Assembly (NCBI RefSeq): GCF_000020665.1
Contig: NC_011071.1
Span: 982,501 to 1,046,500 of the forward strand
From: Stenotrophomonas maltophilia R551-3
Lineage (GTDB): Bacteria; Pseudomonadota; Gammaproteobacteria; Xanthomonadales; Xanthomonadaceae
Length of the DNA stretch: 64,000 nt
Reading direction: 5' to 3'
This document shows, in pieces, positions 1 through 64,000 of this stretch. Each line of letters begins with the position of its first letter. Within the stretch, counting starts at the first letter, position 1. Under the pieces are notes generated by a model. The model saw only the letters and a list, made by a program, of their open reading frames with translations, did no database searches and was not told where the DNA came from. A program made the position numbers and the translations under genes.

Positions 1-10
1 CTCTCCGCCA
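1..10 (+). tRNA. 3' end of a tRNA-Ser gene (partial)
   Basis: The window opens with CTCTCCGCCA, identical to the last ten bases of the complete tRNA-Ser(GGA) gene at 21936-22028 (acceptor strand plus encoded CCA). The palindrome that follows also sits directly after that complete tRNA. I infer that a serine tRNA gene on the plus strand ends here; its anticodon lies outside the window. Confidence 0.6.
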
Positions 11-57
11 GATATAGAAAAAGGGCTGCCGAAAGGCAGCCCTTTTTCTATATCTGG
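8..57 (+). terminator. tRNA-Ser terminator-like palindrome
   Basis: A near-perfect inverted repeat: CCAGATATAGAAAAAGGG, then CTGCC, a GAAA tetraloop, then the matching arm ending in CTATATCTGG. The outer CCAG overlaps the encoded CCA of the tRNA. The GC-rich core followed by a T-run is typical of Rho-independent termination. The tRNA-Ser gene at 22 kb has a palindrome of the same design. Confidence 0.7.
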
Positions 58-1330
58 CGCGGGACGCGACGCGCTCTGCGCGCCGCCCCACACGTTGCTG
101 CGCAACCTGTGGGCCCCTCCCTTTGCCGGCCTCTCCCCGCCCCTGTCGGGGCAGCCCCTCAACAGAGGGGCTTGTTGCTCCAGATGGTTCCGTGCGTGGT
201 CGATGGGGCATTGATGACTTCCTTGTCTCTGCAGGAACAGAAGAGGGCTGCCGAAAGGCAGCCCTTTTTCTATATCTGGCGCGGGACGCGCCGCGCTTTG
301 CGCGCCGCCCCACACGTTGCTGCGCAACCTGTGGGCCCCTCCCTTTGCCGGCCTCTCCCCGCCCCTGTCGGGGCAGCCCCTCAACAGAGGGGCTTGTTGC
401 TCCAGATGGTTCCGTGCGTGGTCGATGGGGCATTGATGACTTCCTTGTCTCTGCAGGAACAGAAGAGGGCTGCCGAAAGGCAGCCCTTTTTCTATATCTG
501 GCGCGGGACGCGACGCGCTCTGCGCGCCGCCCCACACGTTGCTGCGCAACCTGTGGGCCCCTCCCTTTGCCGGCCTCTCCCCGCCCCTGTCGGGGCAGCC
601 CCTCAACAGAGGGGCTTGTTGCTCCAGATGGTTCCGTGCGTGGTCGATGGGGCATTGATGACTTCCTTGTCTCTGCAGGAACAGAAGAGGGCTGCCGAAA
701 GGCAGCCCTTTTTCTATATCTGGCGCGGGACGCGCCGCGCTTTGCGCGCCGCCCCACACGTTGCTGCGCAACCTGTGGGCCCCTCCCTTTGCCGGCCTCT
801 CCCCGCCCCTGTCGGGGCAGCCCCTCAACAGAGGGGCTTGTTGCTCCAGATGGTTCCGTGCGTGGCGGATGGGGCATTGATGACTTCCTTGTCTCTGCAG
901 GAACAGAAGAGGGCTGCCGAAAGGCAGCCCTTTTTCTATATCTGGCGCGGGACGCAACGCGCTCTGCGCGTCGCCCCACATGTTGCTGCGCAACCTGCGG
1001 GCCCCTCCCTTTGCCTGCCTCTCCCCGCCCTGTCGGGGCAGCCCCTCAACAGAGAGGCTTGTTGCTCCAGATGGTTCCGTGCGTGGTCGATGGGGCATTG
1101 ATGACTTCCTTGTCTCTGCAGGAACAGAAGAGGGCTGCCTTTCGGCAGCCCTTTTTCTATATCTGGTGCGGGACGCGACGTGCTCTGCGCGCCGCCCCAC
1201 ACGTTGCTGCGCAACCTTTGGGCCTCTCCCTTTGCCGGCCTCTCCCCGCCCCTGTCGGGGCAGCCCCTCAACAGAGGGGCTTGTTGCTCCAGATGGTTCC
1301 GTGCGTGGTGGATGGGGCATTGATGACTTC
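22..1330. repeat. Tandem array of about six 222-bp units
   Basis: The marker CAGATGGTTCCGTGCGTGG (last copy variant) recurs at 181, 403, 625, 847, 1068 and 1290, giving a period of 222 bp (221 once). Each unit holds a terminator-like hairpin (GGGCTGCC-GAAA-GGCAGCCC followed by T5), a GC-rich GCGCGGGACGCG block and a second hairpin (CCCCTCAACAGAGGGG). Units 1 and 3 carry ACGCGACGCGCTCTGCG while units 2 and 4 carry ACGCGCCGCGCTTTGCG, so the array seems to have grown by duplicating a two-unit block. It runs up to the stop codon of the converging autotransporter gene. Because 222 is a multiple of three, reading frames stay open across it, but no RBS or known protein is visible. A related single unit lies beside tRNA-Ser at 22 kb. 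Confidence 0.95.
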
Positions 1331-1333
1331 TGC

Positions 1334-4300
1334 TCAGAACCTGTAGCCCAGCCCCAGCTGTACGCCGTTCTGGGACTGCCCGTCACGACGCTCGCCCACG
1401 TAGTCGACCATGATCGACAGCCGCTCGCTGGCACGACTGGTCACGCCCAGGTTCCAGGCCAGCACCTGTTCGCCCACCACCTGGCTGCTGCTGCCGAACA
1501 ACAGGTCCGGGGCGGCAGCAAAGGAGGTGCTGTAGCGGGCCTGGGTATCGCCCAGTTCCTTCTGCCAGACCACGCGGGCACGCGGGGTGATGCGCTCGCC
1601 GCTGTTGCCTTCGAACGTCTTGAACAACTGCAGGCCGGCACCTACGCGGATGCTCTCCAGGCTGCCACTGCGGCCGACCAGTGCGGCCGCGTCCTGGCCC
1701 TCGTTGAAGCGCGTGGCTGAGGTGCGGGTGTAGTCGATCACTGGCAGCAGCGGCTGGATCACCAGACCCTTGCCCGTGGTGAAGGAGAACGCGTGCTCCA
1801 CGCGTGCGGTGATCGCATCGTTGTTGTATTTCGCGCGCAGGGGAGCCTGCAGGCCGTCGATGCCATCGATGCTGCGGCGGGTGTCGTGGCGAAGATCGGT
1901 GTAGCGGACGGCAGCGGACAGGTAGCCGCGCGAGTAGAGCGCATCCACGTAGCCGCCAATATCCAGTGCACGGACATCGCCAGTGAAGCCTGCGCCACCG
2001 CTGGATTTTGTCGACATGTCGGCCGCGGCAAGGCTTACGCCCAGTGTTACGCGGTCGTCTGCGAGGCGGGTATCGGCACCGAGCGCAATGCCACCGATGG
2101 TGTGGCTCAGGCCGGCGACACCGCCGTCACCCTCGATACGGCCATGGCTGGCGAAACCCCGCGCCCAGAGACCACGGTTGCGGCCCGTATCGTCCGTATC
2201 GTTGCCTGCATCCGATGGTGCGACCAGATGCATCGCCAGTTGGTTGAACAGCCGATTGCCGGTCATCGCCGATTGCACCGACGCCGCCTGTGCAGCCTGT
2301 GCCGCCAGGCCATCGGCATCGCCACCGCTGCGCGATGCGGCCTGATGCTGCTGCACCACGTTGCCGATGCTGCCGACCAGTGCGTTGTCGGCCAGGCGCA
2401 GGCTGGCATGCGCATCGCCGCGCAGCGCCCCCGCCTGGCGCGCGATGACGTCGCGGTCGGCGAACTGCAGAGCGCCCAGCAGGCTACTCATCGATGCCGT
2501 GCGCTGTGCCGCTGCCTGTTGCAGAGCAACGCCCAACCCATCACCGGATCGAGCATTGGCGAACAGGCCGGTGTCATCGAAGGAAGGATTGGCCGTCAGC
2601 CACAGGCCGCTGCCGGTCTGGTTGACAGTGAAGCTGAGCAGCGAGTTGTGGCGGGGACGGAACACGGCGCCCGGCGCCGTGAGATCAACCGCGCTCCCCG
2701 CTTCGCCACTGCGTTCAACGTACTGGAAGCGTCCTTCGATGAAGTCCGATACCGGAGCCGGGCGGGTCAGGGTGGCGGGCGTAGCCGTTCGGCACCACAG
2801 GCCTGCGTACTCGCCATTGGATGGGCTGCAGGGGGCGACAGGCAATTGCAGGGCGGCGGAATCCACCTGGGTTCCCACCAGATGGTTCTCCTGCCCTGCA
2901 GGGAAGAATGCCTGCTTCACGTCCAGCGTCAGCCTGGCAGTGGGCGCAATGCCCAGTACTGCGCGGTTGATGTTTCCGATCAGGTTGTAGTCGCTCGATC
3001 GCCTGTCCTCCTCGACCAGGAAGTAACGGGCCTCTTCCAGCGTCAGTGACGGTGCGGTGCGCTGGCTGTCGACCTGGAAGGCCAGGTTCGCCCCGTCATT
3101 GAGGTTGATGTAGCGGCCCTTTCCGATCCGGAAGCGTTCGCTGGTGAAAACGTCGTCGCCGCCTGGTGCCAGCGCTTCCAGCGAGTAGGGGCGCATGACG
3201 ATGCCGGACGGTGCCAGCGTGCCGCCTTCGTTGATGTCGATCGTGGCATTCAACGAGCCGTGGCCGGCAAGTACACCGCCACGTTCGACCAGGGTCAGGT
3301 TGCGCAGCGCGCCGCCCTGTAGTTCGATCCGGCCACCATTACGGGCACCGATGGCTTCGGCGTGATGTATCCAGCCATTCTGCTGCAGCCGCAGGGTGCC
3401 ACCGTCCACGACCACGTACTGGGCAGCGGAAGGAGTATCCAATGACCAGACGCCGCCCTTGCCGATGCGGATGACCCCGAAGGCATCGTCCAGCCGGATG
3501 TCCGACGCCGACTGCTGGAAGTAGCGCAGGTTGGCGACCGCGTTGGTGTAGCGACCGCGAACCGCCAGATGCGGATTGAGATCCCCACTCACCTCCTTCT
3601 CGACGGAGAGGACATCGCCCGGCATCACGTAGCCGGCCTCGGTCACCACGCGATCGCTGTACATCGTGACACCTGGATATTCAGTGCAGTTGCCTGCAGC
3701 GCTCTGGTCACGGGTCGGGCAGAAGCGCGTGGCCACGGCCACGGTGGTGGGGTCGAAATAGCGCAGGAAGCCCGATTGCTGGGTCAGTTCGTAGTGGGCC
3801 TGGATGATGCGTGCTTCGATGACTGCGAAATCGGTGGGGCCGAACATGTCCCGGTAATACTTGATGTACTTGTCCTGCCCCGGATAGGGCGTGGGTCCAT
3901 TGGGGCCGGATTCACCATGGATCCCCAGCACGGTCTGGGTGTAGTTGCCATGTGCTGGCAGCAGGCCGAACTGCGTCACCTTCCGGTTCACGCCTGCGAC
4001 GAAAGCATCCGCGCATGCCGAGTAGCAACCGCCGTCCAACACGGTATCCAGCCCGTGCTGGCGGATGATGGCGCCCATTCCCACGCCACCGGAGGCGGCG
4101 CCACCGGGTGAGTTGCGGAACACCACCTGGCGCAGTGGCGTGCCGCGTGCCTTGGCGGCAAGGACATAGGCCTCCAGCGTACCGGGGTCGGTCGCCAGCA
4201 CATTGCCGGTGTAGTAAAGCGTGTCTCCATTCACATGGAAGGCACTGGCACGGGCTGCGGGCGCGGCCGCCATGCCGAGGAGCGCTGCAAGAAGGGCGCT

Positions 4301-4348
4301 GCCGAGGATGGCTTTGCGGTGGGCGGGCAGGGCGGGAAATGGGTGCAT
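1334..4348 (-). CDS. Autotransporter with N-terminal ClpP-like (COG3904-type) passenger domain
   Basis: Predicted type Va autotransporter of 1,004 residues. The chosen ATG at 4348 gives a clean signal peptide (basic MHPFPALPAHRK, hydrophobic core, cleavage near ARASA at about residue 36); an upstream TTG would spoil it. Residues about 40-150 resemble periplasmic ClpP/crotonase-fold proteins: FRNSPGGAAS at 77-86, GGCYSACADAF at 106-116 with candidate nucleophile Ser110, and GIHGE around His144. The middle has beta-helix-like repeats (GGTLRLQQNG, GGRIELQGG, GGTLAPSG). The last 275 or so residues form an autotransporter beta-barrel (LWARGFASHGR to a C-terminal YRF). The barrel and secretion route are convincing; protease activity is inferred from motifs only. 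It converges on the 222-bp array and has its own upstream region with an inverted repeat. Confidence 0.85.
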   Translation of the reverse strand: MHPFPALPAHRKAILGSALLAALLGMAAAPAARASAFHVNGDTLYYTGNVLATDPGTLEAYVLAAKARGTPLRQVVFRNSPGGAASGGVGMGAIIRQHGLDTVLDGGCYSACADAFVAGVNRKVTQFGLLPAHGNYTQTVLGIHGESGPNGPTPYPGQDKYIKYYRDMFGPTDFAVIEARIIQAHYELTQQSGFLRYFDPTTVAVATRFCPTRDQSAAGNCTEYPGVTMYSDRVVTEAGYVMPGDVLSVEKEVSGDLNPHLAVRGRYTNAVANLRYFQQSASDIRLDDAFGVIRIGKGGVWSLDTPSAAQYVVVDGGTLRLQQNGWIHHAEAIGARNGGRIELQGGALRNLTLVERGGVLAGHGSLNATIDINEGGTLAPSGIVMRPYSLEALAPGGDDVFTSERFRIGKGRYINLNDGANLAFQVDSQRTAPSLTLEEARYFLVEEDRRSSDYNLIGNINRAVLGIAPTARLTLDVKQAFFPAGQENHLVGTQVDSAALQLPVAPCSPSNGEYAGLWCRTATPATLTRPAPVSDFIEGRFQYVERSGEAGSAVDLTAPGAVFRPRHNSLLSFTVNQTGSGLWLTANPSFDDTGLFANARSGDGLGVALQQAAAQRTASMSSLLGALQFADRDVIARQAGALRGDAHASLRLADNALVGSIGNVVQQHQAASRSGGDADGLAAQAAQAASVQSAMTGNRLFNQLAMHLVAPSDAGNDTDDTGRNRGLWARGFASHGRIEGDGGVAGLSHTIGGIALGADTRLADDRVTLGVSLAAADMSTKSSGGAGFTGDVRALDIGGYVDALYSRGYLSAAVRYTDLRHDTRRSIDGIDGLQAPLRAKYNNDAITARVEHAFSFTTGKGLVIQPLLPVIDYTRTSATRFNEGQDAAALVGRSGSLESIRVGAGLQLFKTFEGNSGERITPRARVVWQKELGDTQARYSTSFAAAPDLLFGSSSQVVGEQVLAWNLGVTSRASERLSIMVDYVGERRDGQSQNGVQLGLGYRF

Positions 4349-4410
4349 GCGAAGTTCCACGGCAGAGGGGTGAAGTGCGGTCCCGCCGCTACCCCGCTGC
4401 ATGAACGTGC

Positions 4411-4428
4411 TGATATCGCGTGATATCA
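4411..4428. promoter_or_regulatory. Inverted repeat TGATATC-N4-GATATCA upstream of the autotransporter
   Basis: A perfect 7-bp inverted repeat with a 4-bp spacer, 63 bp upstream of the autotransporter start at 4348. It has the size of a dimeric repressor or activator operator. No matching regulator gene is adjacent and no convincing -10/-35 pair was found, so the operator role is a guess. Confidence 0.35.
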
Positions 4429-4639
4429 ACGCGTTACGGCGTGAGCGCAGGGTGTGCCGCGCTCCAGTCCGTCAGGGTCGGGCCGGGAGAGTCCGGCACG
4501 CAGGCCGTCTCTCCCGATCACTAACGGATGGACAGGGCGTTCTCCCCCAGTCCTGCCTGGAGGACCCATGCAACGAAGAGGCGAAGCGTCCGCGCCGCGC
4601 GGGTTACCATGTGCGCATCACCTGTTGGAGCGTGCCCCC

Positions 4640-5044
4640 ATGACCGCTGAAATCCTTGTTCCTGTTTCTTTCGGCGAGTTGCTGGACAAGATATCGATCC
4701 TGCAGATCAAGTCCGAGCGCATCAGCGACGAAGGCAAGCTGGCCAACGTGCGCAAGGAGCTGTCGGCGCTGGAGCAGACCTGGATGGCGCACCCGGCGGC
4801 GGTGAAGGACATCGCCCGGCTGCGGGCCGAGCTGAAGACGGTCAACGAGCAGCTGTGGGACATCGAGGACGACATCCGCCTGAAGGAGAAGGCGCAGGCG
4901 TTCGACCAGGGCTTCATTGATCTGGCGCGCAGCGTCTACCTTCGCAACGACGAGCGCGCGCGCATCAAGAAGGCGATCAACCTGGCGCTGGGTTCGGCGT
5001 ACGTGGAAGAGAAGTCGTACCAGGATTACGCGCAGCGCGCGTAA
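4640..5044 (+). CDS. DUF6165 family protein
   Basis: A 134-residue soluble, charged, probably helical protein starting MTAEILVPVSFGELLDKIS. It matches what I know of the DUF6165 family, common in xanthomonads and other proteobacteria, often near glycosyltransferases or LPS genes. No catalytic motif is visible. The ATG at 4640 was chosen because the conserved segment starts there; longer in-frame extension upstream is low complexity. It converges with the heptosyltransferase-like gene, 18 bp away. Function unknown; an LPS-related role is suggested only by context. Confidence 0.8.
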   Translation: MTAEILVPVSFGELLDKISILQIKSERISDEGKLANVRKELSALEQTWMAHPAAVKDIARLRAELKTVNEQLWDIEDDIRLKEKAQAFDQGFIDLARSVYLRNDERARIKKAINLALGSAYVEEKSYQDYAQRA

Positions 5045-5062
5045 TCCGGGGCAGCCTGCCGC

Positions 5063-6109
5063 TCACCCCAGGTGGTCGGCGACGTAGCGCTCGAACGCAG
5101 CGATACCGTCTTCCACGGTGATCAGTTCCATCACATCGTCGAACTCGATCTTGGTGCCCCACTTCAGATCCGAGGCCTGCTTGGCTAGGTACTTGCGCGC
5201 GGCATCGTCGTAGCGGTCCACGCAGTAGCGGCGGTCGGAATACGGGCCGCTGCGGTTCGGGTTGCTGGCCGCATGCAGGCCCAGTACCTTGGCGCCCATC
5301 GCGTTGGCGATGTGCATCGGGCCCGAATCCGGGGTCATCACCAGGTTGGCGCGGGCAAGCAGGGCAGGCAGCTGCTTGAGCGTGTCCTTGCCGACCAGGT
5401 CCAGCGCCGGGGTTTCCAGCTGCGCCAGGATCGCGTCGGCCATGCTGCGCTCCAGTTCGCTGCGGCCACCACACAGCACCACCTGCCAGCCGCGCTGTGC
5501 GGCGTGGTTGGCGACGGCGGCATAGCGGTCGGCGTACCAGTTGCGGCGCACGTGGCTGGAGCACGGCGAGATCATCAGCACCGGACGGCCATCGTCCTGC
5601 CACTGCGCGGCGGCCCACTCACGGGCCGCCGGCGGCACGGCCAGGTCCCAGCTGACCTCGGTCTGGCGCAGGCCCATCGGCTCGCAGAAGCTGCCGATGG
5701 CGTCGAGCACGTGGATGCCGGGGCGGTCGGGAATGCGTTCGTTGATGAAGAGACCATGCAGGTCCTTGGAGCGGCTGCGGTCATAGCCGATGCGGCGTTC
5801 GGCCGGAATGAACGCCGACAGCAGGTTGGCGCGGAACGCGACCTGCATCTGCAGCAGGGCCTCGAAACGCCCCGGTGGCAGCTGCTTGCGCAGTTCCTTG
5901 ACCCCGGCCATGCCGCTCTTCTTGTCGTAGGCATGGAAGGTCACGCCGGGCAGGCCGTCCAGCAGCTTGTGGCCGGCCTTGTCGATGATCCAGTGGATCG
6001 GCGTGTCCGGTCGCGCCGCCTGCAGCGTGCGCACCAAGGGCACCACGTGGGTGACATCGCCGAGTGCGGACAGGCGCAGGAGGCACAATGAGGAGGACGC
6101 TGATGCCAT
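5063..6109 (-). CDS. Glycosyltransferase family 9 (LPS heptosyltransferase-like)
   Basis: A 348-residue GT9 enzyme. The N-terminus has the family signature [16 protein letters not shown], and the C-terminal half has the nucleotide-sugar site [15 protein letters not shown] followed by [16 protein letters not shown]9 members transfer ADP-heptose to LPS core at the inner membrane's cytosolic face. The gene is divergent from kdkA with only 20 bp between the starts, which supports a joint role in LPS core assembly. The exact acceptor (heptosyltransferase I, II or another) cannot be told from sequence. A start a few codons downstream is possible because the family usually begins nearer to LLRLSALGD. 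Confidence 0.88.
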
Positions 6110-6129
6110 GTGTTGTTAGACTCAAAGAA

Positions 6130-6879
6130 ATGGTCGCATTCGACGCCAATGAAGCGCTGACGCCATGCCGCGAGGGTCGCGGCATCGGGGCCATTCTGTT
6201 CGACCGCGAGCGGCTGCGGCAAGCCGAGGCCGACCTGTTCTCGCCCCAGCACTGGGGCAGCAAGGCCCGGCCGGTGGGCGAGGGTGGCCGTGGCAGCGCC
6301 TGGTTCATCGATGCGCCGTTCGGTGCCAGCGTCCTGCGCCACTACCTGCGCGGCGGCCTGGCGGCGAAAATCAGCCATGACCAGTACCTCTGGCGCGGCG
6401 CAGACCGGACCCGCAGCTTCGCCGAATTCCGGCTGATGCGCGCACTGCGCGAGAAGAAGCTGCCGGTACCCCGGCCCCTGGCGGCGTTCTACATGCGCGA
6501 GGGCCTGCGCTACCGGGCGGCGATCCTGATGGAGCGGATCGAGGGCGTGCGTTCGCTGGCCGACCGCGCGCTGGTCGCCGGCCGTGGTGCGCCGTGGGAA
6601 GAGACGGGGCGGTTGATCGCCCGCTTCCACCGGGCCGGGCTGGATCATGCCGACCTCAACGCGCACAACATCCTGTTCGATGGCAATGGCCATGGCTGGT
6701 TGATCGACTTCGACCGTGGGGTGATCCGCATTCCGGCCACCGCCTGGCGCGAGCGTAACCTGAAGCGCCTGCTGCGCTCGCTGATCAAGCTGCGCGGCGA
6801 GCGTAGCGTGGAAGACGTGCAGAAGGACTACGTGCGGCTGCGCCGCGCCTATGACATGGCCTGGAACCGGGGCACCTGA
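6130..6879 (+). CDS. kdkA: 3-deoxy-D-manno-octulosonic acid (Kdo) kinase
   Basis: A 249-residue kinase-fold protein that adds phosphate to the Kdo residue of lipid A-Kdo at the inner membrane. It begins [18 protein letters not shown], close to the xanthomonad KdkA N-terminus as I remember it. Kinase motifs are visible: [12 protein letters not shown] (catalytic loop, Asp and Asn) and LIDFDRG (metal-binding Asp). The start at 6130 was chosen by this match over an upstream GTG/ATG extension. Its stop overlaps the ATG of the next gene (TGATG). In organisms with a single Kdo, this phosphate takes the place of the second Kdo. Confidence 0.93.
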
Positions 6880-7646
6880 TGGACTGGTCGTTGCGTTTCC
6901 TTGGCGTCGGCAATGCGTCGGCGGTTGAGCTGGGGTCGCCGATGTCGGTGATCGAGCGCGATGGCCGGCCGTGGCTGACCATCGATTGCGGTGGCGAGGG
7001 ATTGACCGCGTTCAAGGCGCACTACGGGCACATGCCGCAGGCGCTGTTCGTCACCCATGTGCACCTGGATCACGTGGCCGGCTTCGAACGGCTGTTCGTC
7101 GACACCTTCTTCAGCGGGCAGCGACGCGGCAAGGTGCGCCTGTACGTGCCGGCGCCGGTGGTGCCTCTGCTGCACAAGCGCATCGGCGATTACCCGAACG
7201 TGCTGGCCGAGGGCGGTGCCAACTTCTGGGACGCGTTCCAGCTGATCGTGGTGGGCGAGGCGTTCTGGCACGAGGGCGTGCGCCTGGAAGTGTTCCCGGT
7301 ACGCCACCACTGGCCGGAGACCGCCTATGGCCTGCGCCTGCAGGGTGCGCTGGCCTGGAGCGGCGATACCCGGCCGATTCCGGAGATGCTGGCGCGCTAT
7401 GCCGGTGACAACGAGCTGATCGCGCATGACTGCGGCCTGCACGGCAACCCGTCGCATACCGGCGTGGAAGACCTGGAGCGCGAGTACAGCGCTGAGCTGC
7501 AGGCGCGGATGATGCTCTATCACTACGCCAGCGAGGCCGACGGCCAGGCGCTGGCCGCGCGTGGACACCGCGTGGCCCAGCCAGGGCAGTGCGTGCCGCT
7601 GGCCAATCCGACCGCACCGCACGTCCTGGCCCAGGACCCACCGTGA
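6879..7646 (+). CDS. MBL-fold metallo-hydrolase
   Basis: A 255-residue metallo-beta-lactamase-fold hydrolase. The metal site THVHLDH places His60, His62, Asp64 and His65, and more ligands lie in WSGDTRPIPE and LIAHDCGLHG. The overall look is like the RNase Z/phosphodiesterase branch, but the short length and lack of an exosite make tRNA processing unlikely. It is translationally coupled to kdkA (TGATG) and to the following NTF2-like gene (GTGA). Substrate unknown. Confidence 0.85.
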   Translation: MDWSLRFLGVGNASAVELGSPMSVIERDGRPWLTIDCGGEGLTAFKAHYGHMPQALFVTHVHLDHVAGFERLFVDTFFSGQRRGKVRLYVPAPVVPLLHKRIGDYPNVLAEGGANFWDAFQLIVVGEAFWHEGVRLEVFPVRHHWPETAYGLRLQGALAWSGDTRPIPEMLARYAGDNELIAHDCGLHGNPSHTGVEDLEREYSAELQARMMLYHYASEADGQALAARGHRVAQPGQCVPLANPTAPHVLAQDPP

Positions 7647-8032
7647 GCGGCGCCGGCCGGCCCGCCGATGCGGCGCTGGCCGCCGAACTGGAAGCGCTGG
7701 AGCGTGCGCTGCACGAGCCGCAGGTGCGCGGTGACCGCGAGCGTCTGGCGGCACTTCTGGACGAGGATTTCAGCGAGATCGGCAGTTCCGGCCGCTGCTA
7801 TGGGCGTGTCGCTGCGTTGCAGGAGATTCCGCAGGAGCGCTCGGAGGTCGGGATTGAATCGGGCGACTATGCCGTGTGGCTGCTGTCCGATGGCCTGGCA
7901 CAGGTGCGCTACCGCAGCCGCTACCACGTTGATGGCCAGGCCCAGGGCTGGGTGTTGCGCAGTTCGCTGTGGCGACGGCATGCGCAGGAATGGCGGGTGG
8001 TGTTCCACCAGGGCACGCCTGAGGCGCGGTAG
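7643..8032 (+). CDS. NTF2-like / DUF4440 family protein
   Basis: A 129-residue protein with SnoaL/NTF2-like features: an N-terminal helix (LEALERALHEPQVRGD), LAALLDEDFSEIGSSGR and a C-terminal sheet with SSLWRRHAQEWRVVFHQGT. Members are small alpha+beta-cone proteins, often of unknown function. The GTG at 7643 overlaps the stop of the upstream hydrolase (GTGA), so it is probably co-translated. The TAG stop is part of a GTAG end of a SMAG-type repeat. Confidence 0.75.
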   Translation: MSGAGRPADAALAAELEALERALHEPQVRGDRERLAALLDEDFSEIGSSGRCYGRVAALQEIPQERSEVGIESGDYAVWLLSDGLAQVRYRSRYHVDGQAQGWVLRSSLWRRHAQEWRVVFHQGTPEAR

Positions 8033-8107
8033 CGCCGGGCAGGGTTGAGGGCATCGGTAGCGCCGGGCCATGCCCGGCGAAAAGGGCCAACCACGGTTGG
8101 CAGCTAC
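8029..8107. repeat. SMAG-type GTAG palindromes
   Basis: A truncated unit GTAGCGCCGGGC begins at 8029 inside the upstream stop codon. A full unit follows at 8057 (GTAGCGCCGGGCCATGCCCGGC) and an inverted partner ends in GGCAGCTACC at 8107. SMAG (Stenotrophomonas GTAG) elements are short, dispersed, REP-like imperfect palindromes. Confidence 0.85.
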
Positions 8108-8134
8108 CAGAAGTGGGGCAGCGCCCGAAAAGGC

Positions 8135-8242
8135 GGTGGCCCCGCCGGCTGACCTCGGCGCCCGCGTCGATCGATACCGTTGCTGCCTTCCGGCCCTGGC
8201 GGGATTTTCGACCTAGCGTCGCGAGGGGCCGACGGGGCCACC
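8135..8242 (-). ncRNA. ffs: Signal recognition particle 4.5S RNA
   Basis: Read on the minus strand, the segment starts GGTGGCCCCGTCGGCCCC and ends in the complementary GGCGGGGCCACC, forming the long closing helix. Its apical part contains CCAGGGCCGGAAGGCAGCA, which matches the conserved GGUCAGGnCCGGAAGGnAGCA domain-IV core that binds Ffh. The length of about 108 nt equals the usual small bacterial SRP RNA. It acts with Ffh and FtsY in co-translational membrane targeting. Exact ends are set by the pairing. Confidence 0.93.
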
Positions 8243-8447
8243 ATAGAGACGTTGGCCGCCCAGAAGGCGGCCAGTTCGCGGATCAGGGGAAGCAGCGCGC
8301 GTCGCGCCGGAGACCACAGCCGGACTGCACATCGGTTGGCCGATGGCAGAGGCGTATTCTAGCCCAGGCATGCACGCCGACGCCAGCTTCACGCGCTGAA
8401 TCGGTTGTAACCCGTGCCCGCCGGCAACGGCCCGGGCCAACCGTCGT

Positions 8448-8456
8448 TGCTAGAAT
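8448..8456 (+). promoter_or_regulatory. Extended -10 promoter for sugE
   Basis: TGC-TAGAAT is an extended -10 element with no good -35 at the right distance. It would start transcription at about 8463, just before the first riboswitch hairpin at 8465, which supports the assignment. Confidence 0.5.
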
Positions 8457-8464
8457 GCCGGCCA

Positions 8465-8513
8465 GGAGGAACGACCTCCCCCACATCGGGAATCAATGAC
8501 CAGGACGGCCTGG
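8465..8513 (+). promoter_or_regulatory. Guanidine-II (mini-ykkC) riboswitch
   Basis: Two small hairpins lie in the leader of sugE: GGAGG-AACGA-CCTCC at 8465-8479 and CCAGG-ACGG-CCTGG at 8500-8513. Both loops carry the ACGR motif, and the 20-nt linker is in the known range. This is the signature of the guanidine-II class, in which two guanidinium ions are bound by paired ACGR loops. The 3' arm of hairpin 1 (CCTCCC) can pair with the Shine-Dalgarno GAGGAGGG at 8523-8530, so ligand binding would free the RBS. The downstream gene is a guanidinium exporter, as expected. Confidence 0.85.
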
Positions 8514-8535
8514 CCCTACCAAGAGGAGGGCTGTC

Positions 8536-8853
8536 ATGGCCTGGATCTATCTGTTGTTCGCCGGCCTGCTGGAAATCGTCTGGGCCGTGTCCATGAAGCA
8601 GTCCGAAGGCTTCACCAAACTCACGCCCACCGTGGTCACCATCATCGGCATGATCGCCAGCTTCTGGCTGCTGGCGGTGGCGATGCGCAGCCTGCCGTTG
8701 GGTACCGCCTACACGATCTGGACAGGTATTGGTGCGGTCGGCGCCTTCGTGGTCGGTATCGTCTTCCTCGGCGAGCAGGTCAGCCCGATGCGGATCGGCG
8801 CGGCACTGTTGATCGTCTCCGGCCTGGTGCTGATGAAACTCTCGAGCAGCTGA
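8536..8853 (+). CDS. sugE: SMR-family guanidinium exporter SugE/Gdx
   Basis: A 105-residue small multidrug resistance family protein with four transmembrane helices in the inner membrane. It exchanges guanidinium for protons as an antiparallel dimer; the essential Glu is in helix 1 (FAGLLEIVWAVSMKQS, Glu13). LLEIVWAVSMK in helix 1 and the spacing are of the SugE/Gdx subtype, not the EmrE/QacE drug-export subtype. A strong RBS (AAGAGGAGGG) precedes the ATG and appears to be controlled by the guanidine-II riboswitch. Confidence 0.95.
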   Translation: MAWIYLLFAGLLEIVWAVSMKQSEGFTKLTPTVVTIIGMIASFWLLAVAMRSLPLGTAYTIWTGIGAVGAFVVGIVFLGEQVSPMRIGAALLIVSGLVLMKLSSS

Positions 8854-9210
8854 GTGCATTTGGTTGGGCGGAGAAGGGAATCTCCGCCTGCAGCAGGTAT
8901 ATGCATTTTCGGCAAGATGATTTTCTTCACGCATTTTATTTGACGCGCGTCATGAAAATAATGCGTGTGATTCACATGCCGCTGGCGCCATCGGCCGCAC
9001 AGTGCCGCCATTCGTCATGCGAAATCGGGGAGTTTTCGCCTTGGCGGACACGTTGGCCTGCCTGTTTCAGGTGCGGCCGCGTGAAGATGTGAAGATTTTC
9101 AGAAGTTAATGAAGCCAGGCCTTGTTCCCGTGTCGGGAGCCGGGGTGGGCCGCATTGTCTTCAAAAAACCTGCCTGCAGTGCCATCTGGTCTTTTCATGG
9201 AGATTTACCG
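8854..9210. other. Intergenic region upstream of the giant autotransporter
   Basis: A 357-bp gap. The part around 8895-8985 is clearly richer in A+T than its surroundings and probably holds the autotransporter promoter; a TTGACG at 8940 lacks a well-placed -10. A good RBS (GGAG) sits before 9211. No gene was recognised. Confidence 0.5.
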
Positions 9211-12200
9211 ATGAACCGCATTTACCGTCTGGTTTTCAATCGTGCCCTCGGCGTAATGCAGGTTGCTTCGGAGGTCGCCCAGAATCCCGGCGGAAGCGCG
9301 GTCTGCGCAGGGCGGGTGCCGCGATTGAGGGCGCACCAGCTGGCGGTCGCGCTGGCGGCCACGCTGGCCAGTGGTTCGGCGTTCGCGGCGTGCAATACGG
9401 TGGGCTCAACGGTCACGTGCGACCCTGGCTCGGTCAGCAACTACATCAACGCTAATTCCGGCATCACGGTGAACGTGCTGGCAGGGGCCACGCTGCGCAC
9501 GCCTCCGGTTATCGGTGGTGGCAATGCGGCGACGTTGAGCGGCGACAACGTGACGGTCAACAACAGTGGCACGATCGATCCGAGCTCGCTCATCCTCGCG
9601 TCGCCCGGACTGGTCATCGGCAACGGTTCTGCCAACAACAGCGCGATCGTCGTCAACAACAATTCCGGCGGACAGATCAAGGGTGTCGTCAACATCGCAA
9701 CGCTGCTGGGTTTCGGGGGGCAGGCGCTGGTGGCACAGAATGTCAACGGCACTACCACAATCAACAATGCCGGCCTGATCAGTACGTCGTTGATCGGCGC
9801 AGGCAGCGTTTCCGACGCGACCACGGTGGTGACCTATGGTGGCGCGGCAGCCAATGTGACCAACACAGGCACCATCGACGGACGCACCGGCCTGGGTGCT
9901 TCTGGCGGTAATACGTTCCTCAATGCGGGGGCTGTCAGTGGCAGCGTTCACCTGGGTGATTCAACTGGCGGCAATACCTTTACCGCAGTGTCGGGTTCCA
10001 GCGTTGTGGCAGGCGGCGGCAGCGCCCTTGCCGGCGTGATTACCGGTGTTACCGGGGTGAAGGTTGCGGCTGCGGGAACGGTCGACGCCGGTACGGGCAG
10101 CGGCGCCGCCAACAACACGCTGGTGCTGCAGAACAGCGCAGCCGGCCCAGGCGCGGGCACTGGCGGTGCAGTGACCACGCTGGGCTGGAACCGGTACCTC
10201 AACTTCCAGAAGCTCACCGTCAACAGCGGCACCTGGAACCTGCAGGGCGCATGGGGCGGAACCGGGCAGACGACGCTCAATGATGGCCTGGTCAATTTCA
10301 ACGACACCGACTCCTTTGGCACAGGGTTGTTCACGGCCAACGGCGGTGCCATTGCGTCCTCCACAGCGGGCCTGAATCTGGCCAACGCTTTCAGCCTCGG
10401 TGGCAATCTGTCCCTGGCCGGGACCAATGCGTTTGGTCTGGGGGGCGTGCTTTCAGGCACTGGCGGGCTGACGGTCAACAACACCGGCATTGTCACCCTG
10501 GGCGGCGCGAACCTGTTCTCAGGTGGCGTCAACCTCAATGCCGGTGGCCTGGTGCTGGGCAATGCCGGTGCACTCGGCAGCGGCAACCTGACCGTCGGTG
10601 GCAGCGCTTCGCTGGATACGACGGCGGGCTTCACCCTTGGCAACAATCTGGTGATCAATGGCGCGGGCTCGCTGAACCTGCTGGGCAGCAACGCGTTGTC
10701 TTTGAACGGTTCGATCTCGGGCGCCGGCAACCTGATCAAGGCGGGTCCGGGTACCCTCACCTTGAATGGTGCCAACCTGCTTACAGGCTCCTTCGCGGTC
10801 ACCGGTGGTGCGCTGGCATTGGGCGTCGGTGGCAGCCTGTCGCCGACAAGTGCGATCTCGCTGGGCGCAGGTACCAACCTCGATCTCTCGGTTGCAGCCA
10901 GCCAGACCATCGGTTCGCTTGCCGGATCCGGTGCGCTCAACCTCGGCGCGCGCAGCCTCACCCTGGGTGGCCTGAACACCAGCACCAGCTTCTCCGGCGT
11001 CATCGGCGGTGTCGGTGGCGCGCTCGTCAAGGTCGGTACGGGTACCCAGACCCTGTCTGGTGCCAATACCTTCACCGGTGGCGTCGCGCTCAACGGCGGC
11101 GGCCTGCTGCTGGGCAATGCGGGCGCGCTGGGCACCGGCGCACTCGGTGTCGGCGGCAACGTGTCTCTCGATGGCACTGGCGGGGCACTTGCTCTCGCCA
11201 ACGCGGTCAATCTGGGCGCGGGCGGCATCCTCAATCTGTCCGGGAACCAGGCGTTGACCTTCAACGGCGTCGTCGGTGGTACCGGCAGCCTGGTCAAGAA
11301 CGGTGCGGCCACCCTGACCCTCAACAACGCCAACACGTTTGGTGGAGGGCTGTCGCTCACGGCTGGTGGGCTGGTCCTCGGCAACGGCGGTGCGCTGGGA
11401 ACCGGTGCACTGGGTGTCGGTGGTGTGGCAACGCTTGATGCCAGCACGGCGCTGAGCGTGGGCAATGGCATCAACCTGGGGGCCGGCGGCTCGCTCAGCG
11501 TGCTGGGTAGCAATGCGCTGACCCTGGGCGGCGTCATCAGCGGCACCGGCAGCCTGGTCAAGAACGGCGCTGCTACGTTGACGCTGGGCGGCGCCAATGC
11601 GTTCACCGGTGGATTGGCGATCAACGCAGGCAAGGTCGCGCTGGCCAGTGGCGGCAGTCTCGCAGCCACCGGTGCAGTGAATCTGGTCAATGCAGGGACG
11701 GAGCTGGACATCTCGCTCGGCGGCAACCAGACCATCGGCGCGCTGTCCGGCATCGCCGGCAGCACCGTGACGCTGGGCGGCAGCACGCTCACCTTTGGCG
11801 ACGCCACCAACCAGACCTTCGGCGGCGTGATCGGCGGTACCGGTGGCCTGGTCAAGCAGGGAACGGGCACGCAGACGCTCAGCGGCGCCAATACCTTCAG
11901 TGGTGGCCTGAACCTGGCGGCCGGTGGCCTGCTGCTGGGCAACGGCAGTGCACTCGGTACCGGCGCGTTGACGGTCAGCGGCAATGGCTCGCTCGACGCA
12001 ACCGCAGCACTGAATCTGGGCAATGCCATCAACCTTGGCGCGGTGCTGACCCTGCCCGGCAGCCAGAACCTGACCCTGGGCGGCAACATCACCGGCAGCG
12101 GCAGCCTGACCAAGAACGGCGCCTCGCTGCTGACCTTGAACGGCACCAATGCGTTCAGCGGCGGCCTGAACCTCAATGCCGGCAGCCTGCTGCTGGGCAA

Positions 12201-15200
12201 CAGCGGTGCACTCGGCACCGGCGCATTGAGCGTGGGTGGCAATGCATCGCTCGATGGCAGCACGGCACTGAACCTGACCAACAATGTGGCGCTTGGGACG
12301 GGGGCCTCGCTGTCGTTGCCGGGCACGCAGGCGGTCACGCTTGGCGGGGTGGTTTCCGGCGCCGGTGGTCTGATCAAGAACGGTGCCACCACGCTTACCC
12401 TCAACGGTGCCAATACCTTCGGTGGCGGGCTGGTGCTCAACGGTGGTGGCCTGATGCTGGGCAACGCCGGCGCGCTGGGAACCGGTCTGCTTGCAGTGGG
12501 CGCCAACGCCACCCTCGACAGTTCGGTGGCATTGAACCTGGCCAACGCCATTGACCTGGACGCTGGTGCGCAGCTGAGCCTGACCAGCAACCAGAATGTC
12601 GCACTGGGCGGGCTGGTGTCGGGTACCGGCAGCCTGATCAAGACCGGCACCGGTGTGCTGTCGTTGAACAACAGCAACACCTTCAGCGGTGGTCTTGCAT
12701 TGAATGCAGGTGGCCTGTCGGTGGGCGCCAACGGTGCGCTCGGTACCGGGGCGCTGAACATCGGCGGCAATGTTTCTCTGGATGCGAGTGCCCCGGTTTC
12801 GCTGGCCAACGCGGTGAGCCTGGGCGCCAATACGCTGACCCTGCCGGGCAGCAGCAATCTCACTCTGAGCGGTGTGGTGAGTGGTGCCGGTGGCCTGATC
12901 AAGAACGGCGCCTCGACGCTGACGCTGTCCGGTGCGAATACCTTCCTCGGGGGCGCCACGGTCAATGCCGGCACGCTTGCACTGGGTGCAGGTGGCAGCC
13001 TGGCCGCGGCCGGGGCGGTGAATCTTGCTGGCACCGGTGCTGCACTGGACATCTCCGCAGCGGGGGCGGGCCAGACCATCGGGGCGTTGAACGGCGTCGC
13101 CGGCAGCCAGGTGACCCTGGGCGCGCAATCGCTCACCTTCGGCGGGGCCAGCAACGGCGCATTTGCCGGTGTCATCGACGGCAGCGGCGGACTGATCAAG
13201 ATCGGTACCGGCGTGCAGACCCTGTCCGGCGCCAACACGTTCAGCGGTGGCGTGGCACTCAATGCGGGTGGCCTGGTGCTGGGCAATGCGGGTGCGTTGG
13301 GTACGGGCGCGCTGGGGATCGGTGGCAACGTCAGCCTGGACAGCACGGTCGCTCTGAATCTGGGCAATGCCGTGAACTTCGGCGTTGGCACCCAGCTGAC
13401 CCTGGGCGGCAGCAGCGATGTCGCGCTCAGCGGTGTGGTGGCGGGCGCCGGCAACCTGGTCAAGAACGGTACTGGCCTGCTGACCCTCAACAACAGCAAT
13501 ACCTTCGGAGGTGGCTTGGCCTTGAATGGCGGCGGTCTGGTGGTCGGTGCCAATGGCGCACTGGGTACCGGCGCGCTGGCCGTGAATGCGAGCACCACGC
13601 TGGATGCCGGTGCTGCGGTCAGCCTGGGCAATGCGGTCAATCTGGGCTCGGGTGTTGCGCTGACCCTGCCGGGCAGCAATGCGCTGACGCTGTCAGGTGT
13701 GATCGGAGGCAACGGCAGCCTGGTCAAGAGTGGTGCGGCCACGCTGACGCTGTCCGGCGCCAACACCTACACCGGCGGCACCACCATCAATGCCGGCACG
13801 CTGGCGTTGGGGGTGGGTGGCAGCCTTGCCGCAGCGGGTGATGTCACGCTGGGCGCAGGCGCTGGCTTCGATATCTCCGGTGCCGGCGGCAGCCAGACCA
13901 TCGGCGCGCTCAATGGTGCGGGCGGAAGCACGCTGGCGCTGGGTGGCAATTCGTTGACCTTCGGCACGGCCGGCAATGCTGCCTTCGACGGCGTGATCAG
14001 TGGCGGTGGTGGTCTGGTCAAAGTGGGCGCGGGCGTGCAGACGTTGTCTGCTGCCAACACCTTCGGCGGCGGCGTCACGCTCAATGCCGGCGGCCTGCTG
14101 CTGGGCAACGACGCGGCGCTGGGCTCTGGCGCGCTCACCGTCGGCGGGGCGGCCACGCTGGACACCACCGGCCTGGCAGCACTGACCAACAACATCGCGC
14201 TCAACGCAGGCCTGACCGTACTGGGCACCAATGCACTGACGCTCAACGGGGTGATTTCCGGTACCGGCAGCCTGACCAAGGATGGCGTCGCAACGCTGAC
14301 CTTGAACGGCATCAACACCTATACCGGTGGTACCAACATCAACACCGGCACACTGGCGCTGGGTGCCGGTGCAAGCCTGGCGGCGAGCGGTACCGTGAAC
14401 CTCGCCACCGGCGCGACGCTGGATCTGTCGGCCGGCAGTGGCACGCAGGTGTTCGGCACCCTGGTCGGCAACGGTACGGTCAACCTGGGCGCCAATTCGA
14501 TCGAAGTCGGCGGGGCGACCAATGGCACCTTCAGTGGCTCTATCGCAGGTACGGGTGGCCTGACCAAGGTCGGTGCGGGCATCGAGACGCTGACCGGTGC
14601 CAACACCTACACCGGCGGCACCTTCATCAATGCCGGCACACTGGCGATCGGTCCGGGTGGCAGCCTGGCGGCCACCGGTGCAGTGACACTCACCGCAGCG
14701 GGAACCGGCTTCGACATCTCGACGTCCGGTGCCAGCCAGACCATTGGTTCGTTGGCCGGCGTGATCGGCTCCACGGTCAGTCTGGGGGCGCAGTCGCTGA
14801 TCCTCGGCGGCAACGGCAACAGCGTGTTCGACGGCGCGATCTCCGGTACCGGCGGCCTGGTCAAGAACGGCACCGGCATCCTGACGCTGGGCGGCGCCAA
14901 CCTGTTCAGTGGCGGCCTGGCGCTCAATGGCGGCGGCCTGGTGGTCGGCAACAACGCCGCGCTCGGCAGCGGTGCGCTGACCGTGGGTGCCAACGCTACG
15001 CTGGATGCTTCGATCGCGGCCAACCTGGCCAACAACATCGCGCTGGCATCGGGCGCCAACCTCGACCTGCTGGGCAGCAATGCGCTCACCCTGGGCGGCA
15101 TGGTTTCCGGTACCGGTGGCCTGATCAAGAACGGTGCGGCCACCGTGACCCTGACCGGTGCGAATACCTACACCGGAGGCACCACCATCAACAGCGGCAC

Positions 15201-18200
15201 GCTGGCCATCGGTGCTGGTGGCAGCCTGGCCTCGACCGGTGCGGTGGACCTGGCCGGTACCGGTACCCTCGACATCTCGGCCGGCAACCAGAGCATCGGT
15301 TCGCTTGCCGGTGTGGCCGGCAGCACCGTGGCGCTGGGTGGTAGCGCGCTGACCCTGGGCGGCACCGTTGACAGTGCCTTCAATGGCGCGATCACCGGCA
15401 ACGGTGGCCTGATCAAGAACGGTGCGGGCGTGCAGACCCTCAACGGCGCCAGCACCTTCAGTGGTGGTGTAACGCTCAATGCAGGCGGCCTGGTGGTCGG
15501 CAACGATGCAGCTCTGGGTACCGGGGCGGTAACGGTGGGTGGCAACGGCACGCTCGATTCGAACACTGCGGTGACGCTGGCCAACAACTTCGTCCTCAAC
15601 GCCGGGCTGACCGTGCTCGGCAGCAACAACCTCACCCTCAACGGCAACCTGAGTGGCACCGGGGCGCTGACCAAGGACGGTTTGGCGACGCTGACCTTGA
15701 ACGGTACCAATACCTATACCGGTGGCACCTTCATCAATGCCGGTACGCTGGCATTGGGCGCCGGCGCGAGCCTGCATGCCAGTGGCATCGTCAATCTGGC
15801 TTCGGGCGCGACCTTCGATCTGTCGGCGGGCAGCGGCACGCAGCAGTTCGGCACCCTGGTCGGCAACGGTACGGTGAACCTGGGGGCAAACACCTTGACC
15901 ATTGGCGGTCCCGCCAATGGCACGTTCAGCGGTTCGGTGGGTGGTACCGGTGGGCTGATCAAGGAAGGCACCGGCACCCAGACCCTGACCGGTAACAATA
16001 CCTTCACCGGTGGCACCACCATCAATGCGGGCACGCTGGCGATTGGCGCCGGTGGCAGCCTGGCATCGAATGGTGCGGTGACATTGGCCAATGCCGGTAC
16101 GGCGTTCGACATTTCTGCCGGGGGTGCGCAGAGCATCGGGTCGTTGGCTGGTGTTGCCGGCAGCACGGTTGCGCTGGGCGGCAGCACGCTGACCCTCAAT
16201 GGCGTGGGCAACACCACCTTCGCCGGTGACATCACCGGCACCGGCGGGCTGGTGAAGAACGGGGCGGGCGTGCAGACCCTGATCGGCGCGAATACATTCA
16301 GCGGCGGCGTGGCGCTCAATGCCGGTGGCCTGACGCTGGGCAATGGTGGTGCGCTGGGTACCGGTACGCTGACGGTGGGCGGCAACGCCATGCTGGATGG
16401 CACCACTGCGTTGACCGTGGGCAACAACGTGCAGCTGACCAGCGGCACGCTGACCCTGGCGGGCAGCAACGCGCTCGCGCTGAATGGTGTGATCAGTGGT
16501 GCGGGTGGTCTGCTCAAGGATGGCGCCGCGACCGTCACTCTCGGCGGTGCCAGCAGCTATGCCGGTGACACCACGATCAACAGTGGCGTCCTGGCAGTGG
16601 GTGCCGGTGGCACCCTGTCGGGTGCGAGCACGGTCAATCTGACCGGTGCCGGCACGCTGGACATCAGCGCCGGTGGCAATCAGAGCATCGGTGGCCTGGC
16701 CGGCGTGACCGGCTCCAGCGTCGTGCTGGGTGGCGCAACCCTCACCACCGGCGGCAACAACGGCAGCACCGCCTTCGCTGGCGTGTTGAGTGGCAGCGGT
16801 GGCCTGGTGCAGAGTGGCACCGGCACGCTGACCCTGAGCGGCGACAACGTCTATACCGGTGGCACCACCATCAACGGTGGCAGCACGCTGCAGCTCGGCA
16901 ACGGTGGCAGCACCGGTTCGGTGCTGGGCGACATCACCAACAACGGCAGCCTGGTCTACAACCTGGGCAGCACCGCAACTGTGGGCGGCGTGGTCAGTGG
17001 CAGTGGTGGCCTGACCCAGGCTGGCAGCGGCACGCTGGTGCTGACCGGCAACAACACCTACACCGGCGGTACCACCATCAATGCAGGCGGCACGCTGCAG
17101 GTCGGCAACGGCGGTGCGACCGGCGCGATCGTCGGCGACATCACCAACAACGGCGCGCTGGTGTCCAACGTGGCGGGCAACACCACGCTGGGCGGCACCA
17201 TCAGCGGCAGCGGTGGCCTGACCCAGGCCGGCGCTGGCACGCTGGTGCTGACCGGCAACAACACCTATACCGGCGGCACCACCATCAATGCCGGTGGCAC
17301 GCTGCAGGTCGGCAATGGCGGTGCGACCGGTGCGATCACCGGTAATGTCGCCAACAACGGCAGCCTGGTGTTCGACGTGGCGGGCAACACCACGGTCGGC
17401 GGCGCGATCAGTGGCAGCGGTGGCCTGACCCAGGCCGGTGGCGGCGTGCTGACGCTGGTCGGCAACAACACCTACACCGGCGGCACCACCATCAATACCG
17501 GTGGCACGCTGCAGGTGGGCAATGGTGGAGCGACCGGTTCGATCGCTGGCGACATCACCAACAATGGTTCGCTGATCTCCAACGTCGCGGGCAACACCCT
17601 GCTGGGCGGCACCATCAGTGGTACGGGTGGCCTGACCCAGGCGGGCAGTGGCACGCTGGTGCTGACCGGCACCAACACCTACACCGGCGGCACCACCATC
17701 AACACCGGCGGCACGCTGCAGCTGGGCAACGGTGGTGCGACCGGCTCGATCGTCGGCGACGTCATCAACAACGGCACGCTGGTGTCCAACGTCGCGGGCA
17801 ACACCACGCTGGGCGGCACCATCAGCGGCAGCGGTGGCCTGACCCAGGCCGGCAGTGGCACGCTGACCGTGACCGGCAACAACACCTACACCGGCCCGAC
17901 CACCATCAATACCGGTGGCACCCTGCAGGTGGGCAATGGTGGCGCCACCGGTTCGATCGGCGGCAGTGTCACCAACAACGGCAGCCTGGTGTTCAACGTG
18001 GGCGGCAACACCACCGTCGGCGGCGCCATCAGCGGCAGCGGTGGCCTGACCCAGGCCGGCAGCGGCACGCTGATCCTGGGCGGCAACAACACCTATACCG
18101 GCGGTACCACCATCAACACCGGTGGCACGCTGCAGGTCGGCAACGGCGGTGCGGGCGGGTCGATTGCCGGCAACGTCAGCAACAACGGCAGCCTGGTGTT

Positions 18201-20100
18201 CAACGTCGGTGGCAACACCACCGTCGGTGGCACCATCAGCGGCAGCGGTGGCTTGACCCAGGCCGGCGCTGGCACCATCACCCTGACCGGCAACAACACC
18301 TACACCGGCGGCACCACCATCAATGCCGGTGGCACGGTGCAGGTCGGCAACGGCGGGGCCAGCGGTTCGGTCACCGGCAACATCACCAACAATGGTGGCC
18401 TGATCATCAACACTGGTGGCACCACCACGCTGGGCGGCACCATCAGCGGTGGCGGCAGCATCGTGCAGGCTGGCCCGGGCGGGCTGAATCTCGGCGGCAA
18501 CAGCGGTGGTTTCAGCGGCACCGGCCAGGTCACCGGCGGTGGCCTGAATGTCACCGGCAACATCGGCGGCCAGTGGACCATCGGCAGCGGCACCACGCTG
18601 TCCGGCACCGGCACCATCGGGGGTACCGGCGGTGGCGTGACGGTATCCAGCGGCGGCGTGCTCTCGCCGGGCAATGGCCCGGGCAATGGCAGCGGTGCGG
18701 GCAACGGCACCGGCACGATCACGGTGGGTGGCAACCTGACCTTGTCGCCGGGCAGCACGCTGGGCATCGATCTGGGTGCCACCGGCAGTGACACGGTGCA
18801 GGTGGGTGGCAGTGCCAACGTGGGTGGCAGCAGCGTGCAGGTGAATACCATCTCGCCGAGCACCAGCTATCAACAAGGCCAGCAGTACACCGTGGTCAAT
18901 GCGGGTGGTGGCGTGAGCGGGCAGTTCGCTTCGGCCAAGACGCCGTCGGCCTTCCTGACCATCACCCCGATCTACACGGCGAACACGGCCAATCTGCAGA
19001 TCGATGTGGCGCAGACCGCAGCCTTCACCACGGCGGCGAAGACGCGCAACCAGTACAACACCGCCGCAGCACTGGACAGCCTGCCGCAGAGTGGCTCGGC
19101 ACTGGGGCTGTACAACACGGTGTTGATCTATGACGCCGCCACCGCGCGCAGCGCATTCGACCAGCTGTCCGGTGAAGTGCATGCCGCCAGCCGCGCTGTG
19201 CTGCTGTATGACAACTATCTGGAAGAAGGCATCCGCCAGCGCCTGGGCAGTGAGCTGCCGACCGTGCGTGGCGAGCGCGCGTCGGCCTGGCTGGCCGGCA
19301 GCGGCAAGGTGTTCAAGCAGGATGGTGATGGCAACGGCGATGACATCCGCTCCAACCGCAATGCGCTGATGGCCGGCGTGGACTGGCAGCTCGGGGAGCA
19401 CGTGGTGCTGGGTGCAGCGGCCGGCAACGAACGGCTGGATACGCGCCTATACGATCGCAGCTCGCGGGCCCGCCTGCGTGGCAACACCTTCGGCCTGTAT
19501 GCGCAGGGCCAGTGGAACAACGGCTTTGCGGTCGGTGGCAGCGTGTCGCGCGGCGACTACCGCACGCGCACCACGCGTGAGGTGCCGCTGCTGGGCCAGA
19601 CCCTGTACAGCCGCCAGGATTCGGATGTGACCATTGCCCAGGTGGAAGGCAGCTGGACCTGGAGCCACGGCAGGACCCAGCTGCAGCCGTACGTGCAGTT
19701 CACCAAGCACTGGGTCGACAGCGATCGTGCGGTGGAACAGGGCGGCAGTGCTGCGCTGGAGCTGGAAGGCGGCAAGGACACGCTCAATGTCAGCACCGTG
19801 GGCGTGCGTGGGCGCTGGGACGTGGGCAGTGGCGAGCGCTTCCCGGCGCAGCTGACGGTCGGCCTCGGCTGGCAGCATGCATCGGGCGACACCGACGTGG
19901 CCAGCCGCAACCGCTTCGCGGCCGGCGGCAATGCGTTCGATGTGTACAGCGCGGTGATGGCACGCAACGCGCTGGTCAGCCAGCTGGGCGTGGCGGTCGG
20001 CCTGGGCCGCAACAGCCAGCTGTCGATGTTCGTGCAGGGCCAGCACGGCGACGGTCGCCGCGACGTCGGCGGGCAGATCAACCTGCGCGTGGGTTTCTGA
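9211..20100 (+). CDS. Giant autotransporter adhesin with PATR repeats
   Basis: A 3,629-residue type V autotransporter. The ATG at 9211 has an RBS (GGAG) and begins an extended signal peptide (ESPR: MNRIYRLVFNRALGVMQVAS) followed by a hydrophobic stretch to ASGSAFA, so it should pass the Sec system to the outer membrane. The passenger, to about residue 3,200, is almost only autotransporter-associated beta-strand repeats (GGLxLNAGGLxLGNxGALGTG, GVISGTGGLVKNG, TLTLxGANTYTGGTTIN), expected to form a very long beta-helix. Its last repeats are seven 69-residue units of near-identical sequence. The last 300 or so residues are the beta-barrel (SAWLAGSGKVFKQ to a terminal RVGF). Likely role: surface adhesion or biofilm. 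Repeat number probably varies between strains. Confidence 0.95.
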   Translation: MNRIYRLVFNRALGVMQVASEVAQNPGGSAVCAGRVPRLRAHQLAVALAATLASGSAFAACNTVGSTVTCDPGSVSNYINANSGITVNVLAGATLRTPPVIGGGNAATLSGDNVTVNNSGTIDPSSLILASPGLVIGNGSANNSAIVVNNNSGGQIKGVVNIATLLGFGGQALVAQNVNGTTTINNAGLISTSLIGAGSVSDATTVVTYGGAAANVTNTGTIDGRTGLGASGGNTFLNAGAVSGSVHLGDSTGGNTFTAVSGSSVVAGGGSALAGVITGVTGVKVAAAGTVDAGTGSGAANNTLVLQNSAAGPGAGTGGAVTTLGWNRYLNFQKLTVNSGTWNLQGAWGGTGQTTLNDGLVNFNDTDSFGTGLFTANGGAIASSTAGLNLANAFSLGGNLSLAGTNAFGLGGVLSGTGGLTVNNTGIVTLGGANLFSGGVNLNAGGLVLGNAGALGSGNLTVGGSASLDTTAGFTLGNNLVINGAGSLNLLGSNALSLNGSISGAGNLIKAGPGTLTLNGANLLTGSFAVTGGALALGVGGSLSPTSAISLGAGTNLDLSVAASQTIGSLAGSGALNLGARSLTLGGLNTSTSFSGVIGGVGGALVKVGTGTQTLSGANTFTGGVALNGGGLLLGNAGALGTGALGVGGNVSLDGTGGALALANAVNLGAGGILNLSGNQALTFNGVVGGTGSLVKNGAATLTLNNANTFGGGLSLTAGGLVLGNGGALGTGALGVGGVATLDASTALSVGNGINLGAGGSLSVLGSNALTLGGVISGTGSLVKNGAATLTLGGANAFTGGLAINAGKVALASGGSLAATGAVNLVNAGTELDISLGGNQTIGALSGIAGSTVTLGGSTLTFGDATNQTFGGVIGGTGGLVKQGTGTQTLSGANTFSGGLNLAAGGLLLGNGSALGTGALTVSGNGSLDATAALNLGNAINLGAVLTLPGSQNLTLGGNITGSGSLTKNGASLLTLNGTNAFSGGLNLNAGSLLLGNSGALGTGALSVGGNASLDGSTALNLTNNVALGTGASLSLPGTQAVTLGGVVSGAGGLIKNGATTLTLNGANTFGGGLVLNGGGLMLGNAGALGTGLLAVGANATLDSSVALNLANAIDLDAGAQLSLTSNQNVALGGLVSGTGSLIKTGTGVLSLNNSNTFSGGLALNAGGLSVGANGALGTGALNIGGNVSLDASAPVSLANAVSLGANTLTLPGSSNLTLSGVVSGAGGLIKNGASTLTLSGANTFLGGATVNAGTLALGAGGSLAAAGAVNLAGTGAALDISAAGAGQTIGALNGVAGSQVTLGAQSLTFGGASNGAFAGVIDGSGGLIKIGTGVQTLSGANTFSGGVALNAGGLVLGNAGALGTGALGIGGNVSLDSTVALNLGNAVNFGVGTQLTLGGSSDVALSGVVAGAGNLVKNGTGLLTLNNSNTFGGGLALNGGGLVVGANGALGTGALAVNASTTLDAGAAVSLGNAVNLGSGVALTLPGSNALTLSGVIGGNGSLVKSGAATLTLSGANTYTGGTTINAGTLALGVGGSLAAAGDVTLGAGAGFDISGAGGSQTIGALNGAGGSTLALGGNSLTFGTAGNAAFDGVISGGGGLVKVGAGVQTLSAANTFGGGVTLNAGGLLLGNDAALGSGALTVGGAATLDTTGLAALTNNIALNAGLTVLGTNALTLNGVISGTGSLTKDGVATLTLNGINTYTGGTNINTGTLALGAGASLAASGTVNLATGATLDLSAGSGTQVFGTLVGNGTVNLGANSIEVGGATNGTFSGSIAGTGGLTKVGAGIETLTGANTYTGGTFINAGTLAIGPGGSLAATGAVTLTAAGTGFDISTSGASQTIGSLAGVIGSTVSLGAQSLILGGNGNSVFDGAISGTGGLVKNGTGILTLGGANLFSGGLALNGGGLVVGNNAALGSGALTVGANATLDASIAANLANNIALASGANLDLLGSNALTLGGMVSGTGGLIKNGAATVTLTGANTYTGGTTINSGTLAIGAGGSLASTGAVDLAGTGTLDISAGNQSIGSLAGVAGSTVALGGSALTLGGTVDSAFNGAITGNGGLIKNGAGVQTLNGASTFSGGVTLNAGGLVVGNDAALGTGAVTVGGNGTLDSNTAVTLANNFVLNAGLTVLGSNNLTLNGNLSGTGALTKDGLATLTLNGTNTYTGGTFINAGTLALGAGASLHASGIVNLASGATFDLSAGSGTQQFGTLVGNGTVNLGANTLTIGGPANGTFSGSVGGTGGLIKEGTGTQTLTGNNTFTGGTTINAGTLAIGAGGSLASNGAVTLANAGTAFDISAGGAQSIGSLAGVAGSTVALGGSTLTLNGVGNTTFAGDITGTGGLVKNGAGVQTLIGANTFSGGVALNAGGLTLGNGGALGTGTLTVGGNAMLDGTTALTVGNNVQLTSGTLTLAGSNALALNGVISGAGGLLKDGAATVTLGGASSYAGDTTINSGVLAVGAGGTLSGASTVNLTGAGTLDISAGGNQSIGGLAGVTGSSVVLGGATLTTGGNNGSTAFAGVLSGSGGLVQSGTGTLTLSGDNVYTGGTTINGGSTLQLGNGGSTGSVLGDITNNGSLVYNLGSTATVGGVVSGSGGLTQAGSGTLVLTGNNTYTGGTTINAGGTLQVGNGGATGAIVGDITNNGALVSNVAGNTTLGGTISGSGGLTQAGAGTLVLTGNNTYTGGTTINAGGTLQVGNGGATGAITGNVANNGSLVFDVAGNTTVGGAISGSGGLTQAGGGVLTLVGNNTYTGGTTINTGGTLQVGNGGATGSIAGDITNNGSLISNVAGNTLLGGTISGTGGLTQAGSGTLVLTGTNTYTGGTTINTGGTLQLGNGGATGSIVGDVINNGTLVSNVAGNTTLGGTISGSGGLTQAGSGTLTVTGNNTYTGPTTINTGGTLQVGNGGATGSIGGSVTNNGSLVFNVGGNTTVGGAISGSGGLTQAGSGTLILGGNNTYTGGTTINTGGTLQVGNGGAGGSIAGNVSNNGSLVFNVGGNTTVGGTISGSGGLTQAGAGTITLTGNNTYTGGTTINAGGTVQVGNGGASGSVTGNITNNGGLIINTGGTTTLGGTISGGGSIVQAGPGGLNLGGNSGGFSGTGQVTGGGLNVTGNIGGQWTIGSGTTLSGTGTIGGTGGGVTVSSGGVLSPGNGPGNGSGAGNGTGTITVGGNLTLSPGSTLGIDLGATGSDTVQVGGSANVGGSSVQVNTISPSTSYQQGQQYTVVNAGGGVSGQFASAKTPSAFLTITPIYTANTANLQIDVAQTAAFTTAAKTRNQYNTAAALDSLPQSGSALGLYNTVLIYDAATARSAFDQLSGEVHAASRAVLLYDNYLEEGIRQRLGSELPTVRGERASAWLAGSGKVFKQDGDGNGDDIRSNRNALMAGVDWQLGEHVVLGAAAGNERLDTRLYDRSSRARLRGNTFGLYAQGQWNNGFAVGGSVSRGDYRTRTTREVPLLGQTLYSRQDSDVTIAQVEGSWTWSHGRTQLQPYVQFTKHWVDSDRAVEQGGSAALELEGGKDTLNVSTVGVRGRWDVGSGERFPAQLTVGLGWQHASGDTDVASRNRFAAGGNAFDVYSAVMARNALVSQLGVAVGLGRNSQLSMFVQGQHGDGRRDVGGQINLRVGF
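16852..18300 (+). repeat. Seven 207-bp coding repeats in the autotransporter
   Basis: Tyr-Thr-Gly-Gly/Pro-Thr-Thr-Ile starts recur at 16852, 17059, 17266, 17473, 17680, 17887 and 18094, with an eighth partial unit from 18301: an exact 207-bp (69-residue) period. Nucleotide identity is high, unlike the more diverged repeats upstream, which points to recent expansion or ongoing recombination. Confidence 0.93.
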
Positions 20101-20116
20101 GGGGAGTGGGCCAGCG

Positions 20117-20139
20117 GTAGATCCACGCTCCGCGTGGAT
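20117..20139. repeat. SMAG-type palindrome
   Basis: GTAGATCCACGCTCCGCGTGGAT: a GTAG-headed imperfect palindrome between two converging genes. Confidence 0.75.
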
Positions 20140-20157
20140 GGCACCGGGGCGGGAGCG

Positions 20158-20601
20158 CTAGAGCTCCCGCTCCATTTCCACAGCGTCGATCCCGGCGCCG
20201 TGGCCATCGGGCACCACACGTGTCACCCGGAAGCCCAGGCCGGCGTAGAAGCCCTGGGTGTGCTGGCTGGTGCTGAGCGTGATGCGATTGATCGAGGGAT
20301 CCGCTTCGGCCTGGCGCAGGCGCGCCAGCGCCAGTTCGCGGCCCAGTCCATGCCGGTGCAGCGCGCGCTGCACCATGCCCCAACAGAAACCGGCACTGCC
20401 ATCGCCGCGGCGCGACAGGCCGCCACAGGCCACGATGCTGCCATCGCGTTCGATTACCTGGAATGCACAGCCCATTGCCTGCTCACGCAGGAAGCGTTCG
20501 AAGTCGCTCCGCTCTTCCGGTGCGAAGTAGGTGGGCACGTTGCTGTCGAAGATCGACAGGCAGGCGGTCATGTCGCTGCAGCAGTAGGGGCGGGGTGTCA
20601 T
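20158..20601 (-). CDS. GNAT family N-acetyltransferase
   Basis: A 147-residue protein with the GNAT fold: a beta strand with IVACGGLSRRGDG, the acetyl-CoA loop region ALHRHGLGRELALARLRQAEA (R/Q-x-x-G-x-G/A type) and the typical C-terminal TSQHTQGFYAGLGFR. It should transfer an acetyl group from acetyl-CoA to an amine; the substrate cannot be inferred. It converges with the autotransporter gene and is monocistronic. Confidence 0.88.
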   Translation of the reverse strand: MTPRPYCCSDMTACLSIFDSNVPTYFAPEERSDFERFLREQAMGCAFQVIERDGSIVACGGLSRRGDGSAGFCWGMVQRALHRHGLGRELALARLRQAEADPSINRITLSTSQHTQGFYAGLGFRVTRVVPDGHGAGIDAVEMEREL

Positions 20602-20721
20602 GAAGGAACGTCATGGTTGTGGGCACATTGTGCGCGAGGTCCGTGCCATTGATGTCTGAACATGGCGAGCCCGGAAACCGGTTCGGGCGCAGACTGCAGG
20701 TCCCCGTCATCAGGAGGTTCC

Positions 20722-21516
20722 ATGTCCAACGCTCACGCCAGTTTCGTACAACTCCACCAAGGTGCCAATTTTTACGTGCTGCCCAACGTATGGGATGCCG
20801 GTGGCGCCCGCCTGGTCCAGCAGCAGGGGGCCCGCGCGGTGGGAACATCGAGTGCTGCGATGGCGTGGTCCTGCGGTTATGCCGATGGCGGTGCGCTGCC
20901 TGATACCGCGCTGCTGCAGCGGGTGTCCGAAATCGCTCGTGTGATCTCGTTGCCGGTCACGGTCGATATCGAGGACGGCTACAGCGATGTTCCCGATGCG
21001 GTCGCTGCGCGGGTGCTGCGCCTGGTGGAGGCGGGTGCGGTCGGGATCAACATCGAAGACGGCGCCGGCAGTCCTGCGGCGCTGGTGGACAAGATCACTG
21101 CCATCCGCTCGGCGCTTGGCGGGCGATCGCTGTTCATCAATGCACGCACCGATGTGTATCTGCGCAGCCTGGCCGAAGGTGATGAGGCCGTCAGGATGAG
21201 CATCGATCGGCTGCAGGCCTATGCACGTGCTGGTGCCGACGGCGGCTTTGTGCCGGGGCTGCGTGCGCTGGACGAGGCTGCTGCGGTTGCCAGCGCCGTG
21301 CCGCTGCCCCTCAACCTCATGTGGCTGCCTGGAATTGCGTCGCCTGCTGCGCTGTCGCAGGCCGGCGTGCGGCGGCTGAGTGCAGGGCCCGCGCTGTTCA
21401 TGCACGCGTGGGCGGCGATGGCTGCGGCGACCACGGATTTTCTCGGCGGCGCGATGGCGATGCCCGAGGGCGCACCGGGATATGCGGCCTTGAACCACCT
21501 GTTCAGCGAAGGGTGA
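20722..21516 (+). CDS. Isocitrate lyase / PEP mutase family protein
   Basis: A 264-residue TIM-barrel enzyme of the ICL/PEPM superfamily. Visible motifs are LPNVWDAGGARLVQQQG, TVDIEDGYSD (metal-binding acidic residues), GINIEDGAGS and FINARTDVY. The catalytic KKCGH loop of true isocitrate lyases is absent, so a carboxy-phosphoenolpyruvate or oxaloacetate-type C-C or P-C reaction is more likely. The substrate is unknown. The ATG has a strong RBS (CAGGAGGTTCC). Confidence 0.85.
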   Translation: MSNAHASFVQLHQGANFYVLPNVWDAGGARLVQQQGARAVGTSSAAMAWSCGYADGGALPDTALLQRVSEIARVISLPVTVDIEDGYSDVPDAVAARVLRLVEAGAVGINIEDGAGSPAALVDKITAIRSALGGRSLFINARTDVYLRSLAEGDEAVRMSIDRLQAYARAGADGGFVPGLRALDEAAAVASAVPLPLNLMWLPGIASPAALSQAGVRRLSAGPALFMHAWAAMAAATTDFLGGAMAMPEGAPGYAALNHLFSEG

Positions 21517-21582
21517 GGGTGCTGGGGACGGGGGCAGCGGTAGGCTGGGGCATGGGCGGATAGTCGTTTCGACCGGGCCGAG

Positions 21583-21607
21583 GCATCCACGCATGGTGTG
21601 GATCTAC
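21583..21607. repeat. SMAG-type palindrome
   Basis: GCATCCACGCATGGTG then TGGATCTAC: an inverted-orientation GTAG element next to the tRNA-linked repeat. Confidence 0.7.
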
Positions 21608-21611
21608 TGAT

Positions 21612-21886
21612 GCGGCTGGAGGAACAAGCCCCTCTGTTGAGGGGGGCCCCGACAGGGGCGGGGAGAGGGGATTGTCGGGTGCATCCATGCCCCGATCCCG
21701 GCGCGCGTTGCGCCCCGGGACCCGCCTGCGGCGGTCTGTCCGTGTATGTCGCGTATCTGGAGGAACAAGCCCCTCTGTTGAGGGGCTGCCCCGACAGGGG
21801 CGGGGAGAGGCCGGCAAAGGGAGGGGCCCAAAGGTTGCGCAGCAACGTTTGGGGCGAAGCGCGCGCAGCGCACTTCGCGTCCCGCG
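21612..21886 (-). repeat. Copy of the tRNA-Ser-linked repeat unit
   Basis: Read leftward from tRNA-Ser, this segment has the order seen in the 222-bp array: GCGCGGGACGCG-like block, GTTGCTGCGCAACCT, GCCCCTCCCTTTGCCGGCCT, the CCCCTCAACAGAGGGG hairpin and GCTTGTTCCTCCAG. A second, partial hairpin block (CTGTCGGGGC to GCTTGTTCCTCCAG) lies near 21612-21675. It shows the repeat is tied to tRNA-Ser genes at two loci. Confidence 0.8.
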
Positions 21887-21938
21887 CCAGATAACTGAAA
21901 AAGGCCGCCCCTAAGGGCAGCCTTTTTCAGTTATCTGG
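21887..21938 (-). terminator. tRNA-Ser terminator palindrome
   Basis: A 52-bp near-perfect palindrome with outer arms CCAGATAACTGAAAAAGG and its complement. On the minus strand the first arm starts within the tRNA CCA end, and the core GGCTGCCC...GGGCGGCC is followed by TTTTT. It is designed like the palindrome at 8-57. Confidence 0.8.
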
Positions 21939-22028
21939 CGGAGAGAGGGGGATTCGAACCCCCGAAGCGCGGTTTAGACGCTTACACACTTTCCAGGCGT
22001 GCTCCTTCAACCACTCGGACACCTCTCC
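21936..22028 (-). tRNA. tRNA-Ser (GGA)
   Basis: On the minus strand the gene begins GGAGAGGTGTCCGAGTGG and ends GGGGGTTCGAATCCCCC, CTCTCCG and encoded CCA. The anticodon stem-loop ACGCCTGGAAAGTGTG gives anticodon GGA, and the long variable arm is typical of class II serine tRNAs. Length is 93 nt with CCA. Confidence 0.97.
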
Positions 22029-22067
22029 GGATCCCTGCCATCGGCAAACGCCTCAGCAGGGGCGCAG

Positions 22068-22096
22068 ATTCTAGCGGGCTGCGCGACACTTCACAA
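22068..22096 (-). promoter_or_regulatory. Promoter of tRNA-Ser
   Basis: On the minus strand: -35 TTGTGA (22096-22091), 17-bp spacer, -10 TAGAAT (22073-22068), giving a start around 22061, about 33 nt before the mature 5' end. Confidence 0.65.
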
Positions 22097-22190
22097 GCAC
22101 CCCAGTCAGGAACCTGCGAAGGACGCGCCGGAGGCGAGGGGGCTGGACAGGCATGGCACAATGGAACATCCGATGGAAAACGGTGGCCTG

Positions 22191-24236
22191 ATGTCCTATC
22201 TCGTCCTTGCCCGCAAGTGGCGTCCGAAGCGTTTTGCCGAGCTGGTGGGCCAGGAACACGTGGTCCGTGCGCTCAGCAACGCGCTGGACAGCGGCCGGGT
22301 CCACCATGCGTTCCTGTTCACCGGTACCCGCGGCGTGGGCAAGACCACGATCGCGCGCATCTTCGCCAAGTCGCTCAACTGCGAGCAGGGCACCAGCGCA
22401 GACCCATGCGGCCAGTGCGCGGCCTGCCTGGACATCGACGCCGGCCGCTACATCGACCTGCTGGAAATCGACGCCGCGTCCAACACCGGCGTGGATGACG
22501 TGCGCGAGGTGATCGAGAACGCGCAGTACATGCCCTCGCGTGGCAAATACAAGGTCTACCTGATCGACGAAGTGCACATGCTGTCCAAGGCGGCGTTCAA
22601 CGCGCTGCTGAAGACGCTGGAAGAGCCGCCGGAGCACGTGAAGTTCCTGCTGGCCACCACCGACCCGCAGAAGCTGCCGGTCACCGTGCTCAGCCGCTGC
22701 CTGCAGTTCAACCTCAAGCGCCTGGACGAGGATCAGATCCAGGGCCAGATGACCCGCATTCTGGCGGCTGAGGAAATCGAGGCCGACGGCAGCGCCCTCG
22801 TGCAGCTGGCCAAGGCCGCCGATGGCAGCCTGCGCGACGGCCTGTCGCTGCTGGACCAGGCGATTGCCTATGCCGGCGGCGCGCTGCGCGAGGATGTGGT
22901 GCGCACCATGCTGGGCACCGTCGACCGTACCCAGGTGGCGGCAATGCTCGACGCACTGGCCGAGGGCGATGGCCCGCGCCTGTTGCAGGTGGTGGCCGCG
23001 CTGGCCGAGTTCTCGCCGGACTGGAGTGGCGTGCTGGAAGCATTGGCCGAAGGCCTGCACCGCATCCAGGTGCAGCAGCTGGTGCCGGGCGCTGCGGCTG
23101 CCGCCGAAGGCCTGGACGCCACGGTGTTCGCCGAGCGCCTGCGTCCGGAGGTGGTCCAGCTCTGGTACCAGATGGCCTTGAACGGCCGTCGTGACCTGCC
23201 GCTGGCGCCGAGTCCGCGCGCCGGCTTCGAAATGGCCGTGCTGCGGATGCTGGCGTTCCGCCCGGCCGCGGCGGTGCCGTCGGTGCCGAAGACAGTTGAA
23301 AGTGCGGCCGGCGGTACACCGGGTGGCAACACGGCCGGTGGTGGCGTTGGCAGCCAGGAGGCATCGTCCGCGCCTGCCGCCGCTGCTGCTTCGGCCAGTC
23401 CGGTCGCCGCCGCAGTGCCCGTGCAGGCCGCACCACGCGAGCCTGAACCCGAACCTGAGCCGGCCCCGCAACCGGAGCCGGATCCGACGCCGGAACCCGA
23501 GCCGGTTCCAGTGCAGGAACCCGAATCGCCGCCGCCGGTGAAGGCCGCCGCGGAGGCTCCAACGCCGACGCCGGCCACAGATGCAGCGGCGACCGACGAC
23601 CTGCCGCCGTGGGCCACCGACGAAGCCGAGGCCCGTGACGAGGCGCTGGCCGCCGAACTGGCGGGTCCGGATGCGGCGATGGTCGCGCCCTGGCATGAGC
23701 CACCGGCCCCGGTGCCAGCACCGGTCGAAGCGAAGCCTGCCGAGCTGGAGCGCCCGTTCCGTGCCGAGGGCATCGCCATCGCGCCGGCCGAGCCCGCTGC
23801 GGTGCGTGATCCCGCGCCGCAGGACGGTGTCAGCGAACTGGCCAGCGCCGAGGACTGGCTGGACCTGGTCGCCAACAGTGGCCTGAGCGGCCCGTCGCGG
23901 CAGTTGGCCGCCAACGCCGCCTTCATCAGTTGCCAGCGCGGGACCTTGAAACTGGGCCTTTCGCCCGGATTTGAATACCTGCGCTCGGAGCGCGCGCTGG
24001 CTGCGCTGGGCGAAATGCTGGAGAAGGCCCTCGGCCAGGCGCCGAAGATCGTGGTCGAGACCGTGGAAACCGAACACGTTCCGGCCGAGACCCTGCATCA
24101 GCGTGCCGATCGCCAGCGTGGCGAACGGCAGCAGGTGGCAGAGGCTGTTTTCATGGACGATCCGGAAGTGCAGGTGCTGATCCAACAGCACGGTGCCCGG
24201 GTTGTTTCCGATTCCATCCGTTCTTTTGACGAGTAA
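22191..24236 (+). CDS. dnaX: DNA polymerase III subunit gamma/tau
   Basis: The clamp-loader ATPase (681 residues). AAA+ motifs are clear: Walker A GTRGVGKT (45-52), a four-cysteine zinc site (Cys64, 73, 76, 79), Walker B/DEAH-like LIDEVH (126-129) and sensor 1 ATTDP. After about residue 370 comes a Pro/Glu/Ala-rich linker (EPEPEPAPQPEPDPTPEPEP region), then a C-terminal tau-specific domain (SAEDWLDLVANSGL onward). The ATG at 22191 is chosen because the family starts at MSYLVLARKWRP; ATGs at 22161 and 22173 are alternatives. No A-rich slippery heptamer like the E. coli gamma frameshift site was seen. It heads dnaX-ybaB-recR. Confidence 0.97.
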   Translation: MSYLVLARKWRPKRFAELVGQEHVVRALSNALDSGRVHHAFLFTGTRGVGKTTIARIFAKSLNCEQGTSADPCGQCAACLDIDAGRYIDLLEIDAASNTGVDDVREVIENAQYMPSRGKYKVYLIDEVHMLSKAAFNALLKTLEEPPEHVKFLLATTDPQKLPVTVLSRCLQFNLKRLDEDQIQGQMTRILAAEEIEADGSALVQLAKAADGSLRDGLSLLDQAIAYAGGALREDVVRTMLGTVDRTQVAAMLDALAEGDGPRLLQVVAALAEFSPDWSGVLEALAEGLHRIQVQQLVPGAAAAAEGLDATVFAERLRPEVVQLWYQMALNGRRDLPLAPSPRAGFEMAVLRMLAFRPAAAVPSVPKTVESAAGGTPGGNTAGGGVGSQEASSAPAAAAASASPVAAAVPVQAAPREPEPEPEPAPQPEPDPTPEPEPVPVQEPESPPPVKAAAEAPTPTPATDAAATDDLPPWATDEAEARDEALAAELAGPDAAMVAPWHEPPAPVPAPVEAKPAELERPFRAEGIAIAPAEPAAVRDPAPQDGVSELASAEDWLDLVANSGLSGPSRQLAANAAFISCQRGTLKLGLSPGFEYLRSERALAALGEMLEKALGQAPKIVVETVETEHVPAETLHQRADRQRGERQQVAEAVFMDDPEVQVLIQQHGARVVSDSIRSFDE

Positions 24237-24242
24237 GACACT

Positions 24243-24563
24243 ATGCGCGGCAACATCGCCCAACTGATGCAGCAGGCCCAGAAGATGCAGGAAAACCTGC
24301 AGAAGGCCCAGGAAGAAATCGCCAAGATCGAAGTGACCGGCAGCGCCGGTGGCGGCATGGTCAGCGTGACCCTGACCGGCGCCAAGGAATGCCGCAAGGT
24401 ACGCATCGACCCGTCGCTGGCCAGCGACCCGGAGATGCTGGAAGACCTGATCGCTGCCGCATTCAACGATGCCTCGAACAAGATCGATGCCGAGTCGAAG
24501 TCGAAGATGGGCTCGGCCACCGCCGGCATGCAGCTGCCGCCGGGCATGAAGCTGCCGTTCTGA
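24243..24563 (+). CDS. ybaB: YbaB/EbfC family nucleoid-associated protein
   Basis: A 106-residue DNA-binding protein that works as a dimer on the nucleoid. It starts [20 protein letters not shown] (coiled helix) and has the family core [18 protein letters not shown]. It lies 6 bp after dnaX and before recR, the classical order, so it is probably co-transcribed with both. Confidence 0.96.
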
Positions 24564-24609
24564 TGCTTGGCGGGGCGCCTGTTGCTGCAGGCGCCCGCTG
24601 CAACCCTCA

Positions 24610-24656
24610 GTCGAGCATGGCTCGACTCTACACGTAGCCGTCGAGCTCGCTCGACG
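24610..24656. repeat. Two SMAG-type palindromes
   Basis: AGTCGAGCATGGCTCGACTC-TAC (inverted) is followed by GTAGCCGTCGAGCTCGCTCGAC. The pair fills most of the ybaB-recR gap and could form hairpins in the operon mRNA. Confidence 0.85.
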
Positions 24657-24674
24657 CCATCAAAGCATGCCGCC

Positions 24675-25274
24675 GTGTCCGCACCCCTGCTTGAACAATT
24701 GATCGACGCACTGCGGGTGCTGCCTGGCGTGGGCCAGAAGACCGCGCAGCGCATGGCCTACCACCTGCTCGAGCGCGAGCGCGAAGGTGGCCAGCGCCTG
24801 GCTGAAGCGCTGTCGCTGGCGGTGGAACGCATTGGCCACTGCGCGCAGTGCCGCGACTTCAGCGAAACCGAGTTGTGCCCGACCTGCGCCAACAGCAGCC
24901 GCGAACGCAGCCAGCTGTGCGTGGTCGAATCGCCGGCCGACCGCCTGGCCATCGAAAACGCCACCGGTTTCCGCGGTGTCTACTTCGTGCTGCAGGGGCG
25001 GCTGTCGCCGCTCGATGGCATCGGCCCGCGCGAGCTGGGCCTGGAGCAGCTGGAGCGGCGGCTGGCCGAAGGCGAGGTGCAGGAGCTGATCATCGCCACC
25101 AGCGCCACTGTCGAGGGCGAAGCCACCGCGCACTACCTGGCGCAGCTGGCGCGCGCACGCAAGGTGCAGCCCAGCCGCCTTGCGCAGGGCCTGCCTCTCG
25201 GCGGCGAACTTGAATACGTTGATCGCGGCACGCTGTCGCACGCGTTCGGGACGCGCAGCGAATTCCGCGATTGA
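24675..25274 (+). CDS. recR: Recombination mediator RecR
   Basis: A 199-residue RecFOR-pathway protein that helps RecA load on gapped DNA. It has the N-terminal helix-hairpin-helix ([20 protein letters not shown]), a zinc finger (Cys56, 59, 68, 71), and a Toprim domain ([14 protein letters not shown] to [14 protein letters not shown]). The GTG at 24675 is chosen because residues from SAPLLEQLI match the family's N-terminus; an upstream in-frame extension runs through the SMAG repeats. Confidence 0.96.
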
Positions 25275-25341
25275 GCGCTGGCCGGGCATCGTCCGGCGCG
25301 GCCGGCCTACAATGCGGGAGACATCCCCGCCGAGGCCGACC

Positions 25342-25701
25342 ATGAGCAACGAAACCCTCTTCAGCAAGATCATCCGTCGCGAGATCCCGGCCACCATCGT
25401 CTACGAGGATGACGAGGTGCTGGGCTTCAAGGACATCGCACCGCAGGCGCCGGTGCACGTGCTGTTCATTCCGAAGAACGAAATCATTCCGACCCTGGAC
25501 GATCTGCAGCCGTCGCAGGCGCACCTGATCGGCAAACTGGCACTGGCCGCTGCCGAGTACGCGCGCCGCGAGGGTTTTGCGCAGGATGGCTATCGCATCG
25601 TGATGAACTGCCGCGAGGACGCCGGGCAGACCGTGTTCCATATCCACATGCACCTGCTGGCCGGTGGGCAGCTGGGGCATTTCGGTACGCCGGGGCGTTG
25701 A
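25342..25701 (+). CDS. Histidine triad (HIT/HinT) nucleotide-binding protein
   Basis: A 119-residue HINT-type purine nucleoside phosphoramidase-like protein. It has FSKIIRREIPATIVYEDD at the N-terminus and the triad FHIHMHLLAGG (His100, His102, His104), where the central His acts on AMP-linked substrates. It follows recR by 67 bp and is closed by a strong terminator. Confidence 0.94.
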   Translation: MSNETLFSKIIRREIPATIVYEDDEVLGFKDIAPQAPVHVLFIPKNEIIPTLDDLQPSQAHLIGKLALAAAEYARREGFAQDGYRIVMNCREDAGQTVFHIHMHLLAGGQLGHFGTPGR

Positions 25702-25730
25702 GCGCACGGCATCCATGCCATGCGTGGATG

Positions 25731-25757
25731 AAAAAAGGCCGCCCGAGGGCGGCCTTT
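25731..25757 (+). terminator. Rho-independent terminator
   Basis: AAAAAAGGCCGCCC-GA-GGGCGGCCTTTT: A-run, GC-rich stem and T-run. It can work in both directions between the converging HIT and slp genes. Confidence 0.9.
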
Positions 25758-25781
25758 TCCGTCATGCCTGTACGGTGACGA

Positions 25782-26309
25782 TCACCACCAGCCCCAGCGA
25801 CCATAGCCGCCCCAGTACGGGCCATACGGGCTCGGGCCCCACGGGCCATAGGGGTAGGGCACCACATCGACCTGGCGCTGTTCCGGCCACAGGTAGATCA
25901 CATCGGCCGACAGCTTCGGCAGGCGGTAGTCATAGTCGCCGATGCGGGTGTTCTGGTAGCCGTCGATCTTGCCGATGAAGGTCACGTCACGGCCGGCTTC
26001 GAACACGGCCGGGTCGTAGAAGCCGGCGCGGCAGGCGATGAAGCGGCCGTCGCTGGCGTCGGACGAGGTGGTGTTCGGGCGGCCACTGGCGTTGAGCGGG
26101 CGCGAGATCATCTGGAAGCAGGTCTCGCCCTGGCCGGGCTTGGTTTCGATGATGCGGCCGCCCCAACGGACGGGCGTGCCGACCTGCTGGGTGGCGACCG
26201 AGTCGCGCGGGGAGACCAGGCTGAACTGTCCCTGCAGCGGCTTGGGGGCCGTGGCGCAGGCCGACAGGGCCAGCGTGGCCACAGCGGTGAGGAGGAACTT
26301 GGTGTTCAT
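25782..26309 (-). CDS. slp: Slp family outer-membrane lipoprotein
   Basis: A 175-residue lipoprotein. The ATG at 26309 has an RBS (GGAG) and starts a lipoprotein signal MNTKFLLTAVATLALSAC, with the lipobox LSAC giving lipidated Cys18. The body fits the Slp/YeaY family (DSVATQQVGTPVRWGGRIIETK; FIACRAGFYDP). The C-terminus is rich in Tyr, Gly, Pro and Trp (YPYGPWGPSPYGPYWGGYG). The start overlaps the stop of tgpA (ATGA), so it is the last gene of the moxR operon. Confidence 0.88.
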   Translation of the reverse strand: MNTKFLLTAVATLALSACATAPKPLQGQFSLVSPRDSVATQQVGTPVRWGGRIIETKPGQGETCFQMISRPLNASGRPNTTSSDASDGRFIACRAGFYDPAVFEAGRDVTFIGKIDGYQNTRIGDYDYRLPKLSADVIYLWPEQRQVDVVPYPYGPWGPSPYGPYWGGYGRWGWW

Positions 26310-28255
26310 GGGGAGGCTCCGGAAGTCGGGCGATGCCTGCGCAGGTCCCGCAATAATGAAGCGAGCTCGGTGCAAGTTCCAGCGTAACGCGCGTCGGCGA
26401 AACGCTGGCTGAGTGCCAGCAGTGCCGGATCGGGGCGGCGGGCATGTACCCGACGCGCCCAGTCCTGTGCGGTTTCATGCGGTTCGCGGGCCAGGCCGAG
26501 GGGGGCGTAGCGGCGACCCAGCCGGTGCCAGCCGCGCAGCAGCGGATCACGTTCGCGTTCGCCGCGGGCCAGCAGCCAGGCCATCCACGCCAGCGCCATC
26601 AACGCGGCCGTCACGAAGCCGGCTATCAGCTGTGCCGGCCCCAGGTCGTCCAGCCCAAGCGGCTTGAGCAGCTGCTGCTGGCGGCGCGCATCGAAGGACA
26701 GCACCAGGTCATTCCAGCCGCGGCGCAGCCAGTCGCCCATCTGCCCCAGTTGCAGCCAGCGCTGTTGCATCGGCGTGTCGGTGCCGGCCTGCAGGCGATC
26801 GTCGAGGGTGTCGAGAATACGTTCGGGGGCGACGGCAGCGGTCGGGTCGACCCGCACCCAGCCGCGTTGCGGCAGCCATACCTCGGCCCAGGCATGGGCG
26901 TCCATCCGCCGCAGCACCCAGTAGTCGCCGATGCGGTTGCGGGTACCTCCCGCGAAGCCGGTCACCACGCGTGCCGGAATGCCGGCATTGCGCATCAGCA
27001 CCACGAAGGCCGAGCTGAAGTGCTGGCAGAAGCCGGCTTTGTAGCCGAACAGGAACTCGTCGACCGGATCACGCCCTGCCGGGGGCGTGGCCAGCGTGTA
27101 GGAGAAGTCGCGGGTGATCCATTGCAGCGCGCGGCGGACGATGGCCTCGTCGTCGGCGCCGGCCTCCTGCCGCCATTGCTGGGCCAGGGTGGCGGTGCGC
27201 GGGTTGAAGCCGCCGGGCAGCTGCAGTGCCGCACGACGCAGGTAGGGTGACAGGGTGCTGTCGAACCGTGCGGGCGGGGCCGAGTGCAGGCGCCATCGGC
27301 TCAGCGACGCCAGCGGACGCTCGCTGCTCAGGCTCATGTCCGCGTCCAGCGTGCTGCCCTCGGGGGCGCGGCTGGGCAGGTCCAGCGCCACCAGCTGGCG
27401 GCGATCGGTCGGCTCGTAGTCGATCTGGTAATCCCAGCCCTGCGCGCTGGCTTCGACCGTGGCGGCCGGCCTTCGCGCGCTGGCGCGATCGCGCGACCAG
27501 CGGCGGCCATCGAAGGCGGTCAGCACCGGGCCTCGCCAGTAGCGCTGCGCCGGTTCCGGCACCGCGCCGAAGAACTGCACGCGCAGCGCCGGGGTGTCGT
27601 CGGCCATCAGGTCCAGCCACTGGTCGGGCTCCATGCTGTCGGACAGCCCCGGCGTGCCCACCGCGCGTTCGGGAACACCCCACAGCGGCGTGGCCAGGCG
27701 CGGGAACAGCCAGAAGCTGGCCAGAGCCAGCGGCAGGCCGATCGCCAGCAGGCGGCCGACACTGCGCAGCTGTCCGCGCAACGGCAGGCGGCCGGCACGG
27801 CCCTCATCATGTGCCAGGCGTTGCAGCGCAAGCAGCGTGCCGACACCGGCGAGCGCGGCCAGGGTTGTGGTCAGTGGTCCCTGGTCGAGCAGGAATGCGG
27901 CGAACGGAGCAAACAGCGCAAAGCCGAGCAGGCTGCGCGCGTCGCGCAGGCTGCGCAGTTCGCTGGATTTGATCGCCAGCATCGCCGCCAGCAGAGCGCA
28001 GCCGGTATCGCGACCGGGGCGCACCATGCCCATCTGCCAGACAATGGCGGCGAGCATGCCCAGCACCAGCAGCAGGCGCACCGGCATCGGCAGCACGCGT
28101 CGCCAGGACAGCGCAGCGGTCAACATCGCAGCGATCGCGATCACTACCGCCAGCAGCGGTGGCAACTGCAGCAGCAGTGGCAGCAGGGCCAGCGCCGCAC
28201 AGGCCAACGTCCAGGCACGCGTGCTGCGGTCCAGTTGATCGAGGGGATCAGCCAT
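26306..28255 (-). CDS. TgpA-like membrane transglutaminase (DUF3488)
   Basis: A 649-residue inner-membrane protein. About six N-terminal transmembrane segments (residues 15-200) precede a periplasmic transglutaminase-like domain with the Cys-His-Asp triad in AGFCQHFSSAF, MDAHAWAEVWLP and VRVDPTAAV. One more membrane segment (LIAGFVTAALMALAWMAWLL) and a cytosolic tail follow. TgpA of Pseudomonas aeruginosa is essential and periplasmic; the substrate is not settled. It overlaps the DUF58 gene by 8 bp and slp by 4 bp. Confidence 0.9.
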   Translation of the reverse strand: MADPLDQLDRSTRAWTLACAALALLPLLLQLPPLLAVVIAIAAMLTAALSWRRVLPMPVRLLLVLGMLAAIVWQMGMVRPGRDTGCALLAAMLAIKSSELRSLRDARSLLGFALFAPFAAFLLDQGPLTTTLAALAGVGTLLALQRLAHDEGRAGRLPLRGQLRSVGRLLAIGLPLALASFWLFPRLATPLWGVPERAVGTPGLSDSMEPDQWLDLMADDTPALRVQFFGAVPEPAQRYWRGPVLTAFDGRRWSRDRASARRPAATVEASAQGWDYQIDYEPTDRRQLVALDLPSRAPEGSTLDADMSLSSERPLASLSRWRLHSAPPARFDSTLSPYLRRAALQLPGGFNPRTATLAQQWRQEAGADDEAIVRRALQWITRDFSYTLATPPAGRDPVDEFLFGYKAGFCQHFSSAFVVLMRNAGIPARVVTGFAGGTRNRIGDYWVLRRMDAHAWAEVWLPQRGWVRVDPTAAVAPERILDTLDDRLQAGTDTPMQQRWLQLGQMGDWLRRGWNDLVLSFDARRQQQLLKPLGLDDLGPAQLIAGFVTAALMALAWMAWLLARGERERDPLLRGWHRLGRRYAPLGLAREPHETAQDWARRVHARRPDPALLALSQRFADARYAGTCTELASLLRDLRRHRPTSGASP

Positions 28256-29192
28256 GGGGCATCAGCGCCAGCGCGCGCAGGCACAGGTGGTGATGGTTGG
28301 CACCCTGGCCGGGGCCGAACGGTGGATGCGCCGGCAGCAGCAGGGTGTAGCGTCGCCCCTCGCGTTCGGCCATGCCGACCCAGCGCGCCAGCCGCGCGAT
28401 GCGTGCTTCGTGGTCCAGCGGTGCCAGCATGCGCCAATCCAGCACCACTTCGATGCCGATCGGCTTTTCATACTCGCGCACCAGCAGGCTGTCGCGGCGC
28501 GCGGAGTGCTTCCAGGAAATGCTGCGTGGCGCGTCGCCGGCGCGGTAGGGGCGCAGCTGATGCAGTTCCTCGCCACTGGCATGGGCACGCGTGTGCAGGG
28601 GGGCGTTGCCACTCTCCGGAAGTGCAGGTGCGGTTGTCTCGGCCAGTGGATAGACCAGCAGCGGTTGTTCCGGCCACACCCACGACCACGCCCGCACCAG
28701 TCCCAGTGGCTGGGTGGTGGACAGGCGGATGCGCGGCAGCTCCAGCCAGCCGCGGCGTTCGCTCGGTACCTCCAGTTCCACCTCACCGCGACCGTGTGCC
28801 GGCAGTGAGGTCCAGGCTTCGCTGTCGCCCAGCTGCAGGTGCAGGCCATGGCGCGCGCGCGGATCGCGCAGCGACAGGTCCACGCGCAGGCGCAACGGTT
28901 GCCCGGCCGGTACCGGCTCGGCGGCGATCGCATCGATCTGCACGCCGGACAGCTGCAGGTGAGCGGCGATGGCGCTGGCGATCGCGGCGGCCGCCAGCAG
29001 CAGGGCCAGCAGCAGCGCCGGGTTGTTGTTGTAGTTCAGCGCGCCCAGCAGCATCGCCGCCAACAGAGTGGCGACGAACAGGCCGAAGCGGGTCGGCAGC
29101 ACGTAGATGCGATGACGGTCCAGTCGCTGCGGCAAGGCTTCGGGCCTGCGTGGCCGAGCCAACAGCTGCATGCGTGCCCAGCGTGTGGTCAC
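28248..29192 (-). CDS. DUF58 domain protein
   Basis: A 314-residue protein with two N-terminal membrane segments (residues about 30-85, GLFVATLLAAMLLGALNY and the following helix). The DUF58 core is near the C-terminus: ELHQLRPYRAGDAPRSISW and LLVREYEKP, related to the von Willebrand A fold. DUF58 proteins are almost always coded beside a MoxR ATPase and a transglutaminase, as here. They probably act in envelope complex assembly; the exact job is unknown. Confidence 0.9.
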   Translation of the reverse strand: MTTRWARMQLLARPRRPEALPQRLDRHRIYVLPTRFGLFVATLLAAMLLGALNYNNNPALLLALLLAAAAIASAIAAHLQLSGVQIDAIAAEPVPAGQPLRLRVDLSLRDPRARHGLHLQLGDSEAWTSLPAHGRGEVELEVPSERRGWLELPRIRLSTTQPLGLVRAWSWVWPEQPLLVYPLAETTAPALPESGNAPLHTRAHASGEELHQLRPYRAGDAPRSISWKHSARRDSLLVREYEKPIGIEVVLDWRMLAPLDHEARIARLARWVGMAEREGRRYTLLLPAHPPFGPGQGANHHHLCLRALALMPHG

Positions 29193-29194
29193 GC

Positions 29195-30148
<954 letters not shown>

Positions 30149-30190
30149 GATCGTCTCAGTTCTGGAATCCACTTGATTATCCATAGAGCG

Positions 30191-32026
30191 ATGCAAGGCG
30201 AACAGCGCGCACGAACGATATTTCTCTGGTTATGGACGCTGGTCACAGCGGCCAAGCTGGTGGTGGCCGCGCGCCTGCCACTGTTTGTCGATGAGGCGTT
30301 CTACTGGCAGGAAGGCCAGCATCTGGCGGCTGCCTATTCCGATCTGCCCGGGTTGACCGCATGGCTGGCACGGCTCGGCGTGGAGATCGGCGGCCACCAC
30401 GTCCTGGCGCTGCGCCTGCCGTTCCTGGCCATGGGTGCATTGCTGCCGCTGCTGGTGGCGCGCATCGCCACGCGCTGGTTCGGCAACGTGGCCGGATGGC
30501 AGGCCGGCAGCCTGACACTGTTGATGCCGTTGTCGGCCACGCTGGGGCTGCTGGCGGTGCCGGACGTGCCGATGGCACTGGCGGCGGTGATCTGCCTGCA
30601 CGCCGGCGCGCGCCTGCTGCACAACGTCGATGCGTCTTCGGCGATGAAGCTGGCGCTGGGCCTGATGATCGGTGCGCTCAGCCACTACCGCTTCATCGGC
30701 GTCATCGGTGTTGGCTTCATTGCGTTGCTGGCGTTGCCGCAGGGGCGGCGCATGCTGGCTGATCCACGCGTATGGGTGGCGCTCGCAGTGGGCGTGCTGG
30801 CCTGGCTGCCGCTGCTGGCGTGGAATGCGGACAATCACGATGCCGGCCTGAAGTTCCAGGTGGTCGAGCGCCATCCCTGGACTTTCGAATGGGCTGGGCT
30901 GTGGTTCCTGCTGATCCAGCCGATGCTGGTCACGCCGATCCTGTGCATCGCGATGTGGAAGGTGGCGTTGGCGGGCACCCGCAGTGGTGGCGGCGCGCGG
31001 GTGCAGTGGCGTTACTTCGGCCTGGTCGGTGGTGTTTCAACGCTTGGCATCTTCCTGCTGGGGTTCTTCACCGACGTCGAGCGGATCAGCTTCCACTGGC
31101 CGTTGCCGGGCTATCTGGCGCTGCTGGTGGCGGTGCCGGTGGTGCTCAACGGCTGGCCGCGCTGGCTGCGCCGTACCGGCTGGTGGCTGGCCGGCGCCGG
31201 CATGGTGCTGGCATTCGGCTATTACCTGATGGCATCCACGCCTTCGCTGCGTGAGCAGCTGGCGGGCAGCAAGTACTACCCGCGCAACTTCGCCGGCTGG
31301 CAGCCGCTGGCGGTGGCGGTGCGCGATGAGCTGCAGCAGATGCCGGCCGGCACGCGCGTGCTGGCCGGCAACTTCAAGGTCGGGGCCGAATTGGGCTTCC
31401 AGCTGGGCAATGGTGATATCGAGGTGCTGCCGCATCCGCTCAACGACAAGCATGGCCGTACCGCGCAGCTGGCGCAGTGGGGGTTGCTGCACGAGGGCGA
31501 GCGTGCGGCGCCGATGCTGTTGGTGCTGTCGCCCAGTGACCAGCGTTACCGCGATCTGCTGGCGCGCTATCACGCCATCTGTGAACAGGTCGGGCCGTTG
31601 CCCGCGCCGCGGGTGGTCAGCAGCGACCATGGGTTCCAGCGTTTCCTGCTGTTCCGCCTGCCGGCACAGCGGGCGGCGGGTCCGTGCGTGACCCCGGCGA
31701 TGGCGTGGCTGGATGCGCCATCCAACGGTGAAAAGGTTTCGGGCACGCTTGCCGTCAAGGGCTGGGCGTTCAAGGATGGCGTCGGCCTGGCGCGTGTCGA
31801 GGTGCTGGTCGATGGCCGCTCTATCGGTGACGCGCAGTACGGGCGTGTGTTCGACGTGCGCCACACCTGGCCGGACAGCACCGACCCGCGGCATCCGGCG
31901 GTGGGCTTCGATGCGTCGCTGGATACCGCCACTCTGGCACCGGGCCGGCATTGGCTGGGCCTGCGCCTGCATGGCAACGATGGCAGCGTGGAAGAGTGGC
32001 AGGAGCAGCCGTTCGAAGTTCGTTGA
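30191..32026 (+). CDS. GT39/ArnT-like membrane glycosyltransferase with C-terminal Ig-like domain
   Basis: A 611-residue membrane glycosyltransferase. The first luminal loop has the acidic signature VDEAFYWQEGQHLAAAYSD used by GT-C (ArnT/PMT) enzymes, followed by about ten to twelve transmembrane helices to residue 360. A soluble region follows, and the last 100 residues (NGEKVSGTLAVKGWAFKDG to EQPFEVR) look like an Ig-like/Big domain. Such enzymes take sugars from polyprenyl-phosphate donors in the periplasm; target unknown. ATG 30191 is chosen over a TTG at 30173. It is divergent from moxR. Confidence 0.82.
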   Translation: MQGEQRARTIFLWLWTLVTAAKLVVAARLPLFVDEAFYWQEGQHLAAAYSDLPGLTAWLARLGVEIGGHHVLALRLPFLAMGALLPLLVARIATRWFGNVAGWQAGSLTLLMPLSATLGLLAVPDVPMALAAVICLHAGARLLHNVDASSAMKLALGLMIGALSHYRFIGVIGVGFIALLALPQGRRMLADPRVWVALAVGVLAWLPLLAWNADNHDAGLKFQVVERHPWTFEWAGLWFLLIQPMLVTPILCIAMWKVALAGTRSGGGARVQWRYFGLVGGVSTLGIFLLGFFTDVERISFHWPLPGYLALLVAVPVVLNGWPRWLRRTGWWLAGAGMVLAFGYYLMASTPSLREQLAGSKYYPRNFAGWQPLAVAVRDELQQMPAGTRVLAGNFKVGAELGFQLGNGDIEVLPHPLNDKHGRTAQLAQWGLLHEGERAAPMLLVLSPSDQRYRDLLARYHAICEQVGPLPAPRVVSSDHGFQRFLLFRLPAQRAAGPCVTPAMAWLDAPSNGEKVSGTLAVKGWAFKDGVGLARVEVLVDGRSIGDAQYGRVFDVRHTWPDSTDPRHPAVGFDASLDTATLAPGRHWLGLRLHGNDGSVEEWQEQPFEVR

Positions 32027-32037
32027 GTCCTGCTTTT

Positions 32038-32130
32038 GTAGAGTCGAGCCATGCTCGACTGCTTCTCCAAAGACAGTCGAGCATGGCTCGACTCTACAAA
32101 AAGGGCAGCCGAGCATGGGCTCGGCTCTAC
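32038..32130. repeat. Three SMAG-type palindromes
   Basis: GTAGAGTCGAGCCATGCTCGAC (plus), its inverted partner ending ACTCTAC at 32097, and a third unit GCCGAGCATGGGCTCGGCTCTAC to 32130. The first two form a large inverted repeat between converging genes and may act as a bidirectional terminator. Confidence 0.9.
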
Positions 32131-32146
32131 AGGTTGGCGGAAGCGT

Positions 32147-32716
32147 TCAGGGCACCGCGTATCCCGCCTTGCGCAGCAGCCCGCACAGCGCGATCAGCGG
32201 CAGCCCGACCAGTGCTGTCGGGTCGCGGTTGTCGATGGCCTCGAACAGGCTGATGCCCAGGCCCTCGCACTTGAAACTGCCGGCACAGTCCAGTGGCTGT
32301 TCTGCGGCCACGTAGCGGGCGATCTCGTCCTCGTCCAGCGCGCGGAAACGCACTTCGGTCAGGTCCATCGCCGTGAAGGATTCTCTGTTGCGCGTGAGAC
32401 TGATGGCGGTATGGAAGCGCACGGTGTGCCCGGACATCGCTTTCAGCTGGGCGCAGGCCGCCTCGACCGTGCCGGGCTTGCCCAGCGGCTGGCCGTTCAG
32501 GTCGGCCACCTGGTCGGAGCCGATCACCCAGGCGTCGGGATGACGGGCAGCCACCCCGGCGGCCTTGGCGGCTGCCAGGCGCGTGGCCAGGGCCAGCGGG
32601 GCCTCGCCGTCCAGCGGGGTTTCATCCACGTCCGGGCGTGTGCAGTCGAAGGGCAGGCCCAGCCGTTGCAGCAGTTCACGGCGGTAGCGGGAGGTGGAGG
32701 CCAGGATCAGCGGCAT
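32147..32716 (-). CDS. Maf-like nucleotide pyrophosphatase (YceF type)
   Basis: A 189-residue Maf protein that hydrolyses nonstandard nucleotides; the YceF branch acts on 7-methyl-GTP. Motifs: ILASTSRYRRELLQRLGLPF, the catalytic acid region VIGSDQVADLNGQ, and KPGTVEAACAQL. It lies next to yceD-rpmF, where E. coli yceF also sits, but is divergent from them. Confidence 0.93.
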   Translation of the reverse strand: MPLILASTSRYRRELLQRLGLPFDCTRPDVDETPLDGEAPLALATRLAAAKAAGVAARHPDAWVIGSDQVADLNGQPLGKPGTVEAACAQLKAMSGHTVRFHTAISLTRNRESFTAMDLTEVRFRALDEDEIARYVAAEQPLDCAGSFKCEGLGISLFEAIDNRDPTALVGLPLIALCGLLRKAGYAVP

Positions 32717-32790
32717 GCGACAATACCGGGGCAGGGCGCGGCAGTCTGGCCCGTCCGCGACGCCAGCGGCAAGTCCTGTATGGCGGGCAT

Positions 32791-32819
32791 TTGACAGCCG
32801 CCGCCCCGATCCTTAGTAT
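32791..32819 (+). promoter_or_regulatory. Sigma-70 promoter of yceD-rpmF
   Basis: TTGACA (32791-32796), 17-bp spacer, TAGTAT (32814-32819). Transcription should begin near 32826, only about 4 nt before the yceD ATG, suggesting an almost leaderless mRNA. Confidence 0.8.
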
Positions 32820-32829
32820 TCAGCGGCTT

Positions 32830-33339
32830 ATGTCCGCGAACGTGCCCGAAACGCTGGATGCCTGGCGGATGGTTGTAGCGCGAAGGCGCTTCGACGGTCA
32901 GGTCTCCCTGGCTGAATTGACCCGCCTGCAGGGGTTGGTCGCCGATACCGACGGTGAGTGTGTCTACTCGCTTGAATTCGGTCGCGACGACATCTTGCGG
33001 GTATCCTATGTGGAACTGACCATCGACACCGCGTTGCCGCTGACCTGTCAGCGCAGCATGCAGCGATTCCTGTTGCCGGTGAAGGTGACCCAGAGGCTTG
33101 GCCTGATCCGCGACGAGGACGAGGAATCGTCCCTGCCGGAGGAATACGAGGCGTTGCTGGTGCCGGAAGATGGCCAGCTGCGTCCCCTGGACCTGGTCGA
33201 AGACGAGTTGGTGCTGGCGGTGCCGGTGGTACCGCTGTCGCCCGACGGTGAAGCAGTCGACAAGGACTGGGCACCGAGCGAAGAAGAAACAAAGAAGGCC
33301 AACCCGTTTGCGGCGTTGGCGGCCTTGAAGAAACAATAG
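32830..33339 (+). CDS. yceD: YceD / DUF177 family protein
   Basis: A 169-residue protein of the DUF177 family, linked in bacteria to 23S rRNA maturation and always coded before rpmF. It shows the family pattern ECVYSLEFGRDD, LPLTCQRSMQRFLLPV (only one cysteine kept), LVEDELVLAVPVVPL and the C-terminal NPFAALAALKKQ. The ATG at 32830 fits the family's alignment. A strong promoter lies just upstream. Confidence 0.9.
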   Translation: MSANVPETLDAWRMVVARRRFDGQVSLAELTRLQGLVADTDGECVYSLEFGRDDILRVSYVELTIDTALPLTCQRSMQRFLLPVKVTQRLGLIRDEDEESSLPEEYEALLVPEDGQLRPLDLVEDELVLAVPVVPLSPDGEAVDKDWAPSEEETKKANPFAALAALKKQ

Positions 33340-33447
33340 CAGCCGGATTGTCGTCGGCGGCTGCGGCGAAAGCGAAAGTGTGCTGGGCGCTGGCGTCCTG
33401 CGCGACGATACGACGAAGCAAAAACGAACCGAGTTTGGAGCAATCCC

Positions 33448-33642
33448 ATGGCTGTCCAGAAATCCCGTGTCACCCCGTCCCGCCGCGGTATGCGCCGTGC
33501 GCATGACGCCCTGAGCGCCAAGCAGCTGTCGACCGACCCGACCACCGGCGAAGTGCATCTGCGTCACCACATCACTGCCGATGGTTTCTACCGCGGCAAG
33601 AAGGTCATCCAGACCAAGACCTCGGCCGTCGAAGAAGATTGA
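33448..33642 (+). CDS. rpmF: 50S ribosomal protein L32
   Basis: A 64-residue ribosomal protein: [20 protein letters not shown] is the typical bL32 start. The zinc cysteines found in some L32 forms are absent (a C-minus form). RBS GGAG before the ATG. It follows yceD and precedes fabH, the conserved order. Confidence 0.98.
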
Positions 33643-33651
33643 TGTGCCGGG

Positions 33652-33681
33652 AAGGCCGCTGCCTCAGGGCAGCGGCCTTTG
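33652..33681 (+). terminator. Terminator after rpmF
   Basis: AAGGCCGCTGCC-TCA-GGGCAGCGGCCTTT: a strong stem with a short T-run, located between rpmF and fabH. Confidence 0.8.
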
Positions 33682-33733
33682 CCTTCTTTCCCGGGCTTGC
33701 CGGTGATCGGCGGCCTGCGCAACAGGAAACATG

Positions 33734-34711
33734 ATGAGCAAGCGGATCTATTCGAGGATCGCGGGCACCGGTAGCTATTTGCCGGAAAAAGTCCTGACCA
33801 ACGCCGACCTGGAAAAAATGGTCGAAACCTCGGATGAGTGGATCCAGTCGCGCACCGGCATTCGTGAACGGCACATCGCGGCCGAAGGCGAAACCACCAG
33901 CGATCTCGGCTACAACGCCGCGCTGCGCGCACTTGAAGCGGCCGGCATCGACGCTTCGCAGCTCGACATGATCGTGGTCGGTACGACCACCCCTGACCTT
34001 ATTTTCCCGTCCACCGCGTGCCTGATCCAGGCCAAGCTCGGTGTGGCCGGATGCCCCGCCTTCGACGTCAACGCGGCCTGTTCGGGTTTCGTGTTCGCGC
34101 TGGGCGTGGCCGACAAATTCATCCGTTCCGGCGACTGCCGGTACGTGCTGGTGATCGGCGCCGAAACGCTGACCCGCATGGTTGACTGGAACGATCGCAC
34201 CACCTGCGTGCTGTTCGGTGATGGTGCCGGCGCCGTCGTGCTCAAGGCCGACGAAGAGACCGGCATCCTCAGCACCCACCTGCATTCCGATGGCAGCAAG
34301 AAGGAGCTGTTGTGGAACCCGGTGGGTGTCTCGACCGGTTTCAAGGGCGGCGCCAACGGTGGTGGCACTATCAACATGAAGGGCAACGATGTGTTCAAGT
34401 ACGCCGTCAAGGCGCTGGACTCGGTCGTGGACGAGACCTTGGCTGCGAACGGCCTGGACAAGTCCGACCTGGATTGGCTGATTCCGCACCAGGCCAACCT
34501 ACGCATCATCGAAGCCACGGCCAAGCGCCTGGACATGTCGATGGAACAGGTCGTGGTCACGGTTGATCAGCACGGCAACACCTCGTCCGGCTCGGTGCCG
34601 CTGGCGCTGGACGCTGCAGTGCGATCGGGCAAGGTCGAGCGCGGCCAGCTGCTGTTGCTGGAAGCCTTCGGCGGCGGCTTCACCTGGGGTTCGGCCCTGC
34701 TGCGCTATTGA
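33734..34711 (+). CDS. fabH: Beta-ketoacyl-ACP synthase III
   Basis: A 325-residue condensing enzyme that starts fatty-acid synthesis by joining acetyl-CoA (or another primer) with malonyl-ACP. The triad is Cys116 (AACSGF), His252 (PHQANLR) and Asn282 (HGNTSS). ATG 33734 is preferred over ATG 33731 for its spacing to AGGA. In many gammaproteobacteria plsX lies just before fabH; here rpmF is the direct neighbour. Confidence 0.97.
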
Positions 34712-34742
34712 TAGTGCAAGTTACGACAACGTGAAGTCTGTC

Positions 34743-34767
34743 GTTACGGCCCCTCTGGGGCCGTAAC
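34743..34767 (+). terminator. Hairpin after fabH
   Basis: GTTACGGCCCC-TCT-GGGGCCGTAAC is a perfect 11-bp stem with only a weak T-run after it; a terminator or mRNA-processing hairpin. Confidence 0.6.
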
Positions 34768-34787
34768 GCGTTTAAGGAGGACCTGTC

Positions 34788-35570
34788 ATGGTTGAGCCCA
34801 TCGTCATCGAAGGGCAACGTGCCTGGCTGAAGCAGTACGGCAAGGGAAGCCGGGCGCTGGCCCTGGGCCTGCTCAATTTTGTTGCCCGCCGTTTCCATCT
34901 CGATGCCCTGCGCCCGCCACCGCATCGCGGCGGTGACGCTGCACGCGAAACCGAAGCCCGTCGCCTGGCTGAACTGCAGGCGCAGGGGGTGAACGTGCCC
35001 GATGTGCTGGGTACCGGTCATGCCGCGCTGGTGATCGGCGACAACGGCAGTTCGTTCAATACCTGCCTGCGCGAAGCCGACGAGGCCGGTCGCGACCGGT
35101 TGGTGATGGCAGCGATGCTGGCCATCGCCGAAGCGCATGCGCGTGGCGCCTATTTCGGCCAGCCGCTGCCGCGCAATCTCACCTGGGACGGCCAGAAAGT
35201 AGGCTTCATCGACTTCGAGGAAGATCCGCTGGAAGTGATGGACCTGGCTGAAGCGCAGGCCCGCGACTGGCTGATGTTCGGCTACGGCGTCGCCAAGTAC
35301 TACGCCGACCGCCCCGAGCACCTGCAGGCGATGATGGCCGAGGCGATGGGCGATGTTCAGGCACCGGTGCGCGAGCATGTGCATGCGGTCAGTGGCCGCC
35401 TTCGCAATCTGGCCCGGGTCTGCATGAAGCTGGGCCGTTCAGCGCGCGCGCTGGCGCATTCGATCTTCATCGCCCATGGCGCCAGTACCGCCGGCGTGCT
35501 GATGCTGGTCGGCCTGTGCGTGGATTTCCTCGCCGACGGTGATCTGGACGTCCTGCAGCTGTTCTGCTGA
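34788..35570 (+). CDS. Kinase-like fold protein of unknown function
   Basis: A 260-residue protein with a reduced protein-kinase/LPS-kinase fold: an ATP-lysine candidate in GQRAWLKQYGKG (Lys15), and AHARGAYFGQPLPRNLTWDG followed by VGFIDFEEDP, which resemble the HGDxxxxN and DFG loops of KdkA/WaaP-like kinases. The catalytic HxD Asp is not conserved (the loop reads GAYFGQPLPRN), so it may be inactive or unusual. A hydrophobic segment lies near the C-terminus (STAGVLMLVGLCVDFL). It is inserted between fabH and fabD. RBS AAGGAGG. Substrate unknown. Confidence 0.7.
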   Translation: MVEPIVIEGQRAWLKQYGKGSRALALGLLNFVARRFHLDALRPPPHRGGDAARETEARRLAELQAQGVNVPDVLGTGHAALVIGDNGSSFNTCLREADEAGRDRLVMAAMLAIAEAHARGAYFGQPLPRNLTWDGQKVGFIDFEEDPLEVMDLAEAQARDWLMFGYGVAKYYADRPEHLQAMMAEAMGDVQAPVREHVHAVSGRLRNLARVCMKLGRSARALAHSIFIAHGASTAGVLMLVGLCVDFLADGDLDVLQLFC

Positions 35571-35585
35571 TCATCGGCTGGAGTC

Positions 35586-35614
35586 AGATCCCTTTTCCCA
35601 TCGAAAAGGGATCT
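35586..35614. terminator. Palindrome between the kinase-like gene and fabD
   Basis: AGATCCCTTTT-CCCATCG-AAAAGGGATCT: 11-bp perfect arms. Possibly a terminator or a small dispersed repeat. The T-tract lies inside the stem, so termination is uncertain. Confidence 0.55.
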
Positions 35615-35738
35615 GCCCCCGGATCTCCAGCGCCCTGCGACCCCCATTGACCATACGCGTGCATACGCGCACGTACAGACGACACGGCATGTTCCCCCTT
35701 ATCATGGCCCGCTTCGATTGCAACAAGCGGATGACCGC

Positions 35739-36683
35739 GTGACCGTATCCACCCTCGCTTTTGTCTTCCCCGGCCAGGGCTCGCAGTCTGTGGGCATGCT
35801 GGCCGAGCTGGCCGAACTGCACCCGCAGGTGCGTGAAGCCTTCACCGAGGCATCCGATGGTGCCGGCGTCGACCTGTGGGCGCTGTCCCAGGGCGGCCCG
35901 GAGGAAATGCTCAACCGTACCGAATACACCCAGCCGGCCCTGCTGGCCGCAAGCATCGGCGTGTGGCGCGTCTGGAATGCCGTGGGCGGTCCGCGCCCGT
36001 CGGTGCTGGCCGGTCACAGCCTGGGCGAGTACAGCGCGCTTGTCGCCGCTGGCGCGCTGAGCCTGCACGACGGTGCGCACCTGGTGCGCCTGCGCGGCCA
36101 GCTGATGCAGGAAGCCGCGCCGGCGGGCGTCGGTGCCATGGCCGCCGTGCTCGGCGCCGAGGACCAGCTGGTGCTGGACGTCTGTGCCGAAGCTGCGGGC
36201 AGCCAGGTGGTAGTGCCGGCCAACTTCAATTCACCCGGCCAGATCGTGATCGGCGGCGACGCCGATGCGGTCGACCGTGCGCTGGCGCTGCTGGCCGAGA
36301 AGGGCGTGCGCAAGGCGGTCAAGCTGGCGGTCAGCGTGCCGTCGCATACGCCGCTGATGCGTGAAGCCGCCAACCGCCTGGCCGAAGTGATGGCCGGCCT
36401 GTCCTGGCAGGCACCGCAGCTGCCGGTGGTGCAGAACGTCGATGCCAAGGTCCATGACGGTATCGACGCGATCCGCACCGCGCTGGTGCAGCAGTTGTAC
36501 CAGCCGGTGCAGTGGACCGGGTGCGTGCAGGCGCTGGCTGGCCGCGGCGTCACCCGGATCGCCGAATGCGGCCCCGGCAAGGTGCTGACTGGCCTGGTCA
36601 AGCGCATCGACAAGGCCATTGACGGCCGCTCGCTGGCCACTCCGGGCGACTTCGAAGGCGCCCACGAGGCGTGGTCGGCCTGA
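35739..36683 (+). CDS. fabD: Malonyl-CoA:ACP transacylase
   Basis: A 314-residue enzyme that loads malonate onto ACP. Motifs: FVFPGQGSQSVGML (oxyanion region), GHSLGEYSAL with nucleophile Ser94, and SVPSHTPLM with the catalytic His. The GTG at 35739 is chosen because the family starts with a few residues before LAFVFPGQGSQ. It leads the fabD-fabG-acpP group. Confidence 0.96.
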   Translation: MTVSTLAFVFPGQGSQSVGMLAELAELHPQVREAFTEASDGAGVDLWALSQGGPEEMLNRTEYTQPALLAASIGVWRVWNAVGGPRPSVLAGHSLGEYSALVAAGALSLHDGAHLVRLRGQLMQEAAPAGVGAMAAVLGAEDQLVLDVCAEAAGSQVVVPANFNSPGQIVIGGDADAVDRALALLAEKGVRKAVKLAVSVPSHTPLMREAANRLAEVMAGLSWQAPQLPVVQNVDAKVHDGIDAIRTALVQQLYQPVQWTGCVQALAGRGVTRIAECGPGKVLTGLVKRIDKAIDGRSLATPGDFEGAHEAWSA

Positions 36684-36765
36684 TTGCCCCTGTTCCTGCC
36701 GACCGTGCCGGTCGCCGCTGCAAGCGGCATGGGCGCGGCGGCCGTCCCAGCCTGAGGAAAACATC

Positions 36766-37509
36766 ATGAGCAAGCCCCTGCAGGGTGAAATCGCACTGGT
36801 CACCGGTGCCAGCCGCGGCATTGGTGCCGCCATCGCCGATCTGCTGGCCGCCCAGGGCGCCACCGTCATCGGTACCGCCACCACAGAGTCCGGCGCTGCC
36901 GCGATCGGTGAGCGCCTGGCTGCCCACGGTGGTCATGGCCGTGCCTTGAACGTGACCGACGCTGCCGCGCTGGACAGCGTGCTGGACGGCATCGCCAAGG
37001 AATTCGGCCCGATCTCGATCCTGGTCAACAATGCCGGCATCACCCGCGACAACCTGCTGATGCGCATGAAGGACGAGGACTGGGCGTCGATCATCGACAC
37101 CAACCTGACCAGCGTGTTCCGCACCAGCAAGGCGGTCATGCGCGGCATGATGAAGGCACGCAAGGGCCGCATCATCAACATCGCATCGGTGGTGGGCGTG
37201 ACCGGCAACGCCGGCCAGGCCAACTACGCGGCGGCCAAGGCCGGCATCATCGGCTTCAGCAAGTCGCTGGCCAAGGAAATCGGTTCGCGCGGTGTCACCG
37301 TCAATGTGGTCGCTCCCGGCTTCATCGACACCGACATGACCAAGGCGTTGCCGGAGGAAGCGCGTACCGCGCTGATCAACGACATCGCTCTCGAACGCCT
37401 GGGTTCGCCGGAGGACATCGCCCATGCGGTGGCCTTCCTGGCCGGCCCGGCTGCCGGTTACATCACCGGCGAAACCCTCCATGTGAACGGTGGCATGTAC
37501 ATGCCGTAA
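36766..37509 (+). CDS. fabG: 3-oxoacyl-ACP reductase
   Basis: A 247-residue NADPH-dependent short-chain reductase. TGASRGIG (13-20) binds the cofactor, NNAG is at 88-91, and the catalytic Ser141-Tyr154-Lys158 lie in IASVVG and YAAAK. It reduces 3-oxoacyl-ACP in each elongation cycle. 82 bp after fabD; RBS GAGG. Confidence 0.97.
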   Translation: MSKPLQGEIALVTGASRGIGAAIADLLAAQGATVIGTATTESGAAAIGERLAAHGGHGRALNVTDAAALDSVLDGIAKEFGPISILVNNAGITRDNLLMRMKDEDWASIIDTNLTSVFRTSKAVMRGMMKARKGRIINIASVVGVTGNAGQANYAAAKAGIIGFSKSLAKEIGSRGVTVNVVAPGFIDTDMTKALPEEARTALINDIALERLGSPEDIAHAVAFLAGPAAGYITGETLHVNGGMYMP

Positions 37510-37661
37510 GCAAGGGGCGCAGGGATTGCGCCGCAAGTGGTTGATCTGCTGAGGTTTTTGCTGCGATGCAAGGCCGCGCTGGTTTCCACTACACTATCCC
37601 ACGGCCATCGCCTTTGATGGCGACCACTTTTGAACCACAACTCCATCTGGAGCGAGATCCC

Positions 37662-37901
37662 ATGAGCACCATCGAAGAACGCGTCAAGAAAATCGTCGTC
37701 GAACAGCTTGGCGTCAAGGAAGAAGAAGTCACCACCAGCGCATCGTTCGTCGATGACCTGGGCGCTGACTCGCTGGACACCGTCGAGCTGGTGATGGCCC
37801 TGGAAGAAGAATTCGAGTGCGAGATCCCGGACGAAGAAGCCGAGAAGATCAGCACCGTCCAGGCCGCCATCGACTACGTCAAGGCCCACGTCAAGGCCTG
37901 A
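37662..37901 (+). CDS. acpP: Acyl carrier protein
   Basis: A 79-residue acidic four-helix protein. [20 protein letters not shown] holds the 4'-phosphopantetheine attachment site Ser37. It carries growing acyl chains for the Fab enzymes coded around it. RBS GGAG. The 152-bp gap before it probably holds its own promoter, as acpP is usually highly expressed, but I could not pin one down. Confidence 0.98.
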
Positions 37902-37954
37902 TGTCAGACGGCAGTGCGCGCGCGGGCTCACGCTCGCCGCGCACCGCACCCCAT

Positions 37955-37974
37955 GGGGCCGCTGTTGCGGCCCC
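37955..37974 (+). terminator. Hairpin between acpP and fabF
   Basis: GGGGCCGC-TGTT-GCGGCCCC followed by GTGTGTTTG: perfect 8-bp GC stem. A likely (partial) terminator that lets acpP be expressed above fabF. Confidence 0.75.
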
Positions 37975-38044
37975 GTGTGTTTGAGCATCACATCGAAGCA
38001 AACCGAGTTACCCGTAGAAACCATCCGGGTCAGGAGAAACAGCA

Positions 38045-39307
38045 ATGAAGCGTCGCGTCGTCGTAACCGGCCTGGGTATCGTCTCGCCGTTGGGCAATGA
38101 TCTGGCCAGCAGCTGGGAAGGCATCACCCATGGCCGTTCGGGCATCGGTCCGCTGACCAACGTTTCTGATGCCTATCTGGATCGGTTCACCACCAAGATT
38201 GCAGGTGAAGTCAAGGGATTCGACATCACCGCCGACAACGAACTGTTCGGCAAATTCCGGGTCAGCGGCAAGGATGCCAAGAAGATGGACCCGTTCATCC
38301 ATTACGGCCTCGGTGCCTCGTTCATGGCCCTGCATGATTCGGGCCTGGAGATCACCGAAGCCAATGCCGATCGCATGGGCGCCATCGTTGGCGCCGGCAT
38401 CGGCGGCCTGCTCGGCATTGAAGAGCAGACCATCGAGTTCCACGAGGGCAAGAAGATCTCGCCCTTCTACGTGCCCAAGACCATCATCAACATGCTGCCG
38501 GGCCAGCTGAGCATCATCACCGGCCTGAAGGGCCCGTCGTTCTCGGCGGTGTCGGCGTGCGCGACCTCGAACCATTCGATCGGTACCGCGATGCGCATGA
38601 TCCAGTACGGCGATGCCGACGTGATGGTGGTCGGTGGTGCCGAGCGCGGCTCCTCGCCGACCGCAGTGGGCGGCTTCTGCGCGATGAAGGCCATGAGCAC
38701 CCGCAATGACGCTCCGGAACAGGCCTCGCGCCCGTGGGACAAGGACCGCGACGGCTTCGTGCTGGGCGACGGCGCCGGCATCCTGATCCTGGAAGAGTAC
38801 GAGCACGCCAAGGCACGTGGCGCGAAGATCTACTGCGAACTGGCCGGCTTCGGCGCCAGCTCCGACGCGTACCACATGACCGCCCCGAGCGAGAACGGCG
38901 AAGGCGCCGCGCGCTGCATGGTCATGGCCATGAAGGACGCCGGCGTGACCCCGGAACAGGTCGGTTACCTCAACGCGCATGGCACCTCCACGCCGCTGGG
39001 TGACCTGGGCGAAACCATGGCGATGAAGACCGCCTTCGGCGACCACGCCTACAAGATGATGGTCAGCTCCACCAAGTCGATGACCGGCCACCTGCTGGGT
39101 GCTGCCGGCGGCGTGGAAGCGATCTTCTCGGTGATGGCGCTGCAGGACAACGTCATCCCGCCGACCATCAACCTGCAGCAGCCGGGCGAAGGCTGCGACC
39201 TGGACTACGTGCCCAACGAAGCACGCCGGGCCAAGGTCGACGTGGTGATGTCGAATGGTTTCGGCTTCGGCGGCACCAACGGCACGCTGATCTTCAAGCG
39301 CGTCTGA
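38045..39307 (+). CDS. fabF: Beta-ketoacyl-ACP synthase II
   Basis: A 420-residue condensing enzyme for chain elongation. Triad: Cys172 (SACATSNHSIG), His312 (NAHGTSTPLGD) and His349 (SMTGHLLGAAG). RBS CAGGAG. It is followed by a SMAG element and pabB. Confidence 0.97.
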   Translation: MKRRVVVTGLGIVSPLGNDLASSWEGITHGRSGIGPLTNVSDAYLDRFTTKIAGEVKGFDITADNELFGKFRVSGKDAKKMDPFIHYGLGASFMALHDSGLEITEANADRMGAIVGAGIGGLLGIEEQTIEFHEGKKISPFYVPKTIINMLPGQLSIITGLKGPSFSAVSACATSNHSIGTAMRMIQYGDADVMVVGGAERGSSPTAVGGFCAMKAMSTRNDAPEQASRPWDKDRDGFVLGDGAGILILEEYEHAKARGAKIYCELAGFGASSDAYHMTAPSENGEGAARCMVMAMKDAGVTPEQVGYLNAHGTSTPLGDLGETMAMKTAFGDHAYKMMVSSTKSMTGHLLGAAGGVEAIFSVMALQDNVIPPTINLQQPGEGCDLDYVPNEARRAKVDVVMSNGFGFGGTNGTLIFKRV

Positions 39308-39315
39308 CCGACGTT

Positions 39316-39337
39316 GTAGAGTCGAGCCATGCTCGAC
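39316..39337. repeat. SMAG-type palindrome
   Basis: GTAGAGTCGAGCCATGCTCGAC, the same variant as at 32038 and 44047. Confidence 0.88.
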
Positions 39338-39399
39338 TTTACATACGAAGAAGCCGCCGCAAGGCGGCTTCCGTGCATCTGAACCCCGAACTGGCCGCC

Positions 39400-40764
39400 A
39401 TGACCCACGCCCCGCTGATCCACCCGCTGCCGCACCCGATCGACCTGCTGGCCCTGCAGCAGCACGACCCGGCGCGCTTCCCGCTGCTGATGGAATCCAC
39501 TGCCTCGGGCACCGCCCAGGGCCGCTGGAGCCTGCTGCTGGCCGCGCAGGGCGATTGCCTGCGGCTGGATGCCGATGGCCGGGTGCGTGACCAGCGCGAC
39601 GTGGTGCAGGCCGGCAGCTTCCTGCAGGTGCTGGACCGTGCCTGGCAGCGCGAACGCCTGCCGCATGACGGCAGCCACAGCCTGCCGTTCCGCGGCGGTT
39701 GGGCGTTGATGCTGGATTACGAAGTGGCCAGCCAGATCGAAACCGTGCTGCCGTCGCGTGCGCGCGATGACGGTCGCCCGACCGCGCTGGCGCTGCGCTG
39801 CCCGGCGGCGGTGCTGCACGATCACCACAACGACGCCAGCTTCGTCATCGCCGAAGCCGGTGAGCATGCGCTGCTGGATGCGTTGGTGGCACTGGCCTCG
39901 GCCGTGCTGCCCGAAGCAGGGCAGGGCTGGTTGCCGCCGCAGTCGGTCGGCGAGGACGCGCCGCAGCGCTTCACCGACGGCGTGCGCCGGGTGATCGAGT
40001 ACCTGCGCGCCGGCGACGTGTTCCAGGTGAACCTGTCGCGGCGCTGGAGCGCACAGTTCGCCGCGCCGGTCAGTCCCCAGGCGCTGTACGCGCAGCTGCG
40101 CCGCGCCAACCCGGCCCCGTTCGCCGGCCTGTTCACCGCGCACGGCCGCCACGTGGTCAGTTCCTCGCCGGAACGGCTGGTGTCGGTGCACGCCGGCCAT
40201 GCGCAGACCCGGCCGATTGCCGGCACCCGCCCGCGCTTCGAAGGCGATGACGATGCCGCGCGCATCCAGGAGCTGGTCGGCCACCCGAAGGAGCGTGCCG
40301 AGCACGTGATGCTGATCGACCTGGAGCGCAACGACCTGGGCCGCATCTGCCTGCCTGGTACCGTGGTGGTCGATGAACTGATGACCGTGGAAAGTTACGC
40401 CCACGTGCACCACATCGTCAGCAATGTCAGTGGCCATCTGCGTCCAGACGTGACCCCGGGTGAAGTGATCGCCGCCACCTTCCCCGGCGGCACCATCACC
40501 GGCTGCCCGAAGGTGCGCTGTATGCAGATCATCAGCGAACTGGAGCAGGTGCCGCGCGGTGCCTACACCGGCGCCTTCGGTTGGCTGAACCGCGATGGCG
40601 ACCTGGACCTGAACATCCTGATCCGCACCGCCGAAGTGGACGGCCACGAGGTGAGCTTCCGCACCGGCGCCGGCATCGTGGTCGACTCGGACCCGGACAA
40701 GGAACTGGACGAGACCCGCGCCAAGGCCCGCGGCCTGCTGCGCGCGCTCGGCCAGCAGGGGTAG
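39400..40764 (+). CDS. pabB: Aminodeoxychorismate synthase component I
   Basis: A 454-residue chorismate-utilising enzyme that forms 4-amino-4-deoxychorismate for folate. It has DVFQVNLSRRW, SSSPERLVS, LIDLERNDLGRI, FPGGTITGCPKVR and GAGIVVDSDP. The lysine of the E. coli PIKGT motif (Lys274) is replaced: here the motif is PIAGT with Ala274, as in anthranilate synthase TrpE. Gene context (the place held by pabC in E. coli) and overall similarity still favour PabB. Start ATG 39400 is preferred over GTG 39373. The TAG stop is formed by the GTAG of a SMAG element. Confidence 0.88.
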   Translation: MTHAPLIHPLPHPIDLLALQQHDPARFPLLMESTASGTAQGRWSLLLAAQGDCLRLDADGRVRDQRDVVQAGSFLQVLDRAWQRERLPHDGSHSLPFRGGWALMLDYEVASQIETVLPSRARDDGRPTALALRCPAAVLHDHHNDASFVIAEAGEHALLDALVALASAVLPEAGQGWLPPQSVGEDAPQRFTDGVRRVIEYLRAGDVFQVNLSRRWSAQFAAPVSPQALYAQLRRANPAPFAGLFTAHGRHVVSSSPERLVSVHAGHAQTRPIAGTRPRFEGDDDAARIQELVGHPKERAEHVMLIDLERNDLGRICLPGTVVVDELMTVESYAHVHHIVSNVSGHLRPDVTPGEVIAATFPGGTITGCPKVRCMQIISELEQVPRGAYTGAFGWLNRDGDLDLNILIRTAEVDGHEVSFRTGAGIVVDSDPDKELDETRAKARGLLRALGQQG

Positions 40765-40833
40765 TTCCGGCCGCTGGCCGGCAACCTCATGCACCCATGA
40801 TCCGCGCGATCGCCGGCCAGCGGCCGGCACTAC
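40761..40833. repeat. SMAG-type inverted pair
   Basis: GTAGTTCCGGCCGCTGGCCGGC at 40761 and an inverted partner ending GGCACTAC at 40833; a related GTGGGTGCCGACC-type unit follows near 40860. The first GTAG overlaps the stop of pabB. Confidence 0.85.
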
Positions 40834-40961
40834 CGGTACCAGTGGGAGCCATTGTTTGGGTGGGTGCCGACCGTTGGTCGGCACGCAGGCGCCACCCCGG
40901 TCATGACCCCACACCACCGGCACGGTATCCTGCACGACGGAATCGAGTTCAGAGGTAGTCC

Positions 40962-42023
40962 ATGGCGGGAGCCAAGCGCGGGTGTCTGTTCGTGGTAACG
41001 CTGGTGGTGGTGCTGGCCGCCGTCGTGGCCGGCGCGGGCGCGTGGTTCTTCTACCAGCAGACCCGGTTCGCCGACGCTCCGATCACCCCGTCCGCCGAAA
41101 GCGTGGTCATCGCCAGTGGCGACGGCATGAACACGGTGCTGCGCAAGCTGCGCGACGCCGGCGTGGACGAGGGCCAGGACGCGCAGTGGCAGCTGCTGGC
41201 GCGCCAGCTCGATGCGGCCGGCAAACTGAAGGTGGGTGAGTACGCGCTCAGCAACGACCTGACCCCGCGTGATCTGCTGCTGCGCATGCGCGCCGGCAAG
41301 GTGCTGCAGCACCGCGTCACGATCATTGAAGGCTGGAACATCCGCCAGTTGCGTGCCGCGCTCAAGCGCGCCGAGCCGCTGCTGCACACCACCGACAACC
41401 TCGATGACGCCGCGTTGATGCAGCGCCTCGGCTTCGGTGGCCAGCATCCGGAAGGTCGTTTCCTGCCGGAGACCTATGTCTACCAGCGCGGCGACAGTGA
41501 CCTGGACGTGCTCAAGCGCGCCCACGGTGCGATGGAGAAGGCACTGGACGAGGCGTGGGAAAGTCGTGCGCCGGACCTGCCGATCAATACGCCCTACGAG
41601 CTGCTGACGATGGCGTCGATCATCGAAAAGGAAACCGCGCTGGCCAGCGAGCGCCCGCAGATTGCCGGGGTGTTCATGCGCCGCCTGAAGATCGGCATGC
41701 GCCTGCAGACCGACCCGACCGTGATCTACGGCATCGGCGCGGCGTATGACGGCAACATCCGCCGCCGCGACCTGACCACCGATACGCCCTACAACACCTA
41801 TACGCGTGCGGGCCTGACCCCGACCCCGATCGCCATGCCCAGCCGCGACGCGCTGATGGCGGCCGCACAGCCGGCTGCGGGCGACGCGCTGTACTTCGTC
41901 GCGGTCGGCGATGGCAGTGGCGCGCATGTGTTCTCGCCCAGCCTGGACCAGCACAACGCCGCAGTGGCCCGCTACCTGCAGCAGCTGCGCCAGCAACGCA
42001 CCAAGGAGACCCCGGCGCAATGA
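40962..42023 (+). CDS. mltG: Endolytic murein transglycosylase
   Basis: A 353-residue YceG/MltG enzyme anchored by one N-terminal helix (GCLFVVTLVVVLAAVVAGAG). It cleaves nascent glycan strands in the periplasm, setting their ends. A LysM-like part (VVIASGDGMNTVLRKLRDAG) precedes the catalytic domain, with Glu222 in SIIEKET and the EGRFLPETYVY and LQTDPTVIYG motifs. It overlaps tmk by 4 bp (ATGA). Confidence 0.95.
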   Translation: MAGAKRGCLFVVTLVVVLAAVVAGAGAWFFYQQTRFADAPITPSAESVVIASGDGMNTVLRKLRDAGVDEGQDAQWQLLARQLDAAGKLKVGEYALSNDLTPRDLLLRMRAGKVLQHRVTIIEGWNIRQLRAALKRAEPLLHTTDNLDDAALMQRLGFGGQHPEGRFLPETYVYQRGDSDLDVLKRAHGAMEKALDEAWESRAPDLPINTPYELLTMASIIEKETALASERPQIAGVFMRRLKIGMRLQTDPTVIYGIGAAYDGNIRRRDLTTDTPYNTYTRAGLTPTPIAMPSRDALMAAAQPAAGDALYFVAVGDGSGAHVFSPSLDQHNAAVARYLQQLRQQRTKETPAQ

Positions 42024-42685
42024 GTCCCGCGCTGCTTCGCCATCCCCGTTTCGTCAGCCTGGAAGGTGGCGAGGGCGCGGGCAAGACCACCGCCATCAAC
42101 GCCATCCGCGATTGCCTGCGCAGCCACGGCCACGAAGTGGTGCTGACCCGCGAGCCGGGTGGTACACCGTTGGCCGAGCGCATCCGCGGCCTGGTGCTGA
42201 AACCCGATGCCGAAATCGCCGCCGAGCCGCTCAGCGCCGAAGCCGAGTTGCTGCTGGTGTTCGCTGCACGCGCGCAGCATGTGCGCCAGGTGATCCAGCC
42301 GGCCCTGCAGCGCGGCGCCTATGTGCTGAGTGATCGCTTCACCGATTCCAGCTACGCCTACCAGGGCGGTGGCCGTGGCCTCGACCTGCAGTGGATTGCC
42401 GACCTGGAGCGTCGCGCCGTGGGCCTGCTGCCGGGCCTGACCCTGCTGCTGGATGTGGAGGTTGCTGTGGGCCGCGCGCGTGCCAATGGTCGCGACCTGT
42501 GGCCTGACCGCATCGAAAGCGAGCAGGACGACTTCTTCCAGCGCGTGCGCGAGGTGTTCCGCAGTCGTGCGCAGCAGGATCCGCAGCGCTTTGCGTTGAT
42601 CGATGCCGGACAGGTGCAGGAACGCGTGGCGGCCGATGTGGTCGCATGCGTCGAGCGCTGGCTGCAGGACGGGGAGGGCGCATGA
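42020..42685 (+). CDS. tmk: Thymidylate kinase
   Basis: A 221-residue dTMP kinase: P-loop GGEGAGKT (16-23), LTREPGGT, and the DRFTDSSYAYQGGGRG substrate loop. The LID has RANGRDLWPDRIE. Overlaps mltG and holB by 4 bp on each side. Confidence 0.97.
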   Translation: MSPALLRHPRFVSLEGGEGAGKTTAINAIRDCLRSHGHEVVLTREPGGTPLAERIRGLVLKPDAEIAAEPLSAEAELLLVFAARAQHVRQVIQPALQRGAYVLSDRFTDSSYAYQGGGRGLDLQWIADLERRAVGLLPGLTLLLDVEVAVGRARANGRDLWPDRIESEQDDFFQRVREVFRSRAQQDPQRFALIDAGQVQERVAADVVACVERWLQDGEGA

Positions 42686-43638
42686 GCACGTTCTCGCCGT
42701 GGCAGCAGCGCGCGTTCGAACAGACGGTCGCCGCGCTCGATGCTGATCGGCTCGGCCATGGCCTGCTGATCTGTGGCCCGGCCGGACTGGGTAAGCGCGA
42801 GGTGGCGTTGGCCCTTGCCGACCATGTGCTGGCGCGCGGCGATGCCGCGCATGCCACGCGCACGCGCCAGCTGATCGCCGCCGGCACCCATCCGGACCTG
42901 CAGCTGGTCAGCTTCATTCCGAACAAGAGTGGCGACAAGCTGCGCACCGAGATCGTCATCGAGCAGGTGCGCGAGATCACCAACAAACTGGCGTTGACCC
43001 CGCAGTACGGCGTGGCGCAGGTGGTGATCGTCGACCCGGCCGATGCCATCAACCGTTCGGCGGCCAACGCGCTGCTGAAAACACTGGAAGAGCCGCAGCC
43101 CGGTCGCTACCTGTGGCTGATAAGCAGCGACCCGGCGCGCCTGCCGCAGACCATCCGCAGTCGCTGCCAGCGCCTGGAATTCAAGCTGCCGCCGCGTGAG
43201 GAAGCGCTGGCGTGGCTGCAGCACCAAGGGCACAGCGAAGCATCCGCGCGCGAAGCCCTGGACGCCGCGCGCGGCCATCCCGGCCAGGCCGACAACTGGC
43301 TGCGCGAAGACGGCCTGAGCCTGCGCCGTGAGGTGGGCCGCGAACTGGAGCAGCTGGCCGCCGGCAAGACCGGCGCGGTGGAGCTGGCGCAGAAGTGGTG
43401 CGGTGATGACAACGCGGCGCTGCGCCTGCGCTTTGCCGCCGACCTGGCGCTGGCCCAGGCCAGCACCGATGCCTTGACCACGCCGGAGCGATTGCACAAG
43501 CTTGCAGCCTGGTTCGATGCGGCTAACCGCACCCGCGACCTGCTGCGCACCACGGTGCGTGCAGACCTTGCGGTGGTCGAGTTGCTGCTGGCCTGGAACA
43601 AGGTGAACGAGCGGCCTGCCGCAAGGGGAAATCGATGA
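42682..43638 (+). CDS. holB: DNA polymerase III subunit delta'
   Basis: A 318-residue clamp-loader subunit. It has GPAGLGKREVALALA, ITNKLALTPQYGVAQVVIVDPAD and NALLKTLEEPQPGRYLWLISSDPARLPQTIRSRCQ. The four-cysteine zinc module of the E. coli protein is missing: the corresponding loop reads ARGDAAHATRTRQLIAAGTHPDL. Overlaps tmk and pilZ. Confidence 0.93.
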   Translation: MSTFSPWQQRAFEQTVAALDADRLGHGLLICGPAGLGKREVALALADHVLARGDAAHATRTRQLIAAGTHPDLQLVSFIPNKSGDKLRTEIVIEQVREITNKLALTPQYGVAQVVIVDPADAINRSAANALLKTLEEPQPGRYLWLISSDPARLPQTIRSRCQRLEFKLPPREEALAWLQHQGHSEASAREALDAARGHPGQADNWLREDGLSLRREVGRELEQLAAGKTGAVELAQKWCGDDNAALRLRFAADLALAQASTDALTTPERLHKLAAWFDAANRTRDLLRTTVRADLAVVELLLAWNKVNERPAARGNR

Positions 43639-43988
43639 GTGCCAGCAACGCCCGCCAGGGCATCCTGTCCCTGGCTGTGAAGGACAAAGCCGCGCTGTAC
43701 AGCGCGTACATGCCGTTCGTGAAGAATGGCGGCATCTTCGTGCCCACGCCCAAGCGCTACTTCCTGGGCGACGAGGTGTTCCTGCTGCTGACCCTGCCTG
43801 ATTCCAGCGAGCGCCTGCCGGTGGCCGGCAAGGTGATCTGGGTGACCCCGGCCGGCGCGCAGGGCAACCGCACCGCTGGCATCGGCGTGCAGCTGGCCGA
43901 CGGTGCCGAAGGCGAGGGCGTGCGCCACAAGATCGAGACGCTGCTGGCCGGCCTGACCAGCTCGGACAAGCCGACGCATACGATGTGA
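43635..43988 (+). CDS. pilZ: PilZ domain protein (type IV pilus)
   Basis: A 117-residue PilZ-domain protein. It lacks the RxxxR c-di-GMP-binding arm and keeps PFVKNGGIFVPT and GKVIWVTP, as in the xanthomonad PilZ needed for type IV pili through partners such as FimX and PilB. It ends the mltG-tmk-holB-pilZ unit of 4-bp overlaps. Confidence 0.92.
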   Translation: MSASNARQGILSLAVKDKAALYSAYMPFVKNGGIFVPTPKRYFLGDEVFLLLTLPDSSERLPVAGKVIWVTPAGAQGNRTAGIGVQLADGAEGEGVRHKIETLLAGLTSSDKPTHTM

Positions 43989-44046
43989 GGTGGCGCTGGG
44001 CCATGCCCGGCTGCATGCCCCGAAACACCCGTGACCCCGCCCTTCT

Positions 44047-44068
44047 GTAGAGTCGAGCCATGCTCGAC
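44047..44068. repeat. SMAG-type palindrome
   Basis: GTAGAGTCGAGCCATGCTCGAC just upstream of the tRNA-Val promoter. Confidence 0.88.
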
Positions 44069-44111
44069 TGCGGCCCTCGAAAACACCCGTGAACACGAAT
44101 GTGAAAAACGG

Positions 44112-44139
44112 TTGACGGCCCCTGAAAATCCCCTATAAT
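44112..44139 (+). promoter_or_regulatory. Promoter of tRNA-Val
   Basis: TTGACG (44112-44117), 16-bp spacer, TATAAT (44134-44139): strong sigma-70 match, starting about 12 bp before the tRNA. Confidence 0.88.
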
Positions 44140-44157
44140 GAGCGGCTCAGCAACACC

Positions 44158-44232
44158 GGGCGGTTAGCTCAGCGGTAGAGCATTGCCTTCACACGGCAAG
44201 GGTCACAGGTTCGATCCCTGTACCGCCCACCA
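44158..44232 (+). tRNA. tRNA-Val (CAC)
   Basis: Cloverleaf from GGGCGGTTAGCTC to ACCGCCCACCA. Anticodon stem TTGCC/GGCAA with loop TTCACAC gives anticodon CAC. T-arm ACAGGTTCGATCCCTGT. CCA is encoded; 75 nt. Confidence 0.97.
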
Positions 44233-44249
44233 TGTTGCAGAACGAAAGA

Positions 44250-44275
44250 AGCCTCCAGCAATGGGGGCTTTTTTG
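44250..44275 (+). terminator. Terminator of tRNA-Val
   Basis: AGCCTCC-AGCAAT-GGGGGCT followed by TTTTTT. Confidence 0.88.
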
Positions 44276-44484
44276 TTGCCTGGACATCAGTGCGGCTTTC
44301 CTGCAGCAGGCACCGTGCAGCGCCATCGTTGACGGCGCGATCCACCATCTCCCGCAACCGCGCGGCGCGCTCTGGGACGCACTTCACCGATGCGGGCAGA
44401 GGGTTCCATCCATGCGCTGTTCCGCCGCCCCGGGCAGGCGTAGTCTCAGCCTGTCGCCGTACCCATCCACGCTGGAGTGCCACC

Positions 44485-44865
44485 ATGCCGCTCGCCCGCA
44501 TCGATGTTCGCAAAGGTAAATCCGCCGACTACCTGCAGCGCGTCGGCGAAACCATCTACCAGGCCCTGCGCGCGGTGGGCGTGCCGGAGAACGATCGCTT
44601 CCAGATCTTCCAGGAGCACGCGCCGGGCACGCTGATCTACGATCCCGGCTACCTGGGCGTGGACCGCACCGACGACTTCATCTGCATCCAGATCACCTGG
44701 AACGAAGGGCGCACGCTGGAGCAGAAGAAGGCGCTGTACGCCGGCATCGCCGATGGCCTGCACGCGGCGGTGGGCATTCGCCGCGAGGATGTGTTCATCA
44801 ACCTGGTGGAAGTGAAGAAGGAGAACTGGTCGTTCGGCAATGGGCAGGCGCAGTACGTGAGTTGA
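44485..44865 (+). CDS. Tautomerase family protein
   Basis: A 126-residue protein of the 4-oxalocrotonate tautomerase superfamily. After removal of Met1, Pro2 (MPLARIDVRKGKS) would act as the catalytic base. The length is nearly twice that of a short 4-OT subunit, suggesting a fused double beta-alpha-beta fold. FINLVEVKKENWSFGNGQAQY resembles tautomerases of the aromatic-compound type. Substrate unknown. It borders the tail locus. Confidence 0.88.
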   Translation: MPLARIDVRKGKSADYLQRVGETIYQALRAVGVPENDRFQIFQEHAPGTLIYDPGYLGVDRTDDFICIQITWNEGRTLEQKKALYAGIADGLHAAVGIRREDVFINLVEVKKENWSFGNGQAQYVS

Positions 44866-44875
44866 TGCGCGAAGC

Positions 44876-44900
44876 GCATCCACGCATGGCGTGGATCTAC
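44876..44900. repeat. SMAG-type palindrome at the end of the tail locus
   Basis: GCATCCACGCATGGCG then TGGATCTAC. On the minus strand its GTAG supplies the stop codon of gene D. Confidence 0.8.
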
Positions 44901-45970
44901 ACCTCGCTGCCGACCTGCTCGCCTTCGGTGGCTGCGGCACTGCGGGCCGCCTTCACTGCATCGGCACTGTTGGGTTGTTCGCACTCGATGCTGGTCACGT
45001 AGCCATCGTGGCTGATGTTGTGCTCGGCGCGCTTGACCAGCCACTGCCCATCCACGCCATCGCGGAAGCCCTGCATCACCACCGTGGCTTCGGCCATCAG
45101 CGTCTCGCGGCCGGGCAGGGTGTAGCTGAGCGTACGCGTCTGCCGGGCTTGTTCCTGATGCTTGGCGCGCGCTGCGGCTTCGGCGGCTTCGCGGTCGGCG
45201 TAGGCCATGCGCAGGCGCACGATCGGTTCACCGCTGCCCAACTTCACCTCCTGGCGCGTGGCACCACGTACATCGCGGTAGTAGGCAATGGTGGTGCCGG
45301 TTTTCTCGCGTGAGACGATGCTCACTTTGTAGCTGCTGCCATCGGCGGGGGTCAGGGTGACGTCGGGAATGCGCTCACCGCTGGCACTGGTGGAGTCGCC
45401 CCGTTTGACGAACATCAGGCGGCCGCCGCCCGGCTTGGCGATGGCATCGTGCTGCTTGGCCATGCGCAGCAGCAGGTTCATGTCCGATTCCTGCGACTGC
45501 ACCGTCAGCGGAAGCACGATGGACGCAAGCGATCCACTCACGGCGGCGCTCAGTCCGTGCTCGGCGGCCATGCGCTGCACCATGCCACCGATCGTCGTGC
45601 CCTTCTTCCAGGTGCGCGTCTTCTGTGTCTGCAGCTCATTCTTGCCACCCTTGCTGGCCTCGAACGGCGCGGCGCGCGCGCGCAGGGTCATGCTGCCCGG
45701 GTAGCCGGAAATCTCCACTTCGTCGCAGATGTACAGGCCCATGCGCCGCACTTCACCGTCGTAGCCGATGAAGGCTTCCAGCTCCGCGCCTGCCGGCGGC
45801 AGCTGGATCGGATCGGAAGGATCATGGTCGGCCAGTTGCAGTTCCAGCATGTCCGAGTTGTTGTCGGTCTCGTCGGTGATCCGCAGCGACTTGAAGCGCG
45901 ATCTGATGATGTCGGTGATGTCCTGGTTGTTGGCCACCACGCGGAAGGTAGGTGTGATGTTCAGTCCCAC
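44897..45970 (-). CDS. D: P2-like tail protein gpD (late control D / baseplate hub)
   Basis: A 357-residue homolog of P2 gpD, the tail hub protein (gp27-like) at the centre of the baseplate. FRVVANNQDITDIIRSRFKSLRITDE and WKKGTTIGGMVQRMAAEHGL are typical. GTG 45970 is the start; it overlaps gene X by 10 bp. The TAG stop is formed by a SMAG end. It is the last gene of the leftward tail operon. Confidence 0.93.
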   Translation of the reverse strand: MGLNITPTFRVVANNQDITDIIRSRFKSLRITDETDNNSDMLELQLADHDPSDPIQLPPAGAELEAFIGYDGEVRRMGLYICDEVEISGYPGSMTLRARAAPFEASKGGKNELQTQKTRTWKKGTTIGGMVQRMAAEHGLSAAVSGSLASIVLPLTVQSQESDMNLLLRMAKQHDAIAKPGGGRLMFVKRGDSTSASGERIPDVTLTPADGSSYKVSIVSREKTGTTIAYYRDVRGATRQEVKLGSGEPIVRLRMAYADREAAEAAARAKHQEQARQTRTLSYTLPGRETLMAEATVVMQGFRDGVDGQWLVKRAEHNISHDGYVTSIECEQPNSADAVKAARSAAATEGEQVGSEV

Positions 45971-46176
45971 AGGGCCACCCCCTTGCGCTCGCTTGCTGGG
46001 CGCTGCACATCCGGCAGGGTGATCGCCATGCCCGCGGGTAGTACCGCGCCGCGTGCGGCAAGCCCCGGGTTGGCGTCGAACACCGCGCGCAGGATGGCCG
46101 GTGATTGTTCGCCATAGTGCGCATACGCGATGCGGTCAACGACGTCGCCGTCGCGGGTGTTATACGTTCGTGCCAT
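45961..46176 (-). CDS. X: P2-like tail protein gpX (LysM-like)
   Basis: A 71-residue LysM-like tail protein: ARTYNTRDGDVVDRIAYAHYG and LPAGMAITLPD. It fits P2 gpX in place and size. It overlaps U and D, so these three are translated together. Confidence 0.88.
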   Translation of the reverse strand: MARTYNTRDGDVVDRIAYAHYGEQSPAILRAVFDANPGLAARGAVLPAGMAITLPDVQRPASERKGVALWD

Positions 46177-46627
46177 CGCTGTGCTTCCGCAGGGAGAGGG
46201 TGAATTCTTGCCGCTGGATTCCCGCATCGACGGTGAATCCGGAGGCGGTGGCATCGATCTTGTCGATGACCCACAGGCCCAGGTTTCCGCCCTTGCCGGT
46301 CAGCAGCCGCTGGGGCTTGCCCTGTGCCGCCAGCTTGCGCAGCTGCGAGAGCTCATTGCCGGCACCCCGGAACTGATAGTGGATGATGCCGGGCAGCGTC
46401 ATGCTGGCCTTGCCAGGGCCGGTGTACTGCAGGGCGGCCATCTGCCCGATGCGCTCCTGGGCTGCCCAGCCATATTCGTTGCTCTGCTGGATCTCCTGGA
46501 ACACGGCGGTGTTGAGGCTGAACTTGAAGCCGCCCAGCATCAGCAGCACCGGGGCGTTGCCGGAGTCGTTGCTCTGGAAACTGGACAACAGCTTGTCGAT
46601 GGATGCGGTTACGAACTCGCGCTTCAT
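46160..46627 (-). CDS. U: P2-like tail protein gpU
   Basis: A 155-residue homolog of P2 gpU, a tail-assembly protein (probable tail terminator/chaperone near the tip). Typical segments: LMLGGFKFSLNTAVFQEIQQ and GQPQRLLTGKGG-like KPQRLLTGKGGNLGLWVID. It lies 2 bp after the tape measure gene. Confidence 0.9.
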   Translation of the reverse strand: MKREFVTASIDKLLSSFQSNDSGNAPVLLMLGGFKFSLNTAVFQEIQQSNEYGWAAQERIGQMAALQYTGPGKASMTLPGIIHYQFRGAGNELSQLRKLAAQGKPQRLLTGKGGNLGLWVIDKIDATASGFTVDAGIQRQEFTLSLRKHSDGTNV

Positions 46628-46629
46628 GC

Positions 46630-49101
46630 TTAGTTCCTGTCTGCCAGGCCGCCACGGGCAGCAACCGCGTTGCGGCGCTGCAGTTCGTCGGCCGTGCGAC
46701 GTGCCACCGATTCGCTGGATTCACCGGGTTGCTGGTGGATGGTGATGTTGTTGGTCTGTTGTTGCTGCACGGTGGTGACACCGCGCGGGGAGGGCGATGG
46801 CATGTCGGGTGCGGTACGACCCCGAGCGGCCTCGCTGATGCCTCCCCATCGCTTGCGCGCCCCCGGCGCGTCCAACGTGGCGACGTCGCCGACCAGGCCC
46901 ACGGCGTCATCCAGGCCACCTCGGCCGCCCGCCCGCATGTTGGTGTAACCCACCATGCCGTTGCCGATCGCTTCCGCACCACCGGCAAGCACCTCCTTCC
47001 CGAAGTCCAGGCCCTTGCCGACCAGCGCACTGACCTTGCCAATGCCTCCTTCGACGAACCCCATCAGCTTCTCGACGTAGGGCATGAGGAAATCCAGCTT
47101 CGGAACGAGCCAGTTGAACAGGGATTCGGCACCGGACTTGATCGCGGTCCACATCATGCTCATTACGCTGCCGATCCCGCTCGCGACGGTCGTGTACACG
47201 TTGCCCATCCAGACGACGTACTGCACCAAGCCGCTGATGAGCTGGATGTTCATTCTCAGGCCTTCCATCAGAACGGTACCGAGGAAGCTGCCGATCTGGG
47301 CAACGCGTGACAGTTCGTTGCCGGTGTACTGTGCAGGTGCAAGCATCTTCGACAGCCAGTCCCACGCCTGGCCGATCAGCCCGCTCATGACTTCCCAGGC
47401 GGGGCGCAGTGGTTCAACCGCGCGCATCAGTTCACCCATCGCCGCGGTGCCTGCACCGCTCAGGCCGTCCCAGACGCCGCCCAGGAATGCCTTGATCGGC
47501 TCCCAGTACTTGCGCACCAGGATGGCGCCTGCGGTGATCGCTGCGATGGCGATCGTGATCGGCCCGCCACCGATGGCCGCCACCGCAGTGGCAACCACAC
47601 GGAAGCCCGACGCCAGGCGCATGGCCATCGGCCCGAAGCGCCCCATCTGTGCCAGCAGGCTGCCACCCCGGAACAGCTGGAAGGCCTTCTGTACGCCCAG
47701 GATCGGGCCCTGCAGGAACGTCCAGGCGTAGCGTGCGCCGAGCACCGCCGTGCGCATGCCCAGCATGCCGACCACGATCTGCGTGGCGTTGGCGATCAGC
47801 TTCGGGTTTTCCTGCACGAACGAGGTGACCCCGTTCAACAGTTCGGTCAGTTTGACCGCAGCCTCGCCCACCGCCGGCAGCAGCGCCGCACCGAAGGCCT
47901 TGGACAGGTTGTCCACAGCGATCTTGGCGCCTTCGATTTTCTGCGGATCGGTCTGCATCGCATCGGCATACGCCGCATCGGTGGTACCCGCCGATCCATT
48001 CAAGGCCTTGTCGCGGACGCGGATGTAGGTATCCCAGTTCTCGATCATCGGCTGGACGAAGTTCTTCGCCTGTGCATCGCTGAACAGGGTGCCGATCTTC
48101 TTCTGGTCGCCTGCGGTGGCCTGGATGATTCCCTGCATGGCCGCATCGAAGGGATTGCCACCGTCGGTCTGTGCGTCACCGATGATCTTGCGCAGATCCA
48201 GGTTGAGGCTCTTCTTCGCCTTGTTCTGCAGCTCCGGCGACAGGACGGACGACATGAAGTTCTTCATGTTGCTGGCGGCCTTGTCGGCGCCGCCGGCCGA
48301 ATCCAGCGTGGCCTGCAGGGCGGCGCCGAGGGTGGCGGCCGCCGAGGTGCCCTGCAGCTTCATCGCTTCGAACGACGAACCCAGGGTGGGCAGCACTTCG
48401 GCCATGTCCTTCAGGCCCAGGCCGCCCTGCCGGCTGTTGACGACCAGCACATCCAGCGCGCTCTGCATGCGCGAGGGATCGATATTGAACGACTGCTGCA
48501 GGGCGGCCGCGGCCTGGGCCACATCATCGATGCTGGCGCCGGTGACGGTGGTGGTCCGCCCGATCGCGCCCAGGCTGGCCTGGGCTGATTGCGCATCCAT
48601 GCCGGCGTCGATCATCAGCCTGATCGAGCGCTGCAGCGTGTCGGCGCCTTGGTTGGTTGCACGCGACTGTTCCAGGATGGCCTGCCCCAGTGCGCTCACC
48701 TGGGCCCGGCTGAGGTTGGCCGCCACGCCGATCTGCTGGTTCTGGCGAGCGAAGCCGGAGGCGTTCTCTACCGGCTTGGCCAGCGCGGTAACGGCCGTGC
48801 CAAGCGCACCACGTGCCTCGCCGAATGCCGAGCCGAGCTTCTCGCGCTTCTCCAGATTGGCGGTACGCTTTGCCTCGATGCTCTCCAGTGCCTCCTGCGA
48901 GGCACGCAGCGCGTCGACCTGTGTACGCATGCGAGCGTATTCCTTGCTCGTCGTGCTCAGACGGGCAAGCCTGCGGTCCAGCAGTGTCAACTCGGTGCCG
49001 ATGCGCTTGATGCCATCGTTGGCGAAGGACAATGCGTCCTTCAGCGATTTGGACACCGAGCCGCCGATCGTGATCGTTGTCGTTTGAACGTTATTGGCCA
49101 T
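46630..49101 (-). CDS. T: Tail tape measure protein (gpT-like)
   Basis: An 823-residue protein, nearly the length of P2 gpT. It has an N-terminal coiled coil (residues 20-110), the TMP core (NQQIGVAANLSRAQVSALGQAI), hydrophobic helices around 470-560 (VVATAVAAIGGGPITIAIAA) and an alanine-rich tail. Its length sets the tail length, so the tube should be close to that of P2. The start overlaps the E' reading frame. Confidence 0.93.
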   Translation of the reverse strand: MANNVQTTTITIGGSVSKSLKDALSFANDGIKRIGTELTLLDRRLARLSTTSKEYARMRTQVDALRASQEALESIEAKRTANLEKREKLGSAFGEARGALGTAVTALAKPVENASGFARQNQQIGVAANLSRAQVSALGQAILEQSRATNQGADTLQRSIRLMIDAGMDAQSAQASLGAIGRTTTVTGASIDDVAQAAAALQQSFNIDPSRMQSALDVLVVNSRQGGLGLKDMAEVLPTLGSSFEAMKLQGTSAAATLGAALQATLDSAGGADKAASNMKNFMSSVLSPELQNKAKKSLNLDLRKIIGDAQTDGGNPFDAAMQGIIQATAGDQKKIGTLFSDAQAKNFVQPMIENWDTYIRVRDKALNGSAGTTDAAYADAMQTDPQKIEGAKIAVDNLSKAFGAALLPAVGEAAVKLTELLNGVTSFVQENPKLIANATQIVVGMLGMRTAVLGARYAWTFLQGPILGVQKAFQLFRGGSLLAQMGRFGPMAMRLASGFRVVATAVAAIGGGPITIAIAAITAGAILVRKYWEPIKAFLGGVWDGLSGAGTAAMGELMRAVEPLRPAWEVMSGLIGQAWDWLSKMLAPAQYTGNELSRVAQIGSFLGTVLMEGLRMNIQLISGLVQYVVWMGNVYTTVASGIGSVMSMMWTAIKSGAESLFNWLVPKLDFLMPYVEKLMGFVEGGIGKVSALVGKGLDFGKEVLAGGAEAIGNGMVGYTNMRAGGRGGLDDAVGLVGDVATLDAPGARKRWGGISEAARGRTAPDMPSPSPRGVTTVQQQQTNNITIHQQPGESSESVARRTADELQRRNAVAARGGLADRN

Positions 49102-49512
49102 GTACCGGCAACCCCTGAATCCACCAGATGAACTTCGACACCCGCAGCGTCATGATCTCGCGCAGGCCCCAGCCGGTATGTCCGGCCAGGGCAAGCACTC
49201 CCTGCCTGATCTGCGGCAGGGTCAGGTGGTAAAAAGTGCCACGCCTGCCTGCAGTCGGGCGTAGTCGCGCAGCGGCATCTTGCGCACGTCGTCCGGCGAG
49301 ATCTCGCACAGGTTGGCGATCATCCGCACCTCACGCTGGGCGTCGCTGCCCTTGTCGTCCTGGTAGCGCTCCATGTCTTCCACGGTCGGTTCACGCATGC
49401 GCAGCACGGCGGTCTCCATGCCGTTGACCTGGCGCGGGCGGGTGAGGGTGATCTCGGCAAAGCCATCGCGCTCGATGACGGTGTCGGTGGGGGTCTTGGT
49501 CTTGCTGGACAT
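49091..49512 (-). CDS. Tail assembly chaperone E+E' (predicted -1 frameshift product)
   Basis: In P2-like tails, gpE is extended into gpE+E' by a -1 ribosomal frameshift. Here gpE reads to AGVALF; a T5 run (CTTTTTA on the minus strand, 49236-49230) lies at its end, and a -1 slip at the Phe codon enters a frame that runs on for 46 codons (YHLTLPQIRQGVLALAGHTG to the stop at 49091). The fused product would be 140 residues, close to P2's. The heptamer is not a perfect X-XXY-YYZ site, so single-tRNA slipping is assumed. E' overlaps the start of T by 11 bp, as expected. Confidence 0.72.
49222..49512 (-). CDS. E: Tail assembly chaperone gpE
   Basis: A 96-residue P2 gpE-like protein (MSSKTKTPTDTVIERDGFAE; MREPTVEDMERYQDDKG; NLCEISPDDVRKMPLRDYARL). 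It is the unshifted product of the E/E' pair and helps polymerise the tube around the tape measure. A GC hairpin (GGGGGCGCGAGGCGCCCCC) lies in the 80-bp gap between FII and E. Confidence 0.92.
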   Translation of the reverse strand: MSSKTKTPTDTVIERDGFAEITLTRPRQVNGMETAVLRMREPTVEDMERYQDDKGSDAQREVRMIANLCEISPDDVRKMPLRDYARLQAGVALFTT

Positions 49513-49592
49513 GGAGGCGTTCCTGGAATTCGATGCAGTGCGATGGATGCGGGGGCGCGAGGCGCCCCCGGGTTCTTCGGTGCGGCGTGGGC

Positions 49593-50096
49593 TCAGATGC
49601 CCAGCGCGCCGCGGATGCCGGCCAGGACGTCGACGCCACCTTGGCGGGCGATCATGTTGACCACGTCGATCTCCTGCACGACCTGGGCGCCATGGGTCAG
49701 CTTGTAGTAGCTCAGCGCCAGGCTGACCTTGATCGTGCCCTTCTCGCCGACCTTGGTTTCACCACGGTCCAGCAGCTTCAGCTTGCCGCGCATGTTGTGC
49801 ACGACCTGGGTCACTTCGCCGTCATCGCCTTCCAGCGCCTCGCGGGCGGTGAAGCCGTATTCCTTGCTTTCAACGACGTGGAACTTGCTCATGATCTCCG
49901 CGTCGTCGGAGGCGAACTCGACCTCGGCGGTCAGCTTTTCATGGCCGAGCACGATCTCGGTCGGGGCGAGCATGCCGCCGGCCTGGAAGTCCTCGGTCTT
50001 CAGCGACAGCTTCGGTGCGGTGAAGGACATCACGCTGCCGGCATAGCCCTTGCCGTCGACGTAGAAGTTGAAGTTTTTGCGGATCTTGCGCGCCAT
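49593..50096 (-). CDS. FII: Tail tube protein FII
   Basis: A 167-residue P2 FII-like inner tube protein: RKNFNFYVDGKGYAGSVMSF, KTEDFQAGGMLAPTEI and SYYKLTHGAQVVQEIDVVN. It forms the rigid tube inside the sheath and lies 2 bp after FI. Confidence 0.94.
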   Translation of the reverse strand: MARKIRKNFNFYVDGKGYAGSVMSFTAPKLSLKTEDFQAGGMLAPTEIVLGHEKLTAEVEFASDDAEIMSKFHVVESKEYGFTAREALEGDDGEVTQVVHNMRGKLKLLDRGETKVGEKGTIKVSLALSYYKLTHGAQVVQEIDVVNMIARQGGVDVLAGIRGALGI

Positions 50097-50098
50097 GC

Positions 50099-51301
50099 TT
50101 AGAAGATCTCCGAGACGTAGTTGTTGTTCATGTGCATGCGGAAGGTCAGCTGCTCACCCGGGTAGGTCGGGGTGAAGTCGAAGTCCCAGTAGAAACGGCC
50201 CTGTGCCACGCTGTCCGCTGCGTTCAGTTCCGGGTCGATCCAGCAGTTGCCGCCGAGGATCGCGCCCTGGGTCTTCAGGCCGCGCAGGAAGGCGTTGACA
50301 CCCTCGCGCACGTCATCGACGTAGGTCTTGCTGATGCCGCGATCGACGGCCCACAGATGGGCAGCCTCGAGACTGTCGGCAATGATGTCGGCAGTGCGGA
50401 CCACGCACAGGAACTGCCACTTCTGGTCGATGCTGGTGGTGCGGTTGCCCCAAAGGCGGAAGCCTCCTTCGCGGATGACCGTGGCCACGTTCGACTGGTT
50501 GAGCAGGTTGGCGCGGCTGGTCGCGTCGGACAGTCCGAAGTCGATGGCACGCGCGGTACCGACCACGCCGTTGAGTTCCAGGTTCGACGGCGACGCCCAC
50601 CAGCCGCGTTCGTTGTCGCTGCGGGCGATGGCGCCGGCCACGGCACCGGAGGCGTAGCGGGTGACGATGGCCTCACCGGACTGCACCAGCAGCGCCGGGT
50701 CGACCACGTAGACGCGCTTGGAACCGGTCAGGGCGGTGGTGCTCTTGGCAGCGTCGTCGGTGCTGTTCGGGCCGTCCTTGATGATCACCGCGCGCAGTTT
50801 GTCGGCGATGCCGAGCAGTTCGGCCACAACCGGGTTAGCCAGTACGGCGTCCGGCTTGGCCGGATCGGTGGGGTGCACATGGGTGAAGCCCGGTGCGACC
50901 AGGATGCGCGGCTTGACGCCAACGATGGACTTGGCCGCCAGCAGGGCATGCACGCCCTTGTAGTCACCGGTCTGTGCGTCCACGCCGCCGAGCACGTTGG
51001 CCAGGGTGGCACTTTCGTTGGCGCCGTTCTCGACGCGGATGACGACGACGACAGCACTGGACTGATCGAAGATCGCATCGAGTGCGCCTGGCAGGGTGCC
51101 GGCTTCGGCGCCGGCCTTGGCCGACAGCTTGGCGGCCTGCGACGGTGAGGTCACCAGGACGGGAGTGTTGATGGGGAACGCTTCGGTATCAGCCAGCGGT
51201 GCGGTGCCGACGATGCCGATCACGCTGGTGGATGCAACAGCGATCGAGCGCGCACCGGTGTCGATGTTGACGACCTGTACGCCGTGGAGAAATTCGGTCA
51301 T
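50099..51301 (-). CDS. FI: Contractile tail sheath protein FI
   Basis: A 400-residue P2 FI-like sheath protein: MTEFLHGVQVVNIDTGARSI at the N-terminus and SRANLLNQSNVATVIREGGF, RLWGNRTTS, FRMHMNNNYVSEIF towards the end. The ATG at 51301 has an RBS (GAGG). Its presence shows that the tail is contractile (myovirus or R-type). Confidence 0.95.
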   Translation of the reverse strand: MTEFLHGVQVVNIDTGARSIAVASTSVIGIVGTAPLADTEAFPINTPVLVTSPSQAAKLSAKAGAEAGTLPGALDAIFDQSSAVVVVIRVENGANESATLANVLGGVDAQTGDYKGVHALLAAKSIVGVKPRILVAPGFTHVHPTDPAKPDAVLANPVVAELLGIADKLRAVIIKDGPNSTDDAAKSTTALTGSKRVYVVDPALLVQSGEAIVTRYASGAVAGAIARSDNERGWWASPSNLELNGVVGTARAIDFGLSDATSRANLLNQSNVATVIREGGFRLWGNRTTSIDQKWQFLCVVRTADIIADSLEAAHLWAVDRGISKTYVDDVREGVNAFLRGLKTQGAILGGNCWIDPELNAADSVAQGRFYWDFDFTPTYPGEQLTFRMHMNNNYVSEIF

Positions 51302-51407
51302 TCGGAGAGGTTCCTCGGTGTGGTGGTGTGCCTGCAGATGCAGGCGACGGGTATATCTTCGGAAAATGTGGTTATCGCGATAATTGCAGCGGTGGTCCGC
51401 TGATTGA
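51302..51407. other. Gap upstream of the sheath gene
   Basis: A 106-bp stretch with a small hairpin (GCCTGCAGATGCAGGC) near 51330 and an A+T-rich patch near 51355-51385. It may hold a secondary promoter for the FI-FII structural genes; no clear -10/-35 pair was found. Confidence 0.35.
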
Positions 51408-52067
51408 TCAGACCCAGCCGGAGGCGCTGACGCTGGCGCTGAAGGTGGAAACCTGTGCGTTCCCGCCGGCACGGCGCAGCGCGACGGAAATGCTGACGCT
51501 GTCCGATTCGTAGCTGGCGGACCTGGCAGGGACGCTGATCGACACGCCTGCCGACGGAGCCGCCGATGCCTGCACGAACGAGGGAGCACTCGTGCTGAAA
51601 GAGGCTTTAGCAGGCGAGGAGCCGGTGATCTGCACTTCGTACTCGGAAACGCTTGCACCTGCCGGAAGCCACCGGCCCGACGCTGCTACTGAGCTGCCTC
51701 CATTGCCGCCACCGGCAACGCCAGTGCGGATGGCATAGGTACCGTCGGCGTATATCAGGATTGAGACGGTTGCCGACACGGAGCCGGTGGAGTTGGTCTT
51801 GGCACCGTTGCTTGCCGAGTAGCCCTTGCCATGGAACGGCAGCCTGTAGGTGGCGCTGCCGCGAGCCGCCCACAGGTTGGACACGTCCATGCCATTGATG
51901 CGATGGCCTACGTCAGCACGCTTGCTGCCGTACTGGATGTGGGCATAGCGACGACTGAGGTCGGTGCCGCCTACACGCCGACCGCAATCCTGTGCGATGG
52001 GGCCTTCCACGTAGGGATCGAACAGATCGTCGAAATCGGCGCCTGCGGAGCGGTATCCACTGGGCAT
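51408..52067 (-). CDS. Tail-fibre-associated protein of unknown function
   Basis: A 219-residue protein directly after the fibre gene (1 bp gap), where P2 has the fibre-assembly gene G, but it does not look like gpG. The first 80 residues (GYRSAGADFDDLFDPYVEG, QYGSKRADVGHRINGMDVSNLWAARG) form a pattern that I recall from other xanthomonad phages; the C-terminal part is Ser/Ala/Val-rich and beta-sheet-like (VSISVPARSASYESDSVSIS). Perhaps a second fibre or a fibre accessory protein. Confidence 0.7.
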   Translation of the reverse strand: MPSGYRSAGADFDDLFDPYVEGPIAQDCGRRVGGTDLSRRYAHIQYGSKRADVGHRINGMDVSNLWAARGSATYRLPFHGKGYSASNGAKTNSTGSVSATVSILIYADGTYAIRTGVAGGGNGGSSVAASGRWLPAGASVSEYEVQITGSSPAKASFSTSAPSFVQASAAPSAGVSISVPARSASYESDSVSISVALRRAGGNAQVSTFSASVSASGWV

Positions 52068-52068
52068 G

Positions 52069-54039
52069 TCAGCGCTCCGCTTTCAGCGCGCGCACTTCGG
52101 CGGCCAGTTCCTGGATGGCCTTGGCCATGACCGGCAGCAGCTGGTCGAGCTTGACCGATGCCACGCGCTCGCCCTGGAACTCGACACCTTCCAGGTCGAC
52201 AGCTTCCGGGACCACTTCGGCCAACTGCTCGGCGACGAAGAACAGGCGGCGACGCCCGTCGTCGTTGTACTCGGGCTTGTAGTGGCCGGCCGCCAGTTCC
52301 ATCTGCTCGACAGCGGCCAGGCCGTAGGGCAGCGCCCCCTCGATGTTCTTCAGCTTGCGGGAAGATCCGAAGTCGTAGCCACCACTCGTTGCCAGAGCAC
52401 CGGCACTGGTCAACGTTAGTCGATCAACGCCTTGGGCGGTGGAAGACCATATCCGGAGTACGTTATCCGTGTTGTAGATATGGAATTCTCGGTTTGCGTT
52501 CCCGCGATCCTTGATGACAAACGCTGCGCTTGCGCCAGTGGAATTAATGCCCCCTACGAAGGTGTTCTCCCTGTACTGGATATTGCTGAAATTCGCACGC
52601 TGAGTCGGCGATCCACCATTGAAATCGTAGGAGTAGAGCGACAACGTCGCGTCAGCTTCCATCGCAGTTGCCCAACGGGTCACGTTGTTGGCCCAACCAA
52701 ATCGCTGGTGCACGACCTGGGTGCTGCCCTGTCCCACGTACATGTTCAGCGTGCCACTCATGACGTCTCCGGCCTTGTTGACCTTGGCGGCAGGATCGAA
52801 GTTTCCGCTGGTCCAGATCGTGCCGCCTGCGTTCAGCGTCGCGCCATAGCCACCAGCGGAGTTGGAGAAGGTGAAATTGGGCCCATTCTTGAAGATGTAT
52901 GAGCTGGTATCACCCAGGACCAAGACACCATCGTTGGCAACATTGTTCCAGCCGTAGGAGCGAAGTGAGTTGCCGTTTACCGCAACATGGCCGCTGAAGA
53001 TTCCACCAGTTTTGTCCATCTTTGCATCGGGCACGAAGTTCCCCGCATGCCACATCGTCGAGCCGTTCCAGCGAGGAGCGTCCCCATGCTTGATGGTGAT
53101 TTCGCTGCTGGCACTGCGGTCTGAGCTCCACACACGCCACAGGCTGGAGTTGCCCCAGCCACCGATGAAGGACTGCTCGGAACCGGAAACACCAAAGCCC
53201 AGCAATGGATAGGGTCCACTGATGAACTGCTGGTCGGTGAAGGTATTACCTGCCTTGGACGCCTTGCCATCCAGCGCTGACTGCAGCCCGGTCACGTCGG
53301 CGATCACATGCTTGTGGCCCACCGTGGCGAAATCACCGGCCAGCGCAAATGCAGAGGCGTGCTTGCCATCCAGGGTGTCAGCGTCCAGGCCATTGCCATG
53401 GCCGGTGTCCTTCAGCGCGGCGCTCTTCAGTTCCAGAGCCGTGCGGGCTGCTGCGGTGCTGGACGCAGCCAGCAGCGTCTTCGCCAGTGCAGTAGGGGCA
53501 GGGCCGCCGAAGCGCTTGTCGGTGAACGCACGCAGGCCGCGTGGTGTCACTGCGCGCTGGGTGTCTGCTGCGTCTTCCGCCTCGGTTGTGGTGGCGAGCT
53601 CGACCACACCCACGACCTCGGTGGTTGCAGGCGGATAGATGAAGCCGGCGTCACCGAACTGGATCAGCGTGGTGTCCACCTCGGTGAATCGGGTGTCGGT
53701 GGCAAGCAGCAGCATCGATGCGGCCGACTTCTCCATGATCGGATCGGCCTGGCCGTAGCTGGCGAACAGAGTGCCGTCAGCCAGGTACAGGCCGAACCCG
53801 CGCAGCGTGTAGGCTGTTGCGCTGTCGTCGCGGATCGTGACGTGCACGGTGTCATCGCCCACTGCCTGGCCGCCGAAGCTGGCCACACGCTTGATCTCGC
53901 CTGGCAGCAGGGTGAGCCCCGCCGAAGGCACGAAGGCGGTCGAGGTCAGGCCGATCTGGGTGATCAGGACGGCGTTGGTGCCGGTATTCGGCGGATTGAC
54001 CAGCTTGGCGAAGCCGGCATCGGTGATTTTCAAGCGCAT
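52069..54039 (-). CDS. H: Tail fibre protein gpH with S74 intramolecular chaperone domain
   Basis: A 656-residue receptor-binding fibre. The N-terminus (MRLKITDAGFAKLVNPPNTG) should attach to the baseplate; the middle has fibre repeats (LDADTLDGKHASAFALAGD; TMWHAGNFVPDAKM; IWTSGNFDPAAKV). Residues 559-656 form a peptidase_S74 auto-cleaving trimerisation chaperone: SSRKLKNIEGALPYG has the Ser559 and Lys564 pair at the spacing known from endosialidase. This fibre sets the target range of the particle. Confidence 0.92.
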   Translation of the reverse strand: MRLKITDAGFAKLVNPPNTGTNAVLITQIGLTSTAFVPSAGLTLLPGEIKRVASFGGQAVGDDTVHVTIRDDSATAYTLRGFGLYLADGTLFASYGQADPIMEKSAASMLLLATDTRFTEVDTTLIQFGDAGFIYPPATTEVVGVVELATTTEAEDAADTQRAVTPRGLRAFTDKRFGGPAPTALAKTLLAASSTAAARTALELKSAALKDTGHGNGLDADTLDGKHASAFALAGDFATVGHKHVIADVTGLQSALDGKASKAGNTFTDQQFISGPYPLLGFGVSGSEQSFIGGWGNSSLWRVWSSDRSASSEITIKHGDAPRWNGSTMWHAGNFVPDAKMDKTGGIFSGHVAVNGNSLRSYGWNNVANDGVLVLGDTSSYIFKNGPNFTFSNSAGGYGATLNAGGTIWTSGNFDPAAKVNKAGDVMSGTLNMYVGQGSTQVVHQRFGWANNVTRWATAMEADATLSLYSYDFNGGSPTQRANFSNIQYRENTFVGGINSTGASAAFVIKDRGNANREFHIYNTDNVLRIWSSTAQGVDRLTLTSAGALATSGGYDFGSSRKLKNIEGALPYGLAAVEQMELAAGHYKPEYNDDGRRRLFFVAEQLAEVVPEAVDLEGVEFQGERVASVKLDQLLPVMAKAIQELAAEVRALKAER

Positions 54040-54046
54040 GCGGGGG

Positions 54047-56237
<2,191 letters not shown>

Positions 56238-56239
56238 GG

Positions 56240-56578
56240 TTAGCGAACCTCGATTCCTTCGATGGTGATGGCCTCGCCGTCCGGCAGGTGGATCCCGGTC
56301 ACTGCCAGGATCATCACGCCGGGGGCGGGGAGGGAAACGTCGACGTTCTCGACGTGGAGACGCGGTTCCCATCGCGCGAGCGCGTCGACGGTGGCCGCGA
56401 TCAGGTCCATGCGCAGCGAGCGGTTGGTCGGCGCATCGATCAGTTCAAACACGCGTGAACCGTATTCGCGGCGCAGTACGCGGGAGCCAAGGGGCGTGGT
56501 GAGAATGTCACGCACGGACTGGTGAAGATGGGCGAGCCCATCCAGTGATTTGCCGGTGTTGGCGTCGATTCCTCGCAT
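56240..56578 (-). CDS. W: Baseplate assembly protein gpW
   Basis: A 112-residue P2 gpW/gp25-like lysozyme-fold baseplate protein: MRGIDANTGKSLDGLAHLHQ, ILTTPLGSRVLRREYGS and RWEPRLHVENVDVS. It lies between V and J, the standard order. Confidence 0.94.
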   Translation of the reverse strand: MRGIDANTGKSLDGLAHLHQSVRDILTTPLGSRVLRREYGSRVFELIDAPTNRSLRMDLIAATVDALARWEPRLHVENVDVSLPAPGVMILAVTGIHLPDGEAITIEGIEVR

Positions 56579-56630
56579 GGCCTCTATCGTCGTGGAGTAC
56601 TGGTTTTCAGGGCATTGCAGGCGTGGCCGC

Positions 56631-57221
56631 TCAAGCCTGGGCCGGCGTGGTCGGGGCGGTTGGGCCCTGTGCGGTGTGCTTGTGTGCCTTCAGGCCGATG
56701 GCGCCAGCCTTGATCTCGCCCGGTGTGCTGATGTCCTTGCCAGCGCTGATCGCGCCGCTGACATCCAGATCGCCGGTCGCCTTGATCGAGGGCGTATCGA
56801 GCACGATCGATTCGCTGGCGATCACCTGTGCATTCGCGCAGGTGACGATGACCTTGCCGCTGCCGACATGGACGTTGAGCGTGGTGGTTTCCTGGTCGTA
56901 CTCGACGGTGCTGCCGTCGGCGAACTCGGTGCGTTGCCGCAGGCGCGAGTCGGCCGGCGGCGGAAAGCGGTCCTGGTACAGGCTGCCGAGTACCAGCGCC
57001 TGGCCGGGATCGCCATAGGGGCAGGCCAGTACGACCTGCTCGCCGGGTTCGGGGGCGCACCAGCTGCGTACGCCCGGGCCCGCGCGGCGTTCCAGCCAGG
57101 GAATCCAGTCGGTGAGCATGCCGTCGGCATCGACGCGAACACGCCCGTTCGCCTCGTCCAGCTCGCGTACCACACCGATCATCAGCAGGTTGCCGATCAA
57201 CCGCGCGTGTTCGGCGCTCAT
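56631..57221 (-). CDS. V: Baseplate spike protein gpV
   Basis: A 196-residue P2 gpV-like membrane-piercing spike. An OB-fold N-terminus (GVVRELDEANGRVRVDADGML; WCAPEPGEQVVLACPYGDPGQALVLGSLY) is followed by a beta-helix (NVHVGSGKVIVTCANAQVIA) and an apex with AHKHTAQGP, where an HxH motif should bind iron. It overlaps the upstream gene by 4 bp. Confidence 0.94.
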   Translation of the reverse strand: MSAEHARLIGNLLMIGVVRELDEANGRVRVDADGMLTDWIPWLERRAGPGVRSWCAPEPGEQVVLACPYGDPGQALVLGSLYQDRFPPPADSRLRQRTEFADGSTVEYDQETTTLNVHVGSGKVIVTCANAQVIASESIVLDTPSIKATGDLDVSGAISAGKDISTPGEIKAGAIGLKAHKHTAQGPTAPTTPAQA

Positions 57222-57772
57222 CGTGCGCGCTCCGGCAACGGCTGGTAGCGGGACTCATGGGCACGGCCGATCTCCGGCGCGAAGCTGTAGGACGCCTGCG
57301 GCACCGCGCCACCGGCGTCATCCCACGGGTTGTCGCCCAACGCGACCGGCAGCGACCACTCGACGATCCAGGTGTGCAGGCCCGGCTGTGCCGCCGCTGG
57401 GACTTCGGGCAATGCTGCGATCACATCGATCGCGCCGCTGGCAACACCGGGAAAGCGGCCGAGCTGGTGCAACCAGGTCGCGAGGGCGAGGGCCGCGTTG
57501 CGCAGCTGCAGCGCTGTGGTTGCATCGGTTGCCGGCAGCACAATGCGTGCTTCGAAGCGCAGCGTGGCCTGCAGAAGGCCAGTGCCATCATTGTTGTCCC
57601 TGCTGCGGTCACAGCGGGTCATCGCCAGCAGGCAGGCCGGCAGGGGCATCCCCTCAGCGTTGGCGTCGCGATGGAACTCGACGCTTGCAAACCCCGGAAA
57701 GCGTGCGCGGATTGCGGCTTCGATCGCGGCAATCAGCGGATCGAGCGTGGGAGGGAAGGGATCGTTCGCCAT
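57218..57772 (-). CDS. Phage tail-associated protein of unknown function
   Basis: A 184-residue protein directly before V, in the place where P2 has R/S tail-completion genes. It starts PFPPTLDPLIAAIEAAIRARFPG and has LPACLLAMTRCDRSRDNNDG and TLRFEARIVLP. It is probably a tail-completion or baseplate accessory protein. No firm family match. Confidence 0.7.
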   Translation of the reverse strand: MANDPFPPTLDPLIAAIEAAIRARFPGFASVEFHRDANAEGMPLPACLLAMTRCDRSRDNNDGTGLLQATLRFEARIVLPATDATTALQLRNAALALATWLHQLGRFPGVASGAIDVIAALPEVPAAAQPGLHTWIVEWSLPVALGDNPWDDAGGAVPQASYSFAPEIGRAHESRYQPLPERAR

Positions 57773-57889
57773 GTCAGCTCATGCAAGGAAGGGAAGAAGG
57801 ACGTGGCCTGTGCGGCGCGCGCGGTCTGCAGCCAGTGTTGCCATCACCGCAGTGGGGTGGCATTGCAGGCGTGGCCGTATCCGGCAGGC

Positions 57890-58219
57890 TCAGTGCGCGG
57901 AAGTGGCGCTGCTGCCGCAGTCGGCAGGTGCTGCCGGCGCGCCGCCATTGATGGTGATGCCGCGCTGGTTGCCGAGGCTGCACAGCAGCGCACTCAGCTG
58001 TTCGGCCAGCGCGTGGTACTGCTGTGCGACGGCAACGTGATTGCGCAGCAGCGCGTCATCGCTGCCCGCGTGCAGGTCCGGCAGGCGGGAAGGGGGCAGC
58101 AGCTGGGCGGGTGCGATGCTGAGATCAGCGCGGCAGGGCGTGGCCGGCGTTGGCCTCGCGCCAGATGCGCACGAACTCAGCGTCAGCGTCGCCGCGATCA
58201 CGACCAGGAGTCTTGGCAT
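57890..58219 (-). CDS. Rz1-like outer-membrane spanin
   Basis: A 109-residue predicted lipoprotein: MPRLLVVIAATLTLSSCASG with lipobox LSSC. The mature part is rich in Pro, Ala and Leu. It begins inside the upstream Rz-like gene in another frame (overlap 58125-58219), the hallmark of Rz/Rz1 pairs. Role: joining inner and outer membranes at lysis. Confidence 0.75.
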   Translation of the reverse strand: MPRLLVVIAATLTLSSCASGARPTPATPCRADLSIAPAQLLPPSRLPDLHAGSDDALLRNHVAVAQQYHALAEQLSALLCSLGNQRGITINGGAPAAPADCGSSATSAH

Positions 58220-58502
58220 GGGTCTCGATGTCCCGTTGCAGGATGTTGAACTGTTCGGTGCGCCGGACCTGGTGGGCCAGGCGCTGTGATTCGGCCTGCG
58301 CGCCTGCGGCGCTGTTGGCGAGGGCCTGCTGGTGCGCGCGCTGGGCTGCATCGGCGCGGGCCGCCTGCTGCGCTGCCCGGGTGGTGGCAACGGCAAGGTC
58401 CGCGCTGCGGTCGCGCAAGGTCCATCCCAGCCAGGCGCAGCTCGCGTGGCTACCGGCAAGGACCAGCAGTCCGATGCCCAACCTCAGTGCCCCGGGCGTC
58501 AC
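58125..58502 (-). CDS. Rz-like inner-membrane spanin
   Basis: A 125-residue protein with one N-terminal membrane helix (LGIGLLVLAGSHASCAWLGW) and a long coiled coil (RAAQQAARADAAQRAHQQAL). The GTG at 58502 overlaps the stop of the endolysin gene (GTGA). It should pair with the Rz1-like product across the periplasm. Confidence 0.78.
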   Translation of the reverse strand: MTPGALRLGIGLLVLAGSHASCAWLGWTLRDRSADLAVATTRAAQQAARADAAQRAHQQALANSAAGAQAESQRLAHQVRRTEQFNILQRDIETHAKTPGRDRGDADAEFVRIWREANAGHALPR

Positions 58503-58984
58503 TGCAGGGCTCCGCCGGCGGCACGGTACGCCGCGCGTAGCGTTTCCAGTGCGTGCTCCTTCTGGCCGTAGCCGGCGCCTGGCAGCGACGCCCAGATGCG
58601 CCGTGCCGCGGTGACAGCGGCATCGAAGCGTCCCAACCGGATCAGCTCGTAGGCACCGCACTGTTTCAGCAGGGCGACCGCCGCACGGTCCTGCGAGACT
58701 GGCCCGAAGTCAGGCAGGCCCAGGCGTGCGCGCAGGTCGTCCCAGGTGCTGCGCAGGAACTGGTAGCGGCCGGCGGCGCTGGATTTGATGCCGTAGCGCG
58801 GCAGCGACACCAGCACGCGGGGATGGTCGCGGTAGTCGCTGAACAGCTGGCCGCCGACGATGACGTCGTAGCCGCGGCCACGTGAGCGCTGGCCCGGAAT
58901 GTCGGTGCCTTCGGACACGGCCAGCATGTCCAGGAACGCAGCGACGTTGGTGCCACCGAGGGCACTGGCGGCGGCGACGGTCAT
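58499..58984 (-). CDS. Lambda R-like endolysin (lytic transglycosylase)
   Basis: A 161-residue muralytic enzyme. FLDMLAVSEGTD, YDVIVGGQLFSDYRDHPR, SSAAGRYQFL and IWASLPGAGYGQKEH closely follow phage lambda R (GH104 type); Glu25 is the catalytic acid. It lacks a signal peptide, so it needs a holin. A lambda-like enzyme in a P2-like tail operon shows mosaic origin. Confidence 0.93.
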   Translation of the reverse strand: MTVAAASALGGTNVAAFLDMLAVSEGTDIPGQRSRGRGYDVIVGGQLFSDYRDHPRVLVSLPRYGIKSSAAGRYQFLRSTWDDLRARLGLPDFGPVSQDRAAVALLKQCGAYELIRLGRFDAAVTAARRIWASLPGAGYGQKEHALETLRAAYRAAGGALQ

Positions 58985-59331
58985 GCGGCCGCTCCCGGTT
59001 GCTTGCGCACCAGGGCCAGCAGGGCGTCTATCTGTACGCTCTGCTGGGCGATCTGTGCACGCAGGGCGCTGACTTCACCGCGCAGCTGCCCGATTTCCTG
59101 GGCCATTGCCTCGCGTTCGTGCATCAGTCCATCGGCGCGAGTACGTTCGGCCGCGAGTTGTTCCTGCAGGGTGCGCAGGGTGTTGTTGGTGGCTTCATCG
59201 GCGGTGCGGTCGACCTTGGCCGACGACAGCCACTGGCGCAGCCACAACGACACTGCAATCAGCACGCCCGAGGTCCCGCCCAGGTACTTGGCCCAATCTG
59301 GCACGCCGGCCAGCAGCTCGCTCTCGTTCAT
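58981..59331 (-). CDS. Membrane/coiled-coil protein in the holin position
   Basis: A 116-residue protein with one hydrophobic segment (YLGGTSGVLIAVSLWLRQWL, residues 16-35) and a long coiled coil (LRTLQEQLAAERTRADGLMH to ALLALVRKQ). It overlaps the endolysin gene by 4 bp. It could be a single-helix holin-like or DUF2730-type protein. No other holin candidate is seen nearby. Confidence 0.6.
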   Translation of the reverse strand: MNESELLAGVPDWAKYLGGTSGVLIAVSLWLRQWLSSAKVDRTADEATNNTLRTLQEQLAAERTRADGLMHEREAMAQEIGQLRGEVSALRAQIAQQSVQIDALLALVRKQPGAAA

Positions 59332-59777
59332 GCGCGTGCGTATCCCTTGAGCAGGGCCGGGTGGACGGCCGGTGGCGGCGCGGAACGCGCGCCGCGCAGG
59401 GCGCGCTTGATGGTTGTCTGTGAGACGCCGAACTCACGCGCGACATGCTCGCGCGGCATGCCGCTGGCGACCGCGCGGGCGATCTGCTCACGGCGTTCGT
59501 GCGCGCCGGCAGCGAAGCAGGACGCCAGGAACAACAGTTCGCCGCCGAAGTGCGCGACCAGCCGCTGGGCGACGTCGTGGCCAAGGATGTCGATCAGCCG
59601 GTGCTGGTCGGGCAGGGTGGAGGGGACGTAGACGATGACGCGGTGACGGCCGGTGGTGCTGGAGGTGGTCGGCGGCCACGCACGCACCAGCGTGAGGGCT
59701 GCGGATTCGCCGATGACCTCGGCCAGGGTCTGGATGCTGTCGGGCAGGGCGTTCATGGAGGATGTCTTCAGTGGCAT
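59328..59777 (-). CDS. Mor-like transcription activator
   Basis: A 149-residue protein like the Mor/C family of phage Mu. It has LPDSIQTLAEVIGESAALTLV, the beta-strand RVIVYVPSTLPD, LGHDVAQRLVAHFGGELLFLA and a C-terminal helix-turn-helix (ARAVASGMPREHVAREFGVSQTTIKRALRG). ATG 59777 was chosen for its RBS (GTGGAGATCA); ATG 59756 lacks one. It is the first gene of the lysis-tail operon, so it may activate this operon or be induced with it. Confidence 0.82.
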   Translation of the reverse strand: MPLKTSSMNALPDSIQTLAEVIGESAALTLVRAWPPTTSSTTGRHRVIVYVPSTLPDQHRLIDILGHDVAQRLVAHFGGELLFLASCFAAGAHERREQIARAVASGMPREHVAREFGVSQTTIKRALRGARSAPPPAVHPALLKGYARA

Positions 59778-59807
59778 TGATCTCCACTGTTGCCATCCCG
59801 CTCGTCC

Positions 59808-59829
59808 AGTCAACACCTTTCATCTACTT
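59808..59829 (-). promoter_or_regulatory. 22-bp repeated control box, copy 1
   Basis: On the minus strand it starts AAGTAGATGAAAGG and ends TGTTGACT. It is identical over 22 bp to the sequence at 61640-61619. It lies 31 bp upstream of the Mor-like gene. A TATAAA-like element lies just upstream. Likely an activator or repressor site, comparable in role to the P-boxes of pyocin genes. Confidence 0.6.
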
Positions 59830-60064
59830 TTATATCTGCGCGCTGAAGACGTTCAGTCGTGCGCGAGGAAGGGTGAGGAGCACGACTCGCCTGCTTGCAG
59901 TGCGCCGCATCCGCTTGCACCGACCGCTGATGTTCTCCTGTACATCCGTACTCGTTGTCCTCATCTGGCAGGAACAGAGGCAGATCAAGGGGATCGGGCA
60001 GGTACAGGGTGAGGACGGCCACCCGCCACACAGCCTCATGCGCCGTGTACGGGCCTGAAACGAA
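59830..60064. other. Non-coding gap in the phage locus
   Basis: About 235 bp between the Mor-like operon and the next gene's terminator. Short frames exist but none has an RBS or a recognisable product. It could carry leader RNA or promoter sequence for the lysis-tail operon. Confidence 0.4.
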
Positions 60065-60091
60065 AAAGCCCCGGACGATGCCGGGGCTTCA
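60065..60091 (-). terminator. Rho-independent terminator
   Basis: On the minus strand: AAGCCCCGG-CATCGT-CCGGGGC followed by TTTTTCG. It ends the transcript of the gene at 60112-60495 and isolates the lysis-tail operon from read-through. Confidence 0.9.
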
Positions 60092-60111
60092 GGACTGCAG
60101 GAGGCGCTGGA

Positions 60112-60495
60112 TCAAAGATCGAATACCAGGTTGCCGCCGGTCTTGCGGGGGATGTAACCGGCGTCGCGCAGCCAGCGTGCTGCGTTGACCTGGTCCATAC
60201 GCTTGACCGGGAAGCGGTTGGCGAACATCAGGAAACGCGCCACGGTGATCGACTCGCCCTTGCCCTTCAAGGCAGCGAGGGTTTCGACGAACCACGGTGC
60301 GGGCGGCTGCTGGTTGCCGGGGCGGGCCACGGTACGCGCCTGCTGGGCGCTGCCAGCGCCTGTCCGGGCAGTGGCCAGCGTGCACAGCGAGATGAAGATC
60401 GCATCCAGGCTCACGTTGTCCTTGCTGCCCTTGGGCTGGGACTTGAACAACTCGATGGCCTTCAGGCGCGTCGACGTGAACTGTTCGACCTCCAT
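60112..60495 (-). CDS. Hypothetical protein with its own operator and terminator
   Basis: A 127-residue basic protein, not recognised. It starts MEVEQFTSTRLKAIELFKSQ and ends WLRDAGYIPRKTGGNLVFDL; the region around ITVARFLMFANRFPVKRMDQ may hold a helical DNA-binding fold. It has an RBS (GAGGAAA), a palindrome upstream and a strong terminator downstream, so it is a separate transcription unit inside the phage locus. It could be a regulator or a host-modifying protein. Confidence 0.65.
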   Translation of the reverse strand: MEVEQFTSTRLKAIELFKSQPKGSKDNVSLDAIFISLCTLATARTGAGSAQQARTVARPGNQQPPAPWFVETLAALKGKGESITVARFLMFANRFPVKRMDQVNAARWLRDAGYIPRKTGGNLVFDL

Positions 60496-60534
60496 GGCGT
60501 TTCCTCTTTGCGAAATGGGTTGGGGATGCAGAGT

Positions 60535-60550
60535 GACGACAGGTGTCGTC
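60535..60550. promoter_or_regulatory. Operator-like palindrome GACGACA-GG-TGTCGTC
   Basis: Perfect 7-bp arms with a 2-bp spacer, 40 bp upstream of the gene starting at 60495. Suitable for a dimeric phage repressor or activator. Confidence 0.5.
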
Positions 60551-60647
60551 GGTGATGGGGGATGACCTTACATCATTCTCGTCGATGATGGGTCGGGGCC
60601 TGCGGTGGGTTCAGCGGATGGGGCGGGTAGCGGGTCCTGATTCCGGA

Positions 60648-61286
60648 TCAGATCACACCGCGTGAAAGCAGCTGGTCCAGGGATCTGCGGACCAGATCGG
60701 CCGGGGTGCCGTCGTTGTCGACTTCGATGTCGACCAGTTCATGTGGCAGCGGCTGCTCGCTGGCATGAGGGTCGCTGCTGCAATGGCCCGGGCGGTTGAC
60801 GCGGATCACGACACCACCACGACGCCGGATCGCGCGGGCCTCATTGGCGAAGCGGACGTCGGGTACCAGCCCGCCCTCGGGCAGGCGTGCGAACAGCGAG
60901 CGTACCCACAGCTCGGGATGGACGCGGTCACGCCCCCATTCGGTACCGCCGGTCTGCATCAGGTGGCGCGGGGTGAGTTCGGCCAGCCAGTCGATGGCAT
61001 CCTCCTTGCGCCTGTCCAGTTCGTGCAGGGAAAGACCGAGGAGGGAGGCGACGAACTGCCGCAGTGGGGCCGCGAAGCTGTCGCGTGGCAGTGACAACGC
61101 CGACGCCAGTCCATTGGCGAGTGTGTCCTTGCCCGAGCGCTTGCTGCCGGCGATGCCGATGTAGAGCGGCACACGTGCGCGCGGCGCCGGCCGCAGGGCG
61201 ATGCTGCCCAGTGCAGGGCCGGCACGGAACGCGGCCAGTGTGTCGGCAATCATGCGATGACCGCTGTCGAGGGAGGCGGGAATCAT
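60648..61286 (-). CDS. Deoxynucleoside monophosphate kinase-like P-loop protein
   Basis: A 212-residue P-loop kinase: YIGIAGSKRSGKDTLANGLA holds the Walker A GSKRSGKDT. Later parts LPRDSFAAPLRQFVASLLG, TGGTEWGRDRVHPELWVR and VPDVRFANEARAIRRRGG fit phage dNMP kinases. It would supply dNTP precursors for phage DNA. RBS AGGAG upstream of 61286. Confidence 0.82.
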   Translation of the reverse strand: MIPASLDSGHRMIADTLAAFRAGPALGSIALRPAPRARVPLYIGIAGSKRSGKDTLANGLASALSLPRDSFAAPLRQFVASLLGLSLHELDRRKEDAIDWLAELTPRHLMQTGGTEWGRDRVHPELWVRSLFARLPEGGLVPDVRFANEARAIRRRGGVVIRVNRPGHCSSDPHASEQPLPHELVDIEVDNDGTPADLVRRSLDQLLSRGVI

Positions 61287-61327
61287 GCGGAATCTACTCC
61301 TGGAGAAATGCGGCAGGTGCCGGAGGA

Positions 61328-61555
61328 TCAGGAATCGCGACCGGCGAGGCTGCGGGCGCGGAGGATGCGCTGGGTGATGCGACCGCCCCGGGCCGCCGCG
61401 GCGATCGGGTCAAAGCACAGCATGGCGGTGCGGGTACGTCGGCCGGCAGCGAGGTGGTCGCGGATGGTCCGCTCGGACAGCACCGGTACCCGCTGGTGGA
61501 TCTGCTGCACGGTCAGCTGCTCACCTTCGAAGGCATGCAGTCGGGGATGAGGCAT
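61328..61555 (-). CDS. Small helix-turn-helix-like protein
   Basis: A 75-residue protein: LTVQQIHQRVPVLSERTIRDHLAAGRR looks like a helix-turn-helix, and the rest is basic. Good RBS (CAGGAG). The 22-bp control box lies upstream (61619-61640). It may be a local regulator. Confidence 0.6.
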   Translation of the reverse strand: MPHPRLHAFEGEQLTVQQIHQRVPVLSERTIRDHLAAGRRTRTAMLCFDPIAAAARGGRITQRILRARSLAGRDS

Positions 61556-61618
61556 GGCGGAAGCGCTCCTGGAAGGTGGCGGGCCGATACAGCCATCTTG
61601 CCTCTGTAGATGCCCCTA

Positions 61619-61640
61619 GTCAACACCTTTCATCTACTTA
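61619..61640 (-). promoter_or_regulatory. 22-bp repeated control box, copy 2
   Basis: Identical to the box at 59808-59829. Here it precedes the small HTH-like gene and overlaps the 3' end of the gene at 61630-61905. On the minus strand TTGACT is followed after 17 bp by CAAGAT. An additional GTAGATG at 61607-61613 mirrors the CATCTAC inside the box. Confidence 0.6.
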
Positions 61641-61905
61641 CGTCATGGTGCAGTTGGACGGGCGGGCTGGCGGTCCACAGCCGCAATGCCGCTGCTGCCA
61701 GGCGCTCACGCTCAACCGGGCCGCGTGCGGCCAGGACACCCTCGAGATACTGCTGGCGGTGCCGGCGCGAACTGACCGCCGTCCAGCGCCCGTCGCTGCC
61801 CATGCGGCGGTAGCCGTCCAGTTGCAACACGAGACGTGCTTCGCAGTGCAGACGCCAGTCGTCGCTGCTGCTGTCAACGTCGCGACCATCATGCAGGCGT
61901 GGCAT
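61630..61905 (-). CDS. Small hypothetical protein
   Basis: A 91-residue Arg-rich protein whose ATG directly follows the stop of the primase gene (TAGATG), so translational coupling is likely. The core DWRLHCEARLVLQLDGYRRM and RRHRQQYLEGVLAARG looks structured. No family recognised. Confidence 0.6.
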   Translation of the reverse strand: MPRLHDGRDVDSSSDDWRLHCEARLVLQLDGYRRMGSDGRWTAVSSRRHRQQYLEGVLAARGPVERERLAAAALRLWTASPPVQLHHDVSR

Positions 61906-64000
61906 CTAGAACGGCCCTGCCGCGTGCTCGGCGAGACTGCGTCGGCGCTGTGGCATCAGCCAGACCTTGGCCCGCTCCTTGCCCACCACGCGGGTGCGTA
62001 CGCCATGCCGCTTCACCACGTAGGCGGCGGCCTCGTTCACCTCGCGACGGTTGGGCTTGTCGATGCCCACCGCGATGACGATTTCGGTGGCGCGGTAATG
62101 CGCGCTCCAGTGTTCGGCAGGGAGCGACCAGTCGAAATGGCGATCGATCAGTTCGGCGATGGGCGAGATGGGTTCGTGTTCGCTGTTGGTGGCATTCAGT
62201 GCATCCAGTTCCTCGGCACTCAAGTGCCAGGTCTCGCCGCTGCTGTACAACGCATGGGCCTCTGCCCACACCTGCTGCATGTCGATCCGCGCCGGTTCGC
62301 CCAATGCCACGGCGTGCACGGTCCACCAGCGGGTATTGCCGGTGGCATCGCGCAGGAAGCGTTCGTCGTTGACACTGGCAAACAGGATGGTGCGCCGCGC
62401 GTAGCGGGATTCGGTGCGCGCGTAGGGGCGGCGGATCTCGTCATGGCTGCGCGAGATGAATGATTTCAGCGCCGCGATATCAGTACGGCGGAAGGTGGCA
62501 TCGACTTCGCCCAGCTCGACGATCCATTTGGAGATGACCTGCTTGACGCTGTCCTTGTTGGCCGGATCGAGCACCACGCCATCGGCGATCAGTTGCAGCT
62601 CCGCCGGCGCCAGCTGCCGTGCCCAGCGCGTCTTGCCCAGGTTCTGTTTCGAGACGAACGTCAGCACGCCGCGCGCGACCACGCCATCGGGTTCAAAGGC
62701 GGCCGCCACGCCGGAGATCAGCCAGCGCCGCATCAGAACCTCCTTCAGCACGCGTCCGTCGGCCATGCGCGTGGGCTGGGCTTCCTGCACGGTGTCGAAG
62801 AACGCCTGCAGGCGGCGCTGACCATCCCACGGCCGTGAGGTGATCCAGCTGGCGACCGGGTTGTAGGGATTGGCTTCGGCCACCTGGCACAGGTTGGTCT
62901 CGAAGCTGGCGGTGGCCATGCCGGCGCGGTGCATGCAATCCATCACTTCGCCAGCCGCGACTTCCTTGGCGTTGTCCACGGTCGTCTGCAGCCCAGGGAC
63001 CAGAATCTCCAGATCCTTGCGGATGACGTTGTAGCGCACGGTCACACCGGTGCGGCGGCACAGCTCGGCCAGGTTGCGGGCCGTTGGCAACGGCCGCCCG
63101 CGCGCGCTGGTGTCGGGAAACGGGGTGAAGGCATCGAATGCGGACAGGTTGCCTGGCACCTGGTAGCGCGCGCTGCCCGATGACGGTGCATCGTCCTGCG
63201 CCACGTCGTCGCCTGCTGCGGGCGGCACGGGGGGCAACAGCTGGGTACGCACGGCGTCCAGCCCTTCACGCAGATGAAGGTCGTTGAAGTCGGTTGGACG
63301 GTCATCGTCGCCATGCAGCGCGGCGAACTCGGGCCAGGCCACGCGGGCATCGATGTCTGCGGCAGTCTGCGTGGCCAGGGTGACGCCAGGGTTGTCCAGC
63401 GGCTGCCGCGTCCACTGATCGTTGTCGGCACATAGCACGAACGACGCGTCCGGCATGGCGCCGCGCCAGGCCTGGCCGACCGGGCCGAGGTTGCCGGCAT
63501 CCCAAGCCACTACCGCGCACCAGCCGGTGGCCTGGTGGATGGATTCGGCCGTGGCGTAACCTTCTGCAATGGCGATCGGCTGGCCGGGAACCGGCTTGCC
63601 GATGACATGGAAGCAGCCCTGCTTGCGGCCGCCGGAAAGGAAGTCCTTGTCGCGTCCGAGTGCCGGATCCATGCGTGGAAAGATCGCCTGCAACGAGACA
63701 ATCCGGCCCGCACTGTTCATCACCGGTACCAGCAGGGCATTGTCGATGTGGCGGAAGACCAGGCCATCGCTGTTGCGCACCGGCCATGGCGCCACACGCA
63801 GGCCATGTGCGTGGATGCCCTTGCGTACGAGATAGGGGTGGTGGGCATCCGCGGGAATGGCTCGGTTCCACAGCACGTTGGCCACCTTGGCGGCGGCGTC
63901 CTCGCGCTCGCGCTGATCCCGTTCGCGCGCGCTGCGGGCCGCCTCCTGGCGTTGCCGGATGGCACGCTGCTCGGCGGCGCTCAACGTGGTCGGCGATTTC
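61906..64000 (-). CDS. Phage primase-helicase (Toprim + VirE type), partial at the right edge
   Basis: At least 697 residues; the frame is open to the window end, and the N-terminus (probably a CHC2-type zinc primase part) lies beyond. A Toprim-like region has PIAIAEGYATAESIHQATG and VVAWDAGNLGP. The C-terminal half is of the VirE family (NPVASWITSRPWDGQRRLQA; ARGVLTFVSKQNLGKTRWAR as P-loop; KWIVELGEVDATFRRTDIAA; ATGNTRWWTV). Such fused enzymes prime and unwind DNA in phages and satellites. The P-loop glycine is changed (SKQNLGKT). Confidence 0.88.
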   Translation of the reverse strand, partial: KSPTTLSAAEQRAIRQRQEAARSARERDQREREDAAAKVANVLWNRAIPADAHHPYLVRKGIHAHGLRVAPWPVRNSDGLVFRHIDNALLVPVMNSAGRIVSLQAIFPRMDPALGRDKDFLSGGRKQGCFHVIGKPVPGQPIAIAEGYATAESIHQATGWCAVVAWDAGNLGPVGQAWRGAMPDASFVLCADNDQWTRQPLDNPGVTLATQTAADIDARVAWPEFAALHGDDDRPTDFNDLHLREGLDAVRTQLLPPVPPAAGDDVAQDDAPSSGSARYQVPGNLSAFDAFTPFPDTSARGRPLPTARNLAELCRRTGVTVRYNVIRKDLEILVPGLQTTVDNAKEVAAGEVMDCMHRAGMATASFETNLCQVAEANPYNPVASWITSRPWDGQRRLQAFFDTVQEAQPTRMADGRVLKEVLMRRWLISGVAAAFEPDGVVARGVLTFVSKQNLGKTRWARQLAPAELQLIADGVVLDPANKDSVKQVISKWIVELGEVDATFRRTDIAALKSFISRSHDEIRRPYARTESRYARRTILFASVNDERFLRDATGNTRWWTVHAVALGEPARIDMQQVWAEAHALYSSGETWHLSAEELDALNATNSEHEPISPIAELIDRHFDWSLPAEHWSAHYRATEIVIAVGIDKPNRREVNEAAAYVVKRHGVRTRVVGKERAKVWLMPQRRRSLAEHAAGPF

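Follow-up and report, generated by a model that had tools for sequence, protein, structure and literature searches.

Can the type V secretion route display a peptidase of the ClpP fold at the cell surface? Among protease autotransporters, passengers of the subtilisin and chymotrypsin types are known, and the question is raised by a gene of Stenotrophomonas maltophilia R551-3 whose product, P0001, is an autotransporter with a passenger predicted to have another fold, that of ClpP. The gene lies in a stretch of 64,000 nucleotides (the window; NC_011071.1, positions 982,501 to 1,046,500), and a sequence-only reading of this stretch had proposed a ClpP-like, serine-protease-like passenger. We consider it fairly likely that P0001 is a surface-displayed ClpP-fold serine hydrolase carried on a type Va autotransporter, and its module is probably a peptidase.

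The features of the gene are collected in Table 1, and its start is supported by the same ATG in the two closest relatives. P0001 certainly carries the autotransporter barrel that had been claimed for it, as PF03797 matches residues 727-983 (E 3.5e-38) and is the sole Pfam match in the protein. This C-terminal beta-barrel has a helix ahead of it, as in type Va autotransporters, and the linker can be aligned with EspP from residue 638 and with NalP from residue 643. Residues 10-26 form a low-confidence helix in the full-length model. The barrel and helix would sit in the outer membrane, with the beta-strand stalk projecting outward and the ClpP-fold module at its tip. In layout P0001 resembles Ssp of Serratia marcescens and NalP, which are subtilisin-like protease autotransporters; their catalytic module has the subtilisin fold, whereas that of P0001 is predicted to have the ClpP fold and has its kin among short ClpP-like proteins. 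Directly behind the stop codon, a 222-bp tandem unit (5.9 copies, 96% matches) occupies positions 22-1330 of the window, and by eye the unit contains an inverted repeat with a T run behind it, resembling an intrinsic terminator. The window also holds a second autotransporter barrel, at about 19285-20025 (+), inside a 3671-aa open frame.

Table 1. Positions of the P0001 gene and its parts in the window
Feature	Position	Strand	Remarks
Autotransporter gene P0001, 1004 aa	1334..4348	-	ORF from ATG 4348 to stop at 1334
N-terminal export signal, residues 1-35	4244..4348	-	basic start, hydrophobic stretch, ARA/SA end, read from sequence
ClpP-fold passenger module (predicted), residues 36-258	3575..4243	-	
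FRNSPGG, residues 77-83	4100..4120	-	pairs with NSPGG of ClpP
GGCYSACA, residues 106-113	4010..4033	-	candidate nucleophile Ser110, codon 4019-4021
GIHG, residues 142-145	3914..3925	-	candidate base His144, codon 3917-3919
Stalk, beta-strand-rich, residues 259-600	2549..3574	-	
Helical linker, residues 601-723	2180..2548	-	secondary structure from full-length model; low confidence 678-722
Autotransporter beta-barrel, residues 724-1004 + stop	1334..2179	-	

The passenger has no match to a protease family in Pfam or NCBIfam. NCBIfam gives matches at the barrel end only, and NF051851 (EprS), with its best stretch at residues 716-1004 in that same end, lies far below its cut-off. Neither Peptidase_S8 nor S6 matches P0001 in Pfam at E<=1, and CLP_protease matches neither P0001 (E<=1) nor any of 15 domain members (E<=10); three unrelated Pfam names on these 15 members (E<=10) are at chance level, with a best E of 0.038. 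By the sequence tests run, with the CLP_protease match absent, P0001 is not a member of the ClpP family S14. Above their cut-offs, Pfam and NCBIfam thus see the autotransporter part only, and the putative enzyme module goes unnoticed.

The module has the ClpP/crotonase fold in its predicted structure. All 50 of the matches listed by Foldseek come from entries for ClpP, alone or complexed, or for the ClpP-like protease 1510-N, with modest TM-scores of 0.36-0.53. Among the matches listed by VIA-align, 50 of 50 are likewise ClpP or 1510-N peptidase entries, and the best structural alignment with ClpP has 14% identity. Only the best of the five domain models has high confidence, the remaining four standing at 77, 67, 65 and 56. 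The models therefore bear out the ClpP-like passenger fold that had been suggested from the letters. The full-length model places Ser110 between a strand (101-109) and a helix (111-116) and His144 behind a strand (140-143), and it predicts a 30-residue helix at 157-186, where ClpP has its handle helix.

Sequence comparison with ClpP gives a similar picture at the level of profiles. Searched against PDB sequences, the domain profile found 17 distinct sequences to E 10, of which 16 are ClpP (best E 0.024, not significant alone) and one is an unrelated row, the Sm2a toxin (E 0.53); the single-sequence PDB search gave two chance-level rows for glucose-6-phosphate isomerase. Comparison by hhalign of 30 autotransporter domains with 12 ClpP sequences from related genomes yielded E 0.0017 at a low probability of 15%. 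In the register taken from the type A (19) and combined (30) alignments, NSPGG falls on NSPGG, Ser110 on the catalytic Ser of ClpP and His144 on its catalytic His; NSPGG is the oxyanion loop of ClpP. The paralogue type alone (11 sequences, described below) gave no alignment with ClpP in hhalign, with unrelated columns and a probability of 0.2%. In the three HMMER alignments listed between the domain and ClpP, the ClpP Ser stands two residues off Ser110 in two, and the ClpP His falls on His144 in none. This misplacement results from an insertion, and profile-profile alignment pairs both residues. The Ser110/His144 pair, which had been proposed as a ClpP-type pattern, thus appears to stand in ClpP register and would form the putative nucleophile and base, with the FRNSPGG loop as the oxyanion hole. 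At the column that we read as equivalent to the ClpP Asp, the alignments contain no conserved acid. The module has the predicted fold, the Ser/His register and the NSPGG loop in common with ClpP (S14), but differs in that CLP_protease does not match it and that we see no conservation of this Asp, and P0001, unlike ClpP, has an export signal and implies no Clp ATPase partner.

An active serine hydrolase need not be a protease, and the module could be an esterase, thioesterase or deacylase. The barrel that best matches that of P0001 belongs to EstA of Pseudomonas aeruginosa, an esterase autotransporter whose passenger, a GDSL esterase, is of a different type, and the ClpP/crotonase fold also hosts non-protease chemistries. 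The uniformly peptidase matches from VIA-align and the position of Ser and His at the ClpP sites argue against such an activity, which we regard as quite unlikely. For a peptidase, we infer that the module would be exported to the surface and, independently of ATP and of a Clp unfoldase, cleave peptides or proteins at that site. That it processes itself or acts on surface targets, as had been suggested, is a guess.

How widely is this arrangement found? With residues 30-330 as the query, a protein search (5.8 billion database sequences, 6978 candidates) recovered 15 proteins at E<=0.001, all of 845-1035 aa and all with PF03797. P0001 has two near-copies among them (98 and 93% identical), and the named relatives come from Stenotrophomonas, Luteimonas, Pseudomonas and Brevundimonas. 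A search of viral contigs found no relatives. Within the genus, the domain profile matches 45 of 91 genomes at E<=1e-4, one of them (G055) only weakly. The wider samples, which overlap, gave matches in 16/297 genomes of the family (E<=1e-4; nine of the 16 from the genus), 17/299 of the order (E<=1e-7; ten), 55/398 of the phylum (E<=1e-7; four) and 2/321 of the class (E<=1e-20; both from this genus, one being the window's own genome), and these four counts are lower bounds since no more than 7-10 candidates were scored in each genome. The matches form a strong group (>80 bits), for the most part in ORFs of 966-1263 aa, and a weak group (<55 bits) in ORFs of 166-650 aa. Three strong matches lie beyond the genus, in the same family (G091), order (G560) and class (G756). 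The strong matches from the genus, family, order and phylum surveys, minus a split copy in G024, make up 55 loci; a frameshift divides one copy (L134) in two, so that the loci contain 56 domain ORFs. By a profile built from a 16-sequence alignment (P0001 and the 15 relatives), the barrel is also present in 55 of the 56 ORFs, the exception being the first part of L134. The ORF at L133 is short (525 aa), with most of the stalk and linker missing.

In the 16-sequence alignment, 44 of the 223 domain columns are invariant. Only two of nine serines (Ser110 and Ser231) and one of five histidines (His144) are among them, along with Gly82, Gly83, Cys108, Cys112, Cys210 and Cys221. All 55 loci retain Ser110, His144, Gly82, Gly83, Gly106, Cys108, Cys112, Gly119 and Arg122, and the single gap in the Ser110, His144, Gly82, Gly83, Cys108 and Cys112 columns is the second ORF of the frameshifted copy. 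The positions that vary across these loci are Asn79, Pro81, Gly107, Ala111, Cys210 and Cys221. FRNSPGG, GGCYSACA with Ser110 and GIHG with His144 are therefore not only where the sequence-only reading had placed them; the two putative catalytic residues are constant throughout the set. Asp199 is kept in 16/16 alignment rows and in 54/56 ORFs, and is only a candidate for a third catalytic residue. Compared with P0001, the ClpP-like module has a median identity of 57%, the stalk 30%, the linker 32% and the barrel 38%, values that cover 12 of the 15 relatives (P0011, with its broken barrel, and the two near-copies are omitted) and that may be biased towards the passenger because it served as the query. 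Conservation of the module that appears higher than that of the barrel it is joined to is in keeping with an enzyme. Cys108/Cys112 and Cys210/Cys221 would form small disulfides after export.

These patterns bear on whether the module has kept the ClpP fold without being an enzyme, so that it would serve as a binding tip (an adhesin or receptor) in which Ser110 and His144 are structural. Adhesins and recruiters predominate among characterised autotransporters, our reading of the alignments shows no conserved acid in place of the ClpP Asp, and Gly107 and Pro81 vary beside motif residues. Yet Ser110, His144 and Ser231 are the only invariant Ser and His of the domain among the 16 sequences, the first two persist at 55/55 loci while Asn79, Pro81, Ala111, Cys210 and Cys221 change, and short relatives retain the same motif pair. 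A binding tip is thus unlikely in our estimate.

The short relatives emerged from an alignment search with the domain, which found 18 proteins at E<=0.01. Three (P0017-P0019) are broken pieces of the P0001 protein itself in close relatives, and the other 15 have 151-364 aa and no Pfam domains; P0020, of 227 aa, covers 91% of the domain and retains the Cys210/Cys221 pair. Among nine of the fifteen that were scanned, three gave faint Pfam matches (CLP_protease or NfeD1b_N) and seven gave faint NCBIfam matches of ClpP type, for example to the head maturation protease NF045542, all of them below cut-off. Among 45 short entries, which include two pairs that are one gene each, CxS[AST]C is present in 44 and is followed by [GVIW][FIYWV]H in 43, counts that lean towards the motif because the entries were gathered by motif-containing profiles. 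The His of the short entries lies mostly 23-24 residues after the Ser, as against 34 in P0001; the spacing in ClpP is 25. P0001 has the GG loop, CxSxC and GxH of COG3904-like proteins, COG3904 being the label that we presume for the short ClpP-like proteins. The kinship that had been proposed is upheld by these shared motifs and by the profile matches, and the short proteins, of 151-650 aa, differ in that no stalk or barrel was seen in them. Among the titles listed in our literature searches, none was on short or periplasmic ClpP-like proteins, and the sole paper matching COG3904 bears a title on Vibrio vulnificus genomes.

A passenger of P0001 that stayed in the periplasm, with its barrel merely an anchor, would be in line with several of the short relatives, in which by eye a hydrophobic leader stands at the N-terminus and a barrel is lacking; conserved cysteine pairs are, moreover, unusual in autotransporter passengers. 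The whole of P0001 is nonetheless laid out like a secreted autotransporter, with stalk, linker and barrel, and both cysteine pairs are tight, with 3 and 10 residues between them. Closely spaced pairs are thought to be tolerated by autotransporters, and we consider a periplasmic passenger highly improbable.

The same genome encodes a second such protein, a 972-aa frame with its domain at G000:C1:1292165-1292791. P0001 and this paralogue (L084) are 82% identical over 405 residues of their barrel ends and 34% identical over their first ~250 residues, a difference in sequence that may reflect gene conversion between the two copies or an exchange of barrels. The paralogue type is the commonest in the set, its Thr at position 79 occurring in 44 of the 56 ORFs. 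Cys210 and Cys221 are jointly missing from it, and this joint loss would fit a Cys210-Cys221 disulfide. Upstream of the paralogue are a divergent sigma factor and a FecR-type regulator (L014 3-1177, G000:C1 near 1,291,000), genes also present at both other loci checked (L011, L012), and the paralogue may be under surface signalling. The P0001 gene is flanked on one side by phosphatase-like and exonuclease-like genes (named by eye) and on the other by DUF6165, heptosyltransferase and Kdo-kinase genes. The same neighbors occur at both orthologous loci checked (L009, L010), with identities of 94-99% for the neighbors other than DUF6165, 86-89% for DUF6165 and 88-90% for the autotransporter. Judged by these identities, the autotransporter appears less conserved than most of its neighbors, as expected of a surface protein.

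The fuller account of P0001 is that a ClpP-fold peptidase was relocated outside the cell on a type V stalk and barrel, giving an ATP-independent surface protease that has a Ser-His pair, lacks the acid or uses an unconventional one, and was retained and duplicated in Stenotrophomonas; taken as a whole, we hold this to be about evenly balanced between right and wrong. We found no description of a ClpP-like autotransporter passenger in the literature, an absence that is weak evidence because preprints and most subscription journals were outside its scope. Two autotransporter surveys, searched by term, contain no mention of 'Clp' or 'crotonase' (PMC3419190) and none of 'ClpP', 'Clp protease' or 'crotonase' (PMC9289746). 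If the account is correct, ClpP would be a third protease fold for autotransporters, after subtilisin and chymotrypsin, the type V route would accept a further catalytic fold, and a ClpP-type peptidase could function extracellularly without an ATPase. A surface-displayed member would also allow whole-cell activity tests of the kind of protein that the short ClpP-like relatives represent.

The split copy in G024, a genome of the same genus, is an orthologue of P0001 (L082, L083; G024:C1, about 1,017,150-1,056,280) interrupted by an element of ~38 kb, and other genomes have intact copies. Of six scanned ORFs of the element, five have phage matches: families of phage tail or tail assembly, or a phage DNA methyltransferase, account for three, and phage families without a known function for two. 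At the break between the halves, 5 bp of the gene are present in both, and an overlap of this kind is seen with Mu-like transposing phages.
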